Below, piece by piece: positions 1 through 64,000 of a DNA stretch of 64,000 nt (position 1 is the first letter of the stretch; the number at the start of each line of letters is the position of its first letter). The notes under the pieces were generated by a model, which ran no database searches, had not been told where the DNA came from, and saw nothing but the letters and a program-made list of their open reading frames with translations. The DNA is from Bacillota bacterium (GTDB lineage: Bacteria > Bacillota > Proteinivoracia > UBA4975), in contig JAAYIH010000027.1 of assembly GCA_012523545.1 (NCBI GenBank), positions 1 through 64,000 on the forward strand, read 5' to 3'. Both the position numbers and the translations under genes were made by a program.

Positions 1-68
1 ACCATTTGCATTTTGAGGTACAACGCAACGGCAAGCCCATCGATCCGTTGCAGTTTTTCCGGCCCTAA
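1..68 (+). CDS. C-terminal end of an M23 (LytM-type) peptidase, truncated by the window
   Basis: The window opens inside a reading frame (codons from base 3) that ends in TAA at 66-68. It contains LHFEV followed by NGKPIDP, the usual end of M23 peptidoglycan endopeptidases, in which the HLH motif holds a zinc ligand. Only about 21 residues are visible, so the N-terminal domains and signal peptide cannot be seen. It is followed at once by a strong terminator, so it ends its own transcription unit. The family call rests on this short tail only. Confidence 0.6.
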   Translation, partial: HLHFEVQRNGKPIDPLQFFRP

Positions 69-69
69 T

Positions 70-95
70 AACCCTGCTGTACAGGCAGGGTTTTT
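70..95 (+). terminator. Rho-independent terminator after the M23 peptidase
   Basis: The stem ACCCTGC/GCAGGGT encloses a seven-base loop and is followed by TTTTT. It starts two bases after the stop codon of the upstream gene and separates it from the wal operon. Confidence 0.85.
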
Positions 96-157
96 AAATG
101 CCAGGGCAGAATAGTTATGTAAACCGTAGGTGTGGCCGTACCCGGCAAGCCGGCGGT

Positions 158-186
158 TTGACGGGGACTGGCGGAAGAATTATTAT
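158..186 (+). promoter_or_regulatory. Predicted sigma-A promoter of the walRK operon
   Basis: TTGACG (158-163) and TATTAT (181-186) are separated by exactly 17 bases. This is the best vegetative promoter in the gap upstream of walR and would give a leader of about 70 bases. Confidence 0.55.
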
Positions 187-265
187 TACAGTGAGGAGGA
201 CAAGCCGGTAAGTGCAAGGCGCAGGCGCCGGATTAATCAGACCTGCGCAAAGAGGAGGGGTTGCA

Positions 266-958
266 ATGGCGAAAGCCTATAAGATTTTAATTGTCGAAGA
301 TGAGAAGCCCATTGCCGATATCCTGGAGTACAACCTGGCCAAAGAGGGGTATGACGTTACGTCGGTATACCTGGGAGACGAGGCGGTAGAGGTCGCCCGG
401 GCCCTCAATCCCGATCTGATTTTATTGGACATTATGTTGCCGGGGATTGACGGTTTCAACGTGTGCCGCCAGGTGCGTCAGTTCACCAACTGCCCCATCA
501 TCATGCTGACGGCCAAGGATGCGGAAATCGACAAGGTGCTGGGGTTGGAATTGGGCGCCGATGACTATGTAACCAAGCCCTTCAGCACCAGGGAGCTCTT
601 GGCCAGGATTAAGGCGCAATTGCGGCGGAGCAGGCAGATTGAAAAGGAACAATCTCAGCAAACCCGCGAAAATCCCCCCCTGGAAATAGACAGGGACTTT
701 TTTACCGTAAAGCGGGGCGACCAGGTCATTAACTTGACCCACAGAGAGTTTGAATTGCTGGATTTTCTGGCATCCAATCCCGGCAAGATTTTTACCCGGG
801 AAGACCTGCTGAAAAAGGTATGGGGATATGATTATTTCGGGGACGTCCGCACGGTGGATGTCACCATTCGCAGATTGAGGGTAAAAATCGAAGAAGATCC
901 CGGCAACCCCAAATATATCCTGAGCCGGCGAGGTTTGGGCTACTATTTTAAGAGGTGA
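266..958 (+). CDS. walR: WalR (YycF) response regulator, OmpR family
   Basis: DNA-binding response regulator of the essential WalRK cell-wall homeostasis system. The N-terminal receiver domain (about residues 5-117) has the acidic pocket VEDE and the phospho-acceptor Asp in LLDIMLPG, with the conserved Lys in TKPF. The C-terminal winged helix (about 130-230) ends RRLRVKI...GLGYYF. The ORF track begins at 212, but the ATG at 266 is preceded by AGAGGAGGGG and begins with the family's usual [13 protein letters not shown]; it gives 230 aa, normal for OmpR-type regulators. It is first in an operon with walK, yycH and yycI. Confidence 0.95.
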
Positions 959-963
959 AGGCA

Positions 964-2712
964 ATGAAGAGCATCCAGTGGAAATTGGTGCTGATTTATA
1001 TTCTCCTGCTGGTCTTTGCACTGGAGCTCTTTGGCGTGTACATGCTGTCTTCGGTGGAGAAACATTTCACCGAAGACCTGCAAAAGGGATTACACAACCA
1101 GGTGCGGCTCATCTCATTGCTGGCGGAACGCTATTTTGCTCCCCAGCCGGATTCTGCCGGACTACAGCAACTGGTCAAGCAGTACAGCAATTTGGTGGGC
1201 AGGGAAATTTACTTGCTGGACAAGTACGGGATTGTGGTGGCCGCCCCGCCGGGGCAGAAGCTGATGGAAGGGAAGAAAATCGTCCAGCCGGAAGTGGTGT
1301 CGGCTGTCCAGGGGACAGCCGACAGTTCCATTCGTTTTGATCCCCACACCGGGTACAGGGTTTACTACTACTCTGAGCCGATATACCAGCTCAACAGTCT
1401 GGTGGGCGTGGTGTACGCCTCCGCCTCGCTGCAGAACATAGATCGCGCCTTAAACACCATGCGCAATATCCTGCTCACCGGGGCGGTGTGGACCCTGCTC
1501 TTGTCTGCCATCCTGGGGCTTAATCTTTCCAGCACCATCACCCGCCCCCTGCAGAAAATCACCAGTCGCGCCGAGGCGATGAAGTCGGGGGATTTCCGGC
1601 AAAAAATCGACATCCGCAGCCGGGATGAGATCGGGCGTTTGGCGGAGACCTTTAACGATTTGGCGGCAAAACTGCAACAAAGCTGGGATGAAGTTATTCA
1701 GGAAAAAGATAAGATCGAAGGCATCCTGGCCAACCTCAGCGATGGCCTCATCGTGTTCGACCACTCCGGAAAGGTTATGCATATAAACTCCACAGCATGC
1801 AATTGGTTTGGCCTCAACAAGCAGGTCATGCTCAGTCAGGGCACAGCGGCTGATTTTCCCCAGCTGGAAAGCGGGCGGGGGATAATCTACCTGGAAGGCG
1901 AGATGGGCATCGTGTTGCGGCAGCAAAGGCTTCCCTTTTTGCAGGCCGGCAAGAAACAGGGAACCATTGTCGTGCTCAGCGATATCACCGAACAACACAG
2001 ACTGGACCGCATGCGTCAGGAATTTGTGGCCAATGTGTCCCACGAATTGCGGACGCCGCTGACCACAATTAAAACCTACCTGGAGGCTCTGCTGGAAAAT
2101 CCCGACGAAGACAGCGCAATCCAGCGGAAATTTTTAAAGGTCATTGACTCCGAAGCTGAGCGCATGGTGCGCATGGTGGAAGACCTGTTGATTCTGTCGC
2201 GGAGCGAGATTAGGACCCAGGAGTTTAAACTGGTTTCAATAGGTGACATAATCCGGGACATCGTCCAGGGCGTGGAGGTGGAGGCCGCCAACAAAGGGCT
2301 AATGCTGGAAGTGAGAATTCCCAAAGATCTGCCGCCAGTGCTGGGAGACAGGGATCAGTTGTACAGGTTGTTTTTAAATATTGTCAACAACGCCCTCAGT
2401 TATACTGCCGAAGGGTCGATAAAAATCTCTGTGTTCAGCAGAAACAAGTACGTGGAAGTGACCGTCGCCGACACCGGCATCGGCATCCCCGCCCACGCCC
2501 TGAGCAGAATTTTTGAACGTTTTTACCGGGTGGACAAAGCCAGAAGCCGCAAGGCCGGCGGAACGGGGTTGGGTTTGTCCATCGCCAAGCAGATTGCCGA
2601 ATTGCACGGCGGAACCATAAACATCATCAGCCGGGAGGGTCACGGCACAGAGGTCATCGTTCCCCTGCCCGTTGCGCCAGAAAACGTGCTGGAGAGTGGA
2701 GCCCATGTCTAA
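964..2712 (+). CDS. walK: WalK (YycG) sensor histidine kinase
   Basis: Membrane sensor kinase that phosphorylates WalR. Order of parts: TM1 (about residues 8-28), an extracytoplasmic sensing domain, TM2 (about 165-190), HAMP, a PAS domain, a HisKA box with SHELRTPL (the His is the phosphorylation site) and HATPase_c with the G2 box GTGLGLSIAKQ. The ATG at 964 is eight bases after AGAGG; an alternative GTG at 955 overlaps the walR stop and adds three residues. It gives 582 aa, close to the usual length of about 600. Its 3' end overlaps yycH by eight bases, which suggests translational coupling. Confidence 0.95.
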   Translation: MKSIQWKLVLIYILLLVFALELFGVYMLSSVEKHFTEDLQKGLHNQVRLISLLAERYFAPQPDSAGLQQLVKQYSNLVGREIYLLDKYGIVVAAPPGQKLMEGKKIVQPEVVSAVQGTADSSIRFDPHTGYRVYYYSEPIYQLNSLVGVVYASASLQNIDRALNTMRNILLTGAVWTLLLSAILGLNLSSTITRPLQKITSRAEAMKSGDFRQKIDIRSRDEIGRLAETFNDLAAKLQQSWDEVIQEKDKIEGILANLSDGLIVFDHSGKVMHINSTACNWFGLNKQVMLSQGTAADFPQLESGRGIIYLEGEMGIVLRQQRLPFLQAGKKQGTIVVLSDITEQHRLDRMRQEFVANVSHELRTPLTTIKTYLEALLENPDEDSAIQRKFLKVIDSEAERMVRMVEDLLILSRSEIRTQEFKLVSIGDIIRDIVQGVEVEAANKGLMLEVRIPKDLPPVLGDRDQLYRLFLNIVNNALSYTAEGSIKISVFSRNKYVEVTVADTGIGIPAHALSRIFERFYRVDKARSRKAGGTGLGLSIAKQIAELHGGTINIISREGHGTEVIVPLPVAPENVLESGAHV

Positions 2713-4000
2713 AGCAAAGACGGGATTATTGGCAATTATGGTGATCATCAGTTGCGTGCAGGCTTATTTAATAATGTCGGGGCAGCATCTGTCCGGTCCT
2801 TCCCAGCCGGGGGAAGCGGTTTGGTTTGGCCCCGAACCGGCTCTGGGCGAGGTGTGTCTCCCCGGCCGCATATATATTGCCCTCAATCCGGAGGAAGTGC
2901 TGTTGGTGGAAACTTTTTCAGATACCTATTCCGCTCTGGTCAGCGCACTGGGCCAAGCTGATTACGCCGGGGCAGAATGGTTTGCAGTGGAGCTCATTCA
3001 GCACCGGGAATTCGCTCCGGGAATTTTATTTAAATTTGATTATCCAGTGTCCAAAAAGCTTCTGACCAGTTTGTTGCCGATGTTTTATGAGACGGACTTT
3101 CCCTTTGCCAGCATAGATTGTATTTTTGTGCCCAAGGAAATGGGCCCTGTTCAATTTATCAACACAGCAGAACGGCAGGCGTGGCAATTTCAACCCGATC
3201 TGTCCTGGCATGTGTTTGCCGCAGCAGTCGCCGAACCTGGCGACGCCCTGGAGATCCGGTGGACGCCTCTGCCCGCTTCTGACAGTTATTCCGTTGCTGC
3301 CGGTGTCTACGACATAGCCGGGCCGGCGCTGCTGGCGGTGCCGGATTGGGAGAGTGAAGAAATAGACTTTGAGGCATTGGTGCGCTCCTTTTATCTGGGT
3401 CCAGAAGTTATTGAGGAAAGCGATGGAACGGAAATCTACACCGACGGGGTGAGGGCGTTGCGCATATATCCCCATGGCGCCGTAGAGTATACTCTGGTCA
3501 GTGCGGAAAATGGACAGGGACAGCTTACCCAGGCCGACCTGCTTAAAATGTCCTTGAGCTTTATTGCCGGTCACGGGGGGTGGCCCGGCAGGATGTTGCC
3601 GACAGAGCTGGAGAACAGTCCTGCAAAAAAGCGGGTTAAGTTCGCGGATTATGCAGCGGGTTTGCCGGTGGCGGCCGAAGACACAGGTGTGGCAGTGGAA
3701 ATAGACGGGCTGACCGTCAGCCGCTACCAGCGCAAGCTTATCAGGGCAAAGCCCGGGTCTGTGTCTGAGCATGTTGAGGTCAGGCCGTTCGCCTGGCTGA
3801 TATCCCAGCCGACAACCAAAATCCATCAGCTCTTTGTCAACCAGGACGCCCGTATCCACATAGCGGATTTGGCTCTGGTATATTATTGGCATATGGACAC
3901 CCTGATTCCGGCCTGGAAAGTGACGCTGGGCGACCGCATTGTCTATGCCGGAGCTGCCGACGGACGGGTTCTGGCTGCCAGACCGCTTAGGGGGAATTAA
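2705..4000 (+). CDS. yycH: YycH (WalH) regulatory protein of the WalRK system
   Basis: Membrane-anchored extracytoplasmic protein that modulates WalK in Bacillus. One N-terminal TM segment (about residues 7-23) is followed by a large outer domain without catalytic motifs. The first ORF-track start (2672) lies inside walK; the ATG at 2705 has GGAG upstream and begins MSKAKTGLL, giving 431 aa, about the family length. Sequence conservation in this family is low, so the assignment rests on topology, length and position between walK and yycI. Confidence 0.85.
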   Translation: MSKAKTGLLAIMVIISCVQAYLIMSGQHLSGPSQPGEAVWFGPEPALGEVCLPGRIYIALNPEEVLLVETFSDTYSALVSALGQADYAGAEWFAVELIQHREFAPGILFKFDYPVSKKLLTSLLPMFYETDFPFASIDCIFVPKEMGPVQFINTAERQAWQFQPDLSWHVFAAAVAEPGDALEIRWTPLPASDSYSVAAGVYDIAGPALLAVPDWESEEIDFEALVRSFYLGPEVIEESDGTEIYTDGVRALRIYPHGAVEYTLVSAENGQGQLTQADLLKMSLSFIAGHGGWPGRMLPTELENSPAKKRVKFADYAAGLPVAAEDTGVAVEIDGLTVSRYQRKLIRAKPGSVSEHVEVRPFAWLISQPTTKIHQLFVNQDARIHIADLALVYYWHMDTLIPAWKVTLGDRIVYAGAADGRVLAARPLRGN

Positions 4001-4001
4001 C

Positions 4002-4874
4002 ATGGATTGGGAACGCACCAAGACTATTTTGCTCGTGGCCTTTTTTTTGCTGAATTGCGGGTTTGCCTATGTGCTGTGGATACATCCGCTGGTGGATTCC
4101 GAGATGTATATCAGTATGCAACAGATTGAGCAAGTCACTGCAGAATTGCAAACCAAAAATATTCATATGGCCGTGGAAATACCCCGGCGTTTGTACAAAA
4201 AGCGCTTTCTCTCCGTGCGCAACGGCGGTCCATATGGCCGCAAGGAAGCAATGGCGCTGCTGGGGGAAAGGGCGGCGCAATTACCCGGTTTCACCGAGTA
4301 CCAAAAATTTATAGCCGATACCGGCGAAGTAGAGATTTTCAAGGACGGCAGGTTGCACTATACTTCTCGGCTTAACGCCGCCCGGTCAGAGTTGACCCAG
4401 GCGCAGGCCTGGGCCCGGGCGGAGGCTTTTTTGGTGCAGACCATTGGGCTGCCGCCGGATGCGGTGCGGGGCCGGGCAGTGCAGCTGGACAACGGGGTCT
4501 GGCTGATGGAGTTCTGCCAACAGTGGCACAAGTATCGTCCGGATATATCCAGAATTACCGTTCATGTCGCCGAAAACGGGGTGCTGGAAATGGATTGGTA
4601 CTGGGTGGAAATTCTTGGATTTGAAGGGGAAAAGATGGTAACGGTTCCGGCGACAGGGGCGTTGCTGGTTGTTTCGGATATACTGCCGCCGGATTCCGGC
4701 ATAACGGGAATATACATGTCCTGGTACAGCCATCCGGCAACGGCTGAAAGATGGCGCGCGCACCCGGTCTGGGTGGTGGAGAGCAATACGGCGCGTTTTT
4801 ACGTCAATGCCTTCACGGGGGAACTGGAAGGAAGCAGCGCTTTGGGCAGGAAATCCCCTTTGCATGTTGAATAA
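4002..4874 (+). CDS. yycI: YycI (WalI) regulatory protein of the WalRK system
   Basis: Second accessory regulator of WalK. It begins MDWERTKTI, the signature start of YycI, followed by a single TM helix (about residues 8-28) and an extracytoplasmic domain related in fold to YycH. The ATG at 4002 is one base after the yycH stop codon, so translation is almost certainly coupled. Length 290 aa is typical. In Bacillus YycH and YycI form a complex with WalK through their TM helices; the same is inferred here. Confidence 0.88.
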   Translation: MDWERTKTILLVAFFLLNCGFAYVLWIHPLVDSEMYISMQQIEQVTAELQTKNIHMAVEIPRRLYKKRFLSVRNGGPYGRKEAMALLGERAAQLPGFTEYQKFIADTGEVEIFKDGRLHYTSRLNAARSELTQAQAWARAEAFLVQTIGLPPDAVRGRAVQLDNGVWLMEFCQQWHKYRPDISRITVHVAENGVLEMDWYWVEILGFEGEKMVTVPATGALLVVSDILPPDSGITGIYMSWYSHPATAERWRAHPVWVVESNTARFYVNAFTGELEGSSALGRKSPLHVE

Positions 4875-4907
4875 GGTATGTAGTAACTATTCAGCGGGGG
4901 CGTAAAC

Positions 4908-6161
4908 ATGGGCAGTATTATAGAAATAACAAAATCGGCACCCCTTTCGGGGTCGGTGCGCATCAGCGGGGCCAAAAATTCTGCAGTGGCGATAATACCG
5001 GCTACTGTATTGGCCGGCGGCCCCTGTGTTTTGGAAAACGTTCCACCCCTTACCGATGTCTACAACCAGTGCAGAATCCTGTCATATTTGGGCGCAAAAG
5101 TTGAATGGCTGGATGCAACCACCGTTTCCATCGACACCACCGCTTTGCGCAATGAAACCCCGCCGGATCGCCTCGCCGGCAAATTGCGGGCGTCTTACTA
5201 TTTAATGGGTGCATTGCTGGGGCGATTTGGCCTGTCCAGGATTGGTCTGCCCGGCGGTTGCAAGATTGGCCCGCGCCCCATCGACCAGCATTTAAAAGGG
5301 TTTCAAGCCCTGGGCTGTAAATGTGACATTAATGACGGCTATGTTTTGTTGGAGGGGAACGGCCTGCACAGCGGCCATGTTTATTTCGACCTGGTCAGCG
5401 TCGGCGCCACCATCAATGTCATGTTGGCCGCCGCCGGCGTTGAGGGCACCACTACTATAGAAAATGCCGCCCGGGAGCCCGAAATCATTGACCTGGCCAA
5501 CTTTCTCAATAAAATAGGGGTGACGGTCAAAGGTGCGGGAACCGGAACGCTGCGCATTACCGGCAACCGGGACAGGGGTTGGTCGGAACACAGCATAATT
5601 CCCGACCGCATCGAGGCCGGAACGTTTATGATTGCGGCCACAGCCACCGCCGGGGATGTGGTGGTTAAGGGAGTAATAACCCGGCACCTGGAATCGGTTA
5701 CCGCAAAGTTGCGGGAAACCGGGGTTACCATCGAAGAGGGAGAGGACTGGTTGCGGGTATCGGGCCCTGCCCGGGGCAAAGCCGTCGATGTCAAGACCTT
5801 GCCCTATCCCGGCTTTCCCACCGACCTCCAGCAACCTCTGACCGCATATCTGACGCGCTGTGCTGGGACCAGCGTCATTACGGAAAATATCTTTGAAAAC
5901 CGGTTCCGCTATGTGGATGAGTTAAAGCGAATGGGTGCAAATATCAAGGTGGAAGGCCGTACTGCCATTGTAGAAGGGGTAGAAGAGCTCCGGGGCGCTA
6001 CGGTTCAAGCTTCGGATTTGCGGGCCAGCTCCGCCCTGATTATTGCCGGATTGGCGGCCCGGGGCAGGACCAGGGTGCGGGGGATCAGTTATCTCAAGCG
6101 GGGCTATCACGATTTTATTGGCAAGCTGAGACAATTGGGTGCGGAAATTGATCTTGTCTGA
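4908..6161 (+). CDS. murA: UDP-N-acetylglucosamine 1-carboxyvinyltransferase (MurA paralogue 1)
   Basis: Catalyses the first committed step of peptidoglycan synthesis: enolpyruvyl transfer from PEP to UDP-GlcNAc in the cytoplasm. Catalytic signatures are intact: SGAKNS (Lys and Asn of the active site), GGCKIGPRP (the PEP-reactive, fosfomycin-target Cys), PGFPTDLQ (the general-base Asp) and DLRAS. The 417 aa length is standard. It lies between yycI and walJ, where Bacillus has no murA, and a terminator follows it. A second full-length murA lies at 60.4 kb, so the genome has the two-MurA arrangement common in Firmicutes. Confidence 0.95.
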   Translation: MGSIIEITKSAPLSGSVRISGAKNSAVAIIPATVLAGGPCVLENVPPLTDVYNQCRILSYLGAKVEWLDATTVSIDTTALRNETPPDRLAGKLRASYYLMGALLGRFGLSRIGLPGGCKIGPRPIDQHLKGFQALGCKCDINDGYVLLEGNGLHSGHVYFDLVSVGATINVMLAAAGVEGTTTIENAAREPEIIDLANFLNKIGVTVKGAGTGTLRITGNRDRGWSEHSIIPDRIEAGTFMIAATATAGDVVVKGVITRHLESVTAKLRETGVTIEEGEDWLRVSGPARGKAVDVKTLPYPGFPTDLQQPLTAYLTRCAGTSVITENIFENRFRYVDELKRMGANIKVEGRTAIVEGVEELRGATVQASDLRASSALIIAGLAARGRTRVRGISYLKRGYHDFIGKLRQLGAEIDLV

Positions 6162-6163
6162 AC

Positions 6164-6186
6164 CGGGGTTTTATCCCCGTTTTTTT
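6164..6186 (+). terminator. Rho-independent terminator after murA1
   Basis: A CGGGG/CCCCG stem with a six-base loop is followed by seven T residues. It lies between the murA stop codon and the walJ ribosome-binding site. Confidence 0.8.
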
Positions 6187-6203
6187 CTGGAGGGAAGAAG
6201 AGA

Positions 6204-6995
6204 TTGGAGATATACTCTTTGGCCAGCGGCAGCAGCGGCAATTCCTATGTAATTGTACATAACAAAAGGGCGCTGTTGTTGGATGCAGGCTTGAGCGGAA
6301 AGAAATTAATCGGCGCTCTGGCGGATGTGGGCGTAGATCCTGCCTGGATTGAAGCTGTGTTGGTCAGCCATGAGCACAATGACCATGTGGCGGGAGCGGG
6401 AATAATCAGCCGCAAACTCAACGTACCGGTGTACATGACCCGGGGGACCTGGATGGCGGCGGCGGAGAAATTGGGGCCGTTGCCGCGGGGAAAAATAATC
6501 ATTCGCTCCGGGACTTTTTTTCGGGTGGCCGATTTGCTGGTCACCGCTTATCCCATTTGCCATGATGCCAGGGAGCCGGTTAACTATGTATTCAGCACGG
6601 GCGCGCACAAAGCGGCGGTGCTTACCGATACCGGTTGCGTCACCCGCTCCATGCTGCATACTTTGGCGCAATGCCATGCCTTAATTTTGGAAGCCAACCA
6701 CAGCGCCGAAATGCTTTTTGCCGGCCCGTATCCATGGCCGCTGAAGCAAAGAATCGCCAGCCGTCAGGGGCATCTGTCCAATGCCCAGGCTGCCCGTATC
6801 GCTGCCTGGCTCTCCGCGCACGGGCAACTGAGACAGGTGCAGTTGGGCCACCTCAGCGCCGTCAACAACACCCCGGATTTGGCCCGCGGCGAGGTGGCCG
6901 AATACTTGGCGCGGCAAAGGGTGTCCAGGGCCCTTTGCCGCAACGTGCAGGTGCTGCCGCGGCAACAGCCGGGGCCAATATTGCAGGTAAAATAA
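6204..6995 (+). CDS. walJ: WalJ (YycJ) metallo-beta-lactamase-fold hydrolase
   Basis: Cytoplasmic metal-dependent hydrolase of the wal locus; homologues have been linked to coordinating wall synthesis with division and to nuclease activity. The metal-binding motif SHEHNDHVAG (HxHxDH) is intact, with further ligands in CHDA, TDTG and EANH. The start is the TTG at 6204, giving MEIYSLASGSSGNS, the family's usual beginning, with GGAGGGAAG upstream. Length 263 aa fits. It precedes htrA as in Bacillus. Confidence 0.92.
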   Translation: MEIYSLASGSSGNSYVIVHNKRALLLDAGLSGKKLIGALADVGVDPAWIEAVLVSHEHNDHVAGAGIISRKLNVPVYMTRGTWMAAAEKLGPLPRGKIIIRSGTFFRVADLLVTAYPICHDAREPVNYVFSTGAHKAAVLTDTGCVTRSMLHTLAQCHALILEANHSAEMLFAGPYPWPLKQRIASRQGHLSNAQAARIAAWLSAHGQLRQVQLGHLSAVNNTPDLARGEVAEYLARQRVSRALCRNVQVLPRQQPGPILQVK

Positions 6996-7032
6996 AAAAT
7001 CTGTTACAATTCCCTTGGAGGTGTGTGGGCCA

Positions 7033-8163
7033 ATGGAAGAGTTTTATTATACGCAACACCGCCGCAAGTCCCCCGGAAGGTTTTTGGAACTGCTGGTGGC
7101 AGCTGTAGTGGGGGGACTGCTGGTTATGGCAACCCTGCCGTTTATTTTGCCGCATTTATTGCCCGAGGCAGAGCCGATATTGCCCTGGAAATACAAAGAC
7201 GATACAGACTACGAGGGACCGGACCTGGAGTACCAGCAAACCGCTGTGGTAAAAGCCGTCCAGCGCGTTTCGCCGGCGGTGGTGGGAGTGACCAGGATTT
7301 CGCAATCCCGGGACTTTTTTGGCCGCTTGCTGCCCCCTGCTCCATCGGGTTACGGCAGTGGAGTAATCATTAGTCCTCAAGGGTACATAATTACCAACTA
7401 TCATGTGGTTGAAAATGCGACGGAGGTAATTGTTTCTCTCAGCACCGGCGAGGAGCTGGAGGCGGAAATCGTCGGCGTCGATCCCGGTACCGACCTGGCG
7501 GTGCTGAAAATCGATGCGCTGCCCGAACTGCCCTGGGCGGAGCTGGGCGATTCCGACAAACTGACGGTGGGCGAATTCGTGGTGGCCATTGGCAATCCCG
7601 GCGGGTTGGAGCTGGAGAGGTCCGTTACCCTGGGGATTGTCAGCGCCACCGACCGCAGTTTCGACGTATACGACTGGGTCTTCGGTTTAATCCAGACCGA
7701 TGCCGCCATCAACCCCGGGAACAGCGGAGGGCCGCTGGTAAACTTGCGCGGTGAAGTTATCGGCATTAACAGCGTTAAGATTTCCGATGCCGAGGGCCTG
7801 GGTTTCAGCATTCCCAGCAACCTGGTCAAAAGCATTACCGAAACCCTCATTGCCCACGGCAGGGTGATCCGGCCGATGCTGGGAGTCAATATCAGGGAGA
7901 TTTCCCCTTCCCTGGCTGAGGCCTTTGGTTTGAGCAGCGAGTACGGGTTGCTGGTGGTTAACGCCGCGGGCCCGGCTTATCAGGCCGGCATCCGGCCCGA
8001 CGACATCATTGTCGAAGTGGAAGGCCAAAGAATCGTAAGCATCCGGGATCTGCGCAGAATAATGAGTGCGAAAAGCGTCGGCGACCAGGTAGAGGTAAAA
8101 GTTGTACGGGGAAGAAACGAAATGACTTTTACCGTAACACTGACGGAATTAACTCCCCAATAA
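7033..8163 (+). CDS. htrA: HtrA/DegP-like membrane-anchored serine protease with PDZ domain
   Basis: Extracytoplasmic quality-control protease. An N-terminal TM helix (about residues 18-40) anchors a trypsin-like domain with the triad His in NYHVVENA, Asp in GTDLAVLKI and Ser in NPGNSGGPL, followed by one C-terminal PDZ domain (about 275-370). The ATG at 7033 has GGAGGTG nine bases upstream; the ORF-track start at 7015 overlaps that site. Length 376 aa matches Firmicutes HtrA. Its position next to walJ is conserved (yyxA/htrC in Bacillus). Confidence 0.95.
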   Translation: MEEFYYTQHRRKSPGRFLELLVAAVVGGLLVMATLPFILPHLLPEAEPILPWKYKDDTDYEGPDLEYQQTAVVKAVQRVSPAVVGVTRISQSRDFFGRLLPPAPSGYGSGVIISPQGYIITNYHVVENATEVIVSLSTGEELEAEIVGVDPGTDLAVLKIDALPELPWAELGDSDKLTVGEFVVAIGNPGGLELERSVTLGIVSATDRSFDVYDWVFGLIQTDAAINPGNSGGPLVNLRGEVIGINSVKISDAEGLGFSIPSNLVKSITETLIAHGRVIRPMLGVNIREISPSLAEAFGLSSEYGLLVVNAAGPAYQAGIRPDDIIVEVEGQRIVSIRDLRRIMSAKSVGDQVEVKVVRGRNEMTFTVTLTELTPQ

Positions 8164-8177
8164 GCGGAGGGTTGCCC

Positions 8178-8345
8178 ATGTACGTAGTTTGCCCGGAGCA
8201 TTTGGACCAGGCCATTGATGAATTTGTGGAGGTCTACGAAATGCCTCCCGATTTGTACCTCCTGGACAAAGTGTCATTTACCGACTGGACCGCGCCGCAG
8301 CACTGTGATTTCTGTCAGCGCGCGCCGGTATACCTGGTGGTTTAA
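8178..8345 (+). CDS. CxxH/CxxC small protein of the walJ-htrA locus
   Basis: A 55-residue ORF too short for the ORF track. It contains CPEH near the N terminus and CDFC near the C terminus, a CxxH plus CxxC pair expected to bind one metal ion, probably zinc. This matches the small CxxH/CxxC family that lies between htrA and rlmH in Bacillus. The ATG is preceded by GGAGG and begins 14 bases after the htrA stop. The function of the family is unknown. rlmH itself does not follow here. Confidence 0.75.
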   Translation: MYVVCPEHLDQAIDEFVEVYEMPPDLYLLDKVSFTDWTAPQHCDFCQRAPVYLVV

Positions 8346-8426
8346 AAGTGCGACGGGTAACTGCGCAAACCGGCTGCCCAGGGCAGGCGTGACAGGCGCC
8401 GGGAAAACCTGCAAGGAGGGGCTGGG

Positions 8427-9137
8427 ATGAAGGAGTACTACAAGATCTTGGGACTGAACCCCGGTGCTCCGCCCGAGGTAATTAAAGCCGCGTACCGGGC
8501 CCTGATGAAAATTCACCACCCCGATGTGGGCGGTGATCCCGAAAAAGCCAAGGAAATTGAAAAGGCATACCGGTATCTGACCAGCGCCATGGTCAAGGCC
8601 GATACCGTGCCCGTGCAACCGCAAAGGTCCGAACAACGGGCTCGGGGGCACCTGGTCAGGGTATGCTCCGCCAAGGGCAAGTATCTGGAAGTTGCTGTTT
8701 TGGAATTGCTTCCCAATCAGGTCTTTGCCTGCCCGCGGGAATGCAGTTTTTACCGGCGCAGTTGCAGGTTCAAACAGCAACTGTCGCTGGTCAGCCAGGA
8801 TCAGTACGCTTTGCGTGCCACCACCCTGCTGGTGCAGATGCGAAACCCCGAAAACTACAGCCAGCAAATCGACTGCCGTAACGGGCGCTCTGTCCTGGTC
8901 GACCAGTTGGGCGATTTTTATAACTGCACAGACATCTGTACGTGGCTGCATCCTCCCGCTTACAAAGGGGCAAGGGTGGAAATGTTTCCCGGCACCAGGG
9001 CAACCATAATGCTGTGGTTCCCCCAGTTGCCGGCGGGCAGATATATCACCCGCTTTTTCTACAAACACAAAGTGTTGGTGCGGGACGTGCACGGCGACTG
9101 GCTGGACGAAGAGCTAATGGAAATGGCGTTGGCATGA
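8427..9137 (+). CDS. J-domain protein with an uncharacterised Cys-rich C-terminal region
   Basis: Residues 1-55 form a J domain (YYKILGL at the start, HPD in HHPDVGG), the Hsp70-stimulating module. The remaining 180 residues have neither the G/F region, the CxxCxGxG zinc finger nor the DnaJ C-terminal substrate domain. They instead carry scattered cysteines (CPRECSFYRRSC, CTDIC) and predicted beta-rich segments. It is therefore not a canonical DnaJ but a specialised DnaK co-chaperone or a protein that borrows the J domain. Clear ribosome-binding site (AAGGAGGGG) before the ATG. It ends head-on against a minus-strand gene. Confidence 0.75.
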   Translation: MKEYYKILGLNPGAPPEVIKAAYRALMKIHHPDVGGDPEKAKEIEKAYRYLTSAMVKADTVPVQPQRSEQRARGHLVRVCSAKGKYLEVAVLELLPNQVFACPRECSFYRRSCRFKQQLSLVSQDQYALRATTLLVQMRNPENYSQQIDCRNGRSVLVDQLGDFYNCTDICTWLHPPAYKGARVEMFPGTRATIMLWFPQLPAGRYITRFFYKHKVLVRDVHGDWLDEELMEMALA

Positions 9138-9163
9138 CCTGTGGACATATGTCCGCGGGTCAT
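9134..9163. repeat. 30-bp near-perfect palindrome spanning both stop codons of convergent genes
   Basis: ATGACC-TGT-GGACATATGTCC-GCG-GGTCAT. The outer and inner arms are exact inverted repeats and the two three-base joints can pair through G-U wobbles in RNA. The stop of the J-domain gene lies in the left outer arm and the stop of the opposing DUF1622 gene in the right outer arm. It may serve as a two-way 3'-end hairpin, although no T tract follows. Confidence 0.6.
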
Positions 9164-9474
9164 TCCCTTGTGTGCCGGATTTCCCAGTGAATGAGCAGGC
9201 TCATGGCGCCGCGCAACAAGACAATGGCGCCCAAAACCATGACTTCATTTAAGGTGCGAATGGCGGCGGTGCGCAAGATTTCCCCGCCCAGTTTAAACTC
9301 CAAACCCAGGGCCAAACCCTGGGCCAGGCTTACCCTCAGCTTTTCCGTTGCCCCGGACAGGCGCCGCCAAAAGTTGATGAATACTACACCGGCGGTGGTG
9401 AATATGACCAGGGCGCCCAGCAAATCCAGAGCCGTAGCCATCCACAGGACAAAGTCGCGGCTGAAGGAGGGCAC
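9160..9474 (-). CDS. DUF1622 family membrane protein
   Basis: Small integral membrane protein with about three hydrophobic helices (for example ALDLLGALVIFTTAGVVF and MVLGAIVLLRGAMSLL). The pattern, including LGLEFKLGGEILRT, fits the DUF1622 family; its function is unknown. The ORF track extends to 9678, but that part overlaps the upstream BON gene. A GTG at 9474 with GGAG about nine bases upstream, right after the BON stop codon, gives 104 aa, the normal family size, and suggests translational coupling. Confidence 0.7.
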   Translation of the reverse strand: MPSFSRDFVLWMATALDLLGALVIFTTAGVVFINFWRRLSGATEKLRVSLAQGLALGLEFKLGGEILRTAAIRTLNEVMVLGAIVLLRGAMSLLIHWEIRHTRE

Positions 9475-9476
9475 CG

Positions 9477-10139
9477 CTATTCGCTCCAGCGGTAATAATC
9501 CGCTTGTCTGTCCGGGCGATGGGGAATGACGTCGCCGGGCTCCATGTTGCCCGGAACATACCGCAACTGGCTTATTACCCGGGTAACGCCCCGGACTTTG
9601 CGTGCGGCGGCAACGGCTGCCGCTTCCTGTTGCCGGTCGTATATTTCGCCGTTTAGAAACACGGCGCCGGCAACGCACTCCACGCCGATGCTCAAGCCGC
9701 GGAGATCGGGGTCGGCAGCCAGTTCCTCCCGGGTTTCCCAGGCAATTTGCTGGTCATTCACCTGCCCGTCGGTGCAAATGCTGGTGGCATCTACAAATTT
9801 GTGCACGCCGTGCCCGGCCAGAAGACGCTTGAGATATTCCTTTTCGGCCAGGGTATCGACGATGCCGGTAATCTGAAGGGCATTATTGACAAAACTGGCC
9901 TTGAGGCCGTAGCCGGACAGGTTTTTATCGGTGTCCAGACACCGCTGCAGTTCCCACAGGCGCCGGGGCACCTCTCCCCTGAGGGCGGTGTCGTGAACGG
10001 ACCCCGGATGCTCCTTGGTTCCGTCTTTAACGGCCATGGGCCATTTTACTCCCTTTTCATTGCCATGGGGGTGATTTTTCAACTGGGCCAATTGGGAACG
10101 GACCTCGCGCGGTGTGGGACGGCCTTTGGGTTTCGGCAC
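9477..10139 (-). CDS. BON-domain protein
   Basis: Cytoplasmic-looking protein with no signal peptide and two BON-like modules: about residues 55-115 (LSGYGLKASFVNNALQITGIVDT) and about 140-200 (LRGLSIGVECVAGAVFLNGEIYD...VRGVTRVIS). BON domains bind phospholipid or other ligands in osmotic and envelope-stress proteins; the ligand here is unknown. The start is chosen as GTG at 10139, because AAAGGAGG lies eight bases upstream; the longer ATG at 10175 has no such site. It is divergent from dinG and probably co-transcribed with the DUF1622 gene. Confidence 0.65.
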   Translation of the reverse strand: MPKPKGRPTPREVRSQLAQLKNHPHGNEKGVKWPMAVKDGTKEHPGSVHDTALRGEVPRRLWELQRCLDTDKNLSGYGLKASFVNNALQITGIVDTLAEKEYLKRLLAGHGVHKFVDATSICTDGQVNDQQIAWETREELAADPDLRGLSIGVECVAGAVFLNGEIYDRQQEAAAVAAARKVRGVTRVISQLRYVPGNMEPGDVIPHRPDRQADYYRWSE

Positions 10140-10207
10140 CGGCACCACCTCCTTTTCATAGTATGCCCGCGGCAATAATGCTATAATAACCAGCAGAGGT
10201 GGGGACT

Positions 10208-12691
10208 GTGCATGAGTGGTTTTCCCGGGAAATAGTGGACGAATTGCGCCGGGAGATTGCCGCGGCGGATAACAACGAAGTGTATTTTTGTGCCCGTCTG
10301 CAACAAGGCCGCCTGACAGGCCTGCATGTTCTTGCCCGGGGGAACAAAGAGTGCGTTCCGGCGCCTTTGCCCCCGGAAGGGGGCGGCGGCGTGGTGGTAA
10401 TTCACAATCACCCGTCGGGAGATTTGACTCCGTCGGGTGCTGACATTGCCGTTGCCGCGCGCCTGGCCCGGGAAGGATATGGTTTTGTCATTATCAACAA
10501 TGAGGCGACCAGGTATTACGTAGTGGTGGAACCCTGTGCTGTTTCCCCGCCGGTGCCGGTAGAACAGCACCAGATTGAAGAGATCCTGGCGCCCGGCGGA
10601 CTGGTCAACAGAGTAATGCCTGGCTTTGAAAACCGGCCCCAGCAGGTGGCAATGGCCGCCAGTGTGGGGCGCGCCCTCAACGATGGCCGCCACGCCCTGG
10701 CTGAGGCCGGGACGGGGACGGGCAAAAGCCTGGCTTATTTGGTGCCCCTCATCCTGTGGGCGCGGGCCAACAAAAAGCGGGGGGTTGTTTCCACCAACAC
10801 CATCAACCTTCAGGAACAATTGCTCTATAAGGACATTCCCCTGTTGCAAAAAGCAATTCCCGGGGGTTTTAAGGCTGTACTGGTCAAGGGCAGGTCCAAT
10901 TATCTCTGCCGCAGGAAGTTCAGGGACCTGATTCGCCATGGTGCAGACCTGGTGGACGAAAAGGACATCCCGGTGCTGCAGGATCTGGTGCAGTGGGAAC
11001 AGCAGACCGGGGACGGTTCCCGGTCAGATCTGCCTTTCGTGCCCAGGGGCGAACTGTGGGAATTGGTCTGTTCCGATGCCGACGCCTGCCTGCGGTTAAA
11101 TTGTCCCCATTTTCGGGACTGCTTTTTTCACAATGCCCGCCGGGAGGCCATCGATGCGCACATCTTAATCGCCAACCACAGCCTGCTCTTCGCCGATATC
11201 GCCTTGCGGAGCAAAGGGGCGGATACAGGCGTGTTGCCGGAGTACCATGCCATTGTCCTTGATGAAGCCCACAACATCGAACGCGTTGCTACTGATTACC
11301 TGGGAGCCAGAGTCACCAGGCTGGGGCTGATAAGGCTGTTGGGACGCCTGCGCTCGGCGCGGTACAATAAGGTCAAAGGGTTGTTGCCCTGGCTGGAACG
11401 GACCCTGGCCGCCAGCCTGAGCGGGGGCGACCAACAGGTGCAAGGGGTGCTGAAGGCAATTCAGCACAACCTGGTGCCCGAGCTGTTGCGGCTGGAAGAG
11501 GAAGTGAACGGCTTTTTCGCAGCCGCCGAAAACTTTCTGGCGCAAATGGGCGCTCAGGAAATAAAAGCGCGCCTGACTGCAGACCTTGTCTCTGCTCCGG
11601 GCTGGGCAACGGTGGCGCAAAAGGGCAAGGCGCTTTTAAGCCATTTGGAGGAAGCGGTCCGGCACTTGGGTGCTCTGTATCGAAGCCTGGAAGGGCTCGG
11701 ACCGCAAATATTTGAAGCGGTGCTGTCCCAGACTCTGGAGTTGGCGGCCATCGGCAAAAAATTGGCCGACCAACACACGGCTCTTAAAGAAATTCTCTTC
11801 GGCACCGATGCCGCCCTGGTTCGTTGGGCGGAACTGGATTCAAGCCGGACAGGGACGCAAGCGCAATTTAATTTTGCTCCTCTGGCGGTCGGCGCGGTGC
11901 TCAAGGAGAATGTGTGGCGGAAGTACAGTTCCGTCGTCCTTACTTCGGCAACCTTGACGGTGGCAGAAAGTTTTAAATATATGCGGGACAGGCTGGGTCT
12001 GGACGCCGACCTCAGCGTCCAGGAACTGCGCTACGGCTCTCCCTTTGACTACCAAAAGAACGCGGTGCTGGGCGTTGCCACCGACCTGCCCGACCCCGAG
12101 GAAAGGGCATTCCCGCAAGCACTGGCGCCGGCCATTCTGGCTTCCCTGACGGCATCCCGGGGCAGGGCACTGGTCCTGTTTACCTCCTTTTCCCTGCTCC
12201 GTGCCGTGGCCGACGCAATCAGAAACCAACTGGCAGCAGAGGCCATAACTTTGCTGTGCCAGGGAGAAATGCCCCGGCATTTGCTGCTGGACAAGTTCAA
12301 AGCCGATACGCGTTCGGTGTTGCTGGCCACGGCGTCCTTTTGGGAAGGCGTGGACGTGGCCGGAGAAAGCCTCAGCAGTTTAATCTTAACCAGGTTGCCC
12401 TTTACGGTTCCCGACGACCCGGTGGTTCAAGCCCGGATGGAGGACCTGCGCAGTCAAGGCAAAAACCCCTTTTACCACTACCAGCTTCCCCAGGCTGTAC
12501 TGCGCTTTAAACAAGGATTTGGCCGTCTGATCCGGAGCAAACAGGACAAAGGCGCAGTTCTGGTGCTGGACAAGCGCATTGTCACCAGGTCTTACGGGCG
12601 CTGGTTCTTGAAAGCGCTGCCCCCTTGTCCTGCCAGGTGCGGGCCGCTGGCGGAAATACTGGCATGGCAGGCCGAGTTTCTCAACCAATAA
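10208..12691 (+). CDS. dinG: DinG/XPD-family helicase with an N-terminal RadC-like JAMM domain
   Basis: An 827-residue fusion. Residues 1-110 form a JAB/MPN domain with a complete JAMM motif: HNH at 66-68, Ser76, Asp79 and a possible Glu24. From about residue 130 onward is a superfamily 2 iron-sulfur helicase: Walker A AGTGTGKS, motif Ia, four Cys around CSDADAC...LNC...DC for the 4Fe-4S cluster, the DEAH box, and C-terminal motifs up to QGFGRLIRS. DinG helicases unwind DNA and R-loops; RadC-like JAMM domains occur in repair and mobile-element contexts. GTG 10208 lies eight bases after AGAGG. A TATAAT lies at 10182 without a good -35 box; no LexA box seen. Confidence 0.9.
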   Translation: MHEWFSREIVDELRREIAAADNNEVYFCARLQQGRLTGLHVLARGNKECVPAPLPPEGGGGVVVIHNHPSGDLTPSGADIAVAARLAREGYGFVIINNEATRYYVVVEPCAVSPPVPVEQHQIEEILAPGGLVNRVMPGFENRPQQVAMAASVGRALNDGRHALAEAGTGTGKSLAYLVPLILWARANKKRGVVSTNTINLQEQLLYKDIPLLQKAIPGGFKAVLVKGRSNYLCRRKFRDLIRHGADLVDEKDIPVLQDLVQWEQQTGDGSRSDLPFVPRGELWELVCSDADACLRLNCPHFRDCFFHNARREAIDAHILIANHSLLFADIALRSKGADTGVLPEYHAIVLDEAHNIERVATDYLGARVTRLGLIRLLGRLRSARYNKVKGLLPWLERTLAASLSGGDQQVQGVLKAIQHNLVPELLRLEEEVNGFFAAAENFLAQMGAQEIKARLTADLVSAPGWATVAQKGKALLSHLEEAVRHLGALYRSLEGLGPQIFEAVLSQTLELAAIGKKLADQHTALKEILFGTDAALVRWAELDSSRTGTQAQFNFAPLAVGAVLKENVWRKYSSVVLTSATLTVAESFKYMRDRLGLDADLSVQELRYGSPFDYQKNAVLGVATDLPDPEERAFPQALAPAILASLTASRGRALVLFTSFSLLRAVADAIRNQLAAEAITLLCQGEMPRHLLLDKFKADTRSVLLATASFWEGVDVAGESLSSLILTRLPFTVPDDPVVQARMEDLRSQGKNPFYHYQLPQAVLRFKQGFGRLIRSKQDKGAVLVLDKRIVTRSYGRWFLKALPPCPARCGPLAEILAWQAEFLNQ

Positions 12692-12711
12692 AGGCCGGCA
12701 GGGCAGGCATA

Positions 12712-12834
12712 TCAAGAGCAGCCGTCGATGAGCGGGCAATTGCCTGAGCAGTCCCGGCACTTCTCCGGCAGGGCGTGGGTGCCGGCAGGTTGCCGGCTTT
12801 GAAACAGTAGGCGCATCAGTCTGTTTCGTAGCAC
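12712..12834 (-). CDS. Possible 40-residue Cys-rich microprotein
   Basis: A short ORF missed by the ORF track, downstream of the PBP gene on the same strand. GTG 12834 is preceded by AAAGGAG at ten bases. The product is basic at its N terminus (MLRNRLMRLL) and ends with four Cys spaced C-x2-C-x3-C-x5-C (CRDCSGNC...C), a spacing that could hold a metal or Fe-S cluster. The gene lies between the PBP stop and the convergent end of dinG. I recognise no family; coding status is uncertain. Confidence 0.4.
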   Translation of the reverse strand: MLRNRLMRLLFQSRQPAGTHALPEKCRDCSGNCPLIDGCS

Positions 12835-12871
12835 TGTATCATTGCTCCTTTCGCAATGGCCTGTGCATTAA

Positions 12872-15064
12872 TCAATCGTCGTTATTTTCATCCTGCTCCC
12901 GGTCATCGTTTTGGCTTTCCTCTTGCCTGTTCTCCTCTTCCCCGTCGCCGCTGCCGGGCGTCGGGCCGTGGAGCCAGCACTGCAGGTTGTGCATCCACGG
13001 CTGGCGCCGGACCTGTACTCGCAGGTGAGCGGGGCAATTGGGATTGGCTGGCAATCCCGTGGCCGAACAAATTTCCACCATGTCGGCGTGCACGGTGCAA
13101 TAGGACTGGGGTGCCGAGCCGGGGATGTATATTTCGGCGTAGGGGTGCGGGCACAAGTGCGTGGCCAGCAGTCCGCTGTCGGAGCAAACCGTTGCCTTTT
13201 CCAGCCCCGCCGGCTCGGCAAAGGGCGGGGGTTTTTTGTTGCCGTAGTAGCGTTGAATAAAATCCCGCCAGGCCGGGGCGGCAGTCTCAACGGCGTTGCC
13301 TATGTCGCTGCCCTCTTGTTTCCAATTGTCAAAGCCGAAGAATACCGTGGCCAGGATTTCCGAAGTGTAGCCGACAAAAACGGTGTGGTACTCCTCGCTG
13401 GCAGTGCCGGTTTTTCCGGCGACGGCAAAGGGCACGGTGCGGATGCCCTGGACGCCCCTGAGCATGTCGGTAACAATATAGGCCAGGCGTTCGTCAAGGA
13501 CTGGCCGGCGCTGGGGCCGTGCCTGGTACAGCCGGTTCCCGTCCCGATCAAGGATTTCTGCGACGGTGTAAGGCGTCACCGAATAACCGCCGTTGGCAAA
13601 AGGGGCATAGGTCAGGGTCAGGTTCATGGGGGAGGCTTCGGGTCCCAGGGGCAGTTGCAAATGAGGGGCGCCGATGTTTTTCTCGGCCAGCCGGGGATTG
13701 AGGCGGGCGATCATGGCCAGGTATTTGTCCAGGCCAACTGCCTGGCCGGTCTTTACCGCCACCACATTGCAGGAGACTTCCAGAGCTTCGCGGATGCGTA
13801 ACGGGCGGTTGTGCCAGCTGCGGTCAAAATCGTGGGGTTTATACGGATTGGGCTTGCCTCCGGGGTTTGGGAATTCAGTCTCTTCGCATACAAAGGTACT
13901 GGAAGCGGTAAAGCCGTTTTCCAGGGCGGTGGCGTAAAGGGCGCCCTTGAAAGAGGAGCCCAGATTGTAGACGGCGTCGCCCCTGAGATAGGTGCCCGTC
14001 AGTTCGATGCTTTCGGCAATGGCGCGGATGCCGCCGCTGGCGGGATCGATGGCGATTATCACCCCCTGCACATGGGGGTTCTTTTCCCGAAGGGCGGCGC
14101 CCCGGTCCTGCAGGACCTGTTCGGCTGCAGCCTGGGCGGCCAGGGACAAGGTGGTTTTGATGGTCAGCCCCTGGTTATAAATCATGTTGCTTATTTCCTG
14201 CTCGCTGAAGTGCGGGAAAAGATCGCGCAGAATTTTCCGCACCTCGCTTTCTACCCGAATCCGGAAGTGGCTGGCCCGAACCGGCCTTTCCTGGTGTTCG
14301 ACGGCGCGCAACACCCGGTTCTGGGCTTCCTGGCGCTGCTGGGCGGTAATATAGCCCAATTCTTCCATGCGCGCCAGCACTACATCCCGGCGCTGGTGGG
14401 CGAGCTCGGGGTTGCTCCGCAGGGAATAGATGCCCGGACCCTTGGGGATGCCGGCCAGCAGGGCGGCTTCGGATAAGTCCAGCTCGCGGGCCGACTTGCC
14501 GAAATAATACTGGGAGGCGGCTTCGACTCCAAAACGGCCGTGCCCAAAATAAATGCGGTTGAGATAGCGCTCCAGAATTTCGTCCTTGGTAAAATTTCTT
14601 TCCAGCTTGATGGCGTAGATGGCTTCCTGGATCTTTTTATCCAGGGTGCGCGCCGGTCCCGTTACTCCCAAAAAATACTCGTTTTCGGCCAGCTGTTGGG
14701 TAATGGTGCTTCCGCCTTCCACAATTCTGCCTTTGACCAGGTTACGCCACAGGGCCCGGAGGATGCCCCGGGGGTCGATGCCAAAATGTTCATAGAACCG
14801 GGAGTCTTCAATGGCAATGATGGCCTGGATCAAGTACGGAGAGATATCGTCAAGGCTGACCACCGTGCGAATTTCGGAGGAAAACCTGCCTATCTGCTCG
14901 CCGTCCATGTCGTAAAGTATTGAGGGCTCTTCCAGTTGGCGCGTCAAATCCAGGCTGTGATAGGTTATGAAGAAGTATGCCCCGCCGGCAAAGGCCAGAA
15001 ACAGGGGCAGAACGACAAAGATTAGGAACAGGATTCTCCGCTTGCGCCGGCGCAGGTTCACCAC
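12872..15064 (-). CDS. Class A penicillin-binding protein (PBP1A-type, GT51 + transpeptidase)
   Basis: Bifunctional peptidoglycan synthase. Cytoplasmic basic N terminus, one TM helix (about residues 10-33), GT51 glycosyltransferase (EDSRFYEHFGID with the catalytic Glu, then GGSTITQQ), and a transpeptidase with SSFK (SxxK), SCN (SxN) and KTGTAS. The last 100 residues carry Cys pairs and an acidic low-complexity tail (EEENRQEE). The ORF begins at GTG 15064, which nearly touches its GGAGG; a CTG at 15055 would be better spaced, so the start is unsure. It is divergent from the polyamine operon, as pbpG is near speE in Bacillus. Confidence 0.93.
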   Translation of the reverse strand: MVNLRRRKRRILFLIFVVLPLFLAFAGGAYFFITYHSLDLTRQLEEPSILYDMDGEQIGRFSSEIRTVVSLDDISPYLIQAIIAIEDSRFYEHFGIDPRGILRALWRNLVKGRIVEGGSTITQQLAENEYFLGVTGPARTLDKKIQEAIYAIKLERNFTKDEILERYLNRIYFGHGRFGVEAASQYYFGKSARELDLSEAALLAGIPKGPGIYSLRSNPELAHQRRDVVLARMEELGYITAQQRQEAQNRVLRAVEHQERPVRASHFRIRVESEVRKILRDLFPHFSEQEISNMIYNQGLTIKTTLSLAAQAAAEQVLQDRGAALREKNPHVQGVIIAIDPASGGIRAIAESIELTGTYLRGDAVYNLGSSFKGALYATALENGFTASSTFVCEETEFPNPGGKPNPYKPHDFDRSWHNRPLRIREALEVSCNVVAVKTGQAVGLDKYLAMIARLNPRLAEKNIGAPHLQLPLGPEASPMNLTLTYAPFANGGYSVTPYTVAEILDRDGNRLYQARPQRRPVLDERLAYIVTDMLRGVQGIRTVPFAVAGKTGTASEEYHTVFVGYTSEILATVFFGFDNWKQEGSDIGNAVETAAPAWRDFIQRYYGNKKPPPFAEPAGLEKATVCSDSGLLATHLCPHPYAEIYIPGSAPQSYCTVHADMVEICSATGLPANPNCPAHLRVQVRRQPWMHNLQCWLHGPTPGSGDGEEENRQEESQNDDREQDENNDD

Positions 15065-15137
15065 CTCCAGCTGAATCTGTCATTAGTATCCCGAATTCAG
15101 GAAAAGATTATTGTAGAGAACCGGAAAAAGAATTTGT

Positions 15138-15165
15138 TTTACACGCAGCGGCAATTTGGTATAAT
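15138..15165 (+). promoter_or_regulatory. Predicted sigma-A promoter of pdaD-speE-speB
   Basis: TTTACA (15138-15143) and a perfect TATAAT (15160-15165) lie 16 bases apart. The start of transcription would be about 30 bases before the pdaD ATG. Confidence 0.7.
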
Positions 15166-15199
15166 TATGCTCAGCTTCAGTAAGAGGAGGAAAAACATC

Positions 15200-15658
15200 A
15201 TGTTGCCAACACCGAAGAGGTTTAAAATTGTGGCCGGCAGCGCTGAAGGTGATACACTGCTAAATTCCTTTGACAATGCATTGCTGGAGGCAGGCATTGG
15301 CAATGTAAACCTGGTCCGGATCAGCAGCATTCTGCCCCCCCAGGCGGAATACGCCCCCGACATGGTCATCCCGCCGGGCTCACTGGTGCCCACCGCTTAC
15401 GGCTACGTTATTAGCGAAAAGCCCGGGGAGAAAATCGCGGCCTGTGTGGGCATTGGTTTTAGCAGCGATACCTTCGGCGTGATTATGGAATACGCGGGAA
15501 AAGGCAGCAAGGAGGATGCTGAGGCAAAAATTAAAGCGATGCTGGAATCCGCCTTCGCTGCCCGCAACATGCCCCTGGTGGATGTCAAGCTGGCTTCCAC
15601 CGAGCATGTCGTCCAAAAAACCGGTTGTGCCTTTGCCGCTGTGGCACTTTGGTACTAG
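15200..15658 (+). CDS. pdaD: Pyruvoyl-dependent arginine decarboxylase
   Basis: Converts arginine to agmatine with a self-made pyruvoyl cofactor rather than PLP. The 152-residue protein has the autocleavage site RISSILPP, with processing expected between Ser42 and Ser43 to give a short beta and a longer alpha chain. GSLVPTAYG, GIGFSSD and the TGCAFAAVALWY end are also typical. The ATG at 15200 follows GAGGAGG. It is first in an operon with speE and speB, which together give arginine -> agmatine -> putrescine -> spermidine. The enzyme type is best known from archaea but is scattered in anaerobic bacteria. Confidence 0.92.
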   Translation: MLPTPKRFKIVAGSAEGDTLLNSFDNALLEAGIGNVNLVRISSILPPQAEYAPDMVIPPGSLVPTAYGYVISEKPGEKIAACVGIGFSSDTFGVIMEYAGKGSKEDAEAKIKAMLESAFAARNMPLVDVKLASTEHVVQKTGCAFAAVALWY

Positions 15659-15669
15659 GAGAGATAGCA

Positions 15670-16506
15670 TTGGAGCTTTGGTACACTGAAAACCAGACAC
15701 CCGCCATTCGCTTTTCCTGCAAGGTCAACAAAACCCTGCACACCGCCAAAACGCCGTACCAGGAAATAGCGGTCCTGGACACCGAACCCTTTGGCCGGAT
15801 GCTGGTGCTGGACGGAATGGTGCAAACCTGTACAGAAGACGAGTTTGTCTATCACGAGATGATCGTCCACGTGCCCCTTTTTACCCACCCCCGGCCCAGT
15901 GATGTGTTGGTTGTGGGCGGCGGAGACGGCGGGGCCATTCGGGAGATTCTCAAACACGAGCCGGTGGAAAAAGCGGTATTGGTGGAAATTGACCGGGAAG
16001 TTGTGGAGTGCGCCAAACAGTACCTGCCGGAAATAGCTTCCGGCCTCAATGACCCCCGGGTTGAAGTAATAATTGAAGACGGTATAGTCTATTTGCAGAA
16101 TAATCCGGGCCAGTTCGATGTAATCCTGGTGGACTCGACGGAGCCGGTGGGTCCGGCGGTGGGGTTGTTCACTGAAGATTTCTACCGGTTGGTGTACGCT
16201 GCCCTCCGCCCCGGCGGAATTCTGGTGGCGCAAACTGAGTCTCCCTTCTATAACGCCGACATTCTGGTCAAGGCTTATACGGGGATGAAGGCGGTATTCC
16301 CCCGGGTGGCTACATACCTGGCCAACATTCCCACTTATCCCAGCGGCCTGTGGAGCTTTACCCTGGCGGCCAAGCAGGACGCTCCTCTTCCCCCGTCCAG
16401 GCAACCGGCGCCGGATTTTGCCAGCAGGTATTATACCCCGGAACTGCACAGCAGCTGCTTCGTTTTGCCCAGGTTTGTCAAGGACATGCTGGAGAAAGCG
16501 CGATGA
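15670..16506 (+). CDS. speE: Spermidine synthase (polyamine aminopropyltransferase)
   Basis: Transfers the aminopropyl group of decarboxylated SAM to putrescine. Visible motifs: VVGGGDGGAIREIL (cofactor-binding loop), VEIDREVVE, and DVILVDSTEPVGPA with the catalytic Asp. The chosen start is TTG 15670 (LELWYTENQ), eight bases after AGGAGA, giving 278 aa; the longer ORF from 15625 overlaps pdaD. Its stop overlaps the speB start as ATGA. No SAM decarboxylase (speD) is seen in this window, so decarboxylated SAM must be made from elsewhere. Confidence 0.93.
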   Translation: MELWYTENQTPAIRFSCKVNKTLHTAKTPYQEIAVLDTEPFGRMLVLDGMVQTCTEDEFVYHEMIVHVPLFTHPRPSDVLVVGGGDGGAIREILKHEPVEKAVLVEIDREVVECAKQYLPEIASGLNDPRVEVIIEDGIVYLQNNPGQFDVILVDSTEPVGPAVGLFTEDFYRLVYAALRPGGILVAQTESPFYNADILVKAYTGMKAVFPRVATYLANIPTYPSGLWSFTLAAKQDAPLPPSRQPAPDFASRYYTPELHSSCFVLPRFVKDMLEKAR

Positions 16507-17369
16507 AGTGGGGTAAGGACAGCATCCGGGGTTTGAGCTTTCTGGGCGCCTGTGCTGACGCAGGGGCGCCCAACGTGTTGCTGGGCGCCCCCATGGATTA
16601 TTCTGCCAGCTTTCGTCCGGGCTCCCGCTTTGGGCCGGAAGCCATACGCCACGCATCCTGCAATTTGGAAGAGTACAGTTTGCAATTGGAGAAAAGCCTT
16701 GAAGAAGTGCGCTTTTTCGACGCCGGCGACCTGCTGTTGCCCTTCGGCAACGTCACCGGTTCGCTGGCGTTGATTGAAAAAGCCGTGGAGCAAATATTGG
16801 CCGGGGATCAGCGGCCATTCGTGCTGGGCGGCGATCACCTGGTTTCTCTGCCCTGCCTGCGCGCCTGTGCCCGGCGTTTTCCGGGACTCAAGCTGGTGCA
16901 TATCGATGCCCACGCCGACCTCAGGGACCAGTACATGGGGGAGCACCTGTCCCACGCCACTGTGGTGCGACAGGCTCTGGACACCCTCAACCTGGGCGGG
17001 GTGTGGCAATTTGCCGTGCGTTCGGCCACCCGGGAAGAACACGATTATGCCCGGAAACACACCAAATTTTATCCCTTTGAGCTGGTCCGGCCTCTGCGCC
17101 AGGCCGCAGCAGATTTGACCGGCCCCGTCTATGTCACTGTGGACATCGACGCAGTGGACCCGGCCTTTGCGCCGGGAACGGGCACTCCCGAAAGCGGCGG
17201 CATTACTCCCGCTGAACTCCTGGAAGGCCTGGCCATCCTGGGGGAATGCCAGATCGTCGGCTTCGATCTGGTGGAAGTGGCCCCGGCCTACGACGGCGCG
17301 GGGATTACTGCTGCCCTGGCGGCAAAAATAGTGCGCGAAGCCCTGATAATCTTTGGCAAGCAACCGTGA
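16503..17369 (+). CDS. speB: Agmatinase
   Basis: Mn-dependent ureohydrolase that converts agmatine to putrescine and urea. The metal-binding motifs of the arginase family are all present: GGDH, DAHAD and DIDAVDPAFAPGTGTPE. The ATG at 16503 overlaps the speE stop (ATGA), giving 288 aa; the ORF-track start at 16350 lies inside speE. With pdaD supplying agmatine upstream, agmatinase is strongly preferred over arginase or formiminoglutamase. Confidence 0.92.
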   Translation: MKWGKDSIRGLSFLGACADAGAPNVLLGAPMDYSASFRPGSRFGPEAIRHASCNLEEYSLQLEKSLEEVRFFDAGDLLLPFGNVTGSLALIEKAVEQILAGDQRPFVLGGDHLVSLPCLRACARRFPGLKLVHIDAHADLRDQYMGEHLSHATVVRQALDTLNLGGVWQFAVRSATREEHDYARKHTKFYPFELVRPLRQAAADLTGPVYVTVDIDAVDPAFAPGTGTPESGGITPAELLEGLAILGECQIVGFDLVEVAPAYDGAGITAALAAKIVREALIIFGKQP

Positions 17370-17380
17370 GGTTGCCTTAT
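17360..17380 (+). terminator. Weak terminator-like hairpin at the end of speB
   Basis: GCAACC/GGTTGC with a GTGA loop that contains the speB stop codon, followed by CTTATTT. The stem is only six base pairs and the T tract is broken, so termination would be partial. Confidence 0.35.
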
Positions 17381-17383
17381 TTC

Positions 17384-17415
17384 TGGGCATGCTGCCCAAA
17401 AATGGGCACAACCCA
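17384..17415. repeat. Inverted TGGGCA repeats upstream of the sigma-54 activator gene
   Basis: TGGGCA-TGC-TGCCCA is a perfect inverted repeat at 17384-17398. Another TGGGCA begins at 17403 and pairs loosely with CCCA. These half-sites lie 30-60 bases before the activator's start and could be an operator or an enhancer-type site. The function is not shown. Confidence 0.4.
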
Positions 17416-17443
17416 GCAAAAAAATTGGCATGGAGGTGGGGCC

Positions 17444-18802
17444 ATGAGCCTGGCAGAGGCTGTATTGGCAGTGGTCTTGCAGCAAAGCAATCACGGTATA
17501 CACATGGTGGACACAGAGGGGATCACCCGTTACTACAATGGCGCCGCCGCGGAAATGGACGGCCTGGAGGTCGCCGATGTCCTGGGCAAACACGTGCTGG
17601 ACGTGTTTCCTTCCCTCAACAAAGATACCAGCACCCTGCTCAGGGTGGCGCGAACGGGGAAGCCTATTATTGATCAGCACCAGGTGTATACCAATCTCAG
17701 GGGCGTGGAGATTGAAACCATCAACACCACGTTGCCCGTTTTTGGGCGGCAGGGTGCGCTGCTGGGCGCCGTGGAGGTGGCCAGGGACATCTCGCAAATC
17801 AGGAAGCTGACGGAACAGATCGTCGAGCTCAGGCGCCGGCTCTCTGCCGGGACCGGCTCCCCAGACAGCCGGCAGACAGCCAGGTACCGCTTTGACGATA
17901 TTGTCGGCTCCAGCCCGGCACTCAGAGACGTGGTGGCCCGGGCTGCCCTGGCGGCGCACACAGATTCGCCGGTGCTGGTAATTGGCGAAACGGGGACGGG
18001 CAAAGAATTGCTGGTGCAGGCCATTCACAACGAAAGCCCGCGCCGCAACATGCCGTTTGTGGCGCAAAACTGCGCGGCGTTGCCCGAGAGCTTGCTGGAC
18101 GCCCTTCTCTTCGGCAGCGTCAAAGGCAGCTTCACCGGAGCCAGGGATTTGCCCGGGCTGTTTGAGCTGGCCGACAAAGGCACCTTGTTTCTCGACGAAC
18201 TGAATGCCCTGCCCCGGCCGCTGCAGGCCAAACTGTTGCGGGTTTTGGAAACCGGGGAGTTGCGCCGGCTGGGCGACACCAAAAGCCGCAAGGCGGATGT
18301 GCGGATTATTGCCGCCATGTCCCGGGACCCCAGCACAACCCTGCGCCCCGACTTGTACTACCGGCTCAACGTCGTCAGCCTGACCCTGCCGCCCCTGCGG
18401 CAAAGAAAAGAAGACATCCCCCTGCTCTGCCGGCACTTCCTCGCCAAACACAATGCCAAGCTGGGTACCAGGGTGACGGGCATCAGCGCACAGGCGCTGG
18501 AGCTGTTAAAGGCGTGGCCATGGCCGGGCAATATCCGGGAATTGTCCAATTTGCTGGAGGGGGTGCTGAACTTCCGCAGCGCCGGCCTCATTGAGCCCGA
18601 GGACCTGCCGGAACAGTACCGGGCCGGCGCTGCGCCCCAATCACTGCGGGCAAAGGTTGCAAAATACGAAGAGAACCTGATTCGTCAGGCCCTGCAGGCC
18701 AATGGGGGCAATATCAGCCGCACAGCCGAATACCTGCAGATACCGCGCCAGACCCTGCAGCGCCGGCTAAAAGACTACAGTTGGCATGATAGTTGCATAT
18801 AA
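17444..18802 (+). CDS. PAS-domain sigma-54-dependent transcriptional activator
   Basis: Enhancer-binding protein of the RocR/NtrC class, 452 aa. Residues about 10-110 form a PAS sensor, 145-375 the AAA+ domain (Walker A GETGTGKE, Walker B GTLFLDE, R-finger region), and about 410-450 a Fis-type helix-turn-helix (ISRTAEYLQIPRQTLQRRL). The sigma-54 contact loop reads GSFTGA in place of the usual GAFTGA. The ATG at 17444 follows GGAGGTGGGG. The gene sits directly upstream of the lysine genes, and a sigma-54 promoter lies in its last codons, so it very probably activates the kdd-kam operon. The PAS ligand is unknown. Confidence 0.9.
   Translation: MSLAEAVLAVVLQQSNHGIHMVDTEGITRYYNGAAAEMDGLEVADVLGKHVLDVFPSLNKDTSTLLRVARTGKPIIDQHQVYTNLRGVEIETINTTLPVFGRQGALLGAVEVARDISQIRKLTEQIVELRRRLSAGTGSPDSRQTARYRFDDIVGSSPALRDVVARAALAAHTDSPVLVIGETGTGKELLVQAIHNESPRRNMPFVAQNCAALPESLLDALLFGSVKGSFTGARDLPGLFELADKGTLFLDELNALPRPLQAKLLRVLETGELRRLGDTKSRKADVRIIAAMSRDPSTTLRPDLYYRLNVVSLTLPPLRQRKEDIPLLCRHFLAKHNAKLGTRVTGISAQALELLKAWPWPGNIRELSNLLEGVLNFRSAGLIEPEDLPEQYRAGAAPQSLRAKVAKYEENLIRQALQANGGNISRTAEYLQIPRQTLQRRLKDYSWHDSCI
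18782..18797 (+). promoter_or_regulatory. Sigma-54 (-24/-12) promoter of the kdd-kam operon
   Basis: TGGCAT-GATAG-TTGCA, with GG at 18783-18784 and GC at 18795-18796, exactly 12 bases apart. It matches the TGGCAC-N5-TTGCW consensus with one pyrimidine change. It lies inside the last codons of the activator gene; transcription would begin near 18808, just before the kdd ribosome-binding site. Confidence 0.8.
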
Positions 18803-18830
18803 TCAAGGCAGCAAAAGGAGGTGCTTTGGC

Positions 18831-19871
18831 GTGTACAAAACAGGCGGTTGCCGCTATGGCAGCCACAGAAGCATTGAACCTGCCGGTTCCCTGCCCCAGC
18901 CGGCCTGGAAACTGGACAATTCGCCGGCCATCTGGGACAATGAAATTCTCATTGCAGCGGAAACGCTGAATATCGACGCCGCCAGCTTCCGGCAAATGTC
19001 CCGAGAGGCCGGAGGAGACGTCGAGGGAATCAAGAAGATCATCCTGAAGACTGTGGCGGAACGGGGGAAACAGCACAACCCCGTAACCGGTTCCGGAGGC
19101 ATGCTGATCGGCCGGGTAGCCGACATCGGCCCGGAACTGAGGGGACGCGACCTGGCTGTGGGGGACAGAATTGCCACCCTGGTGTCACTGTCTCTGACGC
19201 CGTTGAAAATAGACAGGATTCTCGCTGTCCGCCCGGAAACCTGCCAGGTGGACGTCGTGGGCCAGGCCGTTTTGTTCGCCAGCGGCATCTATGCCAAAAT
19301 GCCCGCGGACTTGCCGGATAAACTGGCCCTGGCAGTGCTGGACGTAGCCGGCGCCCCCGCGCAAACAGCCAAAATTGTCTCCCCTGGCGCCACAGTGCTG
19401 ATCATTGGCGCGGGGGGCAAATCCGGACTGCTGTGTTTGCATCAGGCCCGGAAGCGCGTAGGCAGCGCCGGCCGGGTAATTGCCCTGGACTATGCCGAAG
19501 CTGCACTGGACAGAGTTGCGCAACTGGAGGCGGCAGACGTAATAATCCAGGCAGATGCCACCCAGCCGCTGGCGGTTTTGCGCAAGGTTGAGGAAGCTAC
19601 TGCCGGCGACCTGGCCGACGTCACCATAAACTGCGTGGATGTTCCCGGGACGGAAATGGCTTCTGTTTTGGCCACCAGGGACGGGGGACTGGTTTACTTT
19701 TTCAGCATGGCCACCAGCTTTACCGCTGCCGCTCTGGGCGCCGAGGGGGTTGGCAAAGATGTGCAGATGCTCATCGGCAACGGATATACCGCCGGCCACG
19801 CCCAGGTGGCCCTGGATTGTGTGCGTGAAAACGACACGCTGAGAGAATTGTTCACCAGCCTGTATGCATAA
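18831..19871 (+). CDS. kdd: L-erythro-3,5-diaminohexanoate dehydrogenase
   Basis: NAD(P)-dependent oxidative deamination of 3,5-diaminohexanoate to 3-keto-5-aminohexanoate in lysine fermentation. The protein has the Kdd start GGCRYGSHRSIEPAG, the segment WKLDNSPAIWDNEILI and a Rossmann motif VLIIGAGGKSG (about residue 185). The ORF track starts at 18786, but that ATG lies inside the sigma-54 promoter; GTG 18831 has AAAGGAGGTG upstream and gives 346 aa, the known size of Kdd. First gene of a tight operon with kamA-E. Confidence 0.92.
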   Translation: MYKTGGCRYGSHRSIEPAGSLPQPAWKLDNSPAIWDNEILIAAETLNIDAASFRQMSREAGGDVEGIKKIILKTVAERGKQHNPVTGSGGMLIGRVADIGPELRGRDLAVGDRIATLVSLSLTPLKIDRILAVRPETCQVDVVGQAVLFASGIYAKMPADLPDKLALAVLDVAGAPAQTAKIVSPGATVLIIGAGGKSGLLCLHQARKRVGSAGRVIALDYAEAALDRVAQLEAADVIIQADATQPLAVLRKVEEATAGDLADVTINCVDVPGTEMASVLATRDGGLVYFFSMATSFTAAALGAEGVGKDVQMLIGNGYTAGHAQVALDCVRENDTLRELFTSLYA

Positions 19872-19882
19872 GGGGGATGAAG

Positions 19883-21118
19883 ATGACGGCTTATAAACGC
19901 ATTGCGTTATACAAAGATGTGACCCCGGACCAATGGAACGACTGGCACTGGCAGTTGCAAAACCGCATCACCGATGTGGAGACGCTGAAACAGGTCATCA
20001 ATCTGACCGCCGAAGAAGAAGACGGTATCCGCCGGTGTCTGGAAACGTTGCGCATGGCCATAACGCCCTACTATGCCAGCCTGATGGATCCGGATGACCC
20101 CAACTGCCCCATACGGCGCCAGGCGGTGCCCGTTGCCCGGGAACTGAACATGGGCGCCGGCGACATGGACGATCCCCTGGCAGAAGACGTGGATTCGCCG
20201 GTGCCGGGCCTTACCCACCGCTATCCTGACCGGGTGCTGTTTCTTGTCACCGATCAGTGCTCCATGTACTGTCGTCACTGTACGCGCAGGCGTTTTACCG
20301 GCACCACCGACAAGGCATTGCCCCGGGACCGGGTGGAAAGGGCTCTGGAGTATATCCGCAACACCCCGCAAGTGCGCGACGTCCTGATATCCGGCGGCGA
20401 CGGGTTGCTGATTTCCGACAGCCACCTGGAATCAATTATTCAGCGGCTGCGGGCCATAAAACACGTGGAAGTAATCAGGATCGGGACCAGGACGCCTGTG
20501 GTCATGCCCCAGCGCATCACCGCTGAACTGGTAAATATGCTCAAGAAATACCACCCCATCTGGATTAATACCCATTTCAACCACCCCAAGGAAATAACCC
20601 CCGAGTCCAGCGCCGCCCTGGCCCGCCTGGCCGATGCCGGCATTCCCCTGGGGAACCAGTCGGTGTTGCTGCGCGGAATCAACGACTGCGTCGGCGTAAT
20701 GAAAAAATTAGTGCACCTGCTGGTGATGAACAGGGTCAGGCCTTATTACATTTATCAGTGCGACCTGTCCAGGGGTATCGAACACTTCCGCACCAGCGTA
20801 GCCAAGGGCATTGAGATAATTGAGGGCCTGCGCGGGCACACCTCGGGGTTTGCCGTCCCCACCTATGTAATCGACGCTCCGGGCGGAGGCGGCAAGATCC
20901 CGGTCATGCCCCAGTACTTGATTTCTCAGTCGCCGGAAAAAGTTGTGCTGCGCAATTACGAAGGGGTTATTGCCACCTACACGCAGCCGGCGGATTACCG
21001 TTCCCCCGTCTGCGACTGCGAGTATTGCCGGGATGCTCTGGGGGTGCACGGCCTGCTGGCGGGAAAGGAAGTAAGCCTGGAGCCCCGCAACCTGGAGCGG
21101 GGAAGGCGGCGCCAGTGA
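19883..21118 (+). CDS. kamA: Lysine 2,3-aminomutase
   Basis: Radical-SAM/PLP enzyme that converts L-lysine to L-beta-lysine, the first step of the pathway. The CxxxCxxC motif is C126-SMY-C130-RH-C133; PGGGGKIPV near residue 330 holds the PLP Lys, and Cys residues near the C terminus (CDCEYC) fit the zinc site. ATG 19883 is six bases after AAGGGGG; the ORF-track ATG at 19877 touches that site. Length 411 aa is close to clostridial KamA. Together with kdd and kamDE next to it, lysine rather than glutamate or arginine is the expected substrate. Confidence 0.95.
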   Translation: MTAYKRIALYKDVTPDQWNDWHWQLQNRITDVETLKQVINLTAEEEDGIRRCLETLRMAITPYYASLMDPDDPNCPIRRQAVPVARELNMGAGDMDDPLAEDVDSPVPGLTHRYPDRVLFLVTDQCSMYCRHCTRRRFTGTTDKALPRDRVERALEYIRNTPQVRDVLISGGDGLLISDSHLESIIQRLRAIKHVEVIRIGTRTPVVMPQRITAELVNMLKKYHPIWINTHFNHPKEITPESSAALARLADAGIPLGNQSVLLRGINDCVGVMKKLVHLLVMNRVRPYYIYQCDLSRGIEHFRTSVAKGIEIIEGLRGHTSGFAVPTYVIDAPGGGGKIPVMPQYLISQSPEKVVLRNYEGVIATYTQPADYRSPVCDCEYCRDALGVHGLLAGKEVSLEPRNLERGRRRQ

Positions 21119-22131
21119 AAGAATTGCTGGACCGGGCTGTGCAGTACAAGAGCATAGCCGTGGTCGGCCTGGCCAAAAACACCGGAAAAACGGTGACGGT
21201 TAACTGCCTGCTGGACGGATTGAGCAACCGGGGCCTCACGGTGGGGCTGACATCCACGGGCAGGGACGGAGAAAAGGCCGATGTGCTGACGGACCTGCCC
21301 AAACCTCCCGTGGTCCTGCCCCGCGGCGCCGTAGTGGCCACCGCCGGCGGGTGTCTCGGCCAGGGCACCGCCCGCCTGGAAATATTGGCGTCCCTGGACA
21401 TCAGCAACCCCCTGGGCGAAATTGTGCTGGCGCGGGTGCGGGAGCCGGGGACGGCGGAAATCAGCGGTCCTGAGCGCACCAGGGATGTGCAGGCCGCCAT
21501 AGATGCTCTGCTGGACTGGTCCGACCTGGTATTAATCGACGGCGCCCTGGACAGAATTGCCGCTTCGGCGCCTGCGGTAACAGAAGCGGCGATTCTGGCC
21601 ACGGGGGCGGTGCTCAGCTACGACCTGGAGCGCGTGGTGGAAAGCACCGTCTTCTCGGCCCGGAAATTGCTGCTGCCGGCATCTGTCCGCCTTACCCCGC
21701 AAGGCGCCGGACTTTTGGCCGCCGGCAGATCAGGAGTGCAAAGCCGCGACGGCACCGTCAAGCCCCTGCCCATGGCCACCTTAATCGATGGGCCGGTGGA
21801 GCTTTTGGATTACCTGGACGCCCAATGGAGTTGTCTTCTGGTGGGCGGAGCGCTGACCAATGAGCTGGCGCGGTTGCTGGCGGCAGCTGCACAGCGTATC
21901 CCCGGGCTGGAAGTCGTCGTCAGGGACGGCACCAGGATTTTTGCAGATATCAGGCAGTGGCAGGAACTGGAAAGGAACGGGGTGTCGGTTACGGCGGCGG
22001 CTCCCATCAACCTATTGGGGGTCAGCGTTAATCCGGTGGGGAAACACGGGAGAAGGATTCCCGGGGCGGCACTGGTGGAGGCCATTGCCAAAATGCTCCC
22101 CGGGGTGTTGGTCGTCGACCCTTTGGCGTGA
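21115..22131 (+). CDS. kamB: KamB-like P-loop protein of the lysine fermentation operon
   Basis: A conserved protein found beside lysine aminomutase genes, of unproven function. It has a P-loop-like GLAKNTGKT at residues 18-26 and an otherwise alpha/beta layout; no catalytic motif for a pathway step is visible. The GTG at 21115 overlaps the kamA stop codon (GTGA), giving 338 aa; the longer ORF from 21025 lies within kamA. It sits between kamA and kamC. A role in loading or reactivating the B12-dependent aminomutase together with KamC is a reasonable hypothesis only. Confidence 0.75.
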   Translation: MKELLDRAVQYKSIAVVGLAKNTGKTVTVNCLLDGLSNRGLTVGLTSTGRDGEKADVLTDLPKPPVVLPRGAVVATAGGCLGQGTARLEILASLDISNPLGEIVLARVREPGTAEISGPERTRDVQAAIDALLDWSDLVLIDGALDRIAASAPAVTEAAILATGAVLSYDLERVVESTVFSARKLLLPASVRLTPQGAGLLAAGRSGVQSRDGTVKPLPMATLIDGPVELLDYLDAQWSCLLVGGALTNELARLLAAAAQRIPGLEVVVRDGTRIFADIRQWQELERNGVSVTAAAPINLLGVSVNPVGKHGRRIPGAALVEAIAKMLPGVLVVDPLA

Positions 22132-22140
22132 GGTGAAAAC

Positions 22141-23769
22141 ATGAATTTTATCGATGACGCCAGTGCCGAACGCATCGGCCTGACCAGAATCAGGCAACGC
22201 CTGCAGCCCCTGAGCCCGTATGGCCGTTTGCTCAAGAGCCGGATGCCGGTATTCTTGCCTGGTTGCGAGGAACTGGTCCGGGCGGAATGGGCGCTGGTGC
22301 ACGGCGTCCTGGCGGCCCGGGCCCTGGAGCCCGCTGCCGTTGACGCTGTAGAAATGCGCCTGCGCTCGCTAAAAGATATCCGGGGTATTGTCCGCAAGGC
22401 CAGGGAGGGCCTGGTTCTGGAGGATGTGGAGCTGTTTGCGGTCAAACGTTTTTTGCAGTTAACGGAACAGCTGGCCCAGCTCCTGGCCCCTGCGGACTGG
22501 CTTCCCCGCCGACTGCAACTGCCGGATTTGTCCCGCTTGCGGGAAGCGCTGGCTGCCGGCAGCAATTCCGGCTTTTACATCGGTGACAGCTGCGCGGCGA
22601 ACCTGGCGGCCCTGCGCCGGGAACAACGCCGGCTCAAAGACAGGCTGGCGGAAATGAGAAAAAGGAGCCGGCAAGAAATTGAAGCGCTGACCGGGAGAAC
22701 CTTCAATCACCAGGGCCGCCTGCGGGTTAACAAGCTGGAAGGGGAGTTGCTGGCCAAAGTGGCCGGGCTGCCCCAGCTGGTTTTGGCTGCAGAAACATTT
22801 AGCGAGGCGGAGTTTGCCTTAAAACCCAGCGCCGAGATGCTGGCGCTGGAAGAGCACATTGGCCGGCTGGAAACGGATATAAGTGCGCTGGAACAACAGG
22901 TGCGGCAAAAACTGAGTCGGGAAGTTGCCGTTGCCGGGCCAAGACTGCTGGCGGCGTGCCGCCGTCTGGGACGCATAGATTTGTTGCTGGCCAAGGCCCG
23001 CCTGGCCGGGGAAACAGGCTGGTGCCTGCCCCGGCTGACCGGGGACAACTGCATCCGCCTGGCGGAATTTACAAACCCGGTAATCGGCGAGCACTTGGCG
23101 GCACAAGGCCTGTCTTTTCAGCCCCTTTCTTTGGAACTGGGCCGCACTCCGGTAACGGTTATAACGGGGGCCAACATGGGCGGGAAATCTGTCACCCTGA
23201 AGTCGGTGGGCCTGGCGGTGGCCATGGCCCAGCTCGGCCTGCTGGTGCCGGCCAGGGAGTTTGAATTTTCCCTGCGCGCATTTATTTATTATTCGCTGCA
23301 AGGCGAGGATGCCGACCGCGGGCTCAGCACTTTTGGCGCCGAAATCCAGGCGCTGGCGGCCTGGTTGCCCCACAAGAACCGGCACGGGCTCTACTTGCTG
23401 GACGAACCGGCGCGGGGAACCAACCCCTGGGAGGGGAGCGCCCTGGTCAGGGCCATCCTGCACTGGCTGGCCGGGGGCAACAGCCTGACCCTGGCGGCGA
23501 CCCATTTCCCCGGGGTTGCCGGGATGCCGGGGGTCACCCATTTACAGGTTGCCGGACTGTCTGCGGCGGACTTGCAGACTGTATTGGCCCGGGGCGCCGG
23601 CGGCACAGAAGCCCTCCGCAATTTGATGGACTACAGCCTGGTGCCCGGCACCGGCGCCGTCCCCAGAGATGCATTGAAGATCGCCGCTTTTTTGGGGCTG
23701 GAGCCCGAGGTGCTGGCCCTGGCGGAAAAAGAACTTGGACGCAAGCCCTGGAAGGAGTTGAGAGAATGA
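22141..23769 (+). CDS. kamC: KamC-like MutS-related ATPase of the lysine fermentation operon
   Basis: 542 aa with a C-terminal MutS-type ABC ATPase: Walker A TGANMGGKS, signature region STFGAE and Walker B YLLDEPARGTNP. The N-terminal half is helical and resembles the MutS core/lever but lacks the mismatch-binding domain I and the Smr nuclease of MutS2. Its place between kamB and kamD with tight spacing and a GAGGTG site points to a role with the lysine 5,6-aminomutase, not DNA repair. The mechanism is unknown. Confidence 0.8.
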   Translation: MNFIDDASAERIGLTRIRQRLQPLSPYGRLLKSRMPVFLPGCEELVRAEWALVHGVLAARALEPAAVDAVEMRLRSLKDIRGIVRKAREGLVLEDVELFAVKRFLQLTEQLAQLLAPADWLPRRLQLPDLSRLREALAAGSNSGFYIGDSCAANLAALRREQRRLKDRLAEMRKRSRQEIEALTGRTFNHQGRLRVNKLEGELLAKVAGLPQLVLAAETFSEAEFALKPSAEMLALEEHIGRLETDISALEQQVRQKLSREVAVAGPRLLAACRRLGRIDLLLAKARLAGETGWCLPRLTGDNCIRLAEFTNPVIGEHLAAQGLSFQPLSLELGRTPVTVITGANMGGKSVTLKSVGLAVAMAQLGLLVPAREFEFSLRAFIYYSLQGEDADRGLSTFGAEIQALAAWLPHKNRHGLYLLDEPARGTNPWEGSALVRAILHWLAGGNSLTLAATHFPGVAGMPGVTHLQVAGLSAADLQTVLARGAGGTEALRNLMDYSLVPGTGAVPRDALKIAAFLGLEPEVLALAEKELGRKPWKELRE

Positions 23770-25346
23770 AATTGAATCTGGATTCCGGCCTGGTGGAAAA
23801 CTGCCGCGCCGCCGCCCAAAAAATAGCCGCCGATGTACAGGATTTCATCAGGGATAAAACCACGGTGGCGGTGGAGAGGGCCATTTTGCGCCTGCTGGGC
23901 ATAAACGACGCCGCCGACGGCGTGCCCCTGGCCAACATCGTAGTGGACGCCATCGCCGCCCGGGGCGAACTGAATCTCGGCGCGGCGTACTGGGTGGGCA
24001 ACGCCTGCAAACAATTGGGCTTGTCCCCGGCCGCTGTGGCGCAACAGGTGGCGGCGGGAGAGCTGGATTTGTTCGCCCTGCCCCGCTTTGCCCCGGAAGA
24101 ACTGCATCCTTACCTGCGCCAATTGGCCCGGCCCGGTTTGCAAAGGATTGCCGACCGGCGCCGGGAACGGGAAGAAATGCTGGCCCGGTTGCCCATGGGG
24201 CCGGCGCCCTGGCTTTACGTCATTGTAGCTACGGGGGATATTATGCAGGATGTGGTCCAGGCTCAGGCTGCGGCCGAGCAGGGAGCGGACATCATTGCCG
24301 TCATCAGGACCACCGGCCAGTCTTTGCTGGACTACGTGCCCCACGGGGCGACCAGGGAAGGGTTTGGCGGCACCTATGCCACTCAGGAAAACTTCCGGAT
24401 TATGCGCAAAGCCTTGGATGAAGTTGGCGAGAGGCTGGGCCGGTACATCATGCTGGTCAATTACTGTTCGGGCCTGTGCATGCCGGAGATAGCAGCCCTG
24501 GGGGCGCTGGAGCGGCTGGACATGATGCTCAACGACGCCCTGTACGGCATACTTTTCCGGGATATCAACATGCAGAGGACTTTGATCGACCAGAACTTTT
24601 CCCGGACCATCAACGCCTATGCCGGCATAATTATCAATACCGGCGAAGACAACTATCTCACCACCGCCGACGCCGTCGCCGAGGCGCACACCGTTACGGC
24701 ATCCCAATTTATCAACGAACAGCTGGCGTTGGCAGCCGGTCTCCGGCCCTGGCAGATGGGATTGGGCCACGCCTTTGAGATTGACCCGGATTTGGAAGAC
24801 GGCCTGCTGCTGGAAATTGCCCAGGCTTTGCTGGCCCGGCAGCTTTTTCCCCAGGCGCCATTGAAATACATGCCCCCCACCAAGCACATGACCGGCAACA
24901 TATTTAAAGGCTATCTGCTCAACGGCCTGTTCAACCTCACATCGGTGCTGACCGGTCAGGGCATCCACCTGCTGGGGATGCTGACCGAGGCCATTCATAC
25001 TCCCTTTCTGCAGGACCGTTACCTGGCTCTGGAGGGGGCCAAGTACGTCATGAACAACGCCCGGCATTTGGGTCAGGAACTGGAAATCAGGGCAGGAGGC
25101 AAAATCGAAGGACGCGCCCGGGAGGTCTTGGCCAAAGCTGCGGAATTTCTGGCCCGGGTGGCCGACATCGGCCTCTTTGCCGCACTGGAACAGGGGATGT
25201 TCGCCGCTGTCAAGCGCTCCAGGGACGGCGGCAAAGGGCTGGAAGGAGTCGTCATGCAGGCTCAGGGATACTGTAATCCCTTCCTGGAGGAAATGAGCAC
25301 TGAACTGAGGGAGGCGCAGCGCAATGACGGAAACAAAGCGGATTAA
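23766..25346 (+). CDS. kamD: Lysine 5,6-aminomutase (beta-lysine 5,6-aminomutase) alpha subunit
   Basis: Large subunit of the adenosylcobalamin- and PLP-dependent enzyme that moves the terminal amino group of beta-lysine to give 3,5-diaminohexanoate. It has the TIM-barrel sequence of the family (for example MQDVVQAQAAAEQGADIIAVIRTTGQS and PPTKHMTGN), 526 aa against about 516 in Clostridium. Its ATG overlaps the kamC stop (ATGA) and its 3' end overlaps kamE by 23 bases, so the two subunits are translated together. Confidence 0.95.
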   Translation: MKLNLDSGLVENCRAAAQKIAADVQDFIRDKTTVAVERAILRLLGINDAADGVPLANIVVDAIAARGELNLGAAYWVGNACKQLGLSPAAVAQQVAAGELDLFALPRFAPEELHPYLRQLARPGLQRIADRRREREEMLARLPMGPAPWLYVIVATGDIMQDVVQAQAAAEQGADIIAVIRTTGQSLLDYVPHGATREGFGGTYATQENFRIMRKALDEVGERLGRYIMLVNYCSGLCMPEIAALGALERLDMMLNDALYGILFRDINMQRTLIDQNFSRTINAYAGIIINTGEDNYLTTADAVAEAHTVTASQFINEQLALAAGLRPWQMGLGHAFEIDPDLEDGLLLEIAQALLARQLFPQAPLKYMPPTKHMTGNIFKGYLLNGLFNLTSVLTGQGIHLLGMLTEAIHTPFLQDRYLALEGAKYVMNNARHLGQELEIRAGGKIEGRAREVLAKAAEFLARVADIGLFAALEQGMFAAVKRSRDGGKGLEGVVMQAQGYCNPFLEEMSTELREAQRNDGNKAD

Positions 25347-26070
25347 GGCATATGGCGATGCCCTGGACGACGGCGCCGTCCAGCTGTCCTTTACCCTGCC
25401 TGTGGATGCCGGTCCCCTGGCCAGGGCGGCGGCGCTTAACCTGGCTGTACAGATGGGACTGGAGCATGCCGAAATTGCATACATGACCCCGGTGAGCCAG
25501 GGATTTAGCTTTTTTGTGGTATACGGACGCTGCCGTCATTCCGTTGACCTGTCGCGGCTGCAGGTGGCGGAGGCGGGGCTGGAGGAAATGGACTTCTTTG
25601 AGATCAACGATTATATCAAAGAGCACATAGGCCGCAAGATCAACGTGGTGGCCGCTTGTACGGGAACCGATGCCCACACGGTGGGCATAGACGCCATCAT
25701 CAACATGAAGGGATACAAGGGCGAATACGGGCTGGAGCGGTATCCCTGGATCAACGCGTGGAACATGGGCAGCCAGGTGCCCAACGCCGCACTGGTGGCT
25801 GAGGCAGTGCGGCGCAAGGCCGACGCTATTCTGGTCTCCCAGGTGGTTACCCAGCGCGACATCCACATCCCCAATTTGACCGAACTGGTGGAGATGCTGG
25901 AGGCAGAAGGGATTCGGCACAAAGTGGTGCTGGTGGCTGGCGGCCCCCGCATTTCCCATCAATTGGCGGTGGAACTGGGTTACGATGCAGGCTTTGGCCC
26001 GGGAACTACTCCGCGCCAGGTTGCCAGTTTTATTGTCCGGGAAATGGTGCAAAGAAAACTGGGCAACTAG
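25324..26070 (+). CDS. kamE: Lysine 5,6-aminomutase beta subunit, B12-binding
   Basis: Small subunit with the Rossmann-like cobalamin domain. The base-off/His-on motif is DAHTVG (Asp116, His118, Gly121). Lys129, eleven residues after the His, matches the PLP-binding Lys of the characterised enzyme (His133/Lys144). The N-terminal 100 residues form the dimerisation domain. GGGAGG precedes the ATG, inside the end of kamD. Length 248 aa. It is the last gene of the sigma-54-linked block. Confidence 0.95.
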   Translation: MTETKRIKAYGDALDDGAVQLSFTLPVDAGPLARAAALNLAVQMGLEHAEIAYMTPVSQGFSFFVVYGRCRHSVDLSRLQVAEAGLEEMDFFEINDYIKEHIGRKINVVAACTGTDAHTVGIDAIINMKGYKGEYGLERYPWINAWNMGSQVPNAALVAEAVRRKADAILVSQVVTQRDIHIPNLTELVEMLEAEGIRHKVVLVAGGPRISHQLAVELGYDAGFGPGTTPRQVASFIVREMVQRKLGN

Positions 26071-27765
<1,695 letters not shown>

Positions 27766-27815
27766 TAGAAATAGTGAGGGGGAGGCTGTCGCACAAAGGC
27801 TGAGGGGGAGAGGTT

Positions 27816-28187
27816 TTGGCTAAAAAACTGATTGTGGTGGCCGATGACCAGCCGGGAGTAAGGCGCATACTGGCGGAGGTTCTGAGCAAGGACAAATACG
27901 AGTTGATGGAAGCCGCCAGCGGCGAAGAGGTTATCGAAATCATGCAGGAGCGCAGGGTGGACCTGGTTTTTTTGGACGTAAAAATGCCGCGCCTGGACGG
28001 AGTGACGGCTTTAAAGAAAATTGTTGCGCAACCAAAACATCCCCCGGTAGTAATGATGACCGCCCAGGGCCAGGCTGACCTCAGGCAAAGGGTCATGAGC
28101 ATGGGCGCCAGTGCGTATTTGGAAAAGCCCTTTGACATGGATGCCGTCCTGCAGCTCTTGGAAGAGTTAACGGATGAGTTAACATAG
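27816..28187 (+). CDS. spo0F: Spo0F-type single-domain response regulator
   Basis: A 123-residue receiver domain with no output domain, the phosphotransfer protein of the sporulation phosphorelay. Acidic pocket ADDQ, phospho-acceptor Asp in LVFLDVKMP, Thr in MMTAQG, Lys in LEKPFD. TTG 27816 follows GGGGGAGAGG. The position between pyrG and fba (here interrupted by kal-kce) is the classic spo0F locus. The organism may lack Spo0B, as most Clostridia do, so the partner is uncertain. Confidence 0.85.
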   Translation: MAKKLIVVADDQPGVRRILAEVLSKDKYELMEAASGEEVIEIMQERRVDLVFLDVKMPRLDGVTALKKIVAQPKHPPVVMMTAQGQADLRQRVMSMGASAYLEKPFDMDAVLQLLEELTDELT

Positions 28188-28201
28188 AAGGGGTGTTGTT
28201 G

Positions 28202-28588
28202 ATGGAATTTACTTTGCGGGTGCGCATGAGTGCGCAGGATGCCCATTACGGGGGCGGTCTTGTTGACGGGGCCAGGATTGTGGGCCTGTTCGGAGATGCC
28301 GCCACTGCCTTGCTGATCTGTACCGACGGGGATGAAGGCCTGTTCGTGGCTTACGAAAACATAGAATTTACCGCCCCGGTATATGCCGGCGACTTTGTGG
28401 AAGTAACAGCCAGGCTGGAAAAGGTGGGTAATACTTCCCGAACCATGCATTTTGAAGCCAAAAAAATAATTGCCGCGGCCCCTGAAGCCGGTCCGTCGGC
28501 CGCAGAAAAACTCCAGTCGCCGATACTGGTGGCCAGGGCGCGAGGTACCTGTGTCGTGCCCAAAGAGCGCCAGAGAAGAGTGATATGA
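28202..28588 (+). CDS. kal: 3-aminobutyryl-CoA ammonia-lyase
   Basis: Removes ammonia from L-3-aminobutyryl-CoA to give crotonyl-CoA, a late step of lysine fermentation. The 128-residue protein has a hotdog-fold thioesterase-like sequence (YAGDFVEVTARLEKVGNTSRTM) with the family start MEFTLRVRMSAQDAHYGGGLVDGA. ATG 28202 is eight bases after AGAAGGGG; the ORF-track GTG at 28193 overlaps that site. Its stop overlaps the kce start. Identification is strengthened by kce next to it and by the kam block 2 kb upstream. Confidence 0.9.
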   Translation: MEFTLRVRMSAQDAHYGGGLVDGARIVGLFGDAATALLICTDGDEGLFVAYENIEFTAPVYAGDFVEVTARLEKVGNTSRTMHFEAKKIIAAAPEAGPSAAEKLQSPILVARARGTCVVPKERQRRVI

Positions 28589-29406
28589 TGGAAAAGCTGA
28601 TTATAACTGCCGCCCTGACCGGCGCCGAAACCACCAAGGAAGCCAATCCCGCTTTGCCGGTAACCCCTGAGGAAATCATTGAGTCGGCGTTGCGCTGCGT
28701 CCAGGCGGGGGCCAGCATCGTCCACCTCCACGCCCGCAACCGTGACGGCAGTTCCACACAGGATCCCGCCGTGTACAAAGAAATAATCGACGGCATCCGG
28801 GAGCGCAGCGACGTCATCATACAGGTCTCCACCGGCGGCGCCGTAGGCATGAGCGCCCAAGAGCGTTTGCAGCCGGTAGACCTGAGGCCGGACATGGCCA
28901 CCCTTTCCACCGGCAGCGTCAATTTTGGCGAGGACATTTTTGTCAATACCATGGAAGATATCCGCACTTTTGCCCGGGCCATGGTTGAGCGGGGCGTGAC
29001 GCCCGAAATAGAGGCTTTTGACTCCGGCATGATCAACAACGCTCTGACCCTGGTCAAGGAAGGCATTTTGCAACTGCCCCTGCATTTTGATTTTGTCCTG
29101 GGCGTGCCCGGCGCCATGCCGGGAACGCCGGAAGCCCTGATGTACATGCGCAGCCTGTTGCCGCCGGGTTGCACTTGGTCGGTGGCCGGCATCGGCAGGG
29201 CGGAACTGCCCCTGGGCGTAATGGCCATTATTTTGGGCGGGCATGTGCGTGTTGGCCTGGAAGACAACATATATTATAAAAAAGGGCAGTTGGCCAAGGG
29301 CAATGAAGAGCTGGTGGCGCGCATTGCCCGACTGGCGGCGGAATTGGGCCGCGAGGTGGCCACCCCGGCGGAAGCCAGGAAAATATTAAATATTGGAGGG
29401 TTGTAG
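28585..29406 (+). CDS. kce: 3-keto-5-aminohexanoate cleavage enzyme (BKACE family)
   Basis: Zn-dependent condensation/cleavage of 3-keto-5-aminohexanoate with acetyl-CoA to give 3-aminobutyryl-CoA and acetoacetate. BKACE signatures: EKLIITAALTGAET, VHLHARNRDGS with the zinc-binding HLH, STGGA and GHVRVGLEDN. Length 273 aa (or 272 from the second Met). The start overlaps the kal stop (ATGA), so the two are coupled. Substrate choice within the BKACE family is inferred from the presence of every other lysine fermentation gene nearby. Confidence 0.92.
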   Translation: MMEKLIITAALTGAETTKEANPALPVTPEEIIESALRCVQAGASIVHLHARNRDGSSTQDPAVYKEIIDGIRERSDVIIQVSTGGAVGMSAQERLQPVDLRPDMATLSTGSVNFGEDIFVNTMEDIRTFARAMVERGVTPEIEAFDSGMINNALTLVKEGILQLPLHFDFVLGVPGAMPGTPEALMYMRSLLPPGCTWSVAGIGRAELPLGVMAIILGGHVRVGLEDNIYYKKGQLAKGNEELVARIARLAAELGREVATPAEARKILNIGGL

Positions 29407-29407
29407 G

Positions 29408-30262
29408 TTGTCTTTTGTACCGATGTCGTCTCTGTTGGAGCGGGCCCGGAAGGACGGGTACGCCATAGGCGCTTTCAATGCCAACAACCTGGAAATCGTC
29501 CAGGGTATTGTGGAGGCGGCCGAGGAAATGGAAGCGCCCGTCATTTTGCAGGCCAGCCAGGGCGCCATCAAGTATGCCGGGCTGGACTATATCGTTGCCA
29601 TGGTCAGGGCGGCTGCTGAAAAGGTCAAAGTGCCCGTTGCCCTGCACCTGGACCACGGTACCAGCTTTGAGCAGGCAGTTCAGTGTATCCGGGCGGGGTT
29701 TAGCTCGGTGATGTATGACGGTTCCAAGCTCCCGCTGGAAGAAAACATAGCCGCGACGCTGGCAGTAGTTAAGGTGGCCAGAGCTGTCGGCGTGTCGGTG
29801 GAAGCCGAGCTGGGCCGCATTGGCGGCACCGAAGACGATATCTCCGTCAGCGACCGGGAAGCGACGATGACTGTTCCTGAAGAGGCGCAGGAGTTTGTCG
29901 CCCGCACCGGCGTCGATGCCCTGGCCGTAGCCATTGGCACTGCCCACGGTGTTTATAAGGGCGAACCCAAGCTGGATTTCGACCGCCTCAAGGCCATTGC
30001 GGATTTGGTGGATGTTCCCCTGGTGCTGCACGGAGCTTCCGGTGTGCCCGACGAGGCCATAAAGCGGGCCATATCCCTGGGGATATGCAAGGTCAACATA
30101 GATACCAACCTGCGCCAGGCTTTTGTGGCAGCCATCGTCCGGGTTCTCTCCGAAAAACCCGGCGAAATCGACCCGCGCAAGCTGTTGGGACCGGCCCGGG
30201 AAGCGCTGAAACAGGTGGTCAAGGAAAAAATCTCCCTGTTCGGCAGCGCCGGGCGGGCTTAG
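29408..30262 (+). CDS. fba: Fructose-bisphosphate aldolase, class II
   Basis: Zn-dependent aldolase of glycolysis and gluconeogenesis. HLDHG (zinc His and catalytic Asp), GTAHGVYKGEP and LHGASGVPDE are the class II signatures. The TTG at 29408 is seven bases after GGAGGG, giving 284 aa; the ORF-track start at 29393 overlaps kce. Followed by a transaldolase and a class II FBPase, as in Bacillus. Confidence 0.95.
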   Translation: MSFVPMSSLLERARKDGYAIGAFNANNLEIVQGIVEAAEEMEAPVILQASQGAIKYAGLDYIVAMVRAAAEKVKVPVALHLDHGTSFEQAVQCIRAGFSSVMYDGSKLPLEENIAATLAVVKVARAVGVSVEAELGRIGGTEDDISVSDREATMTVPEEAQEFVARTGVDALAVAIGTAHGVYKGEPKLDFDRLKAIADLVDVPLVLHGASGVPDEAIKRAISLGICKVNIDTNLRQAFVAAIVRVLSEKPGEIDPRKLLGPAREALKQVVKEKISLFGSAGRA

Positions 30263-30271
30263 GAGGAAACC

Positions 30272-30913
30272 ATGCGGTTTTTTATCGACACAGCCAACGT
30301 TGAGCAGATTAGGGAAGCGTGGGAGCTGGGGGTCATCGAGGGCGTTACCACCAACCCCACACTGGTGGCCCGGGAAGGCAAGGATTTTCAACAGCTCCTG
30401 CAGGAAATTATCGCCATAGTCGACGGCCCCATCAGCGCCGAGGTCATTAGCCTGGACAGCCGGGGCATGGTGGATGAGGCGCTGGCCCTGGCCCGCCTTT
30501 CTCCCAACATCGTCATTAAAATACCGATGACGGCGGAAGGGCTTAAAGCCACCAAGATCCTCACCGCCAAAGGAATAAAGACCAACGTCACTCTGATCTT
30601 TTCCCTCAACCAGGCGGTGATGGCCGCCCGGGCGGGGGCCACCTACGTCAGCCCCTTTGTGGGGCGCCTGGACGATGTCAACGCTGACGGAATCGGCCTG
30701 GTCCGGGATATCGTCGATGCCTTTGCTCATTACGGTTTGGACAGCAAGATCATTGCGGCCAGCATCCGCAACGTCGGTCACATAGCCGACGCCATCAGGG
30801 TCGGCGCTCATTACGCCACCGTTCCCTATGACATTTTGCTGGCGGCGACGAAACATCCCCTCACCGACCAGGGAATTGCCAGGTTTTTAAAGGATTGGGA
30901 AAAACTGAAATAG
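30272..30913 (+). CDS. fsa: Transaldolase / fructose-6-phosphate aldolase (short subfamily)
   Basis: Class I aldolase with a TIM barrel. It begins MRFFIDTAN, has EGVTTNPTL, and the Schiff-base Lys in VIKIPMT, followed by [11 protein letters not shown]. At 213 aa it belongs to the short TalC/FSA subfamily; sequence alone does not separate transaldolase from F6P aldolase. A strong TAGGAGG site precedes the ATG and a terminator follows the stop. Its neighbours fba and glpX link it to sugar-phosphate interconversion. Confidence 0.9.
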
Positions 30914-30934
30914 CCGGGTGTCCCCGGCTTTTTT
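30912..30934 (+). terminator. Rho-independent terminator after the transaldolase gene
   Basis: AGCCGGG/CCCGGCT with a four-base loop, followed by TTTTT; the stem begins within the TAG stop codon. Confidence 0.85.
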
Positions 30935-31013
30935 GCAGGAATTATATCGGCGGGCAGAGAATAAGTATGTCATAAAGGGATAAATGTGATATACCGAAGG
31001 AGTGAGAGTGCGG

Positions 31014-31982
31014 ATGGAAAGGGAACTGGCCCTGGAGCTGGTGCGGGTCACCGAAGCAGCCGCCCTGACCTCTGCCCGCTGGATGGGGCTGGGTTGCAAG
31101 GAAGAAGCCGACGGCGCGGCAGTGGATGCCATGCGGAGAATGTTCGATACCGTGCAAATAAGCGGGACAGTGGTCATCGGCGAGGGGGAAATTGACGAGG
31201 CGCCTATGTTGTACATAGGCGAAAAGGTGGGTTGCGGCGGGCCCGAGGTCGATGTGGCGGTGGACCCCGTGGAGGGAACCAACCTGGTGGCCAAGGGGTT
31301 GCCCAATTCCATTGCCGTAGTGGGCGTGGCGCCCCGGGGTTGCTTGTTGCACGCTCCGGATATCTACATGGACAAGATAGCGGTGGGACCCTGTGCCGCA
31401 GGCAAAATCAATCTCGACGATCCGCCGGCCAAGAACCTGAAAGCGGTGGCCAGGGCTTCCAACAAAGATGTGCGGGACCTGGTGGTGGTCATACTGGACC
31501 GCCCCCGCCATGAAGAAATCATTGCCAAAGTGCGGGAAGCCGGGGCCAGGGTCAAGCTCATCTCCGATGGCGACGTTGCGCCGGCCATATCTGCTGCCGT
31601 AGCCGGTTCCGGCGTCGACATGCTTTTGGGAATCGGCGGGGCGCCGGAAGGAGTGCTGGCCGCCGTGGCTCTCAAGTGCCTGGGCGGAGAACTCCAGGGG
31701 CGTCTCTGTCCAGCCGACAAAGCCCAGGAAGAGAGAGTTCGGGCCATGGGCCTGGCCGAACCCAGGGCGCTGCTGACCATGGAGGACTTTGTGCGGGGCG
31801 ATGACTGCATCTTTGCCGCCACCGGCATCACCGACGGCGACCTGTTGCGGGGGGTCCGTTTCCACGGCGAGACGGCTTCCACCCATTCCATCGTCATGCG
31901 CTACAAGACGGGCACGGTGCGCTATGTCGATGCCCGGCACAATATGGCCCGCAAACCCCTGGTATTTGAAAAATGCAGGTAG
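31014..31982 (+). CDS. glpX: Fructose-1,6-bisphosphatase, class II
   Basis: Mn/Mg-dependent FBPase of gluconeogenesis. [18 protein letters not shown] at the start, [11 protein letters not shown] and VDPVEGTN (metal sites of the inositol-phosphatase fold), and a late [14 protein letters not shown] 31014 fits the family; two in-frame GTGs upstream (31002, 31008) are possible but the first overlaps AAGGAG. 322 aa. In Bacillus rho and rpmE come next; here they are absent. Confidence 0.93.
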
Positions 31983-32007
31983 GCTGATGCTTTGGCATCA
32001 GCTTTTT
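31983..32007 (+). terminator. Rho-independent terminator after glpX
   Basis: GCTGATGC/GCATCAGC with a TTTG loop and five following T residues, directly after the glpX stop codon. Confidence 0.88.
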
Positions 32008-32074
32008 ACTTTGCCTCCGAAAACAGCGGGAGGTATACTGTACAAAAATGTATTCTGACAAGGAGTAGAGGAAA

Positions 32075-33073
32075 ATGTTTTTATTGTGGATGCGGTTTAT
32101 TATTTCCGCCACGGTGATCATAATCGCAGCCATCAACTTGTCCCGGAATGCCGACATAATTGCCGAAAAAACCGGAATGGGGAGGATGTGGGTTGGCGCC
32201 ATGCTCCTCCCCCTGGCCACGTCCTTGCCGGAAATTGTGACCAGTATCCAGGCCGCAGTTATCGGCAACCCGGACATTGCCCTGGGCAATGTTTTTGGCA
32301 GCAACATGTTCAACATCGTGATAATTGCCGTGGTGGACGTGGTCCAGGGTCGCGGGCCGGTGCTATACTATGTCAGCAAAGGCCATATCCTGACTGCCTC
32401 CATTGGCATGTTGTTGCTGGGCTTGAGCTGCATCGCCATTTTGGGCGGGACAGGCGTAACAATACCTGGTGTGAAAATCAGCCTGGACAGCTTGTTGATA
32501 TTGCTCATCTTCATCGGCGGATTGCGCCTGATTACCCGGTATGAGCGAAAAAACGGCGAAACCGGGCCGGATGCACCCCAGTACCGGGACAAGTCCCTGG
32601 CCCGGGCGCTAACAGTATTTATTTTTGCCGGAGCGCTCATCTTTCTGTCGGGGCGGCAACTGGCGGTAACGGCCGATGAATTAAGCGTGGTCACCGGTTT
32701 GGGAGGTACTTTTGTAGGCTCTTTCTTTGTGGCGGTTATAACTTCTCTGCCCGAGCTGGTGTCGACAATGACTGCCGCCCGGATGGGCGCCCTGGATTTG
32801 GCCATCGGCAATATTTTTGGGGCCAATGTCATGAACATATTCATCCTCTTTGTCGCCGACCTGTTTTATCGGTCTGGCCCCTTCTTAAGCGCCGTGTCTC
32901 CTGCCCACCTCGTTACCGGGCTCCTGGCCATGGCGTTGATGGCAATCGCCGTCATCGGCTTAATATACAGGTCGGAGAAAAGCGTTTTTAACCTGGGTTT
33001 CGATTCCATCGGCATTGTCATCCTTTACTTGCTGGGCGCAACTTTGGTGTACAAGGCCGGTGTCCTGGTCTGA
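32075..33073 (+). CDS. Calcium/sodium (CaCA family) antiporter
   Basis: Polytopic membrane protein with about ten helices and two inverted alpha repeats: PLATSLPEIVTS...GNVFGSNMFNI and AVITSLPELVST...GNIFGANVMNI, with the ion-binding Glu in each SLPE. This is the YrbG-like branch of the cation/Ca exchangers. Length 332 aa. It has its own promoter region after the glpX terminator and replaces rho-rpmE in the usual order. Whether it exchanges Ca2+ for Na+ or H+ cannot be told from sequence. Confidence 0.9.
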   Translation: MFLLWMRFIISATVIIIAAINLSRNADIIAEKTGMGRMWVGAMLLPLATSLPEIVTSIQAAVIGNPDIALGNVFGSNMFNIVIIAVVDVVQGRGPVLYYVSKGHILTASIGMLLLGLSCIAILGGTGVTIPGVKISLDSLLILLIFIGGLRLITRYERKNGETGPDAPQYRDKSLARALTVFIFAGALIFLSGRQLAVTADELSVVTGLGGTFVGSFFVAVITSLPELVSTMTAARMGALDLAIGNIFGANVMNIFILFVADLFYRSGPFLSAVSPAHLVTGLLAMALMAIAVIGLIYRSEKSVFNLGFDSIGIVILYLLGATLVYKAGVLV

Positions 33074-33154
33074 TGCGTATATTTGGAAATTTGCCGGATA
33101 TAATAGGGCTGGGTTTGGAAAAATTTCGAAAAACCGTGATGAGGTGATCTGACA

Positions 33155-34063
33155 ATGTTCAAGCTCAGCGCGCCCGGCATAATTGCGGCAGTCCTGATTC
33201 TTGCCCTGCTGCCGGCCGGGACGGCGGCCGCCCAGTCCATTGAGGATGTGGAGGCTATGGTAACTGAACTGGCAAATTCAGACTACCTTTCACCTGAATT
33301 GTGTTTGCGTTATAAGGAGTACAAGGAACAGCGTGAACAGGTCATAACCTATGTCGTACAAAAGGGAGATACCCTTACAGCCATTGCCGCTGCTTTTGGC
33401 GTCAGCGTGGCTTCCATTGCCGCCAGCAACGGCATAGCCAATCCCCATTTGATTTATCCCGGCCAGGAGCTGAAGTTTCCGGCGGTGACGGGTCTGCTGT
33501 ACACCGTTGCCCCGGGGGATGAACTGGAAGCCCTGGCGGAAAAATACCAAATTGACGTGGAAACCATTTGGTTTGCCAACGCCCTGGACAGCAGCGAACT
33601 GCAACCCGGTTCCACGCTGATATTGCCCGGAGCCAAATTGCCGGAACCTCCTCCCTTTGCCTCGGTCGTCAGCCGCAGCCCGTCGTTGCGGTCGGTGCCT
33701 GGTTTGATTTGGCCGCTGAGGGGTCGCATTACTTCCGGTTTCGGCATGCGGGGAAGGAGTTTCCACGGCGGCATCGATATTGCCGGCCCGACGGGCAGAC
33801 CAATTTATGCTGCTGCGGCAGGAGTCGTCACCGACTGCGGTTGGCGGGGTTCCTACGGGTACATGGTGGAAATAAGGCACAATGAGCAGACAGCGACGCT
33901 GTATGCCCATGCCTCGGAAATACTGGTGAAAAAAGGAGAGCGGGTGCAACAGGGCCAGCTGATAGCCCGGGTCGGTTCCACAGGAAATTCCACAGGACCG
34001 CACCTCCACTTTGAGGTTCGGGTCAATGGCAGACCCGTCAACCCCCGGCTGGTGTTGCCGTAG
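33155..34063 (+). CDS. Secreted LysM-LysM-M23 peptidoglycan endopeptidase
   Basis: Signal peptide (about residues 1-26, ending GTAAAQS), two LysM wall-binding repeats (about 62-108, YVVQKGDTLTAIA; and 112-158, YTVAPGDELEALA), a Pro-rich linker, then an M23 domain with all zinc/catalytic residues: HGGIDIA, YAHAS and GPHLHFEV. It should cut peptide bridges in peptidoglycan outside the membrane. Length 302 aa. A TATAAT lies at 33098. It is not in the operon of its neighbours. Confidence 0.92.
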   Translation: MFKLSAPGIIAAVLILALLPAGTAAAQSIEDVEAMVTELANSDYLSPELCLRYKEYKEQREQVITYVVQKGDTLTAIAAAFGVSVASIAASNGIANPHLIYPGQELKFPAVTGLLYTVAPGDELEALAEKYQIDVETIWFANALDSSELQPGSTLILPGAKLPEPPPFASVVSRSPSLRSVPGLIWPLRGRITSGFGMRGRSFHGGIDIAGPTGRPIYAAAAGVVTDCGWRGSYGYMVEIRHNEQTATLYAHASEILVKKGERVQQGQLIARVGSTGNSTGPHLHFEVRVNGRPVNPRLVLP

Positions 34064-34135
34064 CGTTTAGCAGGGAATTTCCCCCCGGGAAGAGAATATA
34101 AACCCGACTGAGATTTCTTTGCTGGGGGGTATTCC

Positions 34136-34711
34136 ATGCATCTAATGAAAGACATGGGCTGGGTAGAGGTAATTTGCGGCAGCATGTACAGCGGAAAAAG
34201 CGAAGAGCTTATCCGCCGCGTCAAGCGAGCCAAAATAGCCCGCCTCAAGATCCAGGTATTCAAGCCTTTGCTGGACAACCGCTATGCCGATAACAACGTC
34301 GTCTCCCACACCGGCTCCCAGGAGGAAGCCGTGGCCGTGGAAGACTCGGGAGTCCTGTTTGCCAAAGTGGAGCCGGATACCCAGGTGGTTGCCATCGACG
34401 AGGCGCAGTTTTTCGATATGGGGCTGGTGGACGTGTGCCGGCGCCTGGCAGACCAGGGCAAACGGGTAATCGTGGCCGGCCTGGATATGGACTTTCGCGG
34501 CCTGCCCTTCGGTCCCACCCCCGCCCTCATGGCCACCGCCGAGTATGTGGACAAGCTCCAGGCAATCTGCATGAAATGCGGCAATCCCGCCAATCGCACC
34601 CAGCGTCTTGTCAACGGAAAGCCTGCCCGGGCCAGCGAGCCGACCATTTTGGTTGGGGCTTCGGAAGCCTACGAACCCCGGTGCCGCCGTTGCCACGAGG
34701 TTCCCAGATGA
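34136..34711 (+). CDS. tdk: Thymidine kinase (type II)
   Basis: Phosphorylates thymidine in the salvage pathway. P-loop [11 protein letters not shown], Walker B-like DEAQFFD, and a zinc-binding lasso with CMKCG and CRRC. Length 191 aa. ATG 34136 follows a GGGGGG site; downstream Mets at residues 4 and 7 are alternatives. Its stop overlaps yqhQ (ATGA). The tdk-prfA-prmC order is conserved in Firmicutes. Confidence 0.95.
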
Positions 34712-35577
34712 AGCGGGACGCCATTGGCGGCCAGGCCGTTTTGGAGGGCGTGATGATGCGCAGCCGGGACCGGCAGGCCCTGGCGGTCCGCGCCCCCGAC
34801 GGCAACATCATTACCGAAGCGGTTGAACTTCGGCCCCTGGCGCAACGCTGGCCTCTGCTGAGACTGCCCGTATTGCGCGGCGTCGCCGCCCTGGCTGATT
34901 CCCTTGCGGGAGCGGTTTCCAGCCTGGGCAGGTCGGCGCAGCTGCTGGACGAAGAGGAAATTCCATCCTGGCAACTGGCGGCCGCTGTTGCCTTTGCGCT
35001 GGTTCTGGTCATCGGCCTGTTTTTTTTGTTGCCGGCGGCGCTGGTCAACGTGTTGCGAAGCGCAAAGGACGTTGCTCCGGTGTTGCTGAACATGGCCGAA
35101 GGGCTGTTGCGTATTGTATTCTTTGTGGGGTATTTGTTGCTTGGCAATCTTTCTCCGGATATCCGGCGCACCTTTCAGTACCACGGCGCCGAGCACAAAG
35201 CCATCCACTGCTGGGAGCAGGACCTGCCCCTGACCCCGGAAGCGGCGGCTGGTTGTTCCCGGCTGCACCCCCGTTGCGGGACCAGTTTTTTGTTGTTGAT
35301 TGTGGTGTTGAGCACTCTCCTGTTTTCCCTTTTTAATCCTGCTGCCCTGGGGGCAAGGCTGTTGCTCCGGCTGGCCATGCTTCCGGTACTGGCGGGACTG
35401 GGGTATGAACTGACCAGATGGACGGCCAAAAGCAACAGCCTGGCAGCGCGCCTGGCCAGGGCTCCGGGTTTGCTGCTGCAAAAGCTGACCACCCGGGAAC
35501 CGGATTTGGCTCAACTGGAAGTGGCGCTGGCAGCCCTGGGGCAAGTGGTTGACCCCTCGCAGCGCGAAAAGATATAA
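34708..35577 (+). CDS. yqhQ: DUF1385 family membrane protein (YqhQ-like)
   Basis: Begins with the family hallmark [12 protein letters not shown], has two to four TM helices (about residues 90-115, 120-145 and 190-235), and the conserved [13 protein letters not shown] and HPRCGTSF motifs, whose His, Glu and Cys could bind a metal. Function unknown. The real start is ATG 34708, overlapping the tdk stop; the ORF-track extension to 34435 lies inside tdk. Length 289 aa. The link to prfA is widely conserved in Clostridia. Confidence 0.9.
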
Positions 35578-35617
35578 TTATGCAGAAATATATTCAGAAG
35601 CAAAAGGTGTGATGGCT

Positions 35618-36688
35618 ATGCTGGACAAGTTGGAGGCGCTGCTGCAAAAATACGAACATCTGGAAAAAGAACTCTCCGATCCCGAACTGGTCAGCAAGGA
35701 CCACAAACGCTGGCTGGAACTGACCAAGGAGCACGCCTCTTTGAGCGAGACGGTGGAAACCTACCGGCAATACAAGCAAAAAAAGCAGGCCCTGGCGGAA
35801 GCCAGGGAAATAATTGCCGAAAAAGCCGACCCCGAATTGGTGGAACTGGCCAAGGAGGAGGCCGGGACACTGGAAGAGCAGCTGGAGGAACTGGAGCAGC
35901 GCTTGAAAATGCTCTTGCTTCCCAAGGATCCCAACGACGAAAAGAACGTGATCATGGAGATTCGCGGCGGCGCCGGCGGCGAAGAGGCAGCCCTCTTTGC
36001 CATGGAGATTTTCAAAATGTATTCCCGCTATGCCGAAGCGCGCCGCTGGAAAACCGAAATATTGGACGCCCACTACACCGATATCGGCGGCATCAAGGAG
36101 ATCATTTTTGTCATTGAAGGAAAAGGTGCGTACAGCAGGCTGAAATTCGAGAGCGGCGTCCATCGGGTGCAGCGGGTTCCCGCCACCGAATCGGGCGGGC
36201 GGATTCACACTTCTACGGTGACCGTGGCGGTGTTGCCGGAAGCCGAAGAGGTGGAAGTGGAAATTAATCCCAATGACCTGCGCATCGACTTGTTCTGCGC
36301 CACAGGTCCCGGCGGGCAGAGCGTCAATACCACCCAGTCAGCCGTGCGGATAACGCACTTGCCCACGGGCATAGTGGTTTCCTGCCAGGACGAAAAATCC
36401 CAGCTTAAAAACCGGGAAAAGGCCATGCGGGTGCTGCGCTCGCGCCTTTACGAAAAACTGCAGGCCGAACAGCAGGCCGAGCTGGCGGCGGAGAGGCGCA
36501 GCCAGGTGGGGACCGGCGAGCGCAGCGAGCGGATCAGGACATACAACTTTCCCCAGAGCCGGGTAACCGACCACCGTATCGGCCTGACCACCCACCGGCT
36601 GGATGAAATCCTCAACGGCGACCTGGACGAGATTATCGATAACCTCATCACCGCCGACCAGGTGGCGCGCCTGGCGAGGATGGAATAA
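35618..36688 (+). CDS. prfA: Peptide chain release factor 1
   Basis: Recognises UAA/UAG stop codons and triggers peptide release. [10 protein letters not shown] carries the GGQ motif methylated by PrmC, and PATESGGR carries the PxT anticodon motif that marks RF1 rather than RF2. ATG 35618 (MLDKLEALL) is ten bases after AAAGG and gives 356 aa, identical in length to the Bacillus protein; the ORF-track start at 35549 overlaps yqhQ. Confidence 0.96.
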
Positions 36689-36689
36689 C

Positions 36690-37559
36690 ATGGTTACGCG
36701 CAGGCAAGCCCTTGCTGCAGCCGCGGCCAAATTAAAGGCGGCCGGGCTGGAAAGGCCGTGGTTTGAGGCCCAGGTGCTGCTGTCGGCACGCCTGGGCCTT
36801 TCCGCCGCCGAAATTATCGGTCACGACGAGGAAGTCCTTTCCCCTGCCCAACTGCGCGACTACGAGGAAGCCGTGGCGCAGCGGGTCCGGCGCAGGCCGG
36901 CGGCTTATATCATCGGCAAGAAACCCTTTCTGCGCTGGGAGTTTATAGTCACCGAAGACGTCCTCATCCCCCGTCCTGAAACGGAAATCCTGGTGGAGAC
37001 GGCGGCGGCGGAGACGGCCAGACAGTTCCCCGCCCAGTTCCGCCTCCGGCTGGCAGATATCGGGACGGGCAGCGGCGCCATTGGCCTCAGCCTGTTAAAA
37101 ATGTTGCCTGGCGCCTGCCTGGCGGCCGTCGACTTGTCGGAGCGGGCGTTGCAGGTGGCCAGGGAAAACGCGCGTTTGCTGGGCGTATTGGAGCGGGTGA
37201 TTTTTTACGCCGGCGATTTGCTGCGCCCGTTGGCCGGCTGGCGGGAGCTGGGGTTCCACTGTATTGCCGCCAATCTGCCTTACTTGTCCCGGGCGGAGTA
37301 CAAAACTTTGCAGCCCGAAGTGCTCCATGAACCTCCCCTGGCTCTGGTGTCCGGCGCCGACGGGCTTTTCCATTACCGCCGTTTGCTCCGCAACGTAAAG
37401 GAGTATTTGGCGCCTGGCGGCCTGCTGTTTGTGGAAATAGGCGACGGGCAGGCCGAGGAGGTTAAAAAACTCTTTATCGCCGGCGGTTTCCCCCGGCCCA
37501 GGGCCGAAAGGGACCTGGGCGGCAAAGAGCGGGTGGTGTGGGCAAAGGCTGCCAAATAA
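36690..37559 (+). CDS. prmC: Release factor glutamine methyltransferase
   Basis: SAM-dependent N5-methylation of the GGQ glutamine in release factors. A helical N-terminal domain is followed by the Rossmann methyltransferase with DIGTGSGAIGLSL. The catalytic tetrapeptide reads NLPY (in AANLPYLSRAEY) instead of the usual NPPY. ATG 36690 is one base after the prfA stop; 289 aa. The gene is followed by a strong terminator, so prfA-prmC end a unit. Confidence 0.92.
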   Translation: MVTRRQALAAAAAKLKAAGLERPWFEAQVLLSARLGLSAAEIIGHDEEVLSPAQLRDYEEAVAQRVRRRPAAYIIGKKPFLRWEFIVTEDVLIPRPETEILVETAAAETARQFPAQFRLRLADIGTGSGAIGLSLLKMLPGACLAAVDLSERALQVARENARLLGVLERVIFYAGDLLRPLAGWRELGFHCIAANLPYLSRAEYKTLQPEVLHEPPLALVSGADGLFHYRRLLRNVKEYLAPGGLLFVEIGDGQAEEVKKLFIAGGFPRPRAERDLGGKERVVWAKAAK

Positions 37560-37580
37560 AAATGCCGCAAGGCATTTTTT
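37560..37580 (+). terminator. Rho-independent terminator after prmC
   Basis: AAATGCC/GGCATTT stem with a GCAA loop and a continuing T run. Confidence 0.85.
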
Positions 37581-37583
37581 TAT

Positions 37584-37614
37584 GTTTAAAATAAGGGTAT
37601 TTCTGGCAATACTA
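37584..37614 (+). promoter_or_regulatory. Possible forespore (sigma-F/G type) promoter of sigG
   Basis: GTTTA (37584-37588), 16 bases, then GGCAATACTA (37605-37614), which fits the forespore -10 pattern GGNNANANT; the -35 differs by one base from GYATA. It lies right after the prmC terminator and about 32 bases before the sigG start. Confidence 0.35.
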
Positions 37615-37645
37615 TTGGGCGAAGGAATATTGGGAGGGATTGCCA

Positions 37646-38431
37646 GTGCAAAACCGAAGGGTAACGGTCAGCGGCATCGATACCTTCGCCCTGCGCGTTC
37701 TGTCTGCCCAGGAAATGGACAGGTTGTTCCAGCAGAAGCTCCAGGGGAACAAGGAAGCCCGGGAGAAGATAATCCGCGGCAATTTGCGCCTGGTACTGAG
37801 CGTGCTCAAGCAGTTTCACAACCGGGGAGAAAACATCGACGACCTCTTCCAGGTGGGCTGCGTGGGCCTGGTCAAGGCGGTGGACAATTTTGATCCCGGC
37901 ATGGGTGTGCGGTTTTCCACCTACGCCGTGCCCATGATTCTTGGAGAAATTCGCCGCTACCTGCGGGACAACAATGTAATCAGGGTCAGCCGCTCGCTGC
38001 GCAGAATAGCCCACAAGGCCCTGCAGGCCAGGGAGCAGCTGGCCAAGCGTATCGGCCGGGAGCCTACCATCGAAGAAATTGCCGCTTCCCTGGAATTGCC
38101 TCCCGAGGAAGTCGTTCATGCCCTGGATGCCAATTTTGATCCCATTTCCCTCCACGAATCGGTCTATAACGACAGCACCGACCCGCTGTACCTCATGGAC
38201 CAAATCCGCGACGCCGGCAACGACGACACCAGCTGGATGCAGAAACTGTTGCTCAAGGAGGCCCTGGATAAGCTTTCGCCCCGGGAAAAGGAGATACTGC
38301 ACAAGCGCTTTATGGTGGGCATGACCCAGGTCCAGGTCGCCAGGCTGCTGGGCATTTCCCAGGCCCAGGTGTCGCGCCTGGAAAAAGGCGCCCTGAGCTT
38401 TATCAAAAAGCATATGGGGATAGAAAGATGA
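37646..38431 (+). CDS. sigG: RNA polymerase sporulation sigma factor SigG
   Basis: Late forespore-specific sigma factor. Region 2 has NLRLVLSVLKQFHNRGENIDDLFQVGCVGL and FSTYAVPMILGEIRRYLRDNN, very close to SigG/SigF; region 4 ends in a helix-turn-helix (VARLLGISQAQVSRLEKGAL). The N-terminal RVTVSGIDTFALRVL matches SigG rather than SigF. GTG 37646 is nine bases after GGGAGG. 261 aa. It is not behind spoIIGA-sigE as in Bacillus but directly upstream of spoIIR, with overlapping stop and start. Confidence 0.9.
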   Translation: MQNRRVTVSGIDTFALRVLSAQEMDRLFQQKLQGNKEAREKIIRGNLRLVLSVLKQFHNRGENIDDLFQVGCVGLVKAVDNFDPGMGVRFSTYAVPMILGEIRRYLRDNNVIRVSRSLRRIAHKALQAREQLAKRIGREPTIEEIAASLELPPEEVVHALDANFDPISLHESVYNDSTDPLYLMDQIRDAGNDDTSWMQKLLLKEALDKLSPREKEILHKRFMVGMTQVQVARLLGISQAQVSRLEKGALSFIKKHMGIER

Positions 38432-38976
38432 AAAGACAGGTAAAAGTAACCGGCGCAATCCTGTTGCTGTTGGCGGTGCTGGCCCGGGGTACGGCGCTGG
38501 CGTCCCCCGACATCATCCGTCTGCACGTAATCGCCCACAGCAATGCCCCGGCAGATCAGCGGATTAAGGAAGCGGTCAGGGACAGGATTATCGGGGAACT
38601 GGGGCCGGTTGTGGCGCAAATGAGCGCCGAAGAAGTCATGCGGTGGTTGCCCAAAAACACCGGCAGGATAGCAGACCTGGCCGGACAGGTCCTGGCAGAA
38701 GCAGGCGTCGACCATCCGGTGCGGGTCAAATACGGTGTGACCGTTTTTCCCACCCGGTCGTACGGTTCTGCAATCTGCGCCGCCGGAAAATACCGCACGG
38801 TGCGCGTGGAGCTGGGCGCCGGCCAGGGCCGCAACTGGTGGTGCATCATATTCCCTCCCTTATGTTTTGTGCGGGGCACCGCGGGGGTCGACGGGGAATC
38901 CCCGGAATCCTCCGCAGTGGAAGTCCGCTTTTGGCTGTGGGAGAAGCTCAGGGCGTGGCTGACAAACATCTTTTAG
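38428..38976 (+). CDS. spoIIR: Stage II sporulation protein R (SpoIIR)
   Basis: Secreted forespore signal that triggers SpoIIGA-dependent activation of pro-sigma-E in the mother cell. Signal peptide (about residues 1-25), then RLHVIAHSNAPADQRIKEAVRDRI, the family signature, and a C-terminal WWCIIFPPLCF segment. 182 aa. The ATG overlaps the sigG stop (ATGA), which ties its synthesis to forespore sigma-factor expression. A terminator follows. Confidence 0.93.
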   Translation: MKRQVKVTGAILLLLAVLARGTALASPDIIRLHVIAHSNAPADQRIKEAVRDRIIGELGPVVAQMSAEEVMRWLPKNTGRIADLAGQVLAEAGVDHPVRVKYGVTVFPTRSYGSAICAAGKYRTVRVELGAGQGRNWWCIIFPPLCFVRGTAGVDGESPESSAVEVRFWLWEKLRAWLTNIF

Positions 38977-38988
38977 TCCAATGGCGAC

Positions 38989-39013
38989 AAGGCCGGATTT
39001 TGCCGGCTTTTTT
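38989..39013 (+). terminator. Rho-independent terminator after spoIIR
   Basis: AAGCCGG-type stem (GCCGG/CCGGC with flanking A-T pairs), six-base loop, then TTTTTT. Confidence 0.8.
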
Positions 39014-39025
39014 GTTTGCAAATAA

Positions 39026-39055
39026 TTGACAGCCCCCAAAAGGCTGTGCTAAAAT
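39026..39055 (+). promoter_or_regulatory. Predicted sigma-A promoter of iscR-iscS-iscU
   Basis: Perfect TTGACA (39026-39031), 18-base spacer, TAAAAT (39050-39055), 50 bases before the iscR start. A possible regulator site could overlap but no clear palindrome is visible. Confidence 0.6.
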
Positions 39056-39106
39056 AATCCCGAGTAAAAGAGTATGTTTTGGCCGCGCCCTACGGAGGTG
39101 GAGAAT

Positions 39107-39529
39107 GTGCGCATATCAACCCGGGGAGAATATGGTCTGAGGGCGATGTTGGTTTTGGCGGAAAACTATAATAAGGGACCCTACCCTTTGCGTGAAATCG
39201 CCAAGTTGGAGCAGATATCCGAACAGTACCTGGAACAGCTGTTTCGGAAGCTGCGCAAAAGCCAACTGGTCGTGAGTTACCGCGGGGCCAGGGGCGGATA
39301 TGTTCTGGCCAGGGATCCCGCTGATATCAGCGTAAACCAGGTGCTGACCGCCCTGGAAGGACCTTTGGCTCCTATGCAATGTGTGGCCGAAAACATCAAA
39401 GATGAAAAGTGCAAACACAGGGGCAACTGCTCGGCCAGGGTGGTTTGGGAGAAACTGAAGGACGCCATCAACAAGATACTGGATGAGACCACACTGGCTG
39501 ATTTAATCGCCAACGCAACAGAGGAGTGA
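39107..39529 (+). CDS. iscR: Rrf2-family regulator, IscR-like
   Basis: Winged-helix repressor of the Fe-S cluster operon. N-terminal STRGEYGLRAML, recognition helix around ISEQYLEQLFRKL, wing GARGGYVLAR, and three Cys (C-x9-C-x5-C) placed like the cluster ligands of IscR. GTG 39107 is eight bases after GGAGG and begins MRISTRGEYG; the ORF-track start at 39074 has no such site. 140 aa. CymR-type cysteine regulators are the alternative, but the Cys triad and iscSU next door favour IscR. Confidence 0.85.
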   Translation: MRISTRGEYGLRAMLVLAENYNKGPYPLREIAKLEQISEQYLEQLFRKLRKSQLVVSYRGARGGYVLARDPADISVNQVLTALEGPLAPMQCVAENIKDEKCKHRGNCSARVVWEKLKDAINKILDETTLADLIANATEE

Positions 39530-39535
39530 GACACC

Positions 39536-40702
39536 ATGCGGAGAGTCTATTTGGATTACGCTGCCACCACGCCGGTGCGCAGGGAAGTTTTTGAGGCAAT
39601 GGTCCCGTACTTGACTGAGAAGTTCGGAAATCCCTCCAGCGTCCATTGGTTCGGTCGCGAAATTCGCAAGGATGTGGACGAAGCCAGAGAAAGGGTGGCC
39701 GAGGCCCTGAACGCTTCGCCGCAGGAGATATATTTCACTTCCGGCGGCACCGAATCGGACAATATGGCGATTTTGGGGACGGCGGCCGCCTTGCGCAACA
39801 AGGGGCGTCACGTCATCACCTCTGCAGTGGAACACCATGCCGCCCTGGACGCCTGCCTGTCTCTGGAAAAGCAGGGCTATCGGGTAACGGTGTTGCCGGT
39901 AGACAAGTACGGCATGGTCGACCCGGCGGATTTGGAAGCGGCCATTGCCGAGGACACCATCCTCGTCAGCATCATGCATGCCAACAACGAAGTGGGCACT
40001 ATCCAGCCTATAAAAGAGCTGGCCGCCATTGCCCGCAAGCACGGAGTATTGTTTCACACCGATGCCGTGCAGACAATAGGCGCTATTCCCGTGGACGTCC
40101 GGGAACTGGGGGTCGATCTCCTGTCCCTGTCCGGACATAAGATATACGGGCCCAAGGGAATAGGGGCGCTTTATGTCCGCAAAGGTGTCAGGCTCAGTAA
40201 CATCGCCTTTGGCGGGGCACAGGAGCGTAAGCTTCGGCCGGGCACCGAGAACGTCGCCGGAATTATGGGGCTGGCCACGGCGGTGGAATTGGCTGTGGCC
40301 GAACAGCAGGAGACTTATGAAAAACTGGTCGTCCTCAGAGACAAGCTCATTGACGGCCTGACGGCAGTGCCCGACGTCAAGCTCAACGGCCACCCGCAAC
40401 AACGGTTGCCCGGGAATGTCAATGTCAGCGTCGAAAGGGTGGAGGGGGAATCCCTTATCCTCAGCCTGGACATGGCCGGCATCGCGGTATCCAGCGGGTC
40501 TGCCTGCACATCCGGGTCCCTGGAGCCTTCCCACGTGCTCATGGCCATGGGCCTGGATCATCAGTCCGCGCACGGCTCATTGCGTTTGACCCTGGGCAAG
40601 GGCACCAGTGCCGAAGATATCGATCACGTCTTGTCGGTGTTCCCCGGCGTCGTCCAGAGGCTGCGGGACATGTCACCGCTGAGAAAATCCGGAGAGGAAT
40701 AG
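39536..40702 (+). CDS. iscS: Cysteine desulfurase
   Basis: PLP enzyme that mobilises sulfur from cysteine for Fe-S cluster assembly. It begins RRVYLDYAATTP, has the PLP Lys in LSGHKIYGPKG and the persulfide Cys in SSGSACTSGSLEPSHVL, with the long loop of the IscS/NifS group. 388 aa. It starts seven bases after iscR and is followed by iscU, so it works on that scaffold. mnmA, often next in Clostridia, is not here. Confidence 0.95.
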   Translation: MRRVYLDYAATTPVRREVFEAMVPYLTEKFGNPSSVHWFGREIRKDVDEARERVAEALNASPQEIYFTSGGTESDNMAILGTAAALRNKGRHVITSAVEHHAALDACLSLEKQGYRVTVLPVDKYGMVDPADLEAAIAEDTILVSIMHANNEVGTIQPIKELAAIARKHGVLFHTDAVQTIGAIPVDVRELGVDLLSLSGHKIYGPKGIGALYVRKGVRLSNIAFGGAQERKLRPGTENVAGIMGLATAVELAVAEQQETYEKLVVLRDKLIDGLTAVPDVKLNGHPQQRLPGNVNVSVERVEGESLILSLDMAGIAVSSGSACTSGSLEPSHVLMAMGLDHQSAHGSLRLTLGKGTSAEDIDHVLSVFPGVVQRLRDMSPLRKSGEE

Positions 40703-40711
40703 GGTGGTATA

Positions 40712-41092
40712 ATGTACAGCGAAAAGGTAATGGACCATTTCCAGAATCCCCGCAATGTGGGCGAAATAGCGGACGCCGACGGCGTCGGCGAAGTGGGCAA
40801 CCTGAGATGCGGCGACATCATGAGAATTTCCATCAAGGTCAAAGACAATGTAATCGAAGACATTAAGTTCAGGACCTTTGGCTGCGGAGCGGCCATTGCC
40901 ACCAGCAGCATGATTACAGAACTGGTCAAGGGCAAAACCCTGGAGGAAGCCGAAGAAATTTCCAATCGTCATGTCGCCGAGGCCCTGGGGGGCTTGCCTC
41001 CGGTAAAGATGCACTGCTCCAATTTGGCGGCCGACGCCTTAAAAGCCGCCATCGCCGATTACAAAAAACGCACACAACAGCATGGGGGCTAG
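40712..41092 (+). CDS. iscU: Fe-S cluster assembly scaffold IscU/NifU-N
   Basis: Scaffold on which 2Fe-2S clusters are built. MYSEKVMDHFQNPRNVGEI is the family start; ligands are the Cys of NLRCGD, FGCGAA and MHCSNLA plus the Asp. 126 aa, i.e. only the NifU N-terminal domain. It is translated with iscS and ends at a short GC hairpin. Confidence 0.95.
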   Translation: MYSEKVMDHFQNPRNVGEIADADGVGEVGNLRCGDIMRISIKVKDNVIEDIKFRTFGCGAAIATSSMITELVKGKTLEEAEEISNRHVAEALGGLPPVKMHCSNLAADALKAAIADYKKRTQQHGG

Positions 41093-41100
41093 AGGCCCCC
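41084..41100 (+). terminator. Weak terminator hairpin after iscU
   Basis: GGGGGC/GCCCCC around the TAG stop codon, followed by TGTTTGTTGT. The stem is strong but the T tract is interrupted. Confidence 0.5.
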
Positions 41101-41113
41101 TGTTTGTTGTGCC

Positions 41114-41153
41114 CGGGACGCAACTTGTCCCTCTGTTGACAAGTCTCGTCCCG
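41114..41153. repeat. Long imperfect inverted repeat upstream of the Na/Pi transporter
   Basis: Two 16-base arms (CGGGACGCAACTTGTC and GACAAGTCTCGTCCCG) pair with only a two-base mismatch around an eight-base loop. No T tract follows. The right arm contains the -35 box of the predicted promoter, so it may be an operator or an RNA element. Confidence 0.6.
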
Positions 41154-41165
41154 CTTGGCTAACAT
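41136..41165 (+). promoter_or_regulatory. Predicted promoter of the Na/Pi transporter gene
   Basis: Perfect TTGACA (41136-41141), 18 bases, TAACAT (41160-41165). The -35 box lies in the loop and right arm of the inverted repeat at 41114-41153. Confidence 0.45.
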
Positions 41166-41205
41166 AGTAGCTGACGAAATTCGCACATTGCTGGGAGGCT
41201 GACGG

Positions 41206-42810
41206 ATGGGTGCGCAAATGATAATAACGGTGCTGGGCGGCCTGGGCCTGTTTATTTTGGGCATGGACATGATGTCCCAGGGCCTGCAGCAGGCTGCCGG
41301 GGACAGGTTGCGGCGCGTGCTGGAGTATCTTACCTTTAACCGGCTTGTGGCCGTATTTACCGGTATCATCATCACTGCTTTAATACAAAGCAGCAGTGCC
41401 ACCACCGTCATGGTGGTGGGATTTGTCAATGCCGGCCTTATGAGCCTGCACCGGGCGGTAGGCATAATCCTCGGCGCCAACATCGGCACCACCGTCACCG
41501 GCCAGATTGTCGCCCTGGATATTACCGCGGCTGCCTTGCCGGCCATTGCCCTGGGCGTGGTCATGGTGCTCTTTGTCAAAAGGCGCGTGTACAACAACCT
41601 GGGCAGGGGTATCCTCGGTTTTGGCCTTCTCTTCCTGGGGATATCCATAATGGGCAGTGAATTAAGCTCCCTCAGGGACATCCCGGGGGTCGTCGATTTG
41701 CTGGCCAAGTTCGGGCAGTACAGGTTGCTGGGCGTAGTGGCGGGAGCGCTGTTTACCGGTATCATGCAAAGCAGCAGCGCCACCACTGCCATCGTCATCG
41801 TCCTTGCCGGCCGGGGTCTGCTGAACCTGGATGCGGCCATGGCCATGGTCCTGGGCGCCAATATCGGCACCTGTATCACGGCTCTTTTAGCCAGCATCGG
41901 TACCGGCCTCAATGCCCGCCGGGCGGCAATGGCCCACCTCATCTTCAATGTTACTGGTGCGGTAATTTTCTTTTTCTTCCTGACCCCATTCACCGGCCTC
42001 ATCCGGACCATAACCGGCAGGCTGGCCAGCCAGGTGGCCTGGGGACACACCCTGTTTAACGTTGTCAACACCCTTCTCTTCCTGCCCTTCCTCCCGGCCT
42101 TTGTCAAGCTGATTACCAAAATAGTACCCGGACAGGAAGAAGTGCTGGAGGCGGGGCCCAAGTACTTGGACCGGAATATGCTTAAAACCCCCGCCCTGGC
42201 CCTGGGTGCAGCCGAGAGAGAGCTGGGCAGAATGGCGGATCTGGCCCTGGAGATGGTCGACGATACCATGCACATGCTGGTTAAAAACGATCTCGGCATC
42301 CTTCGGAAAATCGCACGCAAAGAAGATGTTGTCGACGAGCTGGAAAAGGACATTGCGGTGTACTTGTCAGAAATGAGCCAGTACGGCCTTACCCTGGAGC
42401 AAAGCCGCCTGGTGGCCAGTTATCTCCATGCCGTCAACGACATCGAGCGCATTGGCGACCATGCCGACAACATCGCCGCATTGCTGCAGGAAAAGATAGA
42501 GAGGGGGTACCCCTTCTCCGAATCGGCGGTGGAGGAACTGAAAGAAATGCACTCAAAGGTGCGCAATATGGTGGCCCGGGCGGTGGCTGCCTTCAGGTCC
42601 AAGAACCTGGCCCTGGCCCGCGAGATCATCGCCGAAGACACTGACGTCGACCGGATGGAGAAAAATCTGCGCCAGCGCCATGTGAGCCGGATAAACGAGG
42701 GACGCTGTTTCCCGCCGTCGGGAGTGCTGTACCTGGACATTATTTCCAACCTGGAACGCATCGGCGATCATTCCGTAAATATTGCCCAGATTGTCCTGGG
42801 AGATTTTTAG
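41206..42810 (+). CDS. Na+/phosphate cotransporter with C-terminal PhoU-like domain
   Basis: Sodium-dependent phosphate transporter of the NptA/PNaS family. Eight to ten TM helices contain the two QSSSATT repeats (IQSSSATTVMVVG and MQSSSATTAIVIV) that form the substrate site, with GANIGTT and GANIGTC. Residues about 330-534 form a helical PhoU-like domain (ERIGDHADNIA, ERIGDHSVNIA). 534 aa, a usual size for the bacterial fusion. GGGAGG before the ATG. A monocistronic unit between two hairpins. Confidence 0.92.
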   Translation: MGAQMIITVLGGLGLFILGMDMMSQGLQQAAGDRLRRVLEYLTFNRLVAVFTGIIITALIQSSSATTVMVVGFVNAGLMSLHRAVGIILGANIGTTVTGQIVALDITAAALPAIALGVVMVLFVKRRVYNNLGRGILGFGLLFLGISIMGSELSSLRDIPGVVDLLAKFGQYRLLGVVAGALFTGIMQSSSATTAIVIVLAGRGLLNLDAAMAMVLGANIGTCITALLASIGTGLNARRAAMAHLIFNVTGAVIFFFFLTPFTGLIRTITGRLASQVAWGHTLFNVVNTLLFLPFLPAFVKLITKIVPGQEEVLEAGPKYLDRNMLKTPALALGAAERELGRMADLALEMVDDTMHMLVKNDLGILRKIARKEDVVDELEKDIAVYLSEMSQYGLTLEQSRLVASYLHAVNDIERIGDHADNIAALLQEKIERGYPFSESAVEELKEMHSKVRNMVARAVAAFRSKNLALAREIIAEDTDVDRMEKNLRQRHVSRINEGRCFPPSGVLYLDIISNLERIGDHSVNIAQIVLGDF

Positions 42811-42825
42811 GGCCGTATCGGCCCT
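42809..42825 (+). terminator. Terminator-like hairpin after the Na/Pi transporter gene
   Basis: AGGGCC/GGCCCT with a GTATC loop, followed by GTTTGTTTG; the T tract is broken by G residues. Confidence 0.5.
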
Positions 42826-42910
42826 GTTTGTTTGCACTGCATTAGTCCAACAAGTATAATTAAACAAGAGCGGCCAAGGCGACAGCCTTTGCCTGAACAG
42901 CCCAGCGGGG

Positions 42911-43387
42911 GTGTGGGAAGTGGATGATTTGCTGGCCCGGGCCAGGGAAAAACTGGCCCAATTGGGGTATAAGTGGACCGACCAACGCCGGGACATAATT
43001 GCGTACTTGGCCGAGGACCTCAACCAGCATCTCAGCGCCGAAGAACTCTACGCCATTCTCAAAGAGCGGGGAGAACAAATTGGCCTGGCCACGGTGTACA
43101 GGACATTGGAGCTCATGGTGGAGGCCGGCATAGTGCACAAATTGCAATTCGGAGACGGGCGCAGCCGGTATGAAGTGGCCGACGCCGACCACCATCACCA
43201 TCACCTGATTTGCAACCGGTGCGGACAGGTTTTTGAAGTGCCCATGGACTGGCTGGAAGAGCTGGAGCAGAGCATAGAGAAGGATTACGATTTTGAAATC
43301 ACCGGACATCACCTCAAAATTTACGGCATTTGTTCTGCCTGCAAAAAAGCAGCTGGAGGGGAGAAGGGCGATGAAAAACCGCTTTAG
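42911..43387 (+). CDS. Fur-family metalloregulator
   Basis: Metal-dependent repressor. N-terminal winged helix (TDQRRDIIAYLAE...LATVYRTLELMVEAGIVHKL) and a C-terminal dimerisation domain with an unusual run of five His, CNRCGQ and CSACK (structural zinc site). 158 aa from GTG 42911; GTG 42920 (MDDLLARARE) is an equal candidate. Fur, Zur and PerR cannot be separated here; the neighbouring mntP suggests a possible link to manganese or iron. It overlaps the next gene by 17 bases. Confidence 0.9.
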   Translation: MWEVDDLLARAREKLAQLGYKWTDQRRDIIAYLAEDLNQHLSAEELYAILKERGEQIGLATVYRTLELMVEAGIVHKLQFGDGRSRYEVADADHHHHHLICNRCGQVFEVPMDWLEELEQSIEKDYDFEITGHHLKIYGICSACKKAAGGEKGDEKPL

Positions 43388-44507
43388 GCTTGGCATAATA
43401 CTTATCGTTGTACTGGCGGTCTTGGGGGCGGGTTCGGCGTCGGCCCAGGGAGAATACGAAGACTACATGCCCGAATTTGATACCGAAGACGCCCGGGGCG
43501 TGGTCTTAGCAGTGTCCGAATACGAAGAAATCGAAGACGACTGGTTTTTTGTCGGGCGCCAGATGTTGACGGTGGAAATACTGACGGGGAAGTTTAAAGG
43601 GCATATCGAAGAAATTGAAAATACCTTTACCGGCAATCCGTACCGGGACCTGGAAGTGCGGCCAGGGGACCAGGTAATCCTCTTGCTGGAGGTGGACCAG
43701 GGCCGCCTGCTCAACGTGCACCTCAACGGCCTGGCCCGGGACAGGCACTTATACATAATGGTCGCCGTTTTTATTTTCACCGTGGTAATAATTGCCCGGT
43801 TCAAGGGAATCAAAGCCCTGGTTACCCTGGTTCTGATGGGTTTTGTCATCCTGCGCTGGCTGTTGCCCCTGATACTGGAAGGGTACAATCCCCTTTTGCT
43901 GACGGTGTTGTTTACCAGCCTGATAACCGGTGTCACCCTGGCCATCGTCGGCGGAATAAATGCCAAAACCGCCGCCGCCATCCTGGGCACCATTGGCGGC
44001 GTGGGCGCTGCGGGCTTGCTGGCCTGGATCTTTGGCAATCTCACTCGGATTACCGGCATCAGTGAAGAAGCGCAAATGTTGTTCTTTGCCGACCTGCCCG
44101 TGGATTTGGATGTGCGCGGTCTGCTGTTTTCCGGTATTATTATCGGCGCCCTGGGCGCAGTCATGGACGTCGCCATGTCCATTGCCTCTGCCATTGCCGA
44201 AGTTAAGCAGGCCAATCCCCGGCTGGCCTTTTCAGGCCTGTTCACGGCGGGCTTCAACGTGGGGCGGGATGTCCTGGGCACAATGGTCAATACCCTGATT
44301 CTGGCCTATGCCGGAGGAGCTCTGCCCCTGTTGCTGTTGTTCATGGCCCACAACATCGATTATATGAACATAATAAATCTTGATCTGGTGGCCACCGAAG
44401 TTGTCCGCTCCATTGCAGGGAGCTTTGGCCTCCTGATTACCGTTCCCCTGACCGCTGTTCTGGCTGCCTTGCTGATGTCCAGAGCAAGAAAAAAGGCGAC
44501 GACTTAA
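43371..44507 (+). CDS. YibE/F family membrane protein
   Basis: Signal-peptide-like start (about residues 1-27), an extracytoplasmic beta domain (about 30-115, GRQMLTVEILTGKFKGH), then about seven TM helices including GGINAKTAAAILGTIGGVGAAGL and GALGAVMDVAMSIASAI. The YibE/F family is of unproven transport function. ATG 43371 has GGAGGGGAG upstream and lies inside the end of the fur-like gene, so the two are coupled. 378 aa. Confidence 0.85.
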   Translation: MKNRFRLGIILIVVLAVLGAGSASAQGEYEDYMPEFDTEDARGVVLAVSEYEEIEDDWFFVGRQMLTVEILTGKFKGHIEEIENTFTGNPYRDLEVRPGDQVILLLEVDQGRLLNVHLNGLARDRHLYIMVAVFIFTVVIIARFKGIKALVTLVLMGFVILRWLLPLILEGYNPLLLTVLFTSLITGVTLAIVGGINAKTAAAILGTIGGVGAAGLLAWIFGNLTRITGISEEAQMLFFADLPVDLDVRGLLFSGIIIGALGAVMDVAMSIASAIAEVKQANPRLAFSGLFTAGFNVGRDVLGTMVNTLILAYAGGALPLLLLFMAHNIDYMNIINLDLVATEVVRSIAGSFGLLITVPLTAVLAALLMSRARKKATT

Positions 44508-44563
44508 TATATCAGGTTAATGGAACAACAGCCATTGCATATAACTGCCATGGGGGAGTATTT

Positions 44564-45235
44564 ATGAAAAACAGACTCCGCCTGTCCCGGACAGGCGTAA
44601 TTATTGTGTTGCTGGTGTTGCTGATGCTGTTGGTTAACGGCTTGCGCATCTGGGGCGGGGCATTGGCAACGCTCAGCAGCACGCTGCCCCGGCAGTTATT
44701 GCCCCTGCTCCTGCTGGCCGCCGCCCTGGGGACCGATGCCATGTCCCTGTCGGTGGGCATAGGCCTGCGGGGGGTTACCCTGCGCGAGATTCTGAGGCTG
44801 AGCGGGGTCATCGGACTGTTTCACGTGTTCATGCCCCTCATCGGCGCCTGGGGCGGGCAGTATCTGGGTCAGTTGGCCGGCGAACCTGCCCGCTGGGTGG
44901 GGGCGGCTGTGGTGGCCTTTATCGGAGTACGCATGATCAGGGATTGCCTGGGCAACGGGGACGGCGACAAATGCCAGTACGTCCTGACAGGATTGCCTTT
45001 GCTGCTCCTGGCCGCCAGCGTCAGCATCGATGCACTCTCGGTGGGCTTCAGCCTGGGCGCCCTGGGTTACAATATATTTGTGGCGGCAACCCTCTTCGGT
45101 CTCGTTGGGGCCGCCATGACGGCCGCCGGGTTGCTGTTTGGCGGAAGGATTGGCCGATCCATCGGCGACCGGGGCGGGGTGCTGGGCGGTTGCGTCCTGG
45201 TGGCCCTGGCCGTGCACATGCTTCTGGAGGGGTGA
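44564..45235 (+). CDS. mntP: MntP-like manganese efflux pump
   Basis: Small exporter with two three-helix halves, each with the MntP Asp motif: GTDAMSLSVGIGLRG and SIDALSVGFSLGAL. The protein has 223 aa, about 30 more than usual, because of an extra N-terminal hydrophobic helix (VIIVLLVLLMLLVNGL). The ATG follows GGGGGAG. Its place just before the arginine phosphatase gene equals ywlD in Bacillus. No yybP-ykoY riboswitch is visible in the short leader. Confidence 0.85.
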   Translation: MKNRLRLSRTGVIIVLLVLLMLLVNGLRIWGGALATLSSTLPRQLLPLLLLAAALGTDAMSLSVGIGLRGVTLREILRLSGVIGLFHVFMPLIGAWGGQYLGQLAGEPARWVGAAVVAFIGVRMIRDCLGNGDGDKCQYVLTGLPLLLLAASVSIDALSVGFSLGALGYNIFVAATLFGLVGAAMTAAGLLFGGRIGRSIGDRGGVLGGCVLVALAVHMLLEG

Positions 45236-45239
45236 TAAG

Positions 45240-46160
45240 GTGAAGGTACTCTTTGTCTGTACAGGAAATACCTGCCGCAGCCCCATGGCGGAGGTGCTGT
45301 TGCGCAAAGAACTGCAAGCCATGGGCTTGAGCGGCATTGAGGTCGCCTCGGCAGGGATTGCGGCGGCGCCGGGCAGTCCTGCGTCCTGGGGCTCGCGCTC
45401 GGTTATGGATGATCCGGGGGACCTGGCGGGACACAGTGCCCGACAGGTGGACGCGGCTATGGTCGCCGGGGCCGATGTCATCCTGACCATGACGGCTGCT
45501 CACAAGGAAAGGCTGGTGCAGCTTTTTCCCGACCAGCAAGCCAGGATACATACTGTAGAGGAATATGCCTGGGGCAGGGAACAGGATATCCCCGACCCCT
45601 TCGGCGGCGGCCGGGAGGAATACCTGGCCGTCCGGCAGCAACTGGAAAAGGCGGTTAAAGAAATTGCCCGCCGCCTGGCGGATATCTACAACCAAGGGGG
45701 TGTCAAAAAGATGAAGATTGCCCTGGCCAGTGATCACGGCGGCTACCGGCTTAAGGAGGAACTGAAAGACGTCATTGTCGCATTGGGCCATGAGTTCGTC
45801 GATTACGGCAGTCCCTCGGAAGAGCCGGTGGACTATCCTGATCTGGCCGGACTGGCCGCGCGGTCGGTTCAAAAAGGAGAAAATGATTTGGGCATCCTGG
45901 TGTGCGGAACGGGCCTGGGCATGGCCATTGCCGCCAACAAGATCAGGGGAATCAGGGCGGCAAATTGCACCGACTGTTATTCGGCCAAGATGGCCCGGGC
46001 GCACAATAACGCCAACATCCTCACCCTGGGGCAAAGGGTGCTGGGTTCGGACCTGGCCAAAATGATCGTGGAAGTCTTCCTGACAACTCCTTTTGAAGGC
46101 CAGCGCCATCAGCGCAGACTGGATAAAGTCGCCGCTCTGGAGGAGGAATCCGGGCGGTGA
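45240..46160 (+). CDS. Fusion: protein-arginine phosphatase (YwlE-type) + ribose-5-phosphate isomerase B
   Basis: One uninterrupted frame of 306 aa. Residues 1-150 form a low-molecular-weight phosphatase with P-loop C7-TGNT-C12-R13-S and the acid DPF; Thr11 is the residue that marks YwlE arginine phosphatases, where tyrosine phosphatases have Ile. Residues 158-306 are a full RpiB (ALASDHGGY, VCGTGLGMAIAANK). GTG 45240 is nine bases after GGAGG. An internal AAGGGGG lies before Met158 (ATG 45711), so RpiB might also be made alone. In Bacillus ywlE and ywlF(rpiB) are adjacent separate genes. Confidence 0.88.
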   Translation: MKVLFVCTGNTCRSPMAEVLLRKELQAMGLSGIEVASAGIAAAPGSPASWGSRSVMDDPGDLAGHSARQVDAAMVAGADVILTMTAAHKERLVQLFPDQQARIHTVEEYAWGREQDIPDPFGGGREEYLAVRQQLEKAVKEIARRLADIYNQGGVKKMKIALASDHGGYRLKEELKDVIVALGHEFVDYGSPSEEPVDYPDLAGLAARSVQKGENDLGILVCGTGLGMAIAANKIRGIRAANCTDCYSAKMARAHNNANILTLGQRVLGSDLAKMIVEVFLTTPFEGQRHQRRLDKVAALEEESGR

Positions 46161-46708
46161 TTGGGGAAATTAAGGAGCAAATTCGGCAAATCCTGGTCCA
46201 GCTCAATGCCGAGGCGAAATTACAGCCTGAAGACCTGTTGGTAATCGGGTGCAGCACCAGCGAGGTGCTGGGCAAACGCATAGGCACTGCGTCCAGCATG
46301 GAGGTGGCGGCCGCGCTGGTGGAGGAAATTCTCGCCTTTTGCAGGACGCACAATATCAATCCCGCCTTTCAGAGTTGCGAGCATTTAAACCGCGCCCTGG
46401 TTTTGGAGCGGCGAGCGGCCAGGCTTTACGACCTGGATGAGGTTACCGTCCTCCCGCACCCCAGGGCAGGAGGCGCCCTGGCCGCCCAGGCCATGGAAAA
46501 GCTGGAGGACCCCGTTGTAGTCGAGCACCTTGCCGCCCGGGGCAAGGCGGGCATCGATATCGGCCATACCTTAATCGGCATGCATCTGCGGCCGGTGGCG
46601 GTGCCGGTGCGCACTGCCGTCACACATGTCGGCAGGGCATGCGTGGTGTGCGCCAGGACCAGGCCCAAATTAATCGGGGGCAAAAGGGCTTTATATCCTG
46701 ACAAGTAA
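46157..46708 (+). CDS. ywlG: YwlG/TIGR01440 family protein
   Basis: Conserved protein of unknown function always found near rpiB-glyA. The 183-residue sequence has GCSTSEVLGKRIG near the N terminus and GIDIGHTLIGMHLRPVAVPVR near the C terminus, with an alpha/beta layout. GTG 46157 overlaps the RpiB stop (GTGA). No catalytic residues can be assigned with confidence. Confidence 0.88.
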   Translation: MIGEIKEQIRQILVQLNAEAKLQPEDLLVIGCSTSEVLGKRIGTASSMEVAAALVEEILAFCRTHNINPAFQSCEHLNRALVLERRAARLYDLDEVTVLPHPRAGGALAAQAMEKLEDPVVVEHLAARGKAGIDIGHTLIGMHLRPVAVPVRTAVTHVGRACVVCARTRPKLIGGKRALYPDK

Positions 46709-46723
46709 AGGAGAGTGGAGCGT

Positions 46724-47956
46724 ATGGAAAGAACCTTGCACAGGGTCGACCCGGACATATACCACATCATCCAGCGAGAGCTGGAGAGGCAGCAACAGCA
46801 TTTGGAACTGATTGCTTCCGAGAACTTTGTCAGCCCCGCCGTTCTGGAGGCCCAGGGGTCGGTACTGACCAACAAGTATGCCGAGGGATACCCCGGCCGC
46901 AGATATTATGGCGGCTGTCATGTCGTCGATGAGGCTGAAAACCTGGCCCGGGAGAGGGCAAAGGCCCTGTTCCAGGCAGACCACGCCAACGTGCAGCCTC
47001 ATTCCGGCGCTTCGGCCAACCTGGCCGTCTACCTGGCTGTGCTCAAGCCCGGAGACAAAGTATTGGGGATGAACTTGGCCCACGGCGGTCACCTGACCCA
47101 CGGCAGTCCCGTCAACATTTCCGGCCTGTACTTTGATTTCCATGCCTATGGCGTGGACGAAACCGGCAAGATTAACTACGACCAGGTGGCCGAAGCGGCC
47201 AGGAAAGTGAAACCGCGCCTCATCGTGGCCGGCGCCAGCGCCTATCCCTTTGTTCTGGATTTTGCCCGCTTCCGGGAAATTGCAGATGAAGTGGGGGCCT
47301 TGCTCATGGTGGACATGGCCCATATTGCCGGCCTGGTGGCGGCGGGACTGCATCCCAATCCGGTTCCCCACGCCCATTTTGTCACCACCACTACCCACAA
47401 GACACTGCGCGGCCCCCGGGGCGGGATGATCCTGTGCAGCAAAGAGTACGCCAAAGCCATTGACAAAGCCGTTTTCCCCGGATTGCAGGGCGGCCCGCTG
47501 ATGCACATCATTGCCGCCAAAGCGGTGGCCTTTAAGGAGGCGGCGCAACCGGAGTTTAAGGAATACGCCGCCAGGGTCTGTGCCAACGCCAAAGCCCTGG
47601 CCCGGGCGCTGATGGACAACGGGCTGCAGTTGTCGGGCGGGGGAACAGATACCCATTTGATGCTCGTCGACCTGCGCAACATAAATATTACCGGCAAAGC
47701 AGCCGAGAAATTATTGGACAGCGTGGGTATTACCGTCAATAAAAACGCCATTCCCTTTGATCCCAAGAGCCCCTTTGTAACCAGCGGCATCCGCATCGGC
47801 ACTCCTGCGGTTACTTCCAGGAACATGGGGCCGGAACAAATGAAGGAAATCGGCGAAATCATAGCCGCCACTCTCAAAAACCCCGAGGATAAAGAAATTC
47901 ACAACCATGCCCGCAGGCGCGTCGCCGCCTTGTGCAAACAGTTTCCCTTATACTGA
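46724..47956 (+). CDS. glyA: Serine hydroxymethyltransferase
   Basis: PLP enzyme that interconverts serine and glycine and loads tetrahydrofolate with a one-carbon unit. [27 protein letters not shown] and the PLP Lys in [14 protein letters not shown] are diagnostic. ATG 46724 follows AAAGGAG; 410 aa is standard. It lies in the conserved ywlG-glyA-upp order. Confidence 0.97.
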
Positions 47957-49047
<1,091 letters not shown>

Positions 49048-49057
49048 GAGGGAGTGA

Positions 49058-50068
49058 GTGCAGATGAACTGGCGCCGCGGTCTGGGCATTTCCCTGACCC
49101 TGAGCATTGTTGTCGCCATGGTTTTGGTCTGGAAAACCTTCGATGAAGGTACGCTGACTAACCTGGGTTTATTGGAGCCCAGGTTTTTGGCGTTGGCGGT
49201 GTTGTTTCTGCTTGTCGCCATTGCCATTGAGGGCCAGCGCATCCGGCTGGTGGCTGCGGCCATGGGCGCGAGGATAAACTGGGCCAGGGGCTGTCTGATC
49301 TTCCTCAGCACCATCTTTGCTGGCCTGGTAACGCCCATGGGCATGGGCGAGATTCCCGCCCTGACCTACCTGTACAACCGGGCAGGGCTGAACCTGGGCG
49401 CATCCCTGGCAGCAGCCATTGTCCGCGGTTTTGTGACCAAGCTGGTGTTCCTGACCGGGATAATCTGGCTCTTTGGGCTGGCCCGGGGCCGTGTGCAGTT
49501 CGGGCCGGTTACCGGGGATCTCTTTACCGTGGTGGCCCTGGTCTTTGCCGCCACCACGGTGTTCAGCGCCGCCTATGTCCTTTTCCCCGGCCTGCTCCAG
49601 GGTCTGTTTGCCAAACTGCCCCGGCGCTGGCAGCAGGGTTTTCTGAGCAAATGGCAACAGCAGCTGGAGCTGGAGGCCCGGGAGTTTGACCGGGGACTGA
49701 GGATTATGTGGGGGCGGGGTCCCTGGAGCCTGTTCCGAATTGCTTTCCTTACACTGGGCTATTGGACTGTCTGGTTTGGCATTCTCCCGGTGCTGGCCCG
49801 GGGCCTGGGGGTTAAGGCCGACCCTGCCCTGCTCATCAGCCGCCAGTTTGCTCTTACCCTCGCCCTTCCCTTTATTCCCGTTCCCGGGGGCAGCGGCGCG
49901 GTGGAGCTGGCCATGGCGGGAATGTACCAGGGGGTTGTGCCCCGCAACGTGCTGGGCATTTTCATCCTCGCCTGGCGCCTGACGACCTATTACCTGCCCC
50001 TGCTCCTGGGCGCCATGGCCGCGCTGGGTTCCCTGTGGGGATACCAAGGCAGGAATACAGAACACTGA
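49058..50068 (+). CDS. UPF0104/LPG-synthase-type integral membrane protein
   Basis: 336 aa with about eight TM helices, matching the flippase-like membrane part of lysylphosphatidylglycerol synthases (AglD-like): GLVTPMGMGEIPALTYLY near residue 90 and PFIPVPGGSGAVELAMAG near residue 270. It lacks the cytosolic aminoacyl-transferase domain, so it should not make lysyl-PG by itself. GTG 49058 is five bases after GGAGGG; ATG 49064 is also possible. Function unknown. Confidence 0.85.
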   Translation: MQMNWRRGLGISLTLSIVVAMVLVWKTFDEGTLTNLGLLEPRFLALAVLFLLVAIAIEGQRIRLVAAAMGARINWARGCLIFLSTIFAGLVTPMGMGEIPALTYLYNRAGLNLGASLAAAIVRGFVTKLVFLTGIIWLFGLARGRVQFGPVTGDLFTVVALVFAATTVFSAAYVLFPGLLQGLFAKLPRRWQQGFLSKWQQQLELEAREFDRGLRIMWGRGPWSLFRIAFLTLGYWTVWFGILPVLARGLGVKADPALLISRQFALTLALPFIPVPGGSGAVELAMAGMYQGVVPRNVLGIFILAWRLTTYYLPLLLGAMAALGSLWGYQGRNTEH

Positions 50069-50098
50069 AAGCGAATTATTGCAAAGGGGGGTGGCGGT

Positions 50099-52066
50099 AT
50101 GAATGAACAGTACATATTTGCCATAGACATCGGGACCAGGTCTGTTGTGGGCCTGCTTTGCCGTGCAAAAGAATCCGGCGGCATAAGCGTCGAGCACTGC
50201 ATTGTCCGCCCTCACCCTCAGCGGGCTATGCTGGACGGGCAAATCCACGACGTGGGTCAGGTAAGCGCTGTCATAGCCCAGGTTAAGGAAGCTCTGGAGG
50301 AGAGGGCGGGTTGTACCCTGGACAGGGCGGCCATCGCCGCCGCCGGCCGCGCCCTCACCACCCGGCGCACCGCAGCGGAGTTAAAATTGCCTTCAGCCCG
50401 GGAAATTGGCGAAGGAGATCTGCACAACCTGGAAGTGCTGGTGTTGGCCAAAGCCAAGGAAGAAATGGCCAGGGAGCAGGAATCTCTCTACTGCGTAGGC
50501 TACAGCCCGGTGGCGTACTACATCGACGGCATCAGAATAGACAACCTCCTGGGTCAAAAAGGTAGCAGTATCGGCATTGAAATCATCGCCACTTTTCTGC
50601 CCCAGGTGGTAATCGACGGCCTGTTCAGCGCCCTGGCCAAGGCGGGGCTGGCCGTGGACAGCCTGACCCTGGAACCCATTGCCGCCATGGCGGTGGCGGT
50701 GCCCCCCCATTTGCGCTTTCTCAACCTGGCGCTGGTGGACATCGGCGCCGGAACATCGGACATAGCAGTCAGCCGTCACGGGACCATCATTGCCTACGGA
50801 ATGGTGGACATGGCCGGCGATGAGATTACCGAAGCCATTGCCCAGCATTACCTGCTGGATTTCAATACCGCCGAAGCGGTCAAGGTGGCTCTGAATGAGC
50901 AGGAGCAGGTGGAATTTACCGATGTCCTGGGCAATAAGTATCGGGAAGACAGGGAGAAAATACTGGCGGTAATTGAGCCGGCAGTGGAAAAGCTTTCCCG
51001 GGCCCTGGCCCGGGCCATCAAAGCCAACAACGGCGGCGAATCCCCGGCTGCCCTCTTCTGCGCCGGCGGCGGCAGCCTCACGCCGCTGCTCAGGGATTAC
51101 CTGTCCCTGCACCTGGGCCTGCCGGCGGAACGGATTGGGATTCGCACCCACGCCCATCTGGAGGGCATCGACTACTGCGGCGACGAGCTCATTGGTCCTG
51201 AAGCCATCACGCCGCTGGGTATTGCCCTCACTGCACTTAAACCCCGGGGCGAACAACTGATCCGGGTGTGGGTCAACGGTCAGGAGGTAAGCCTCTACGC
51301 TGTGCAGCAAACCACCGTGGCCCAGGCCCTGTTACACTGCGGAATGGGTCCGGATACCCTGGGCGCGGAGGCAGACAGGCTGGAGTTTACCCTCAACGGC
51401 CGGCGGCGCGTTCTGACCGGGGAGATGGGCAAGGCTGCGACCATTCGCGTTAATGAAATGGAGGCAACCCTGGATACCGAACTGAAAGCGGGGGACCGCA
51501 TCGAAGTTATCCCCGGAACCAGGCCGGAGCTCACGCCAATCACTCTGGGTGAAATCGCGGCGGAATTTGAACCCGTTGCCGTGCAGGTCAACGACACTGA
51601 GCTCCACGTGCCGCTGGTACAAAAGATAAACGGCCTGCCGGCCACTGCCGATACCCCTATTCACCCCGGAGACAATGTGGAGATCAGGCCCCCGGCCAAT
51701 GTAGGCGAACTGGCCGCCATGATGGACCTGGATCTCACCCAACTGGCGGTGACGGTGGACGGAGCGGTTGCCGATCCTTCCACACCCATCACGCCCGCTT
51801 CAGTCATTGCTGTGAGCGCCGTTGCCGGGGTGGCGGCTGCGGCTGCGGTTGCGGACAGCGCCATTGCCGTCACAGTCAACGGGCAGCCCTTTACCCTCCC
51901 CGCCGAGCAGGCGACGCTGTTCTATGCTTTGGCCCAGGCGGGCATCGAGTACGGCGAGGCCCGGGGACACCTGCGCATCACCCTGAACGGGGCAGAGGCG
52001 GATTACACCAGCCCCCTGAAAACCGGGGACAGAATAGAGGTTTTCTGGGTTCGGGAACAACAGTGA
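50099..52066 (+). CDS. FtsA-like actin ATPase with a long repeated beta-grasp-like C-terminal tail
   Basis: 655 aa. Residues 1-390 have the actin-fold ATPase of FtsA: phosphate-1 FAIDIGTRSVVG, an FtsA-type 1C (SHS2) insert at about 75-190, phosphate-2 LVDIGAGTSDIAV and adenosine loop CAGGGSLTPLL. In place of the short FtsA membrane helix, residues 395-655 form repeats, each with VxVNGQ/VND and ending GDxIEV or GDNVEI, as in ThiS/SLBB-type beta-grasp domains. An Ala-rich spacer (AGVAAAAAVADSA) splits the last repeat. Location near atp genes is not that of ftsA-ftsZ, so it is not the division FtsA. Function unknown. Confidence 0.8.
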   Translation: MNEQYIFAIDIGTRSVVGLLCRAKESGGISVEHCIVRPHPQRAMLDGQIHDVGQVSAVIAQVKEALEERAGCTLDRAAIAAAGRALTTRRTAAELKLPSAREIGEGDLHNLEVLVLAKAKEEMAREQESLYCVGYSPVAYYIDGIRIDNLLGQKGSSIGIEIIATFLPQVVIDGLFSALAKAGLAVDSLTLEPIAAMAVAVPPHLRFLNLALVDIGAGTSDIAVSRHGTIIAYGMVDMAGDEITEAIAQHYLLDFNTAEAVKVALNEQEQVEFTDVLGNKYREDREKILAVIEPAVEKLSRALARAIKANNGGESPAALFCAGGGSLTPLLRDYLSLHLGLPAERIGIRTHAHLEGIDYCGDELIGPEAITPLGIALTALKPRGEQLIRVWVNGQEVSLYAVQQTTVAQALLHCGMGPDTLGAEADRLEFTLNGRRRVLTGEMGKAATIRVNEMEATLDTELKAGDRIEVIPGTRPELTPITLGEIAAEFEPVAVQVNDTELHVPLVQKINGLPATADTPIHPGDNVEIRPPANVGELAAMMDLDLTQLAVTVDGAVADPSTPITPASVIAVSAVAGVAAAAAVADSAIAVTVNGQPFTLPAEQATLFYALAQAGIEYGEARGHLRITLNGAEADYTSPLKTGDRIEVFWVREQQ

Positions 52067-52072
52067 CCGAGG

Positions 52073-52101
52073 TTGCAAAAAGCCTGTTCCTAAAGTATAA
52101 T
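52073..52101 (+). promoter_or_regulatory. Predicted sigma-A promoter of the atp operon
   Basis: TTGCAA (52073-52078), 17-base spacer, perfect TATAAT (52096-52101), about 20 bases before the atpZ start. Confidence 0.7.
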
Positions 52102-52121
52102 GTCCTTTGTGGAGTGGGAAA

Positions 52122-52328
52122 ATGAAACCTGCACAATGGCTTGAAGTACTCCGCTACCTGTCCCTGATCACCGGCATTGGGGTAACCTTTTGCGCTGCAG
52201 TCCTTTTGGGCTGGCGCTTGGGTTCCGCCCTGGGCGGTTTGTGGGTGGTTCCCGGTCTCCTGGCGGGGATCGGCGCCGGCGTGCTGACGGTGTATTCCCT
52301 GCTCAAGAAATTTTTGCCCGGGGAGTGA
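52122..52328 (+). CDS. atpZ: AtpZ/AtpI-like small membrane protein
   Basis: 68 aa with two TM helices (about residues 10-30 and 38-60) and the Gly-rich pattern of the AtpZ family, which accompanies ATP synthase operons and may aid Mg2+ uptake or rotor assembly. ATG 52122 is nine bases after GGAG; the ORF-track GTG at 52107 lies on that site. First gene of the atp operon. Confidence 0.8.
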   Translation: MKPAQWLEVLRYLSLITGIGVTFCAAVLLGWRLGSALGGLWVVPGLLAGIGAGVLTVYSLLKKFLPGE

Positions 52329-52333
52329 GCAGC

Positions 52334-52750
52334 GTGGACGAGGTTGCCGTATTGCAACGTCGCTTGATATCCCAAGCGGCTGCGGCCTCTTCCGTTCTGG
52401 CCGGGCTGGCCCTGCTGTCCGGGCGCAGGCCGGAAGCATGGGGTGTGCTGCTGGGGACTGTGGTGGCCATCTTCAATTTTTCTTTGCTGGCCCGGAGCAT
52501 CCGCAGCCTTTTTGCCGTCCATCCCCGGGCGGCGAGGGTCAAAGGCAGCGTGAGCTATATAGGCCGCTACCTGCTGACGGCGTCGGTGCTTTATTATGCC
52601 TTTACGTCTCCTTTTCTCAATATGTACGCTGTGCTGGTCGGCCTGCTGATGATTAAGGTGCTGATCCTGGGAAAGGCGGCGCTGACCTACTGCAAAGAAC
52701 GGGCGGCTGAGTTTCTAAATTCCGCCCATGGGGAAAGAGGTGATAAGTAA
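52334..52750 (+). CDS. atpI: ATP synthase subunit I
   Basis: 138 aa, four TM helices (for example GVLLGTVVAIFNFSLLA and YAVLVGLLMIKVLIL), the usual I subunit that helps assemble the c ring. The GTG at 52334 follows GGGGAG and lies five bases after atpZ; the longer ORF from 52190 overlaps atpZ. Sequence conservation is low, and position supports the call. Confidence 0.82.
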   Translation: MDEVAVLQRRLISQAAAASSVLAGLALLSGRRPEAWGVLLGTVVAIFNFSLLARSIRSLFAVHPRAARVKGSVSYIGRYLLTASVLYYAFTSPFLNMYAVLVGLLMIKVLILGKAALTYCKERAAEFLNSAHGERGDK

Positions 52751-52751
52751 C

Positions 52752-53414
52752 GTGGAGGCAATTCTGGAGGGCCCGCGCACGGAGTTTACCATATTTGGCT
52801 TGCCCATCACCGAATCGGTGGTCAATACCTGGCTGGTCATGGCTGTGCTGATAATTTTGGCGCTGATCTTCCGGCGAAACCTGCAGGTTTACCCCGACAA
52901 GCGTCAAAATGTCGTCGAGGCAATTGTGGAAGCCGTGTCTGGGCTCGTAAATACGACCATGGGTCAGAAAAACAAAGGCTTTATGCCGTACATAGGCACT
53001 TTGTTTTTTCTGCTGTTATTTTCCAACCTGCTGGGTATCTTTGGGTTGCGTCCGCCCACAGCAGATTTTAGCGTTACCATCGCCTATGGAATAGTAACCT
53101 TTTTCTGTATACATTATTTTGCCATCAAGGCAAAGGGTTGGTCTTACATCAAGGGGATGGGAGAACCCTTTATTTTTCTTCTGCCCATGAACCTGATCGG
53201 TGAAGTCGCTAAGCCCTTTTCCCTGGGCATGCGTTTGTACGGCAACCTCCTGGGCGGCTCGGTGATAATGGCCATGATTTCCGGAGCGGTAGCCCTGTTC
53301 GTTCCGGCAGTGGCCAGCATTTACTTTGACCTTTTCTCTGGCATCCTGCAGTCCTTTATTTTTGTCATGCTCACCATGGTGTTCATCACCCTGGCCAAAG
53401 ACGATGATGAGTAA
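52752..53414 (+). CDS. atpB: F1Fo ATP synthase subunit a
   Basis: Stator channel subunit of Fo. Five to six TM helices; the essential Arg is in SLGMRLYGNLLGG. GTG 52752 is chosen because AAAGAGGTG lies upstream and atpI has just ended; the ORF-track ATG at 52728 overlaps atpI and has no site. 220 aa. The c subunit carries a sodium signature, so the a-subunit channel is expected to conduct Na+ as well. Confidence 0.93.
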   Translation: MEAILEGPRTEFTIFGLPITESVVNTWLVMAVLIILALIFRRNLQVYPDKRQNVVEAIVEAVSGLVNTTMGQKNKGFMPYIGTLFFLLLFSNLLGIFGLRPPTADFSVTIAYGIVTFFCIHYFAIKAKGWSYIKGMGEPFIFLLPMNLIGEVAKPFSLGMRLYGNLLGGSVIMAMISGAVALFVPAVASIYFDLFSGILQSFIFVMLTMVFITLAKDDDE

Positions 53415-53420
53415 AACTAA

Positions 53421-53699
<279 letters not shown>

Positions 53700-53706
53700 C
53701 TGCAGG

Positions 53707-53736
53707 GATGGGGAATGGGGAAACCCATTTCCCATC
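53707..53736 (+). repeat. Intercistronic hairpin between atpE and atpF
   Basis: GATGGGGAATGGG - GAAA - CCCATTTCCCATC: a 13-bp stem with a single G-U wobble and a GNRA tetraloop. No T tract follows, so it is not a terminator. It starts eight bases after the atpE stop. Confidence 0.75.
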
Positions 53737-53764
53737 TTCCATTACTCCGGAAGGAGGAACAACA

Positions 53765-54268
53765 TTGCTGGACATACTTCCTACGACTTTCATATTTACA
53801 ATAATAAACCTGATTACCCTGTTCCTTATCCTGCGCTTCCTTTTCTTCAAACCGGTGGGAGATTTTCTGGAAAAGCGCCGCCAAAAAATTCATGACGACC
53901 TGAACAATGCGCGGCGGGAGCGGGAAGAGGCCGCAAGACTCTTGGATGAGCACCGGGCCATGCTGGCCCAGGCCAAGGCAGAGGCCGCAAGGGTTGTGGA
54001 GGCTGCCCTGGCCAAGGCCGAAGAGCACCGGGAAGAGTTGATTGCCAAAGCCAACGCCGAAGCAGCGGCTATCCTGGAGCGCGCCAAAGCGGAAATCCGC
54101 CAGGAGCAGGCCAAGGCAGTGGAGCAGTTGCGCACCCAAATTGCCTCGCTTTCGGTGGCGGCGGCGGAAAAACTGCTGGCCCGTTCCATAACCGCGGCGG
54201 ATCAGGACAAGATTTTTGAACAGGTCCTGGAGGAGCTGGATTCGGCTTATGAAAAGTACAGCAGCTAA
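53765..54268 (+). CDS. atpF: F1Fo ATP synthase subunit b
   Basis: Peripheral stalk subunit: one N-terminal TM helix (about residues 5-27), then a long charged coiled coil rich in Ala, Glu and Arg. TTG 53765 has GGAGG seven bases upstream and gives 167 aa; the ORF-track start at 53708 lies inside the hairpin. A single b gene implies a homodimeric stalk. Its end overlaps atpH by 20 bases. Confidence 0.92.
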   Translation: MLDILPTTFIFTIINLITLFLILRFLFFKPVGDFLEKRRQKIHDDLNNARREREEAARLLDEHRAMLAQAKAEAARVVEAALAKAEEHREELIAKANAEAAAILERAKAEIRQEQAKAVEQLRTQIASLSVAAAEKLLARSITAADQDKIFEQVLEELDSAYEKYSS

Positions 54269-54803
54269 ACGCTATGCCGAAGCCCTGCATGCCCTCGCCC
54301 GGAGCAATATGCGCAGCCGGGAATTTCTCGAACAACTGGAAGCCATGGCCGCAGTTTGGCGGGATAACGCAGAGCTCAGGGTACTGTTGACAAGCCCCCG
54401 GGTCAGCCTGGACAATAAGCGCCGGGTATTGGCGGCGGTGGCCGACGGCCTCGGATTTGAGTCTTACCTGGTCAACCTGCTCAACCTGATGCTGGACAAA
54501 GGAAGGATTCAAATGATCCCCGCCCTGACGGAAGAATTCCGTAATCTTGACGACCAGGCATCCGGCCGTGTCCGGGCCCGTTGCCAGTCCGCCCGTCCCC
54601 TTACCGAAGCGCAGATGGAGGCCTTGCGGGCCAAGCTCATTAAAATAACCGGCGCCCGGGATGTCATCGTTGATCTGAAAATTGAGCCCCGGCTGTTGGC
54701 GGGTTTTGTCGCCAACATCGACGGCAAGATTATAGACGGCAGCCTCAAGGGCCGCCTGGAGCGCCTGAAGCGTTCCCTGGTCCAGAAAGAGCAAGAGAGG
54801 TGA
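54249..54803 (+). CDS. atpH: F1Fo ATP synthase subunit delta
   Basis: Connects the b stalk to the top of the alpha/beta hexamer. KRYAEALHALA at the start and DGSLKGRLERLKRSL at the end are typical. ATG 54249 lies inside the end of atpF. 184 aa. Confidence 0.93.
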   Translation: MKSTAAKRYAEALHALARSNMRSREFLEQLEAMAAVWRDNAELRVLLTSPRVSLDNKRRVLAAVADGLGFESYLVNLLNLMLDKGRIQMIPALTEEFRNLDDQASGRVRARCQSARPLTEAQMEALRAKLIKITGARDVIVDLKIEPRLLAGFVANIDGKIIDGSLKGRLERLKRSLVQKEQER

Positions 54804-54809
54804 CAAGCG

Positions 54810-56318
54810 GTGCAAATCAGACCGGAGGAAATAAGCAGTATTATACGAAAGCAAATTGAAGGCTATCGCGCTGATATCGATATCACGGAAATGGGAACGG
54901 TGGTCTACGTCGGCGACGGCATCGCCCGCATCCACGGACTGCAGAAGGCCATGGCCGGCGAGCTCCTGGAGTTCCCCAACTCTGTTTACGGCATGGTCCT
55001 CAACCTGGAAGAGGACAATGTCGGCGCCGTTATTCTCGGCGATTATACCGGCGTAAAAGAGGGCGATACCGTCAAGCGGACGGGCCGGATCGCCCAGGTG
55101 CCGGTGGGGCAAGGGCTGATCGGGCGCGTAGTCAACGCCCTGGGCCAGCCCGTGGACGGCAAGGGACCCATCGAAGCGGAAGCCTATCGCAACATTGAGA
55201 GTCCCGCCCCCGGAGTGACCCAGAGGCGGCCGGTGCACGAAGCCCTGCAGACCGGCATAAAAGCCCTGGACTCCATGATCCCCATCGGCCGGGGACAGCG
55301 GGAACTGATCATCGGCGACCGCAGCACCGGCAAGACGGCGTTGGCCATAGATGCCATCATCAATCAGCGGGATTCGGACGTCTACTGCATTTATGTGGCC
55401 ATAGGCCAGAAGAACTCCACCGTGGCCGCAGTGGTGGACGTTTTGCGCAAAGCCGGCGCCATGGATTACACCACCGTGGTGGTGGCCACAGCCAGCGAGC
55501 CTGCGCCCATGCTGTACATTGCGCCTTATGCCGGTTGCGCCATGGGCGAGCACTTCATGTACAACGGCAAGCACGTCCTGGTGGTTTACGACGACCTGTC
55601 CAAGCATGCCGTGGCATACAGGGAAATGTCCCTGTTGCTGAGACGCCCGCCCGGCCGGGAAGCTTACCCCGGCGACGTCTTCTACCTGCATTCCCGCCTG
55701 CTGGAGCGGGCGGCCAAGCTGGACGACGCCTGGGGAGGAGGTTCCCTGACGGCGTTGCCCATCATCGAAACCCAGGCCGGAGACATCGCGGCTTACATCC
55801 CCACCAACGTCATTTCCATTACCGACGGCCAGATTTTCCTGGAAACCGACCTCTTCTTTGCCGGAATTCGGCCTGCCGTCAACGTGGGCATCTCGGTATC
55901 CCGGGTAGGGGGCAGCGCCCAGATTAAAGCCATGCGCAAAGTGGCCGGCCGCTTGCGCCTCGACCTGGCCCAGTTCCGGGAGCTGGAGGCTTTTGCCCAG
56001 TTTGGCACCGATCTGGATAAGACCACTCAGGCGCGAATTAACCGGGGCCGGCGCGTATCGGAGATCCTCAAACAGGGGCAGTACGCTCCCCTGCCGGTGG
56101 CCAAGCAGGTGATGATTATTTACACCGCCGTCAACGGATACCTGGATGATATTGAGCTGGACCGCATTGCCAGGTTCGAACAGGAATTTTATCGCTTCCT
56201 GGACCAGCATTATCCCCATCTGGCTGCCGATATCGAGAAAACCGGCGACCTCAGCGAAGAAACCGAAGCCGCCCTCAAGCAGGCGATACAGGAATTCAAA
56301 GAGCAGTTCGTGGCCTAG
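54810..56318 (+). CDS. atpA: F1Fo ATP synthase subunit alpha
   Basis: Non-catalytic nucleotide-binding subunit of F1. Walker [36 protein letters not shown] and [10 protein letters not shown] are standard. GTG 54810 follows GAGAGGTGAC. 502 aa. The minus strand here carries a 716-codon open frame (54069-56219) that is a shadow. Confidence 0.97.
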
Positions 56319-56329
56319 GGGGTGCCGAC

Positions 56330-58580
<2,251 letters not shown>

Positions 58581-58592
58581 GGGGTCGTAATA

Positions 58593-59003
58593 ATGAGCGA
58601 CAGGACCTTCGACTTGACGGTGGTCACTCCCGAACGCCAGGTGTTTCAGGGGCCCGTCGCCATGGTCATAGTGCGCACCGTGGACGGGGAGATTGGTGTC
58701 CTGCCGGGACACGCTCCCCTGGTGGCGCCCCTGGCCATTGGCCCGATGACCATCAAAACACCTGCCGGTGAACGCAAAGCGGCAGTAAACGGCGGCTTCA
58801 TCGAAGTCACGCCCCGGCAAGTGACCATCCTTACTGAAGCAGCCGAAATGGCTGAAGAAATCGACGTCCGCCGGGCCGAAGAGGCCAAAAAGCGGGCCCT
58901 GGCCCGGCTGGAAAAGAAACGAGCGGACATCGATTATGCCCGTGCCCAGGCCGCCTTGCAACGAGCCATAGTGCGCCTGAAGGTGGCGGGACGTGAGGGG
59001 TAA
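58593..59003 (+). CDS. atpC: F1Fo ATP synthase subunit epsilon
   Basis: N-terminal beta sandwich (FDLTVVTPERQVF, GEIGVLPGHAPLV) and C-terminal two-helix inhibitory domain (about residues 90-136). 136 aa. It ends inside the start of the next gene (11-base overlap). Confidence 0.95.
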   Translation: MSDRTFDLTVVTPERQVFQGPVAMVIVRTVDGEIGVLPGHAPLVAPLAIGPMTIKTPAGERKAAVNGGFIEVTPRQVTILTEAAEMAEEIDVRRAEEAKKRALARLEKKRADIDYARAQAALQRAIVRLKVAGREG

Positions 59004-59565
59004 CAAATTTACCGAGAAATCCCTGTTGGAACAAAAAGTGCTGACGGGGCTCCACGGCGCTCCTCAGCTCAAACGGGAGGAGCGGCAGCGCTATTTGGGT
59101 CAGTTCCGCGAACGGGTCATCAAAGTTCTCACCGTCGAGCAAATCAACGAACCCGGAATCTATGAAGAAATCCGCGCGGCCATGGCTCATCCCAAAGCGC
59201 GCAAACTGCTGATCAGCAGCAGGGCCGATTTGGCAGAGGCGGCCGAGTATATTCGCCTGGCCCGGCAGCACAACCTTTCTTTCACTGTTGTCAACCTCCC
59301 GGAATACAAGGGACCGATAGGCCTGGTTGTGGCCGCCGATGAAGCTGTGGATGTGGAGGACATCGCCGTTCCCGACAGAACGGAACGGTTGCTGGCAGCG
59401 GGCGTGCCCCTGGAAGTCATACACTCCCGGGGGCAGCCCCTGTGCAGGGAATGCATGGAATTGCTGCGGCGGGCCGATCCGGCCGAGGTTAAGAATTACC
59501 GCAAACTGACTTTTCTGGACCGCCTGTTGGGCCACCGCTGCCCGTGCTTCAAAAGCAAGAGCTAA
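58993..59565 (+). CDS. YueI/DUF1694 family protein
   Basis: 190 aa, soluble. It starts RGNKFTEKSLLEQKVLTGLHGAPQLKREERQRYLGQFRERV, the DUF1694 pattern, and has an alpha/beta fold. In this family it usually ends earlier; here a C-terminal part has three Cys (CRECMEL, HRCPCF) that could bind a metal. Function unknown. The GTG start overlaps atpC, so it is translated with the ATP synthase operon. A terminator follows. Confidence 0.8.
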   Translation: MRGNKFTEKSLLEQKVLTGLHGAPQLKREERQRYLGQFRERVIKVLTVEQINEPGIYEEIRAAMAHPKARKLLISSRADLAEAAEYIRLARQHNLSFTVVNLPEYKGPIGLVVAADEAVDVEDIAVPDRTERLLAAGVPLEVIHSRGQPLCRECMELLRRADPAEVKNYRKLTFLDRLLGHRCPCFKSKS

Positions 59566-59566
59566 T

Positions 59567-59591
59567 CAGGATCCTGAGATCCTGTTTTTTT
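59567..59591 (+). terminator. Rho-independent terminator of the atp operon
   Basis: CAGGATC/GATCCTG stem with a CTGA loop and seven T residues, directly after the DUF1694 gene. Confidence 0.88.
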
Positions 59592-59655
59592 GTGGCCCGG
59601 GGAATATAATGGCAAAAATGTGTCAACCCTTATTAACGAAAGGGAGGGGTGACAC

Positions 59656-60408
59656 ATGAAAAAACTGACGGCAATCATGCTGGTTATTTTGGTGCTTACC
59701 GGCTGGTATCTGAAAAGGGAAGAAACGGGCCCGGTCGCCGAAGACCTTTCCGACATCCAGTTGCTCAGCGCAGCTTTTGCCGCCACCGGAGCGGTGGCGG
59801 ATGCGGCAGAAATCAGCGCCTGGGCTGTTGTGGCCCCCAGCCATTACACGCCGCGCCAGGCCGAAGCGGCGGTGGAAACCATGGCGGAAGCCTTTGAGCT
59901 CAACAGGCTGGAATACAACGTTCAGTTGCGTTCCACCGGCCATTACGGATATGCATTGCTGGACTACGAGCTGTCCGATACCGTCCACCTGCGCATCCAG
60001 GTCCAGTCCCTGGATACCGAAACCATTGCCTGTATTGAAATAAGGCAGACAGTGCACCGGGGACTGGAGACCATGCACCGGCAGACGCTGCAAGCTTTTG
60101 CCGCCCTGGGCATAGCGGCCGAGGAAGTTAAAATTACCTCTTGTCTGGAGGGCCATGTCAATGCTAGACTAAGAGACAGTGACAAGCTTAACCTGGTTTA
60201 CTCTGCATTCAATGCAGTGGATGCCGCCTATCAGGAAGGCGTAAATGCCAACGGGGTTGCCGTTTGGAGCGGCTGGTCTCCCCGGTTCGCCCAGTCGGTA
60301 CATACCGGCATTGGCGAGGTCAACTTTGGCGTGGCTTTACGCCGGCAAAAAGACAGCAACCGGACGGTGGTGCGCATTGCCACGCCGGTATTGCCGGGAA
60401 GTTTTTAA
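59656..60408 (+). CDS. ywmB: YwmB-family protein
   Basis: 250 aa with an N-terminal signal or membrane anchor (about residues 1-18) and a TATA-binding-protein-like fold typical of YwmB. The position between the atp operon and murA equals Bacillus ywmB. Function unknown; extracytoplasmic and probably wall- or sporulation-related by context. GGGAGGGG before the ATG. Confidence 0.82.
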
Positions 60409-60443
60409 AACAGGACTGGCCCTGCCCCATGGGAGGAAATAGC

Positions 60444-61694
60444 ATGGAGAAAATATACATTCGGGGCGGAAACGCCCTGAAGGGGACTGTAAAAATTGAC
60501 GGTGCAAAAAATGCAGCTTTGCCGGTTCTGGCCGCCTCGCTGCTTACCGACGGCATTACCGCCATCGAAGGGGTCCCTCCCTTAAACGATGTCCAAACCA
60601 TTTGCATGTTGCTGGAGCGGCTGGGGGCAGGGGTAAGCTGGCAGGGCCAGGGGCAGTTGCAGATCGACGCCAGTACGCTGAAGACTCACGAGACTCCGTA
60701 CGAATTGGTGCGGAAAATGCGGGCGTCCATACTGGTTATGGGACCGCTGCTGGCGCGCCTGGGCAGAGCCAAAGTGTCGCTGCCGGGCGGCTGCAACATC
60801 GGAACCAGGCCCATCGACCTGCACTTAAAAGGCTTTATGGCCCTGGGGGCGGAAGTAATTATGGGGCACGGTTACATTGAAGCGGTGGCCCCCCGCCTTA
60901 CCGGAGGCAGGATTTATCTGGACTTTCCCAGCGTCGGCGCTACCGAAAACATCATGATGGCCGCCACCCTGGCGCGGGGGACGACCATAATTGAAAATGC
61001 CGCCGCAGAGCCGGAAATCGTCGACCTGGCCAACTATCTTAACGCCGCCGGGGCGCAGGTGCGCGGGGCCGGGACCAGCCTCATCCGCATCACCGGCGTC
61101 GACGCCCTCAAGGGTACCCGCCACACCGTCATTCCCGATCGCATTGAGGCGGGAACCTTTATTGCCGCTGCGGCCATAACCGGCGGTCAGGTCCTGATCA
61201 AAAACGCCCTGGCCGACCATCTCAAACCAGTGATTGCCAAATTTGAAGAGGTGGGCGTCAAAATACTGGAGCGGGAAGACGGAATGCTGGTCATCGGCAG
61301 CGACTCCCTTTCCGCCACCGACATCAAGACTTTGCCCTACCCGGGTTTCCCGACGGATATGCAGGCCCAGGCCATGGCCGTGCTCACCATCGCCCGGGGT
61401 ACCAGTGTCATAACTGAAACCATTTTTGAGAATCGCTTTATGCATGTGGATGAACTCAAACGCATGAATGCCAGGATTAAGATCGAAGGACGCAGCGCCG
61501 TCATCGAAGGGGTGCCGGCGCTCACCGGCGCACCGGTAAATGCCACGGATTTGCGGGCCGGCGCGGCTCTGGTTTTGGCCGGCCTGGCCGCCGAAGGCAT
61601 TACGGAAGTGGGCAATGTCTACCACATAGACCGCGGTTATCATAATTTGGTGGGCAAGTTAAAAAACTTGGGTGCAGATATCTGGATACGCTGA
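60444..61694 (+). CDS. murA: UDP-N-acetylglucosamine 1-carboxyvinyltransferase (MurA paralogue 2)
   Basis: Same reaction as the paralogue at 4.9 kb. [15 protein letters not shown] (Lys22, Asn23), [11 protein letters not shown] (reactive Cys), [10 protein letters not shown] (catalytic Asp), [12 protein letters not shown] and [17 protein letters not shown] are all intact. ATG 60444 follows GGGAGG and gives 416 aa; the ORF-track start at 60264 lies in ywmB. Position equals Bacillus murAA, the main housekeeping copy, which suggests the wal-linked copy is the accessory one. Confidence 0.96.
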
Positions 61695-61698
61695 GCAT

Positions 61699-61720
61699 GC
61701 CGCCGCAGGGCGGCTTTTTT
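61699..61720 (+). terminator. Rho-independent terminator after murA2
   Basis: GCCGCC/GGCGGC with a GCAG loop and six T residues. Confidence 0.88.
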
Positions 61721-61728
61721 GTGTACAA

Positions 61729-61758
61729 GTCTAGATTGCCTGTCCCCGGCATATACAT
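61729..61758 (+). promoter_or_regulatory. Possible sigma-E promoter of spoIID
   Basis: GTCTAGA (61729-61735), 14 bases, CATATACAT (61750-61758). The -10 resembles the sigma-E pattern CATACAnT. The same arrangement occurs before spoIIID, which supports both. Confidence 0.5.
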
Positions 61759-61778
61759 AGCGCCGAGGGGGGAAAACG

Positions 61779-62744
61779 GTGCGGGTACTAAAGAAGATAG
61801 TCTTCACCCTAACGGCAATGCTGCTTTTGTTAATTGTTTTGCCGGCGCTGACTGTGTGGAGCTGCAGGCGCGGCCTGCCGCCGGCCGGAGAAAAAACGGA
61901 GCGGATAACGACAAAGGTGTGGAACCACCGGACTCAGGAACTAATGGCGTTGCCCCTGGGGGAATACCTGGCCGGAGTGGTGGCGGCGGAAATGCCGGCC
62001 CAATTTCATCAGGAAGCGTTGCGGGCCCAGGCCATTGTGGCCAGGACCTACGCCCTTGCCCGCCTGCGAAGCGGCGGCGGCCCGGGGTGCGACCGGCATC
62101 CCGACGCCGACGTGTGCACCGACAGCACCCACTGCCAGGCCTGGATTAGCCAGGAACAGGCCTATTCCCAATGGCCTTTCTTCCGGCAAAGGGTGTACTG
62201 GAACAAGATCTGGCGGGCCGTTACGGAAACCGGCGGGCAAGTCATTACCCACCAGGGCAGGCTGATTGACGCCGTCTTCCATTCCACCTGCGGCGGCAGC
62301 ACCGAGAACTCGGAAGATGTCTGGACCAACGCCGTGCCCTATCTCAGGGCGGTGGCATGTCCTTATTGCTCCCATTCGCCGCGGCTGACGGAAACGGTAC
62401 GGCTGAAACGGGAAGATGTGGCTGCCCGGCTGGAAGTGGAACCGGCGGTCCTGCGCCTGCAGGTGCTCCGCAGCACCCCCAGCGGGCGCATCATTGACGT
62501 CGACGTGGGCGGCAAAGTTATGCGGGGACTGGAATTTCGCACCAGCCTCGGCCTGCGGTCCAGCAAAGTGTCCTGGCTGGAAGAGAACGGAACCTTTTCC
62601 TTCACTACCATGGGTTATGGCCATGCTGTGGGCATGTGCCAATACGGCGCCGACGGCATGGCCCGGCTGGGGCATTCTGCCGAGGAAATAATTGAGCATT
62701 ACTTTACCGGCGTCTCGGTGCAAAGGGTGCGGTGGGAAGAATAA
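61779..62744 (+). CDS. spoIID: Stage II sporulation protein D (lytic transglycosylase)
   Basis: Membrane-anchored peptidoglycan lytic transglycosylase that drives engulfment with SpoIIM/SpoIIP. N-terminal TM helix (about residues 8-28), then the SpoIID domain with the catalytic Glu in VVAAEMPAQF, VARTYAL and FHSTCGGSTENSEDVW, ending GYGHAVGMCQYGA. 321 aa from GTG 61779, after GAGGGGGG. Followed by spoIIQ and spoIIID as in Bacillus. Confidence 0.95.
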   Translation: MRVLKKIVFTLTAMLLLLIVLPALTVWSCRRGLPPAGEKTERITTKVWNHRTQELMALPLGEYLAGVVAAEMPAQFHQEALRAQAIVARTYALARLRSGGGPGCDRHPDADVCTDSTHCQAWISQEQAYSQWPFFRQRVYWNKIWRAVTETGGQVITHQGRLIDAVFHSTCGGSTENSEDVWTNAVPYLRAVACPYCSHSPRLTETVRLKREDVAARLEVEPAVLRLQVLRSTPSGRIIDVDVGGKVMRGLEFRTSLGLRSSKVSWLEENGTFSFTTMGYGHAVGMCQYGADGMARLGHSAEEIIEHYFTGVSVQRVRWEE

Positions 62745-62787
62745 TACAGCCTGTCCGGGGCAGAATATGCCTCGAGGTGATAGGCAA

Positions 62788-63492
62788 GTGAAGAAGCTGA
62801 AAAGCAGTGTAAAGACAATGGTCGGCAAGCTCGCAAATACGGCGGCGAAGCTGAAAAGGACAGCCAGCGCTCACTGGCGTTCTCTGTCCCCGGGCTTGCG
62901 TTATGCGCTGGTGTACTCTCTTTGCGCCCTGTGTATTTCGGGCCTGGCGTGGTGGCAGTTGCGGCCGGAGCCCGGTTACGTCTTTGTCCCTGGCCCTAAC
63001 GGGGAACAGGAAGAACATCAACACCCCCATGAGCAGGATCCGGGCGAGGAAGTCCCGGCAGAGGAAACGGCCTTTGTGCCCGAACGGGGGGACAAACTGC
63101 TGCTGCCCCTGGAAGGCGAGATATTGGCGGCGCCGGGTGATGGCTTTCAGCCTGCCCCCGGGACGTACTGGACGCTGGCCGGGCTGCACATCGACGGGCT
63201 GGCAGGGGATGCCGTGGCGGCAGCCCTGAGCGGAACGGTGACCAAGGTCGTACATCCCGACATTCAAGAGTCGGGTAAAGTGGAAATCGCCCATGGCGAT
63301 TGGATCACGGTGTACGTCAACCTGGACAACATCTGCGTAACCGTCGGGCAAAGGGTAACAGCAGGGCAGAAGATTGGCGAACTGGCCCCCAAGCCCTGGG
63401 GGAATTACGCCGGTGACTTTTTGGAATTTGAATTGTGGGGGCCCGACGGGGAAGCCCATGACCCCAGGGATTACGTCGGGGCAGAGCAATGA
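62788..63492 (+). CDS. spoIIQ: SpoIIQ-like forespore protein with degenerate LytM (M23) domain
   Basis: Forespore membrane protein that pairs with SpoIIIAH across the septum. Basic N terminus, one TM helix (about residues 38-55), an acidic His/Glu-rich linker and an M23-fold domain (about 90-225). The metalloprotease ligands look lost: the first His position is Leu, the Asp is replaced by His in LHIDG, and the HLH strand reads FLEF. GTG 62788 follows GAGGTGA with nine bases; the longer ORF from 62692 overlaps spoIID. 234 aa. Probably structural, not enzymatic. Confidence 0.85.
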   Translation: MKKLKSSVKTMVGKLANTAAKLKRTASAHWRSLSPGLRYALVYSLCALCISGLAWWQLRPEPGYVFVPGPNGEQEEHQHPHEQDPGEEVPAEETAFVPERGDKLLLPLEGEILAAPGDGFQPAPGTYWTLAGLHIDGLAGDAVAAALSGTVTKVVHPDIQESGKVEIAHGDWITVYVNLDNICVTVGQRVTAGQKIGELAPKPWGNYAGDFLEFELWGPDGEAHDPRDYVGAEQ

Positions 63493-63513
63493 CCGCAATT
63501 GGTTGCCAGAAAG

Positions 63514-63543
63514 GTCTAACACCTTCAGGGGGGACATATAAAT
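63514..63543 (+). promoter_or_regulatory. Possible sigma-E promoter of spoIIID
   Basis: GTCTAAC (63514-63520), 14 bases, CATATAAAT (63535-63543). Same layout as the element before spoIID. Confidence 0.45.
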
Positions 63544-63574
63544 TGAACAGTATAAAGGTTAGGAGGGCAGCGGA

Positions 63575-63838
63575 GTGAATGATTATATCTGGCAACGGGT
63601 TATCGACATTGCCAACCACGTTCTCAATACCGGCGATACCGTGCGGGCAGTGGCGGAAGCCTTTGGGGTGAGCAAGAGTACGGTGCACAAAGACTTGACG
63701 GAACGCCTCTGCCAGATCAACCCCGCGCTGGCGCAACAAGTCAGGCAGATCCTGGAGACAAACAAGGCCGAACGGCACCTGCGCGGCGGGGAAGCGACCA
63801 GAAGAAAGTACCGGGAAAAGCGGGAAAAGGTTGGCTAA
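63575..63838 (+). CDS. spoIIID: Stage III sporulation protein D, mother-cell transcription regulator
   Basis: 87-residue DNA-binding protein that tunes the sigma-E regulon and helps sigK expression. Helix-turn-helix TVRAVAEAFGVSKSTVHKDL at about residues 22-41 and a basic C-terminal tail (RRKYREKREK). GTG 63575 follows AGGAGGG. Its place just before mbl is conserved. Confidence 0.95.
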   Translation: MNDYIWQRVIDIANHVLNTGDTVRAVAEAFGVSKSTVHKDLTERLCQINPALAQQVRQILETNKAERHLRGGEATRRKYREKREKVG

Positions 63839-63915
63839 ATAAAGGAGTTTCTTCCGCCCTTGTAGAATATTATTCCAGTGCTTTCAGCGGCAGTCGCGGC
63901 AAAGGAGGAGTATTT

Positions 63916-64000
63916 GTGATTAGCCTATCTAGGGACATTGGCATCGACCTGGGAACCGCAACAGTACTGATTTACATTAAAGGCAAGGGCATTGTCCTGC
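63916..64000 (+). CDS. mbl: MreB-like protein Mbl, 5' end only
   Basis: The window ends inside this gene. The visible 28 residues begin SRDIGIDLGTATVLIYIKGKG, the phosphate-1 loop of MreB/Mbl actin homologues, which guide cell-wall elongation. GTG 63916 follows AAAGGAGGAG. The location after spoIIID identifies it as mbl rather than mreB. Confidence 0.88.
   Translation, partial: MISLSRDIGIDLGTATVLIYIKGKGIVL

What the first reader, a model, noticed from the sequence alone, without database searches (positions are those of the whole stretch)
10208..12691. RadC-like JAMM domain fused to a DinG-type Fe-S helicase
The N-terminal HxH-x7-S-x2-D motif is complete, so a zinc metalloenzyme or a metal-supported binding module is attached to an XPD-like helicase that also keeps its four Cys. 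RadC's own function is unclear, so this fusion gives a rare functional hint: the JAMM domain works on the same DNA/RNA substrate or on a protein tag at it.
Basis: partly seen in the sequence, partly recalled or inferred. Interest (0 to 1): 0.58.

Follow-up and report, generated by a model that had tools for sequence, protein, structure and literature searches.

The report
RadC-like JAMM domain on DinG helicase
This gene encodes a DNA-unwinding enzyme with a small zinc-enzyme-like domain at its front; the pairing is real, old and widespread, but it was already described in the literature as 'RadC-like DinG', and nobody has yet shown what the front domain does.

Summary
The + strand gene 10208-12691 (827 aa) joins a JAMM (RadC-like) domain, residues ~7-107, to a complete Fe-S DinG/YoaA-type helicase, residues ~132-826. 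E24, H66 and H68 are each kept in 63 of 64 homologues, S76 and D79 in all 64. AlphaFold models are confident and match RadC/JAMM and DinG structures. The fusion occurs in all 13 sampled genomes of the class, in 36 of 399 sampled from the phylum, and in about eight phyla. Outside contig ends it was always fused, while a separate, ordinary radC sits elsewhere in the genome. It is not new: the architecture was noted by Aravind's group (2017, citing earlier work) and named 'RadC-like DinG' in a 2025 review. The best-supported mechanism is a 5'-3' translocase whose JAMM module hydrolyses the substrate the motor delivers. The bond cut is unknown: nucleic acid is favoured, a DNA-bound protein adduct is a live rival. 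Support is by analogy with S. aureus exonuclease-DinG, where both activities are needed for crosslink resistance. The 'rare hint' reading is weakened: the fusion is common and the inference is published.

The parts
10196..10204 (+). Ribosome-binding site (GAGGTGGGG) for the GTG start at 10208
   Evidence: read from the sequence
10208..12691 (+). Whole gene, 827 aa: RadC-like JAMM domain + DinG/YoaA-type Fe-S helicase
10226..10528 (+). RadC-like JAMM domain, residues 7-107 of the protein
   Evidence: Pfam RadC; AlphaFold pLDDT 93.3; Foldseek to RadC 2qlc and JAMM 1oi0
10277..10279 (+). E24, predicted catalytic glutamate
   Evidence: 63/64 homologues; aligned with invariant RadC Glu
10337..10339 (+). 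R44, near-invariant Arg specific to this fused subfamily, predicted near the active-site end of the beta hairpin
   Evidence: 61/64; the aligned RadC position is variable; closeness to E24 is inferred from the strand pairing
10403..10444 (+). H66-N-H68-P-S-G-D-x3-S76-x2-D79 metal motif
10601..12685 (+). DinG/YoaA-type helicase, residues 132-826
   Evidence: NCBIfam YoaA 595 bits, DinG 535 bits; Foldseek to DinG 6fwr E=2e-45
10709..10729 (+). Walker A GTGTGKS (residues 168-174)
   Evidence: K173 invariant
10907..10909 (+). C234, first Fe-S ligand
   Evidence: 35/37
11087..11122 (+). C294-x4-C299-x5-C305, remaining Fe-S ligands
   Evidence: 31/37, 37/37, 37/37; align with E. coli DinG and YoaA Cys
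11261..11272 (+). DEAH box (residues 352-355)
   Evidence: D352 and E353 invariant
12512..12535 (+). Helicase motif VI QGFGRLIR (residues 769-776)

Best explanation
The gene encodes a RadC-like DinG. The Fe-S helicase loads on single-stranded DNA at a lesion or stalled fork and moves 5' to 3'. The N-terminal JAMM domain is a metal-dependent hydrolase that processes the substrate the motor brings to it, most likely nucleic acid at a crosslink or flap. It stands where the DnaQ exonuclease stands in exonuclease-DinG. Shown here: the fusion, the intact motifs of both halves, the JAMM fold (predicted), and strict conservation. Inferred from family knowledge: helicase polarity and the Fe-S cluster. 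Inferred only: metal binding, catalysis, nucleic acid as substrate, and a role in crosslink repair.
For: All five JAMM-type residues (E24, H66, H68, S76, D79) are conserved in 63-64 of 64 homologues across several phyla, beyond what a mere structural module needs. The model fold is JAMM/RadC and the helicase is complete. The JAMM subfamily occurs only fused in the phylum: matches with E<1e-38 all lie in 813-942 aa frames except one at a contig end. In 150 genomes searched for both, 13 have this fusion and 38 have exonuclease-DinG, with no overlap (hypergeometric p=0.019, ignoring kinship), which fits one slot filled by alternative N-terminal modules. In S. aureus exonuclease-DinG both nuclease and helicase are needed for mitomycin C and formaldehyde resistance (PMC12345164). 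Aravind and colleagues argued nuclease from the same positional equivalence (PMC5512222).
Against: No RadC or JAMM domain has been shown to cut nucleic acid in any paper found here. The 2025 review's DALI search found metalloproteases, not nucleases (PMC11981726), and the Foldseek search here gives the same picture. One relative (G007/L186) keeps the helicase with a dead JAMM site. No LexA box and no conserved neighbours tie it to damage response.
Confidence: 0.45

Rival explanations
1. The JAMM domain is a metalloprotease that cuts protein adducts which the helicase runs into and unfolds on DNA, a one-chain counterpart of the human FANCJ (Fe-S helicase) plus SPRTN (metalloprotease) pair.
For: The site keeps all peptidase-type JAMM residues including the oxyanion Ser. 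Closest solved folds are JAMM peptidases and RadC. FANCJ translocates into a crosslinked protein and unfolds it so that SPRTN can cut it (PMC12279946). S. aureus DinG is needed for formaldehyde resistance, a DNA-protein crosslinker (PMC12345164).
Against: No RadC-type domain has a shown protease activity in the papers found. RadC-type JAMMs are said to lack the groove for the ubiquitin tail (PMC5512222). Known JAMMs are mostly specific isopeptidases, not general proteases (general knowledge).
Confidence: 0.22
2. The JAMM domain no longer catalyses; it is a metal-stabilised binding or regulatory module that positions the helicase.
For: A relative of the same family has lost E24, H66 and H68 yet keeps a helicase 59% identical over its length, so the domain can persist without the site.
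Against: 63 of 64 homologues keep every catalytic-type residue.
Confidence: 0.22
3. The JAMM domain removes a ubiquitin-like tag from proteins at DNA, as the reader suggested as one option.
For: Fold and motif match JAMM deubiquitinases. The genome has one ThiF-type E1 and one ThiS-type protein, adjacent.
Against: The genome has no JAMM over the Prok-JAB cut-off; only this protein and ordinary RadC come near. The ThiF/ThiS pair looks like ordinary cofactor sulfur transfer and lies on another contig. RadC-type JAMMs are reported to lack the ubiquitin-tail groove (PMC5512222).
Confidence: 0.06

Closest known systems
RadC-like DinG (subgroup named in PMC11981726, 2025; example Desulfuromonas soudanensis)
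   Same: N-terminal RadC-like domain with conserved E, two H and D; YoaA-like Fe-S helicase; relatives found here in the same Desulfuromonadales lineage
   Different: No difference in kind; this one is from a genome on the Bacillota side and shares about 40% identity with the Geobacter-type members
RadC (PF04002), standalone
   Same: Glu, HNHPSGD, PS-x2-D motif; fold; profile match over residues 22-90
   Different: Lacks the near-invariant C-terminal D-H...G stretch of RadC (LDHIIIG) and the VHPRE segment; is fused to a helicase; carries subfamily-specific R44
Exonuclease-DinG (ExoDinG, e.g. Staphylococcus aureus DinG)
   Same: N-terminal putative hydrolase module followed by a DinG helicase; apparently mutually exclusive genomic distribution
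   Different: JAMM instead of DnaQ exonuclease; keeps the four Fe-S Cys, which S. aureus DinG lacks
YoaA (E. coli)
   Same: Helicase half scores best against YoaA (595 bits, below its curated cut-off of 680)
   Different: YoaA has no JAMM domain

Membership tests
RadC-like DinG | N-terminal RadC-like domain fused to DinG-like helicase | tested here: met
RadC-like DinG | Conserved E, two H and D in the RadC-like domain | tested here: met
   E24, H66, H68, D79; 63-64 of 64
RadC-like DinG | Four Fe-S cysteines | tested here: met
   C234, C294, C299, C305
RadC-like DinG | Host lacks HolC | not tested
   stated in PMC11981726; not searched in this genome
RadC (PF04002) | E plus HNHPSGDxxPSxxD | tested here: met
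   Pfam 28.4 bits over cut-off 22.1, but only 28 of 121 positions
RadC (PF04002) | C-terminal D-H...G (LDHIIIG) stretch | tested here: not met
   near-invariant D109, H110, G114 in RadC; the fused domain has INN/VDN instead
DinG/XPD helicase | Walker A, DEAH, motif VI, Fe-S cluster cysteines | tested here: met
   fold to 6fwr
DinG/XPD helicase | ATP-dependent 5'-3' unwinding | not testable with these tools
   needs purified protein
JAMM/MPN+ metallopeptidase | E...HxH-x7-S-x2-D and JAMM fold | tested here: met
JAMM/MPN+ metallopeptidase | Zn binding and peptide-bond cleavage | not testable with these tools
   needs purified protein
SOS-regulated DinG | LexA box upstream | tested here: not met
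   no box matching the patterns tried within 250 bases upstream of this gene; 2 weak hits among about 60 loci

The most novel reading that the evidence does not exclude
The protein is a single-chain DNA-protein-crosslink repair machine of bacteria: the Fe-S helicase runs along ssDNA into the adduct and unfolds it, and the JAMM domain proteolyses it, doing in one polypeptide what FANCJ and SPRTN do together in human cells. This would also give RadC-type JAMM domains their first biochemical activity.
Probability: 0.15. Interest if true: 0.8.

Novelty: new member of a known kind. Interest (0 to 1): 0.25.

Why it matters
RadC is widespread in bacteria and has no agreed function. A version that is always tied to a DNA helicase, with its site kept across several phyla, restricts the possibilities to something done at DNA and makes them testable with one purified enzyme. 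That argument is published, but no experiment has been reported in the papers found.

Tried and rejected
E48 as the JAMM glutamate: not conserved (5 of 64), rejected in favour of E24. LexA/SOS control: no box. Operon or neighbour clues: clustering neighbours of 41 loci gave no gene family shared beyond the Geobacter-type group, apart from two clusters also seen in one or two Halanaerobiales loci; in the window the gene is flanked by genes on the opposite strand. Anti-phage filing: PADLOC hits are only the generic type IV CRISPR DinG helicase models; no CRISPR context was looked for specifically. A longer N-terminal extension in L049 looks like an unbroken high-GC frame, not a domain (not scanned against Pfam). 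The tree does not resolve whether the fusion arose once: JAMM rows need 3 changes, and one clade is not rejected (p-AU 0.287).

Full report
WHAT IS THERE. The + strand frame 10208-12691 encodes 827 aa, with GAGGTGGGG just upstream of the GTG start. Pfam finds RadC-like JAB (28.4 bits, cut-off 22.1) and Helicase_C_2 (164.8 bits), with DEAD/DEAD_2 between. NCBIfam places the helicase closest to YoaA (595 bits, under its cut-off of 680) and DinG (535 bits). The domain alone, and all 34 aligned relatives, hit RadC. Walker A, DEAH, motif VI and the four Fe-S cysteines are present.

CONSERVATION. Across 64 fused homologues E24 is kept in 63, H66 and H68 in 63, S76 and D79 in 64, and R44 in 61. R44 is variable at the aligned place in standalone RadC. 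The one exception is G007 (locus L095/L186), a relative in the same family, which has lost E24, H66, H68 and the R44 loop but keeps an intact helicase 59% identical to this one.

STRUCTURE. AlphaFold gives the domain pLDDT 93.3 and the whole protein 89.6. Foldseek on the domain returns JAMM AF2198 (1oi0), BubCD (9ea4) and RadC (2qlc), then JAMM deubiquitinases; TM-scores are near 0.5-0.6, a fold-level match. The whole protein matches E. coli DinG (6fwr, E=2e-45), S. aureus DinG and XPD. Profile comparison with RadC aligns residues 22-90 with E24 opposite the invariant RadC Glu (E=6.5e-19). The RadC C-terminal D-H...G stretch is absent, so this is a RadC-like subfamily, not RadC itself.

DISTRIBUTION. 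All 13 genomes of the class carry the fusion plus a separate radC-type hit. In 399 genomes of the phylum there are 34 strong matches plus one contig-end fragment and the degenerate G007 copy; strong matches lie in frames of 813-942 aa except one cut by a contig end. Named relatives come from Bacillota, Thermodesulfobacteriota, Myxococcota-labelled bins, Planctomycetota, Gemmatimonadota, Calditrichota, Hydrogenedentota and Spirochaetota. Phylum labels of metagenome bins come from record titles and may be wrong. No standalone copy of this subfamily was seen. In 150 genomes searched for both architectures, 13 have this fusion, 38 have exonuclease-DinG and none has both (p=0.019, not corrected for kinship). 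On the helicase tree the fused proteins cluster far beyond chance (3 changes against 27 shuffled) and one origin is not rejected.

MECHANISM. The N-terminal slot of DinG holds alternative modules: DnaQ exonuclease in many genomes of the phylum, JAMM here. In S. aureus exonuclease-DinG both activities are needed for mitomycin C and formaldehyde resistance (PMC12345164). I therefore favour a coupled motor-hydrolase acting at DNA lesions. The substrate of the JAMM site is not settled. The nuclease reading rests on positional equivalence and prior argument (PMC5512222). The protease reading rests on the site and fold and on the FANCJ-SPRTN parallel (PMC12279946). A ubiquitin-like tag is least likely: no other JAMM passes the Prok-JAB cut-off in this genome and its only ThiF/ThiS pair is adjacent on another contig. 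No LexA box or conserved neighbour adds to this.

NOVELTY. The fusion was noted in 2017 with reference to earlier work (PMC5512222) and named RadC-like DinG in 2025, where it is stated that no research had been done on it (PMC11981726). These are increments on a known kind.

Noticed in passing
L186 (G007:C34:48500-51800), also L095: A close relative keeps the DinG helicase but has lost E24, H66 and H68 of the JAMM site (VVIALNPGEALLPSGTD): a natural site-dead control.
   Followed up: partly
L012:4941-7405: In a Geobacteraceae bin the same fusion is split into two overlapping frames (467 and 357 aa), a frameshift or assembly error.
   Followed up: no
L173 and L185 (family code f52): Standalone DinG proteins that group weakly with a fused one (L039); possible secondary loss of the JAMM domain.
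   Followed up: partly
G000 contig C43, 795-1717: The only ThiF-type E1 and the only ThiS-type protein of this genome lie next to each other on opposite strands.
   Followed up: no
window 9477-10175, - strand: BON-domain protein transcribed away from this gene, its frame starting about 33 bases upstream of it.
   Followed up: no

Follow-up and report, generated by a model that had tools for sequence, protein, structure and literature searches.

Judged from its sequence, the gene at positions 50099..52066 on the forward strand of the window (the whole stretch of 64,000 nucleotides that was analyzed) encodes a second, non-canonical FtsA-class actin ATPase in which a tail of predicted beta-grasp units takes the place of the usual membrane helix. 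The open reading frame (655 amino acids, with the stop included in the coordinates) is real: it has an ATG start behind a good, purine-rich ribosome-binding site (GGGGGG), and 29 homologues were aligned with its product. The component parts of the protein are of known kinds, and their combination and spread appear to be undescribed in the open papers searched. A search of that literature for FtsA with beta-grasp or ubiquitin-like parts and for FtsA paralogues in Clostridia returned nothing relevant, with subscription journals and preprints lying outside its scope. Cell division and shape are poorly known in the phylum's many bacteria outside the Bacillus models. A conserved second FtsA-class actin that has no usual membrane helix, and that lies between minE and rodA in some genomes, would be a missing component; the persistence of the family where canonical FtsA is gone adds to this case, and the proposal is directly testable.

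The gene and its host genome

The window's genome encodes FtsA, FtsZ, two MreB proteins and Spo0A, and a search of the whole genome gave no match to SepF, MinE or FliG_C. As the earlier note had stated, the FtsA-like gene is not beside ftsZ: the ftsQ-ftsA-ftsZ cluster of the same genome is a separate one, located on another contig. On the 3' side of the FtsA-like gene are atpZ (ATG at 52122) and then the ATP synthase genes. A sequence resembling a promoter (TTGCAA-17-TATAAT) lies between the FtsA-like gene and atpZ, so that the FtsA-like gene and the ATP synthase genes need not be co-transcribed, with the reservation that the match is no stronger than chance, a scan yielding about as many by chance. 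The second MreB-type gene, which is Mbl-like (C12:63928-64899, locus L009), is found about 12 kb downstream, on the far side of the ATP synthase genes, where it extends slightly beyond the end of the window.

An actin-like core of the FtsA class

Residues 1–381 (50099..51241, + strand) are, on the evidence of profile comparisons, an ATP-binding actin fold of the FtsA class with a 1C region of the FtsA/PilM type. The TIGR01174 ftsA profile matches residues 6–349 over profile positions 2–347 of 371 (E 7e-28), and the FtsA family PF14450 and the PilM_2 family PF11104 both match all 30 family members. The nucleotide-binding motifs, named PHOSPHATE and ADENOSINE after the general pattern of the actin/Hsp70 fold, are invariant or nearly so in the 30 full-length members. 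They comprise PHOSPHATE-1 (AIDIGTR, residues 8–14, 50120..50140, + strand; D10, G12 and T13 invariant), PHOSPHATE-2 (LVDIGAGTSDIA, residues 212–223, 50732..50767, + strand; D214, G216, A217, G218, T219 and D221 invariant) and ADENOSINE (GGGS, residues 323–326, 51065..51076, + strand; G323 and G324 invariant, G325 and S326 conserved in at least 90%). The earlier note's reading of the core as FtsA-type with its 1C insert retained is supported by an hhalign comparison of the family core with 29 canonical FtsA sequences: the profile-profile alignment runs the full length of the core, spans 363 columns at a probability of 99.9 and includes the FtsA 1C region, which corresponds to approximately residues 84–166 (50348..50596, + strand). 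The equivalent alignment with PilM spans 307 columns. SHS2_FTSA was matched at E ≤ 0.01 in just 4 of the 30 members, and an AlphaFold model of the full-length protein built from five sequences is of poor quality in the core (pLDDT 55).

The family shares its actin-like ATPase motifs and a collinear core with canonical FtsA (TIGR01174/PF14450), but it falls under the orthologue cut-off, forms a separate clade and is unlinked to ftsZ. The TIGR01174 score of the core is 97.7 bits against a cut-off of 175.85, and all of the family members in 61 genomes, among the matches listed, likewise score below it. The relationship to PilM (TIGR01175), the actin-like adaptor of type IV pili, is similar in kind. 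The FtsA-like protein is predicted to be of the same fold class as PilM, with a 1C region, and would likewise be soluble and without a membrane helix of its own, but its core scores 61 bits against a curated cut-off of 133, belongs to a different clade and shows no co-occurrence with pilus genes, and PilM has no tail. In a tree of the cores, the FtsA-like family (support 100/100), canonical FtsA (97/98), PilM and MreB form four separate groups, and the deep joins between these groups are long and not to be trusted.

A tail of beta-grasp units in place of a membrane helix

Canonical FtsA ends in a C-terminal amphipathic helix, whereas the FtsA-like family has a beta-grasp tail of about 200–350 residues instead. 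When the C-termini of 83 family members were compared with those of 29 canonical FtsA proteins, no amphipathic membrane-targeting helix was found in the family: the helical moment is 0.38 versus 0.71 and the mean net charge is -1.1 versus +1.0, as the earlier note's proposal of a tail without such a helix implies. In the window's protein, both sequence profiles and modeling indicate that residues 387–651 contain four beta-grasp units of the ubiquitin/ThiS type. The Pfam ThiS profile matches the tail at E 2.5e-13, above cut-off, and it matches 23 of 30 family members; ThiS, Ub-Mut7C and TGS recur in the tails of these 30. A profile of the strand cassettes, trained on the FtsA-like family itself, detects three copies in the window's protein at 25.8–27.1 bits and a weak fourth at 5.1 bits, all four exceeding the maximum of 4.7 bits reached in 1000 shuffles. 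An AlphaFold model of the tail (five sequences; pLDDT 77, pTM 0.45) contains four beta-grasp-like units. Structure prediction was the test that the earlier note had set for its proposed repeats, and the predicted fold is indeed repeated.

Except where stated, the following elements were placed with the tail model, and all are on the + strand. The tail begins with hairpin HP1 (residues 387–400, 51257..51298; hairpin profile 12.7 bits versus a shuffle maximum of 3.3) and helix 1 (51317..51337), followed by hairpin HP2 (51377..51418; 4.3 bits) between that helix and strand cassette C1 (IRVNEMEATLDTELKAGDRIEVI, 51440..51511; 25.8 bits). Helix 2 (51545..51559) is likewise separated from cassette C2 (51617..51688; 26.8 bits) by a hairpin, HP3 (51575..51610), for which the sequence profile is not significant. 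Helix 3 (51701..51721) then leads to the degenerate cassette C3 (51743..51820; 5.1 bits). The last unit is self-contained and consists of hairpin HP4 (51860..51901; assigned from a profile score of 8.3 bits and the ThiS match at residues 591–649), helix 4 (51917..51937) and cassette C4 (51968..52051; 27.1 bits), which ends in Trp650, a residue that is nearly invariant in the alignment.

A Foldseek search with the tail model returned tetra-ubiquitin chains and bacterial multi-ubiquitin proteins as the best PDB matches (E about 1e-6). Whole-chain TM-scores to these chains are low (0.2–0.3) because the orientation of the units differs, and the search therefore supports the fold of the units and not their arrangement. 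The bacterial multi-ubiquitin proteins (PDB 9d5a, 9cd2, 8u38) and linear polyubiquitin resemble the tail in being chains of ubiquitin folds, but the tail differs in its fusion to an actin ATPase, in the hairpins between helix and cassette and in a sequence identity of only about 10%. Each unit also shares the strand and helix order of ThiS/MoaD/ubiquitin-type proteins (PF02597), but the units are fused in series to the actin core and lack a C-terminal Gly-Gly. This dipeptide was found in none of 84 family members, which argues that the tail is neither a sulfur carrier nor a conjugated modifier. Neither a signal peptide nor a membrane segment is evident, so the tail should be cytoplasmic.

Arrangement of the hairpins and cassettes

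A beta-grasp domain is built in the order hairpin, helix, strand cassette. The FtsA-like tails depart from it in that most units have an extra hairpin between the helix and the cassette, while later units have no leading hairpin of their own. To describe this arrangement, 16 diverse tails (those of 15 relatives and the window's own) were parsed by hand, with the interlocking hypothesis already in mind; automated tagging of hairpins and cassettes in 77–81 tails relied on profiles of 12 and 23 positions, which are too weak, and the hand parse alone was used. Four layouts were seen (HHCC-HC, HHCHCC, HHCHCC-HC and HHCHCHCHCC, where H is a hairpin and C a cassette), and every one of the 16 tails has as many hairpins as cassettes. 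This equality suggests that the beta-grasp domains are interlocked, each hairpin being part of the next domain. Alternatively, the hairpin could be a decoration of the kind found in transcobalamin-type SLBB domains, in which extra strands are inserted between the helix and strand 3 of the beta-grasp (PMC1949818), but such a reading strips the later units of the tail of strands 1 and 2. If the domains are indeed interlocked, the tail would represent an unusual way of making a stiff rod from ubiquitin folds.

Genomic neighborhoods and a proposed role in wall morphogenesis

The earlier note saw no obvious counterpart of the gene in Bacillus; this needs correcting to the extent that counterparts are common outside Bacillus. 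What the note overlooked is a widespread, single-copy family with some members inside an mre/min/rodA operon. Among the 84 loci compared, four from three families (L124, L135, L148 and L157) have the order MreD-PBP2-MinC-MinD-MinE-[FtsA-like gene]-RodA/FtsW, all on one strand; the spacing between the FtsA-like gene and MinE ranges from -14 to 138 nt, and that to RodA/FtsW from -22 to 76 nt. In L157 the FtsA-like gene overlaps called ORFs at both ends. In three other loci mreB lies on the same strand, three genes upstream. Only the min/rod operon indicates a single cellular process through its entire content, and this context agrees with the actin core. Because some members lie inside this wall-building and positioning operon, the protein is probably an unstudied morphogenesis protein. 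Against this reading, 7 of 84 loci show the operon link, which may represent one or two events, and most loci have other neighbors, among them hemL in 16 of the 84.

We tentatively favor the view, at slightly less than an even chance, that the FtsA-like protein is a soluble cytoplasmic adaptor of wall morphogenesis equipped with a docking arm, and not the Z-ring's own anchor. The process served would be cell-wall elongation or the placement of division. The cytoplasmic tail of FtsN sits in the cleft of FtsA between subdomains 1A and 1C, and PilN is bound comparably on PilM (PMC7613929). By analogy, since the FtsA-like protein has the same core and no membrane helix, a bitopic partner could hold it at the membrane, the short cytoplasmic tail of this membrane protein binding the 1A-1C cleft and thereby recruiting it. 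ATP-dependent self-assembly would then arrange the subunits in a row along the membrane, and the chain of beta-grasp units, which is probably interlocked and therefore stiff, may dock partners belonging to the Rod, Min or division machinery. In its most specific form the proposal is of an undescribed cytoskeletal adaptor that couples MreB/RodA/PBP2 elongation to Min-directed division in much of the phylum. Its tail would be a rigid rod whose ubiquitin folds interlock, every domain inserting its hairpin between helix and strands of the preceding one; taken as a whole, this form of the proposal is unlikely to be correct.

Distribution of the family and alternative explanations

The FtsA-like family was detected in 167 of 300 genomes sampled from the phylum, nearly always as a single hit; few genomes have more than one match, and the extra matches look like fragments. 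Canonical FtsA scores over its cut-off in 163 of the same 300. Both proteins are present in 105 genomes, the FtsA-like family only in 62, canonical FtsA only in 58 and neither in 75. The 62 genomes with the family and without canonical FtsA, which keep FtsZ wherever this was checked, and the FtsA-class core with its 1C region both favor an alternative divisome FtsA that would bind the C-terminal peptide of FtsZ, replace the missing canonical protein and reach the membrane through a partner of its tail. We nevertheless regard this role as improbable. The 105 genomes with both proteins include the window's own, where ftsA is beside ftsZ, and the association of the family with canonical FtsA is positive, not negative (odds ratio 2.2, not corrected for kinship). 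In 30 genomes picked mostly for their lack of canonical FtsA, FtsZ was present in all 30 and SepF in 29, the exception being the window's own genome; SepF, which could anchor FtsZ, is thus found in every FtsA-less genome checked. Neither ftsZ nor ftsQ is nearby in any of the 84 loci. The family therefore persists with FtsA, SepF or both at the Z-ring, which speaks against a mere Z-ring anchor.

Other gene distributions were compared in 61 genomes. The FtsA-like family is restricted to genomes with MreB, a pattern that says little since 60 of the 61 have it. Spo0A, present in 54 of the 61, shows no association with the family, and a sporulation role was rejected on this basis. Links to MinE and to the flagellar protein FliG were also discarded, as neither is associated with the family and the window's lineage retains the gene while lacking both. 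The absence of FliG from this lineage also counts against an adaptor of a signaling or chemotaxis-like system, whose tail would dock signaling proteins such as the CheR methyltransferase or an HD-GYP-like phosphodiesterase. CheR is encoded near the FtsA-like gene in 12 of the 84 loci (no more than three genes away in 10 of them) and HD_5 proteins in several, but most loci have neither neighbor, and we find this explanation distinctly unlikely.

Less likely still is the earlier note's idea of an envelope or polysaccharide adaptor that works with a flippase and binds a ligand through its tail in SLBB fashion. In the window, the gene for a TIGR00374/LPG_synthase_TM flippase-like protein (49058..50068, + strand, profile match) does end 30 nt upstream of the FtsA-like gene on the same strand. 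The best named equivalog for its product is a glucosaminyl phosphatidylglycerol flippase, at 54 bits, far below the cut-off of 320. The flippase does not hold up as a meaningful partner, since a homologue is found at position -1 in 7 of 84 loci, all from the window's class, to which the order comEB-flippase-[FtsA-like gene]-ATP synthase is confined. The likeness to SLBB domains proper fares no better. The hairpins between helix and strand 3 do recall the strand inserts of the transcobalamin type (PMC1949818), but no SLBB model is among the 22 Pfam families found in 30 members, where ThiS, Ub-Mut7C and TGS match instead; moreover, SLBB domains are typically found in secreted proteins, whereas this tail is predicted to be cytoplasmic. 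Finally, a role like that of PilM, as an adaptor in type IV pili or in related secretion machinery, is hardly credible despite the PilM_2 matches and the alignment of the core with PilM, since the family occurs in 21 of the 32 genomes (of 61) with PilM over cut-off and in 16 of the 29 without, indicating no link, and no pilus genes were recognized beside the FtsA-like gene.

Viral contigs searched for relatives of the FtsA-like protein contained none. Members in longer frames, of 825–877 residues, were observed in four genomes of one family (G040, G182, G206 and G276 of f32), each of which also has two or three FtsZ-like matches and two SepF matches.
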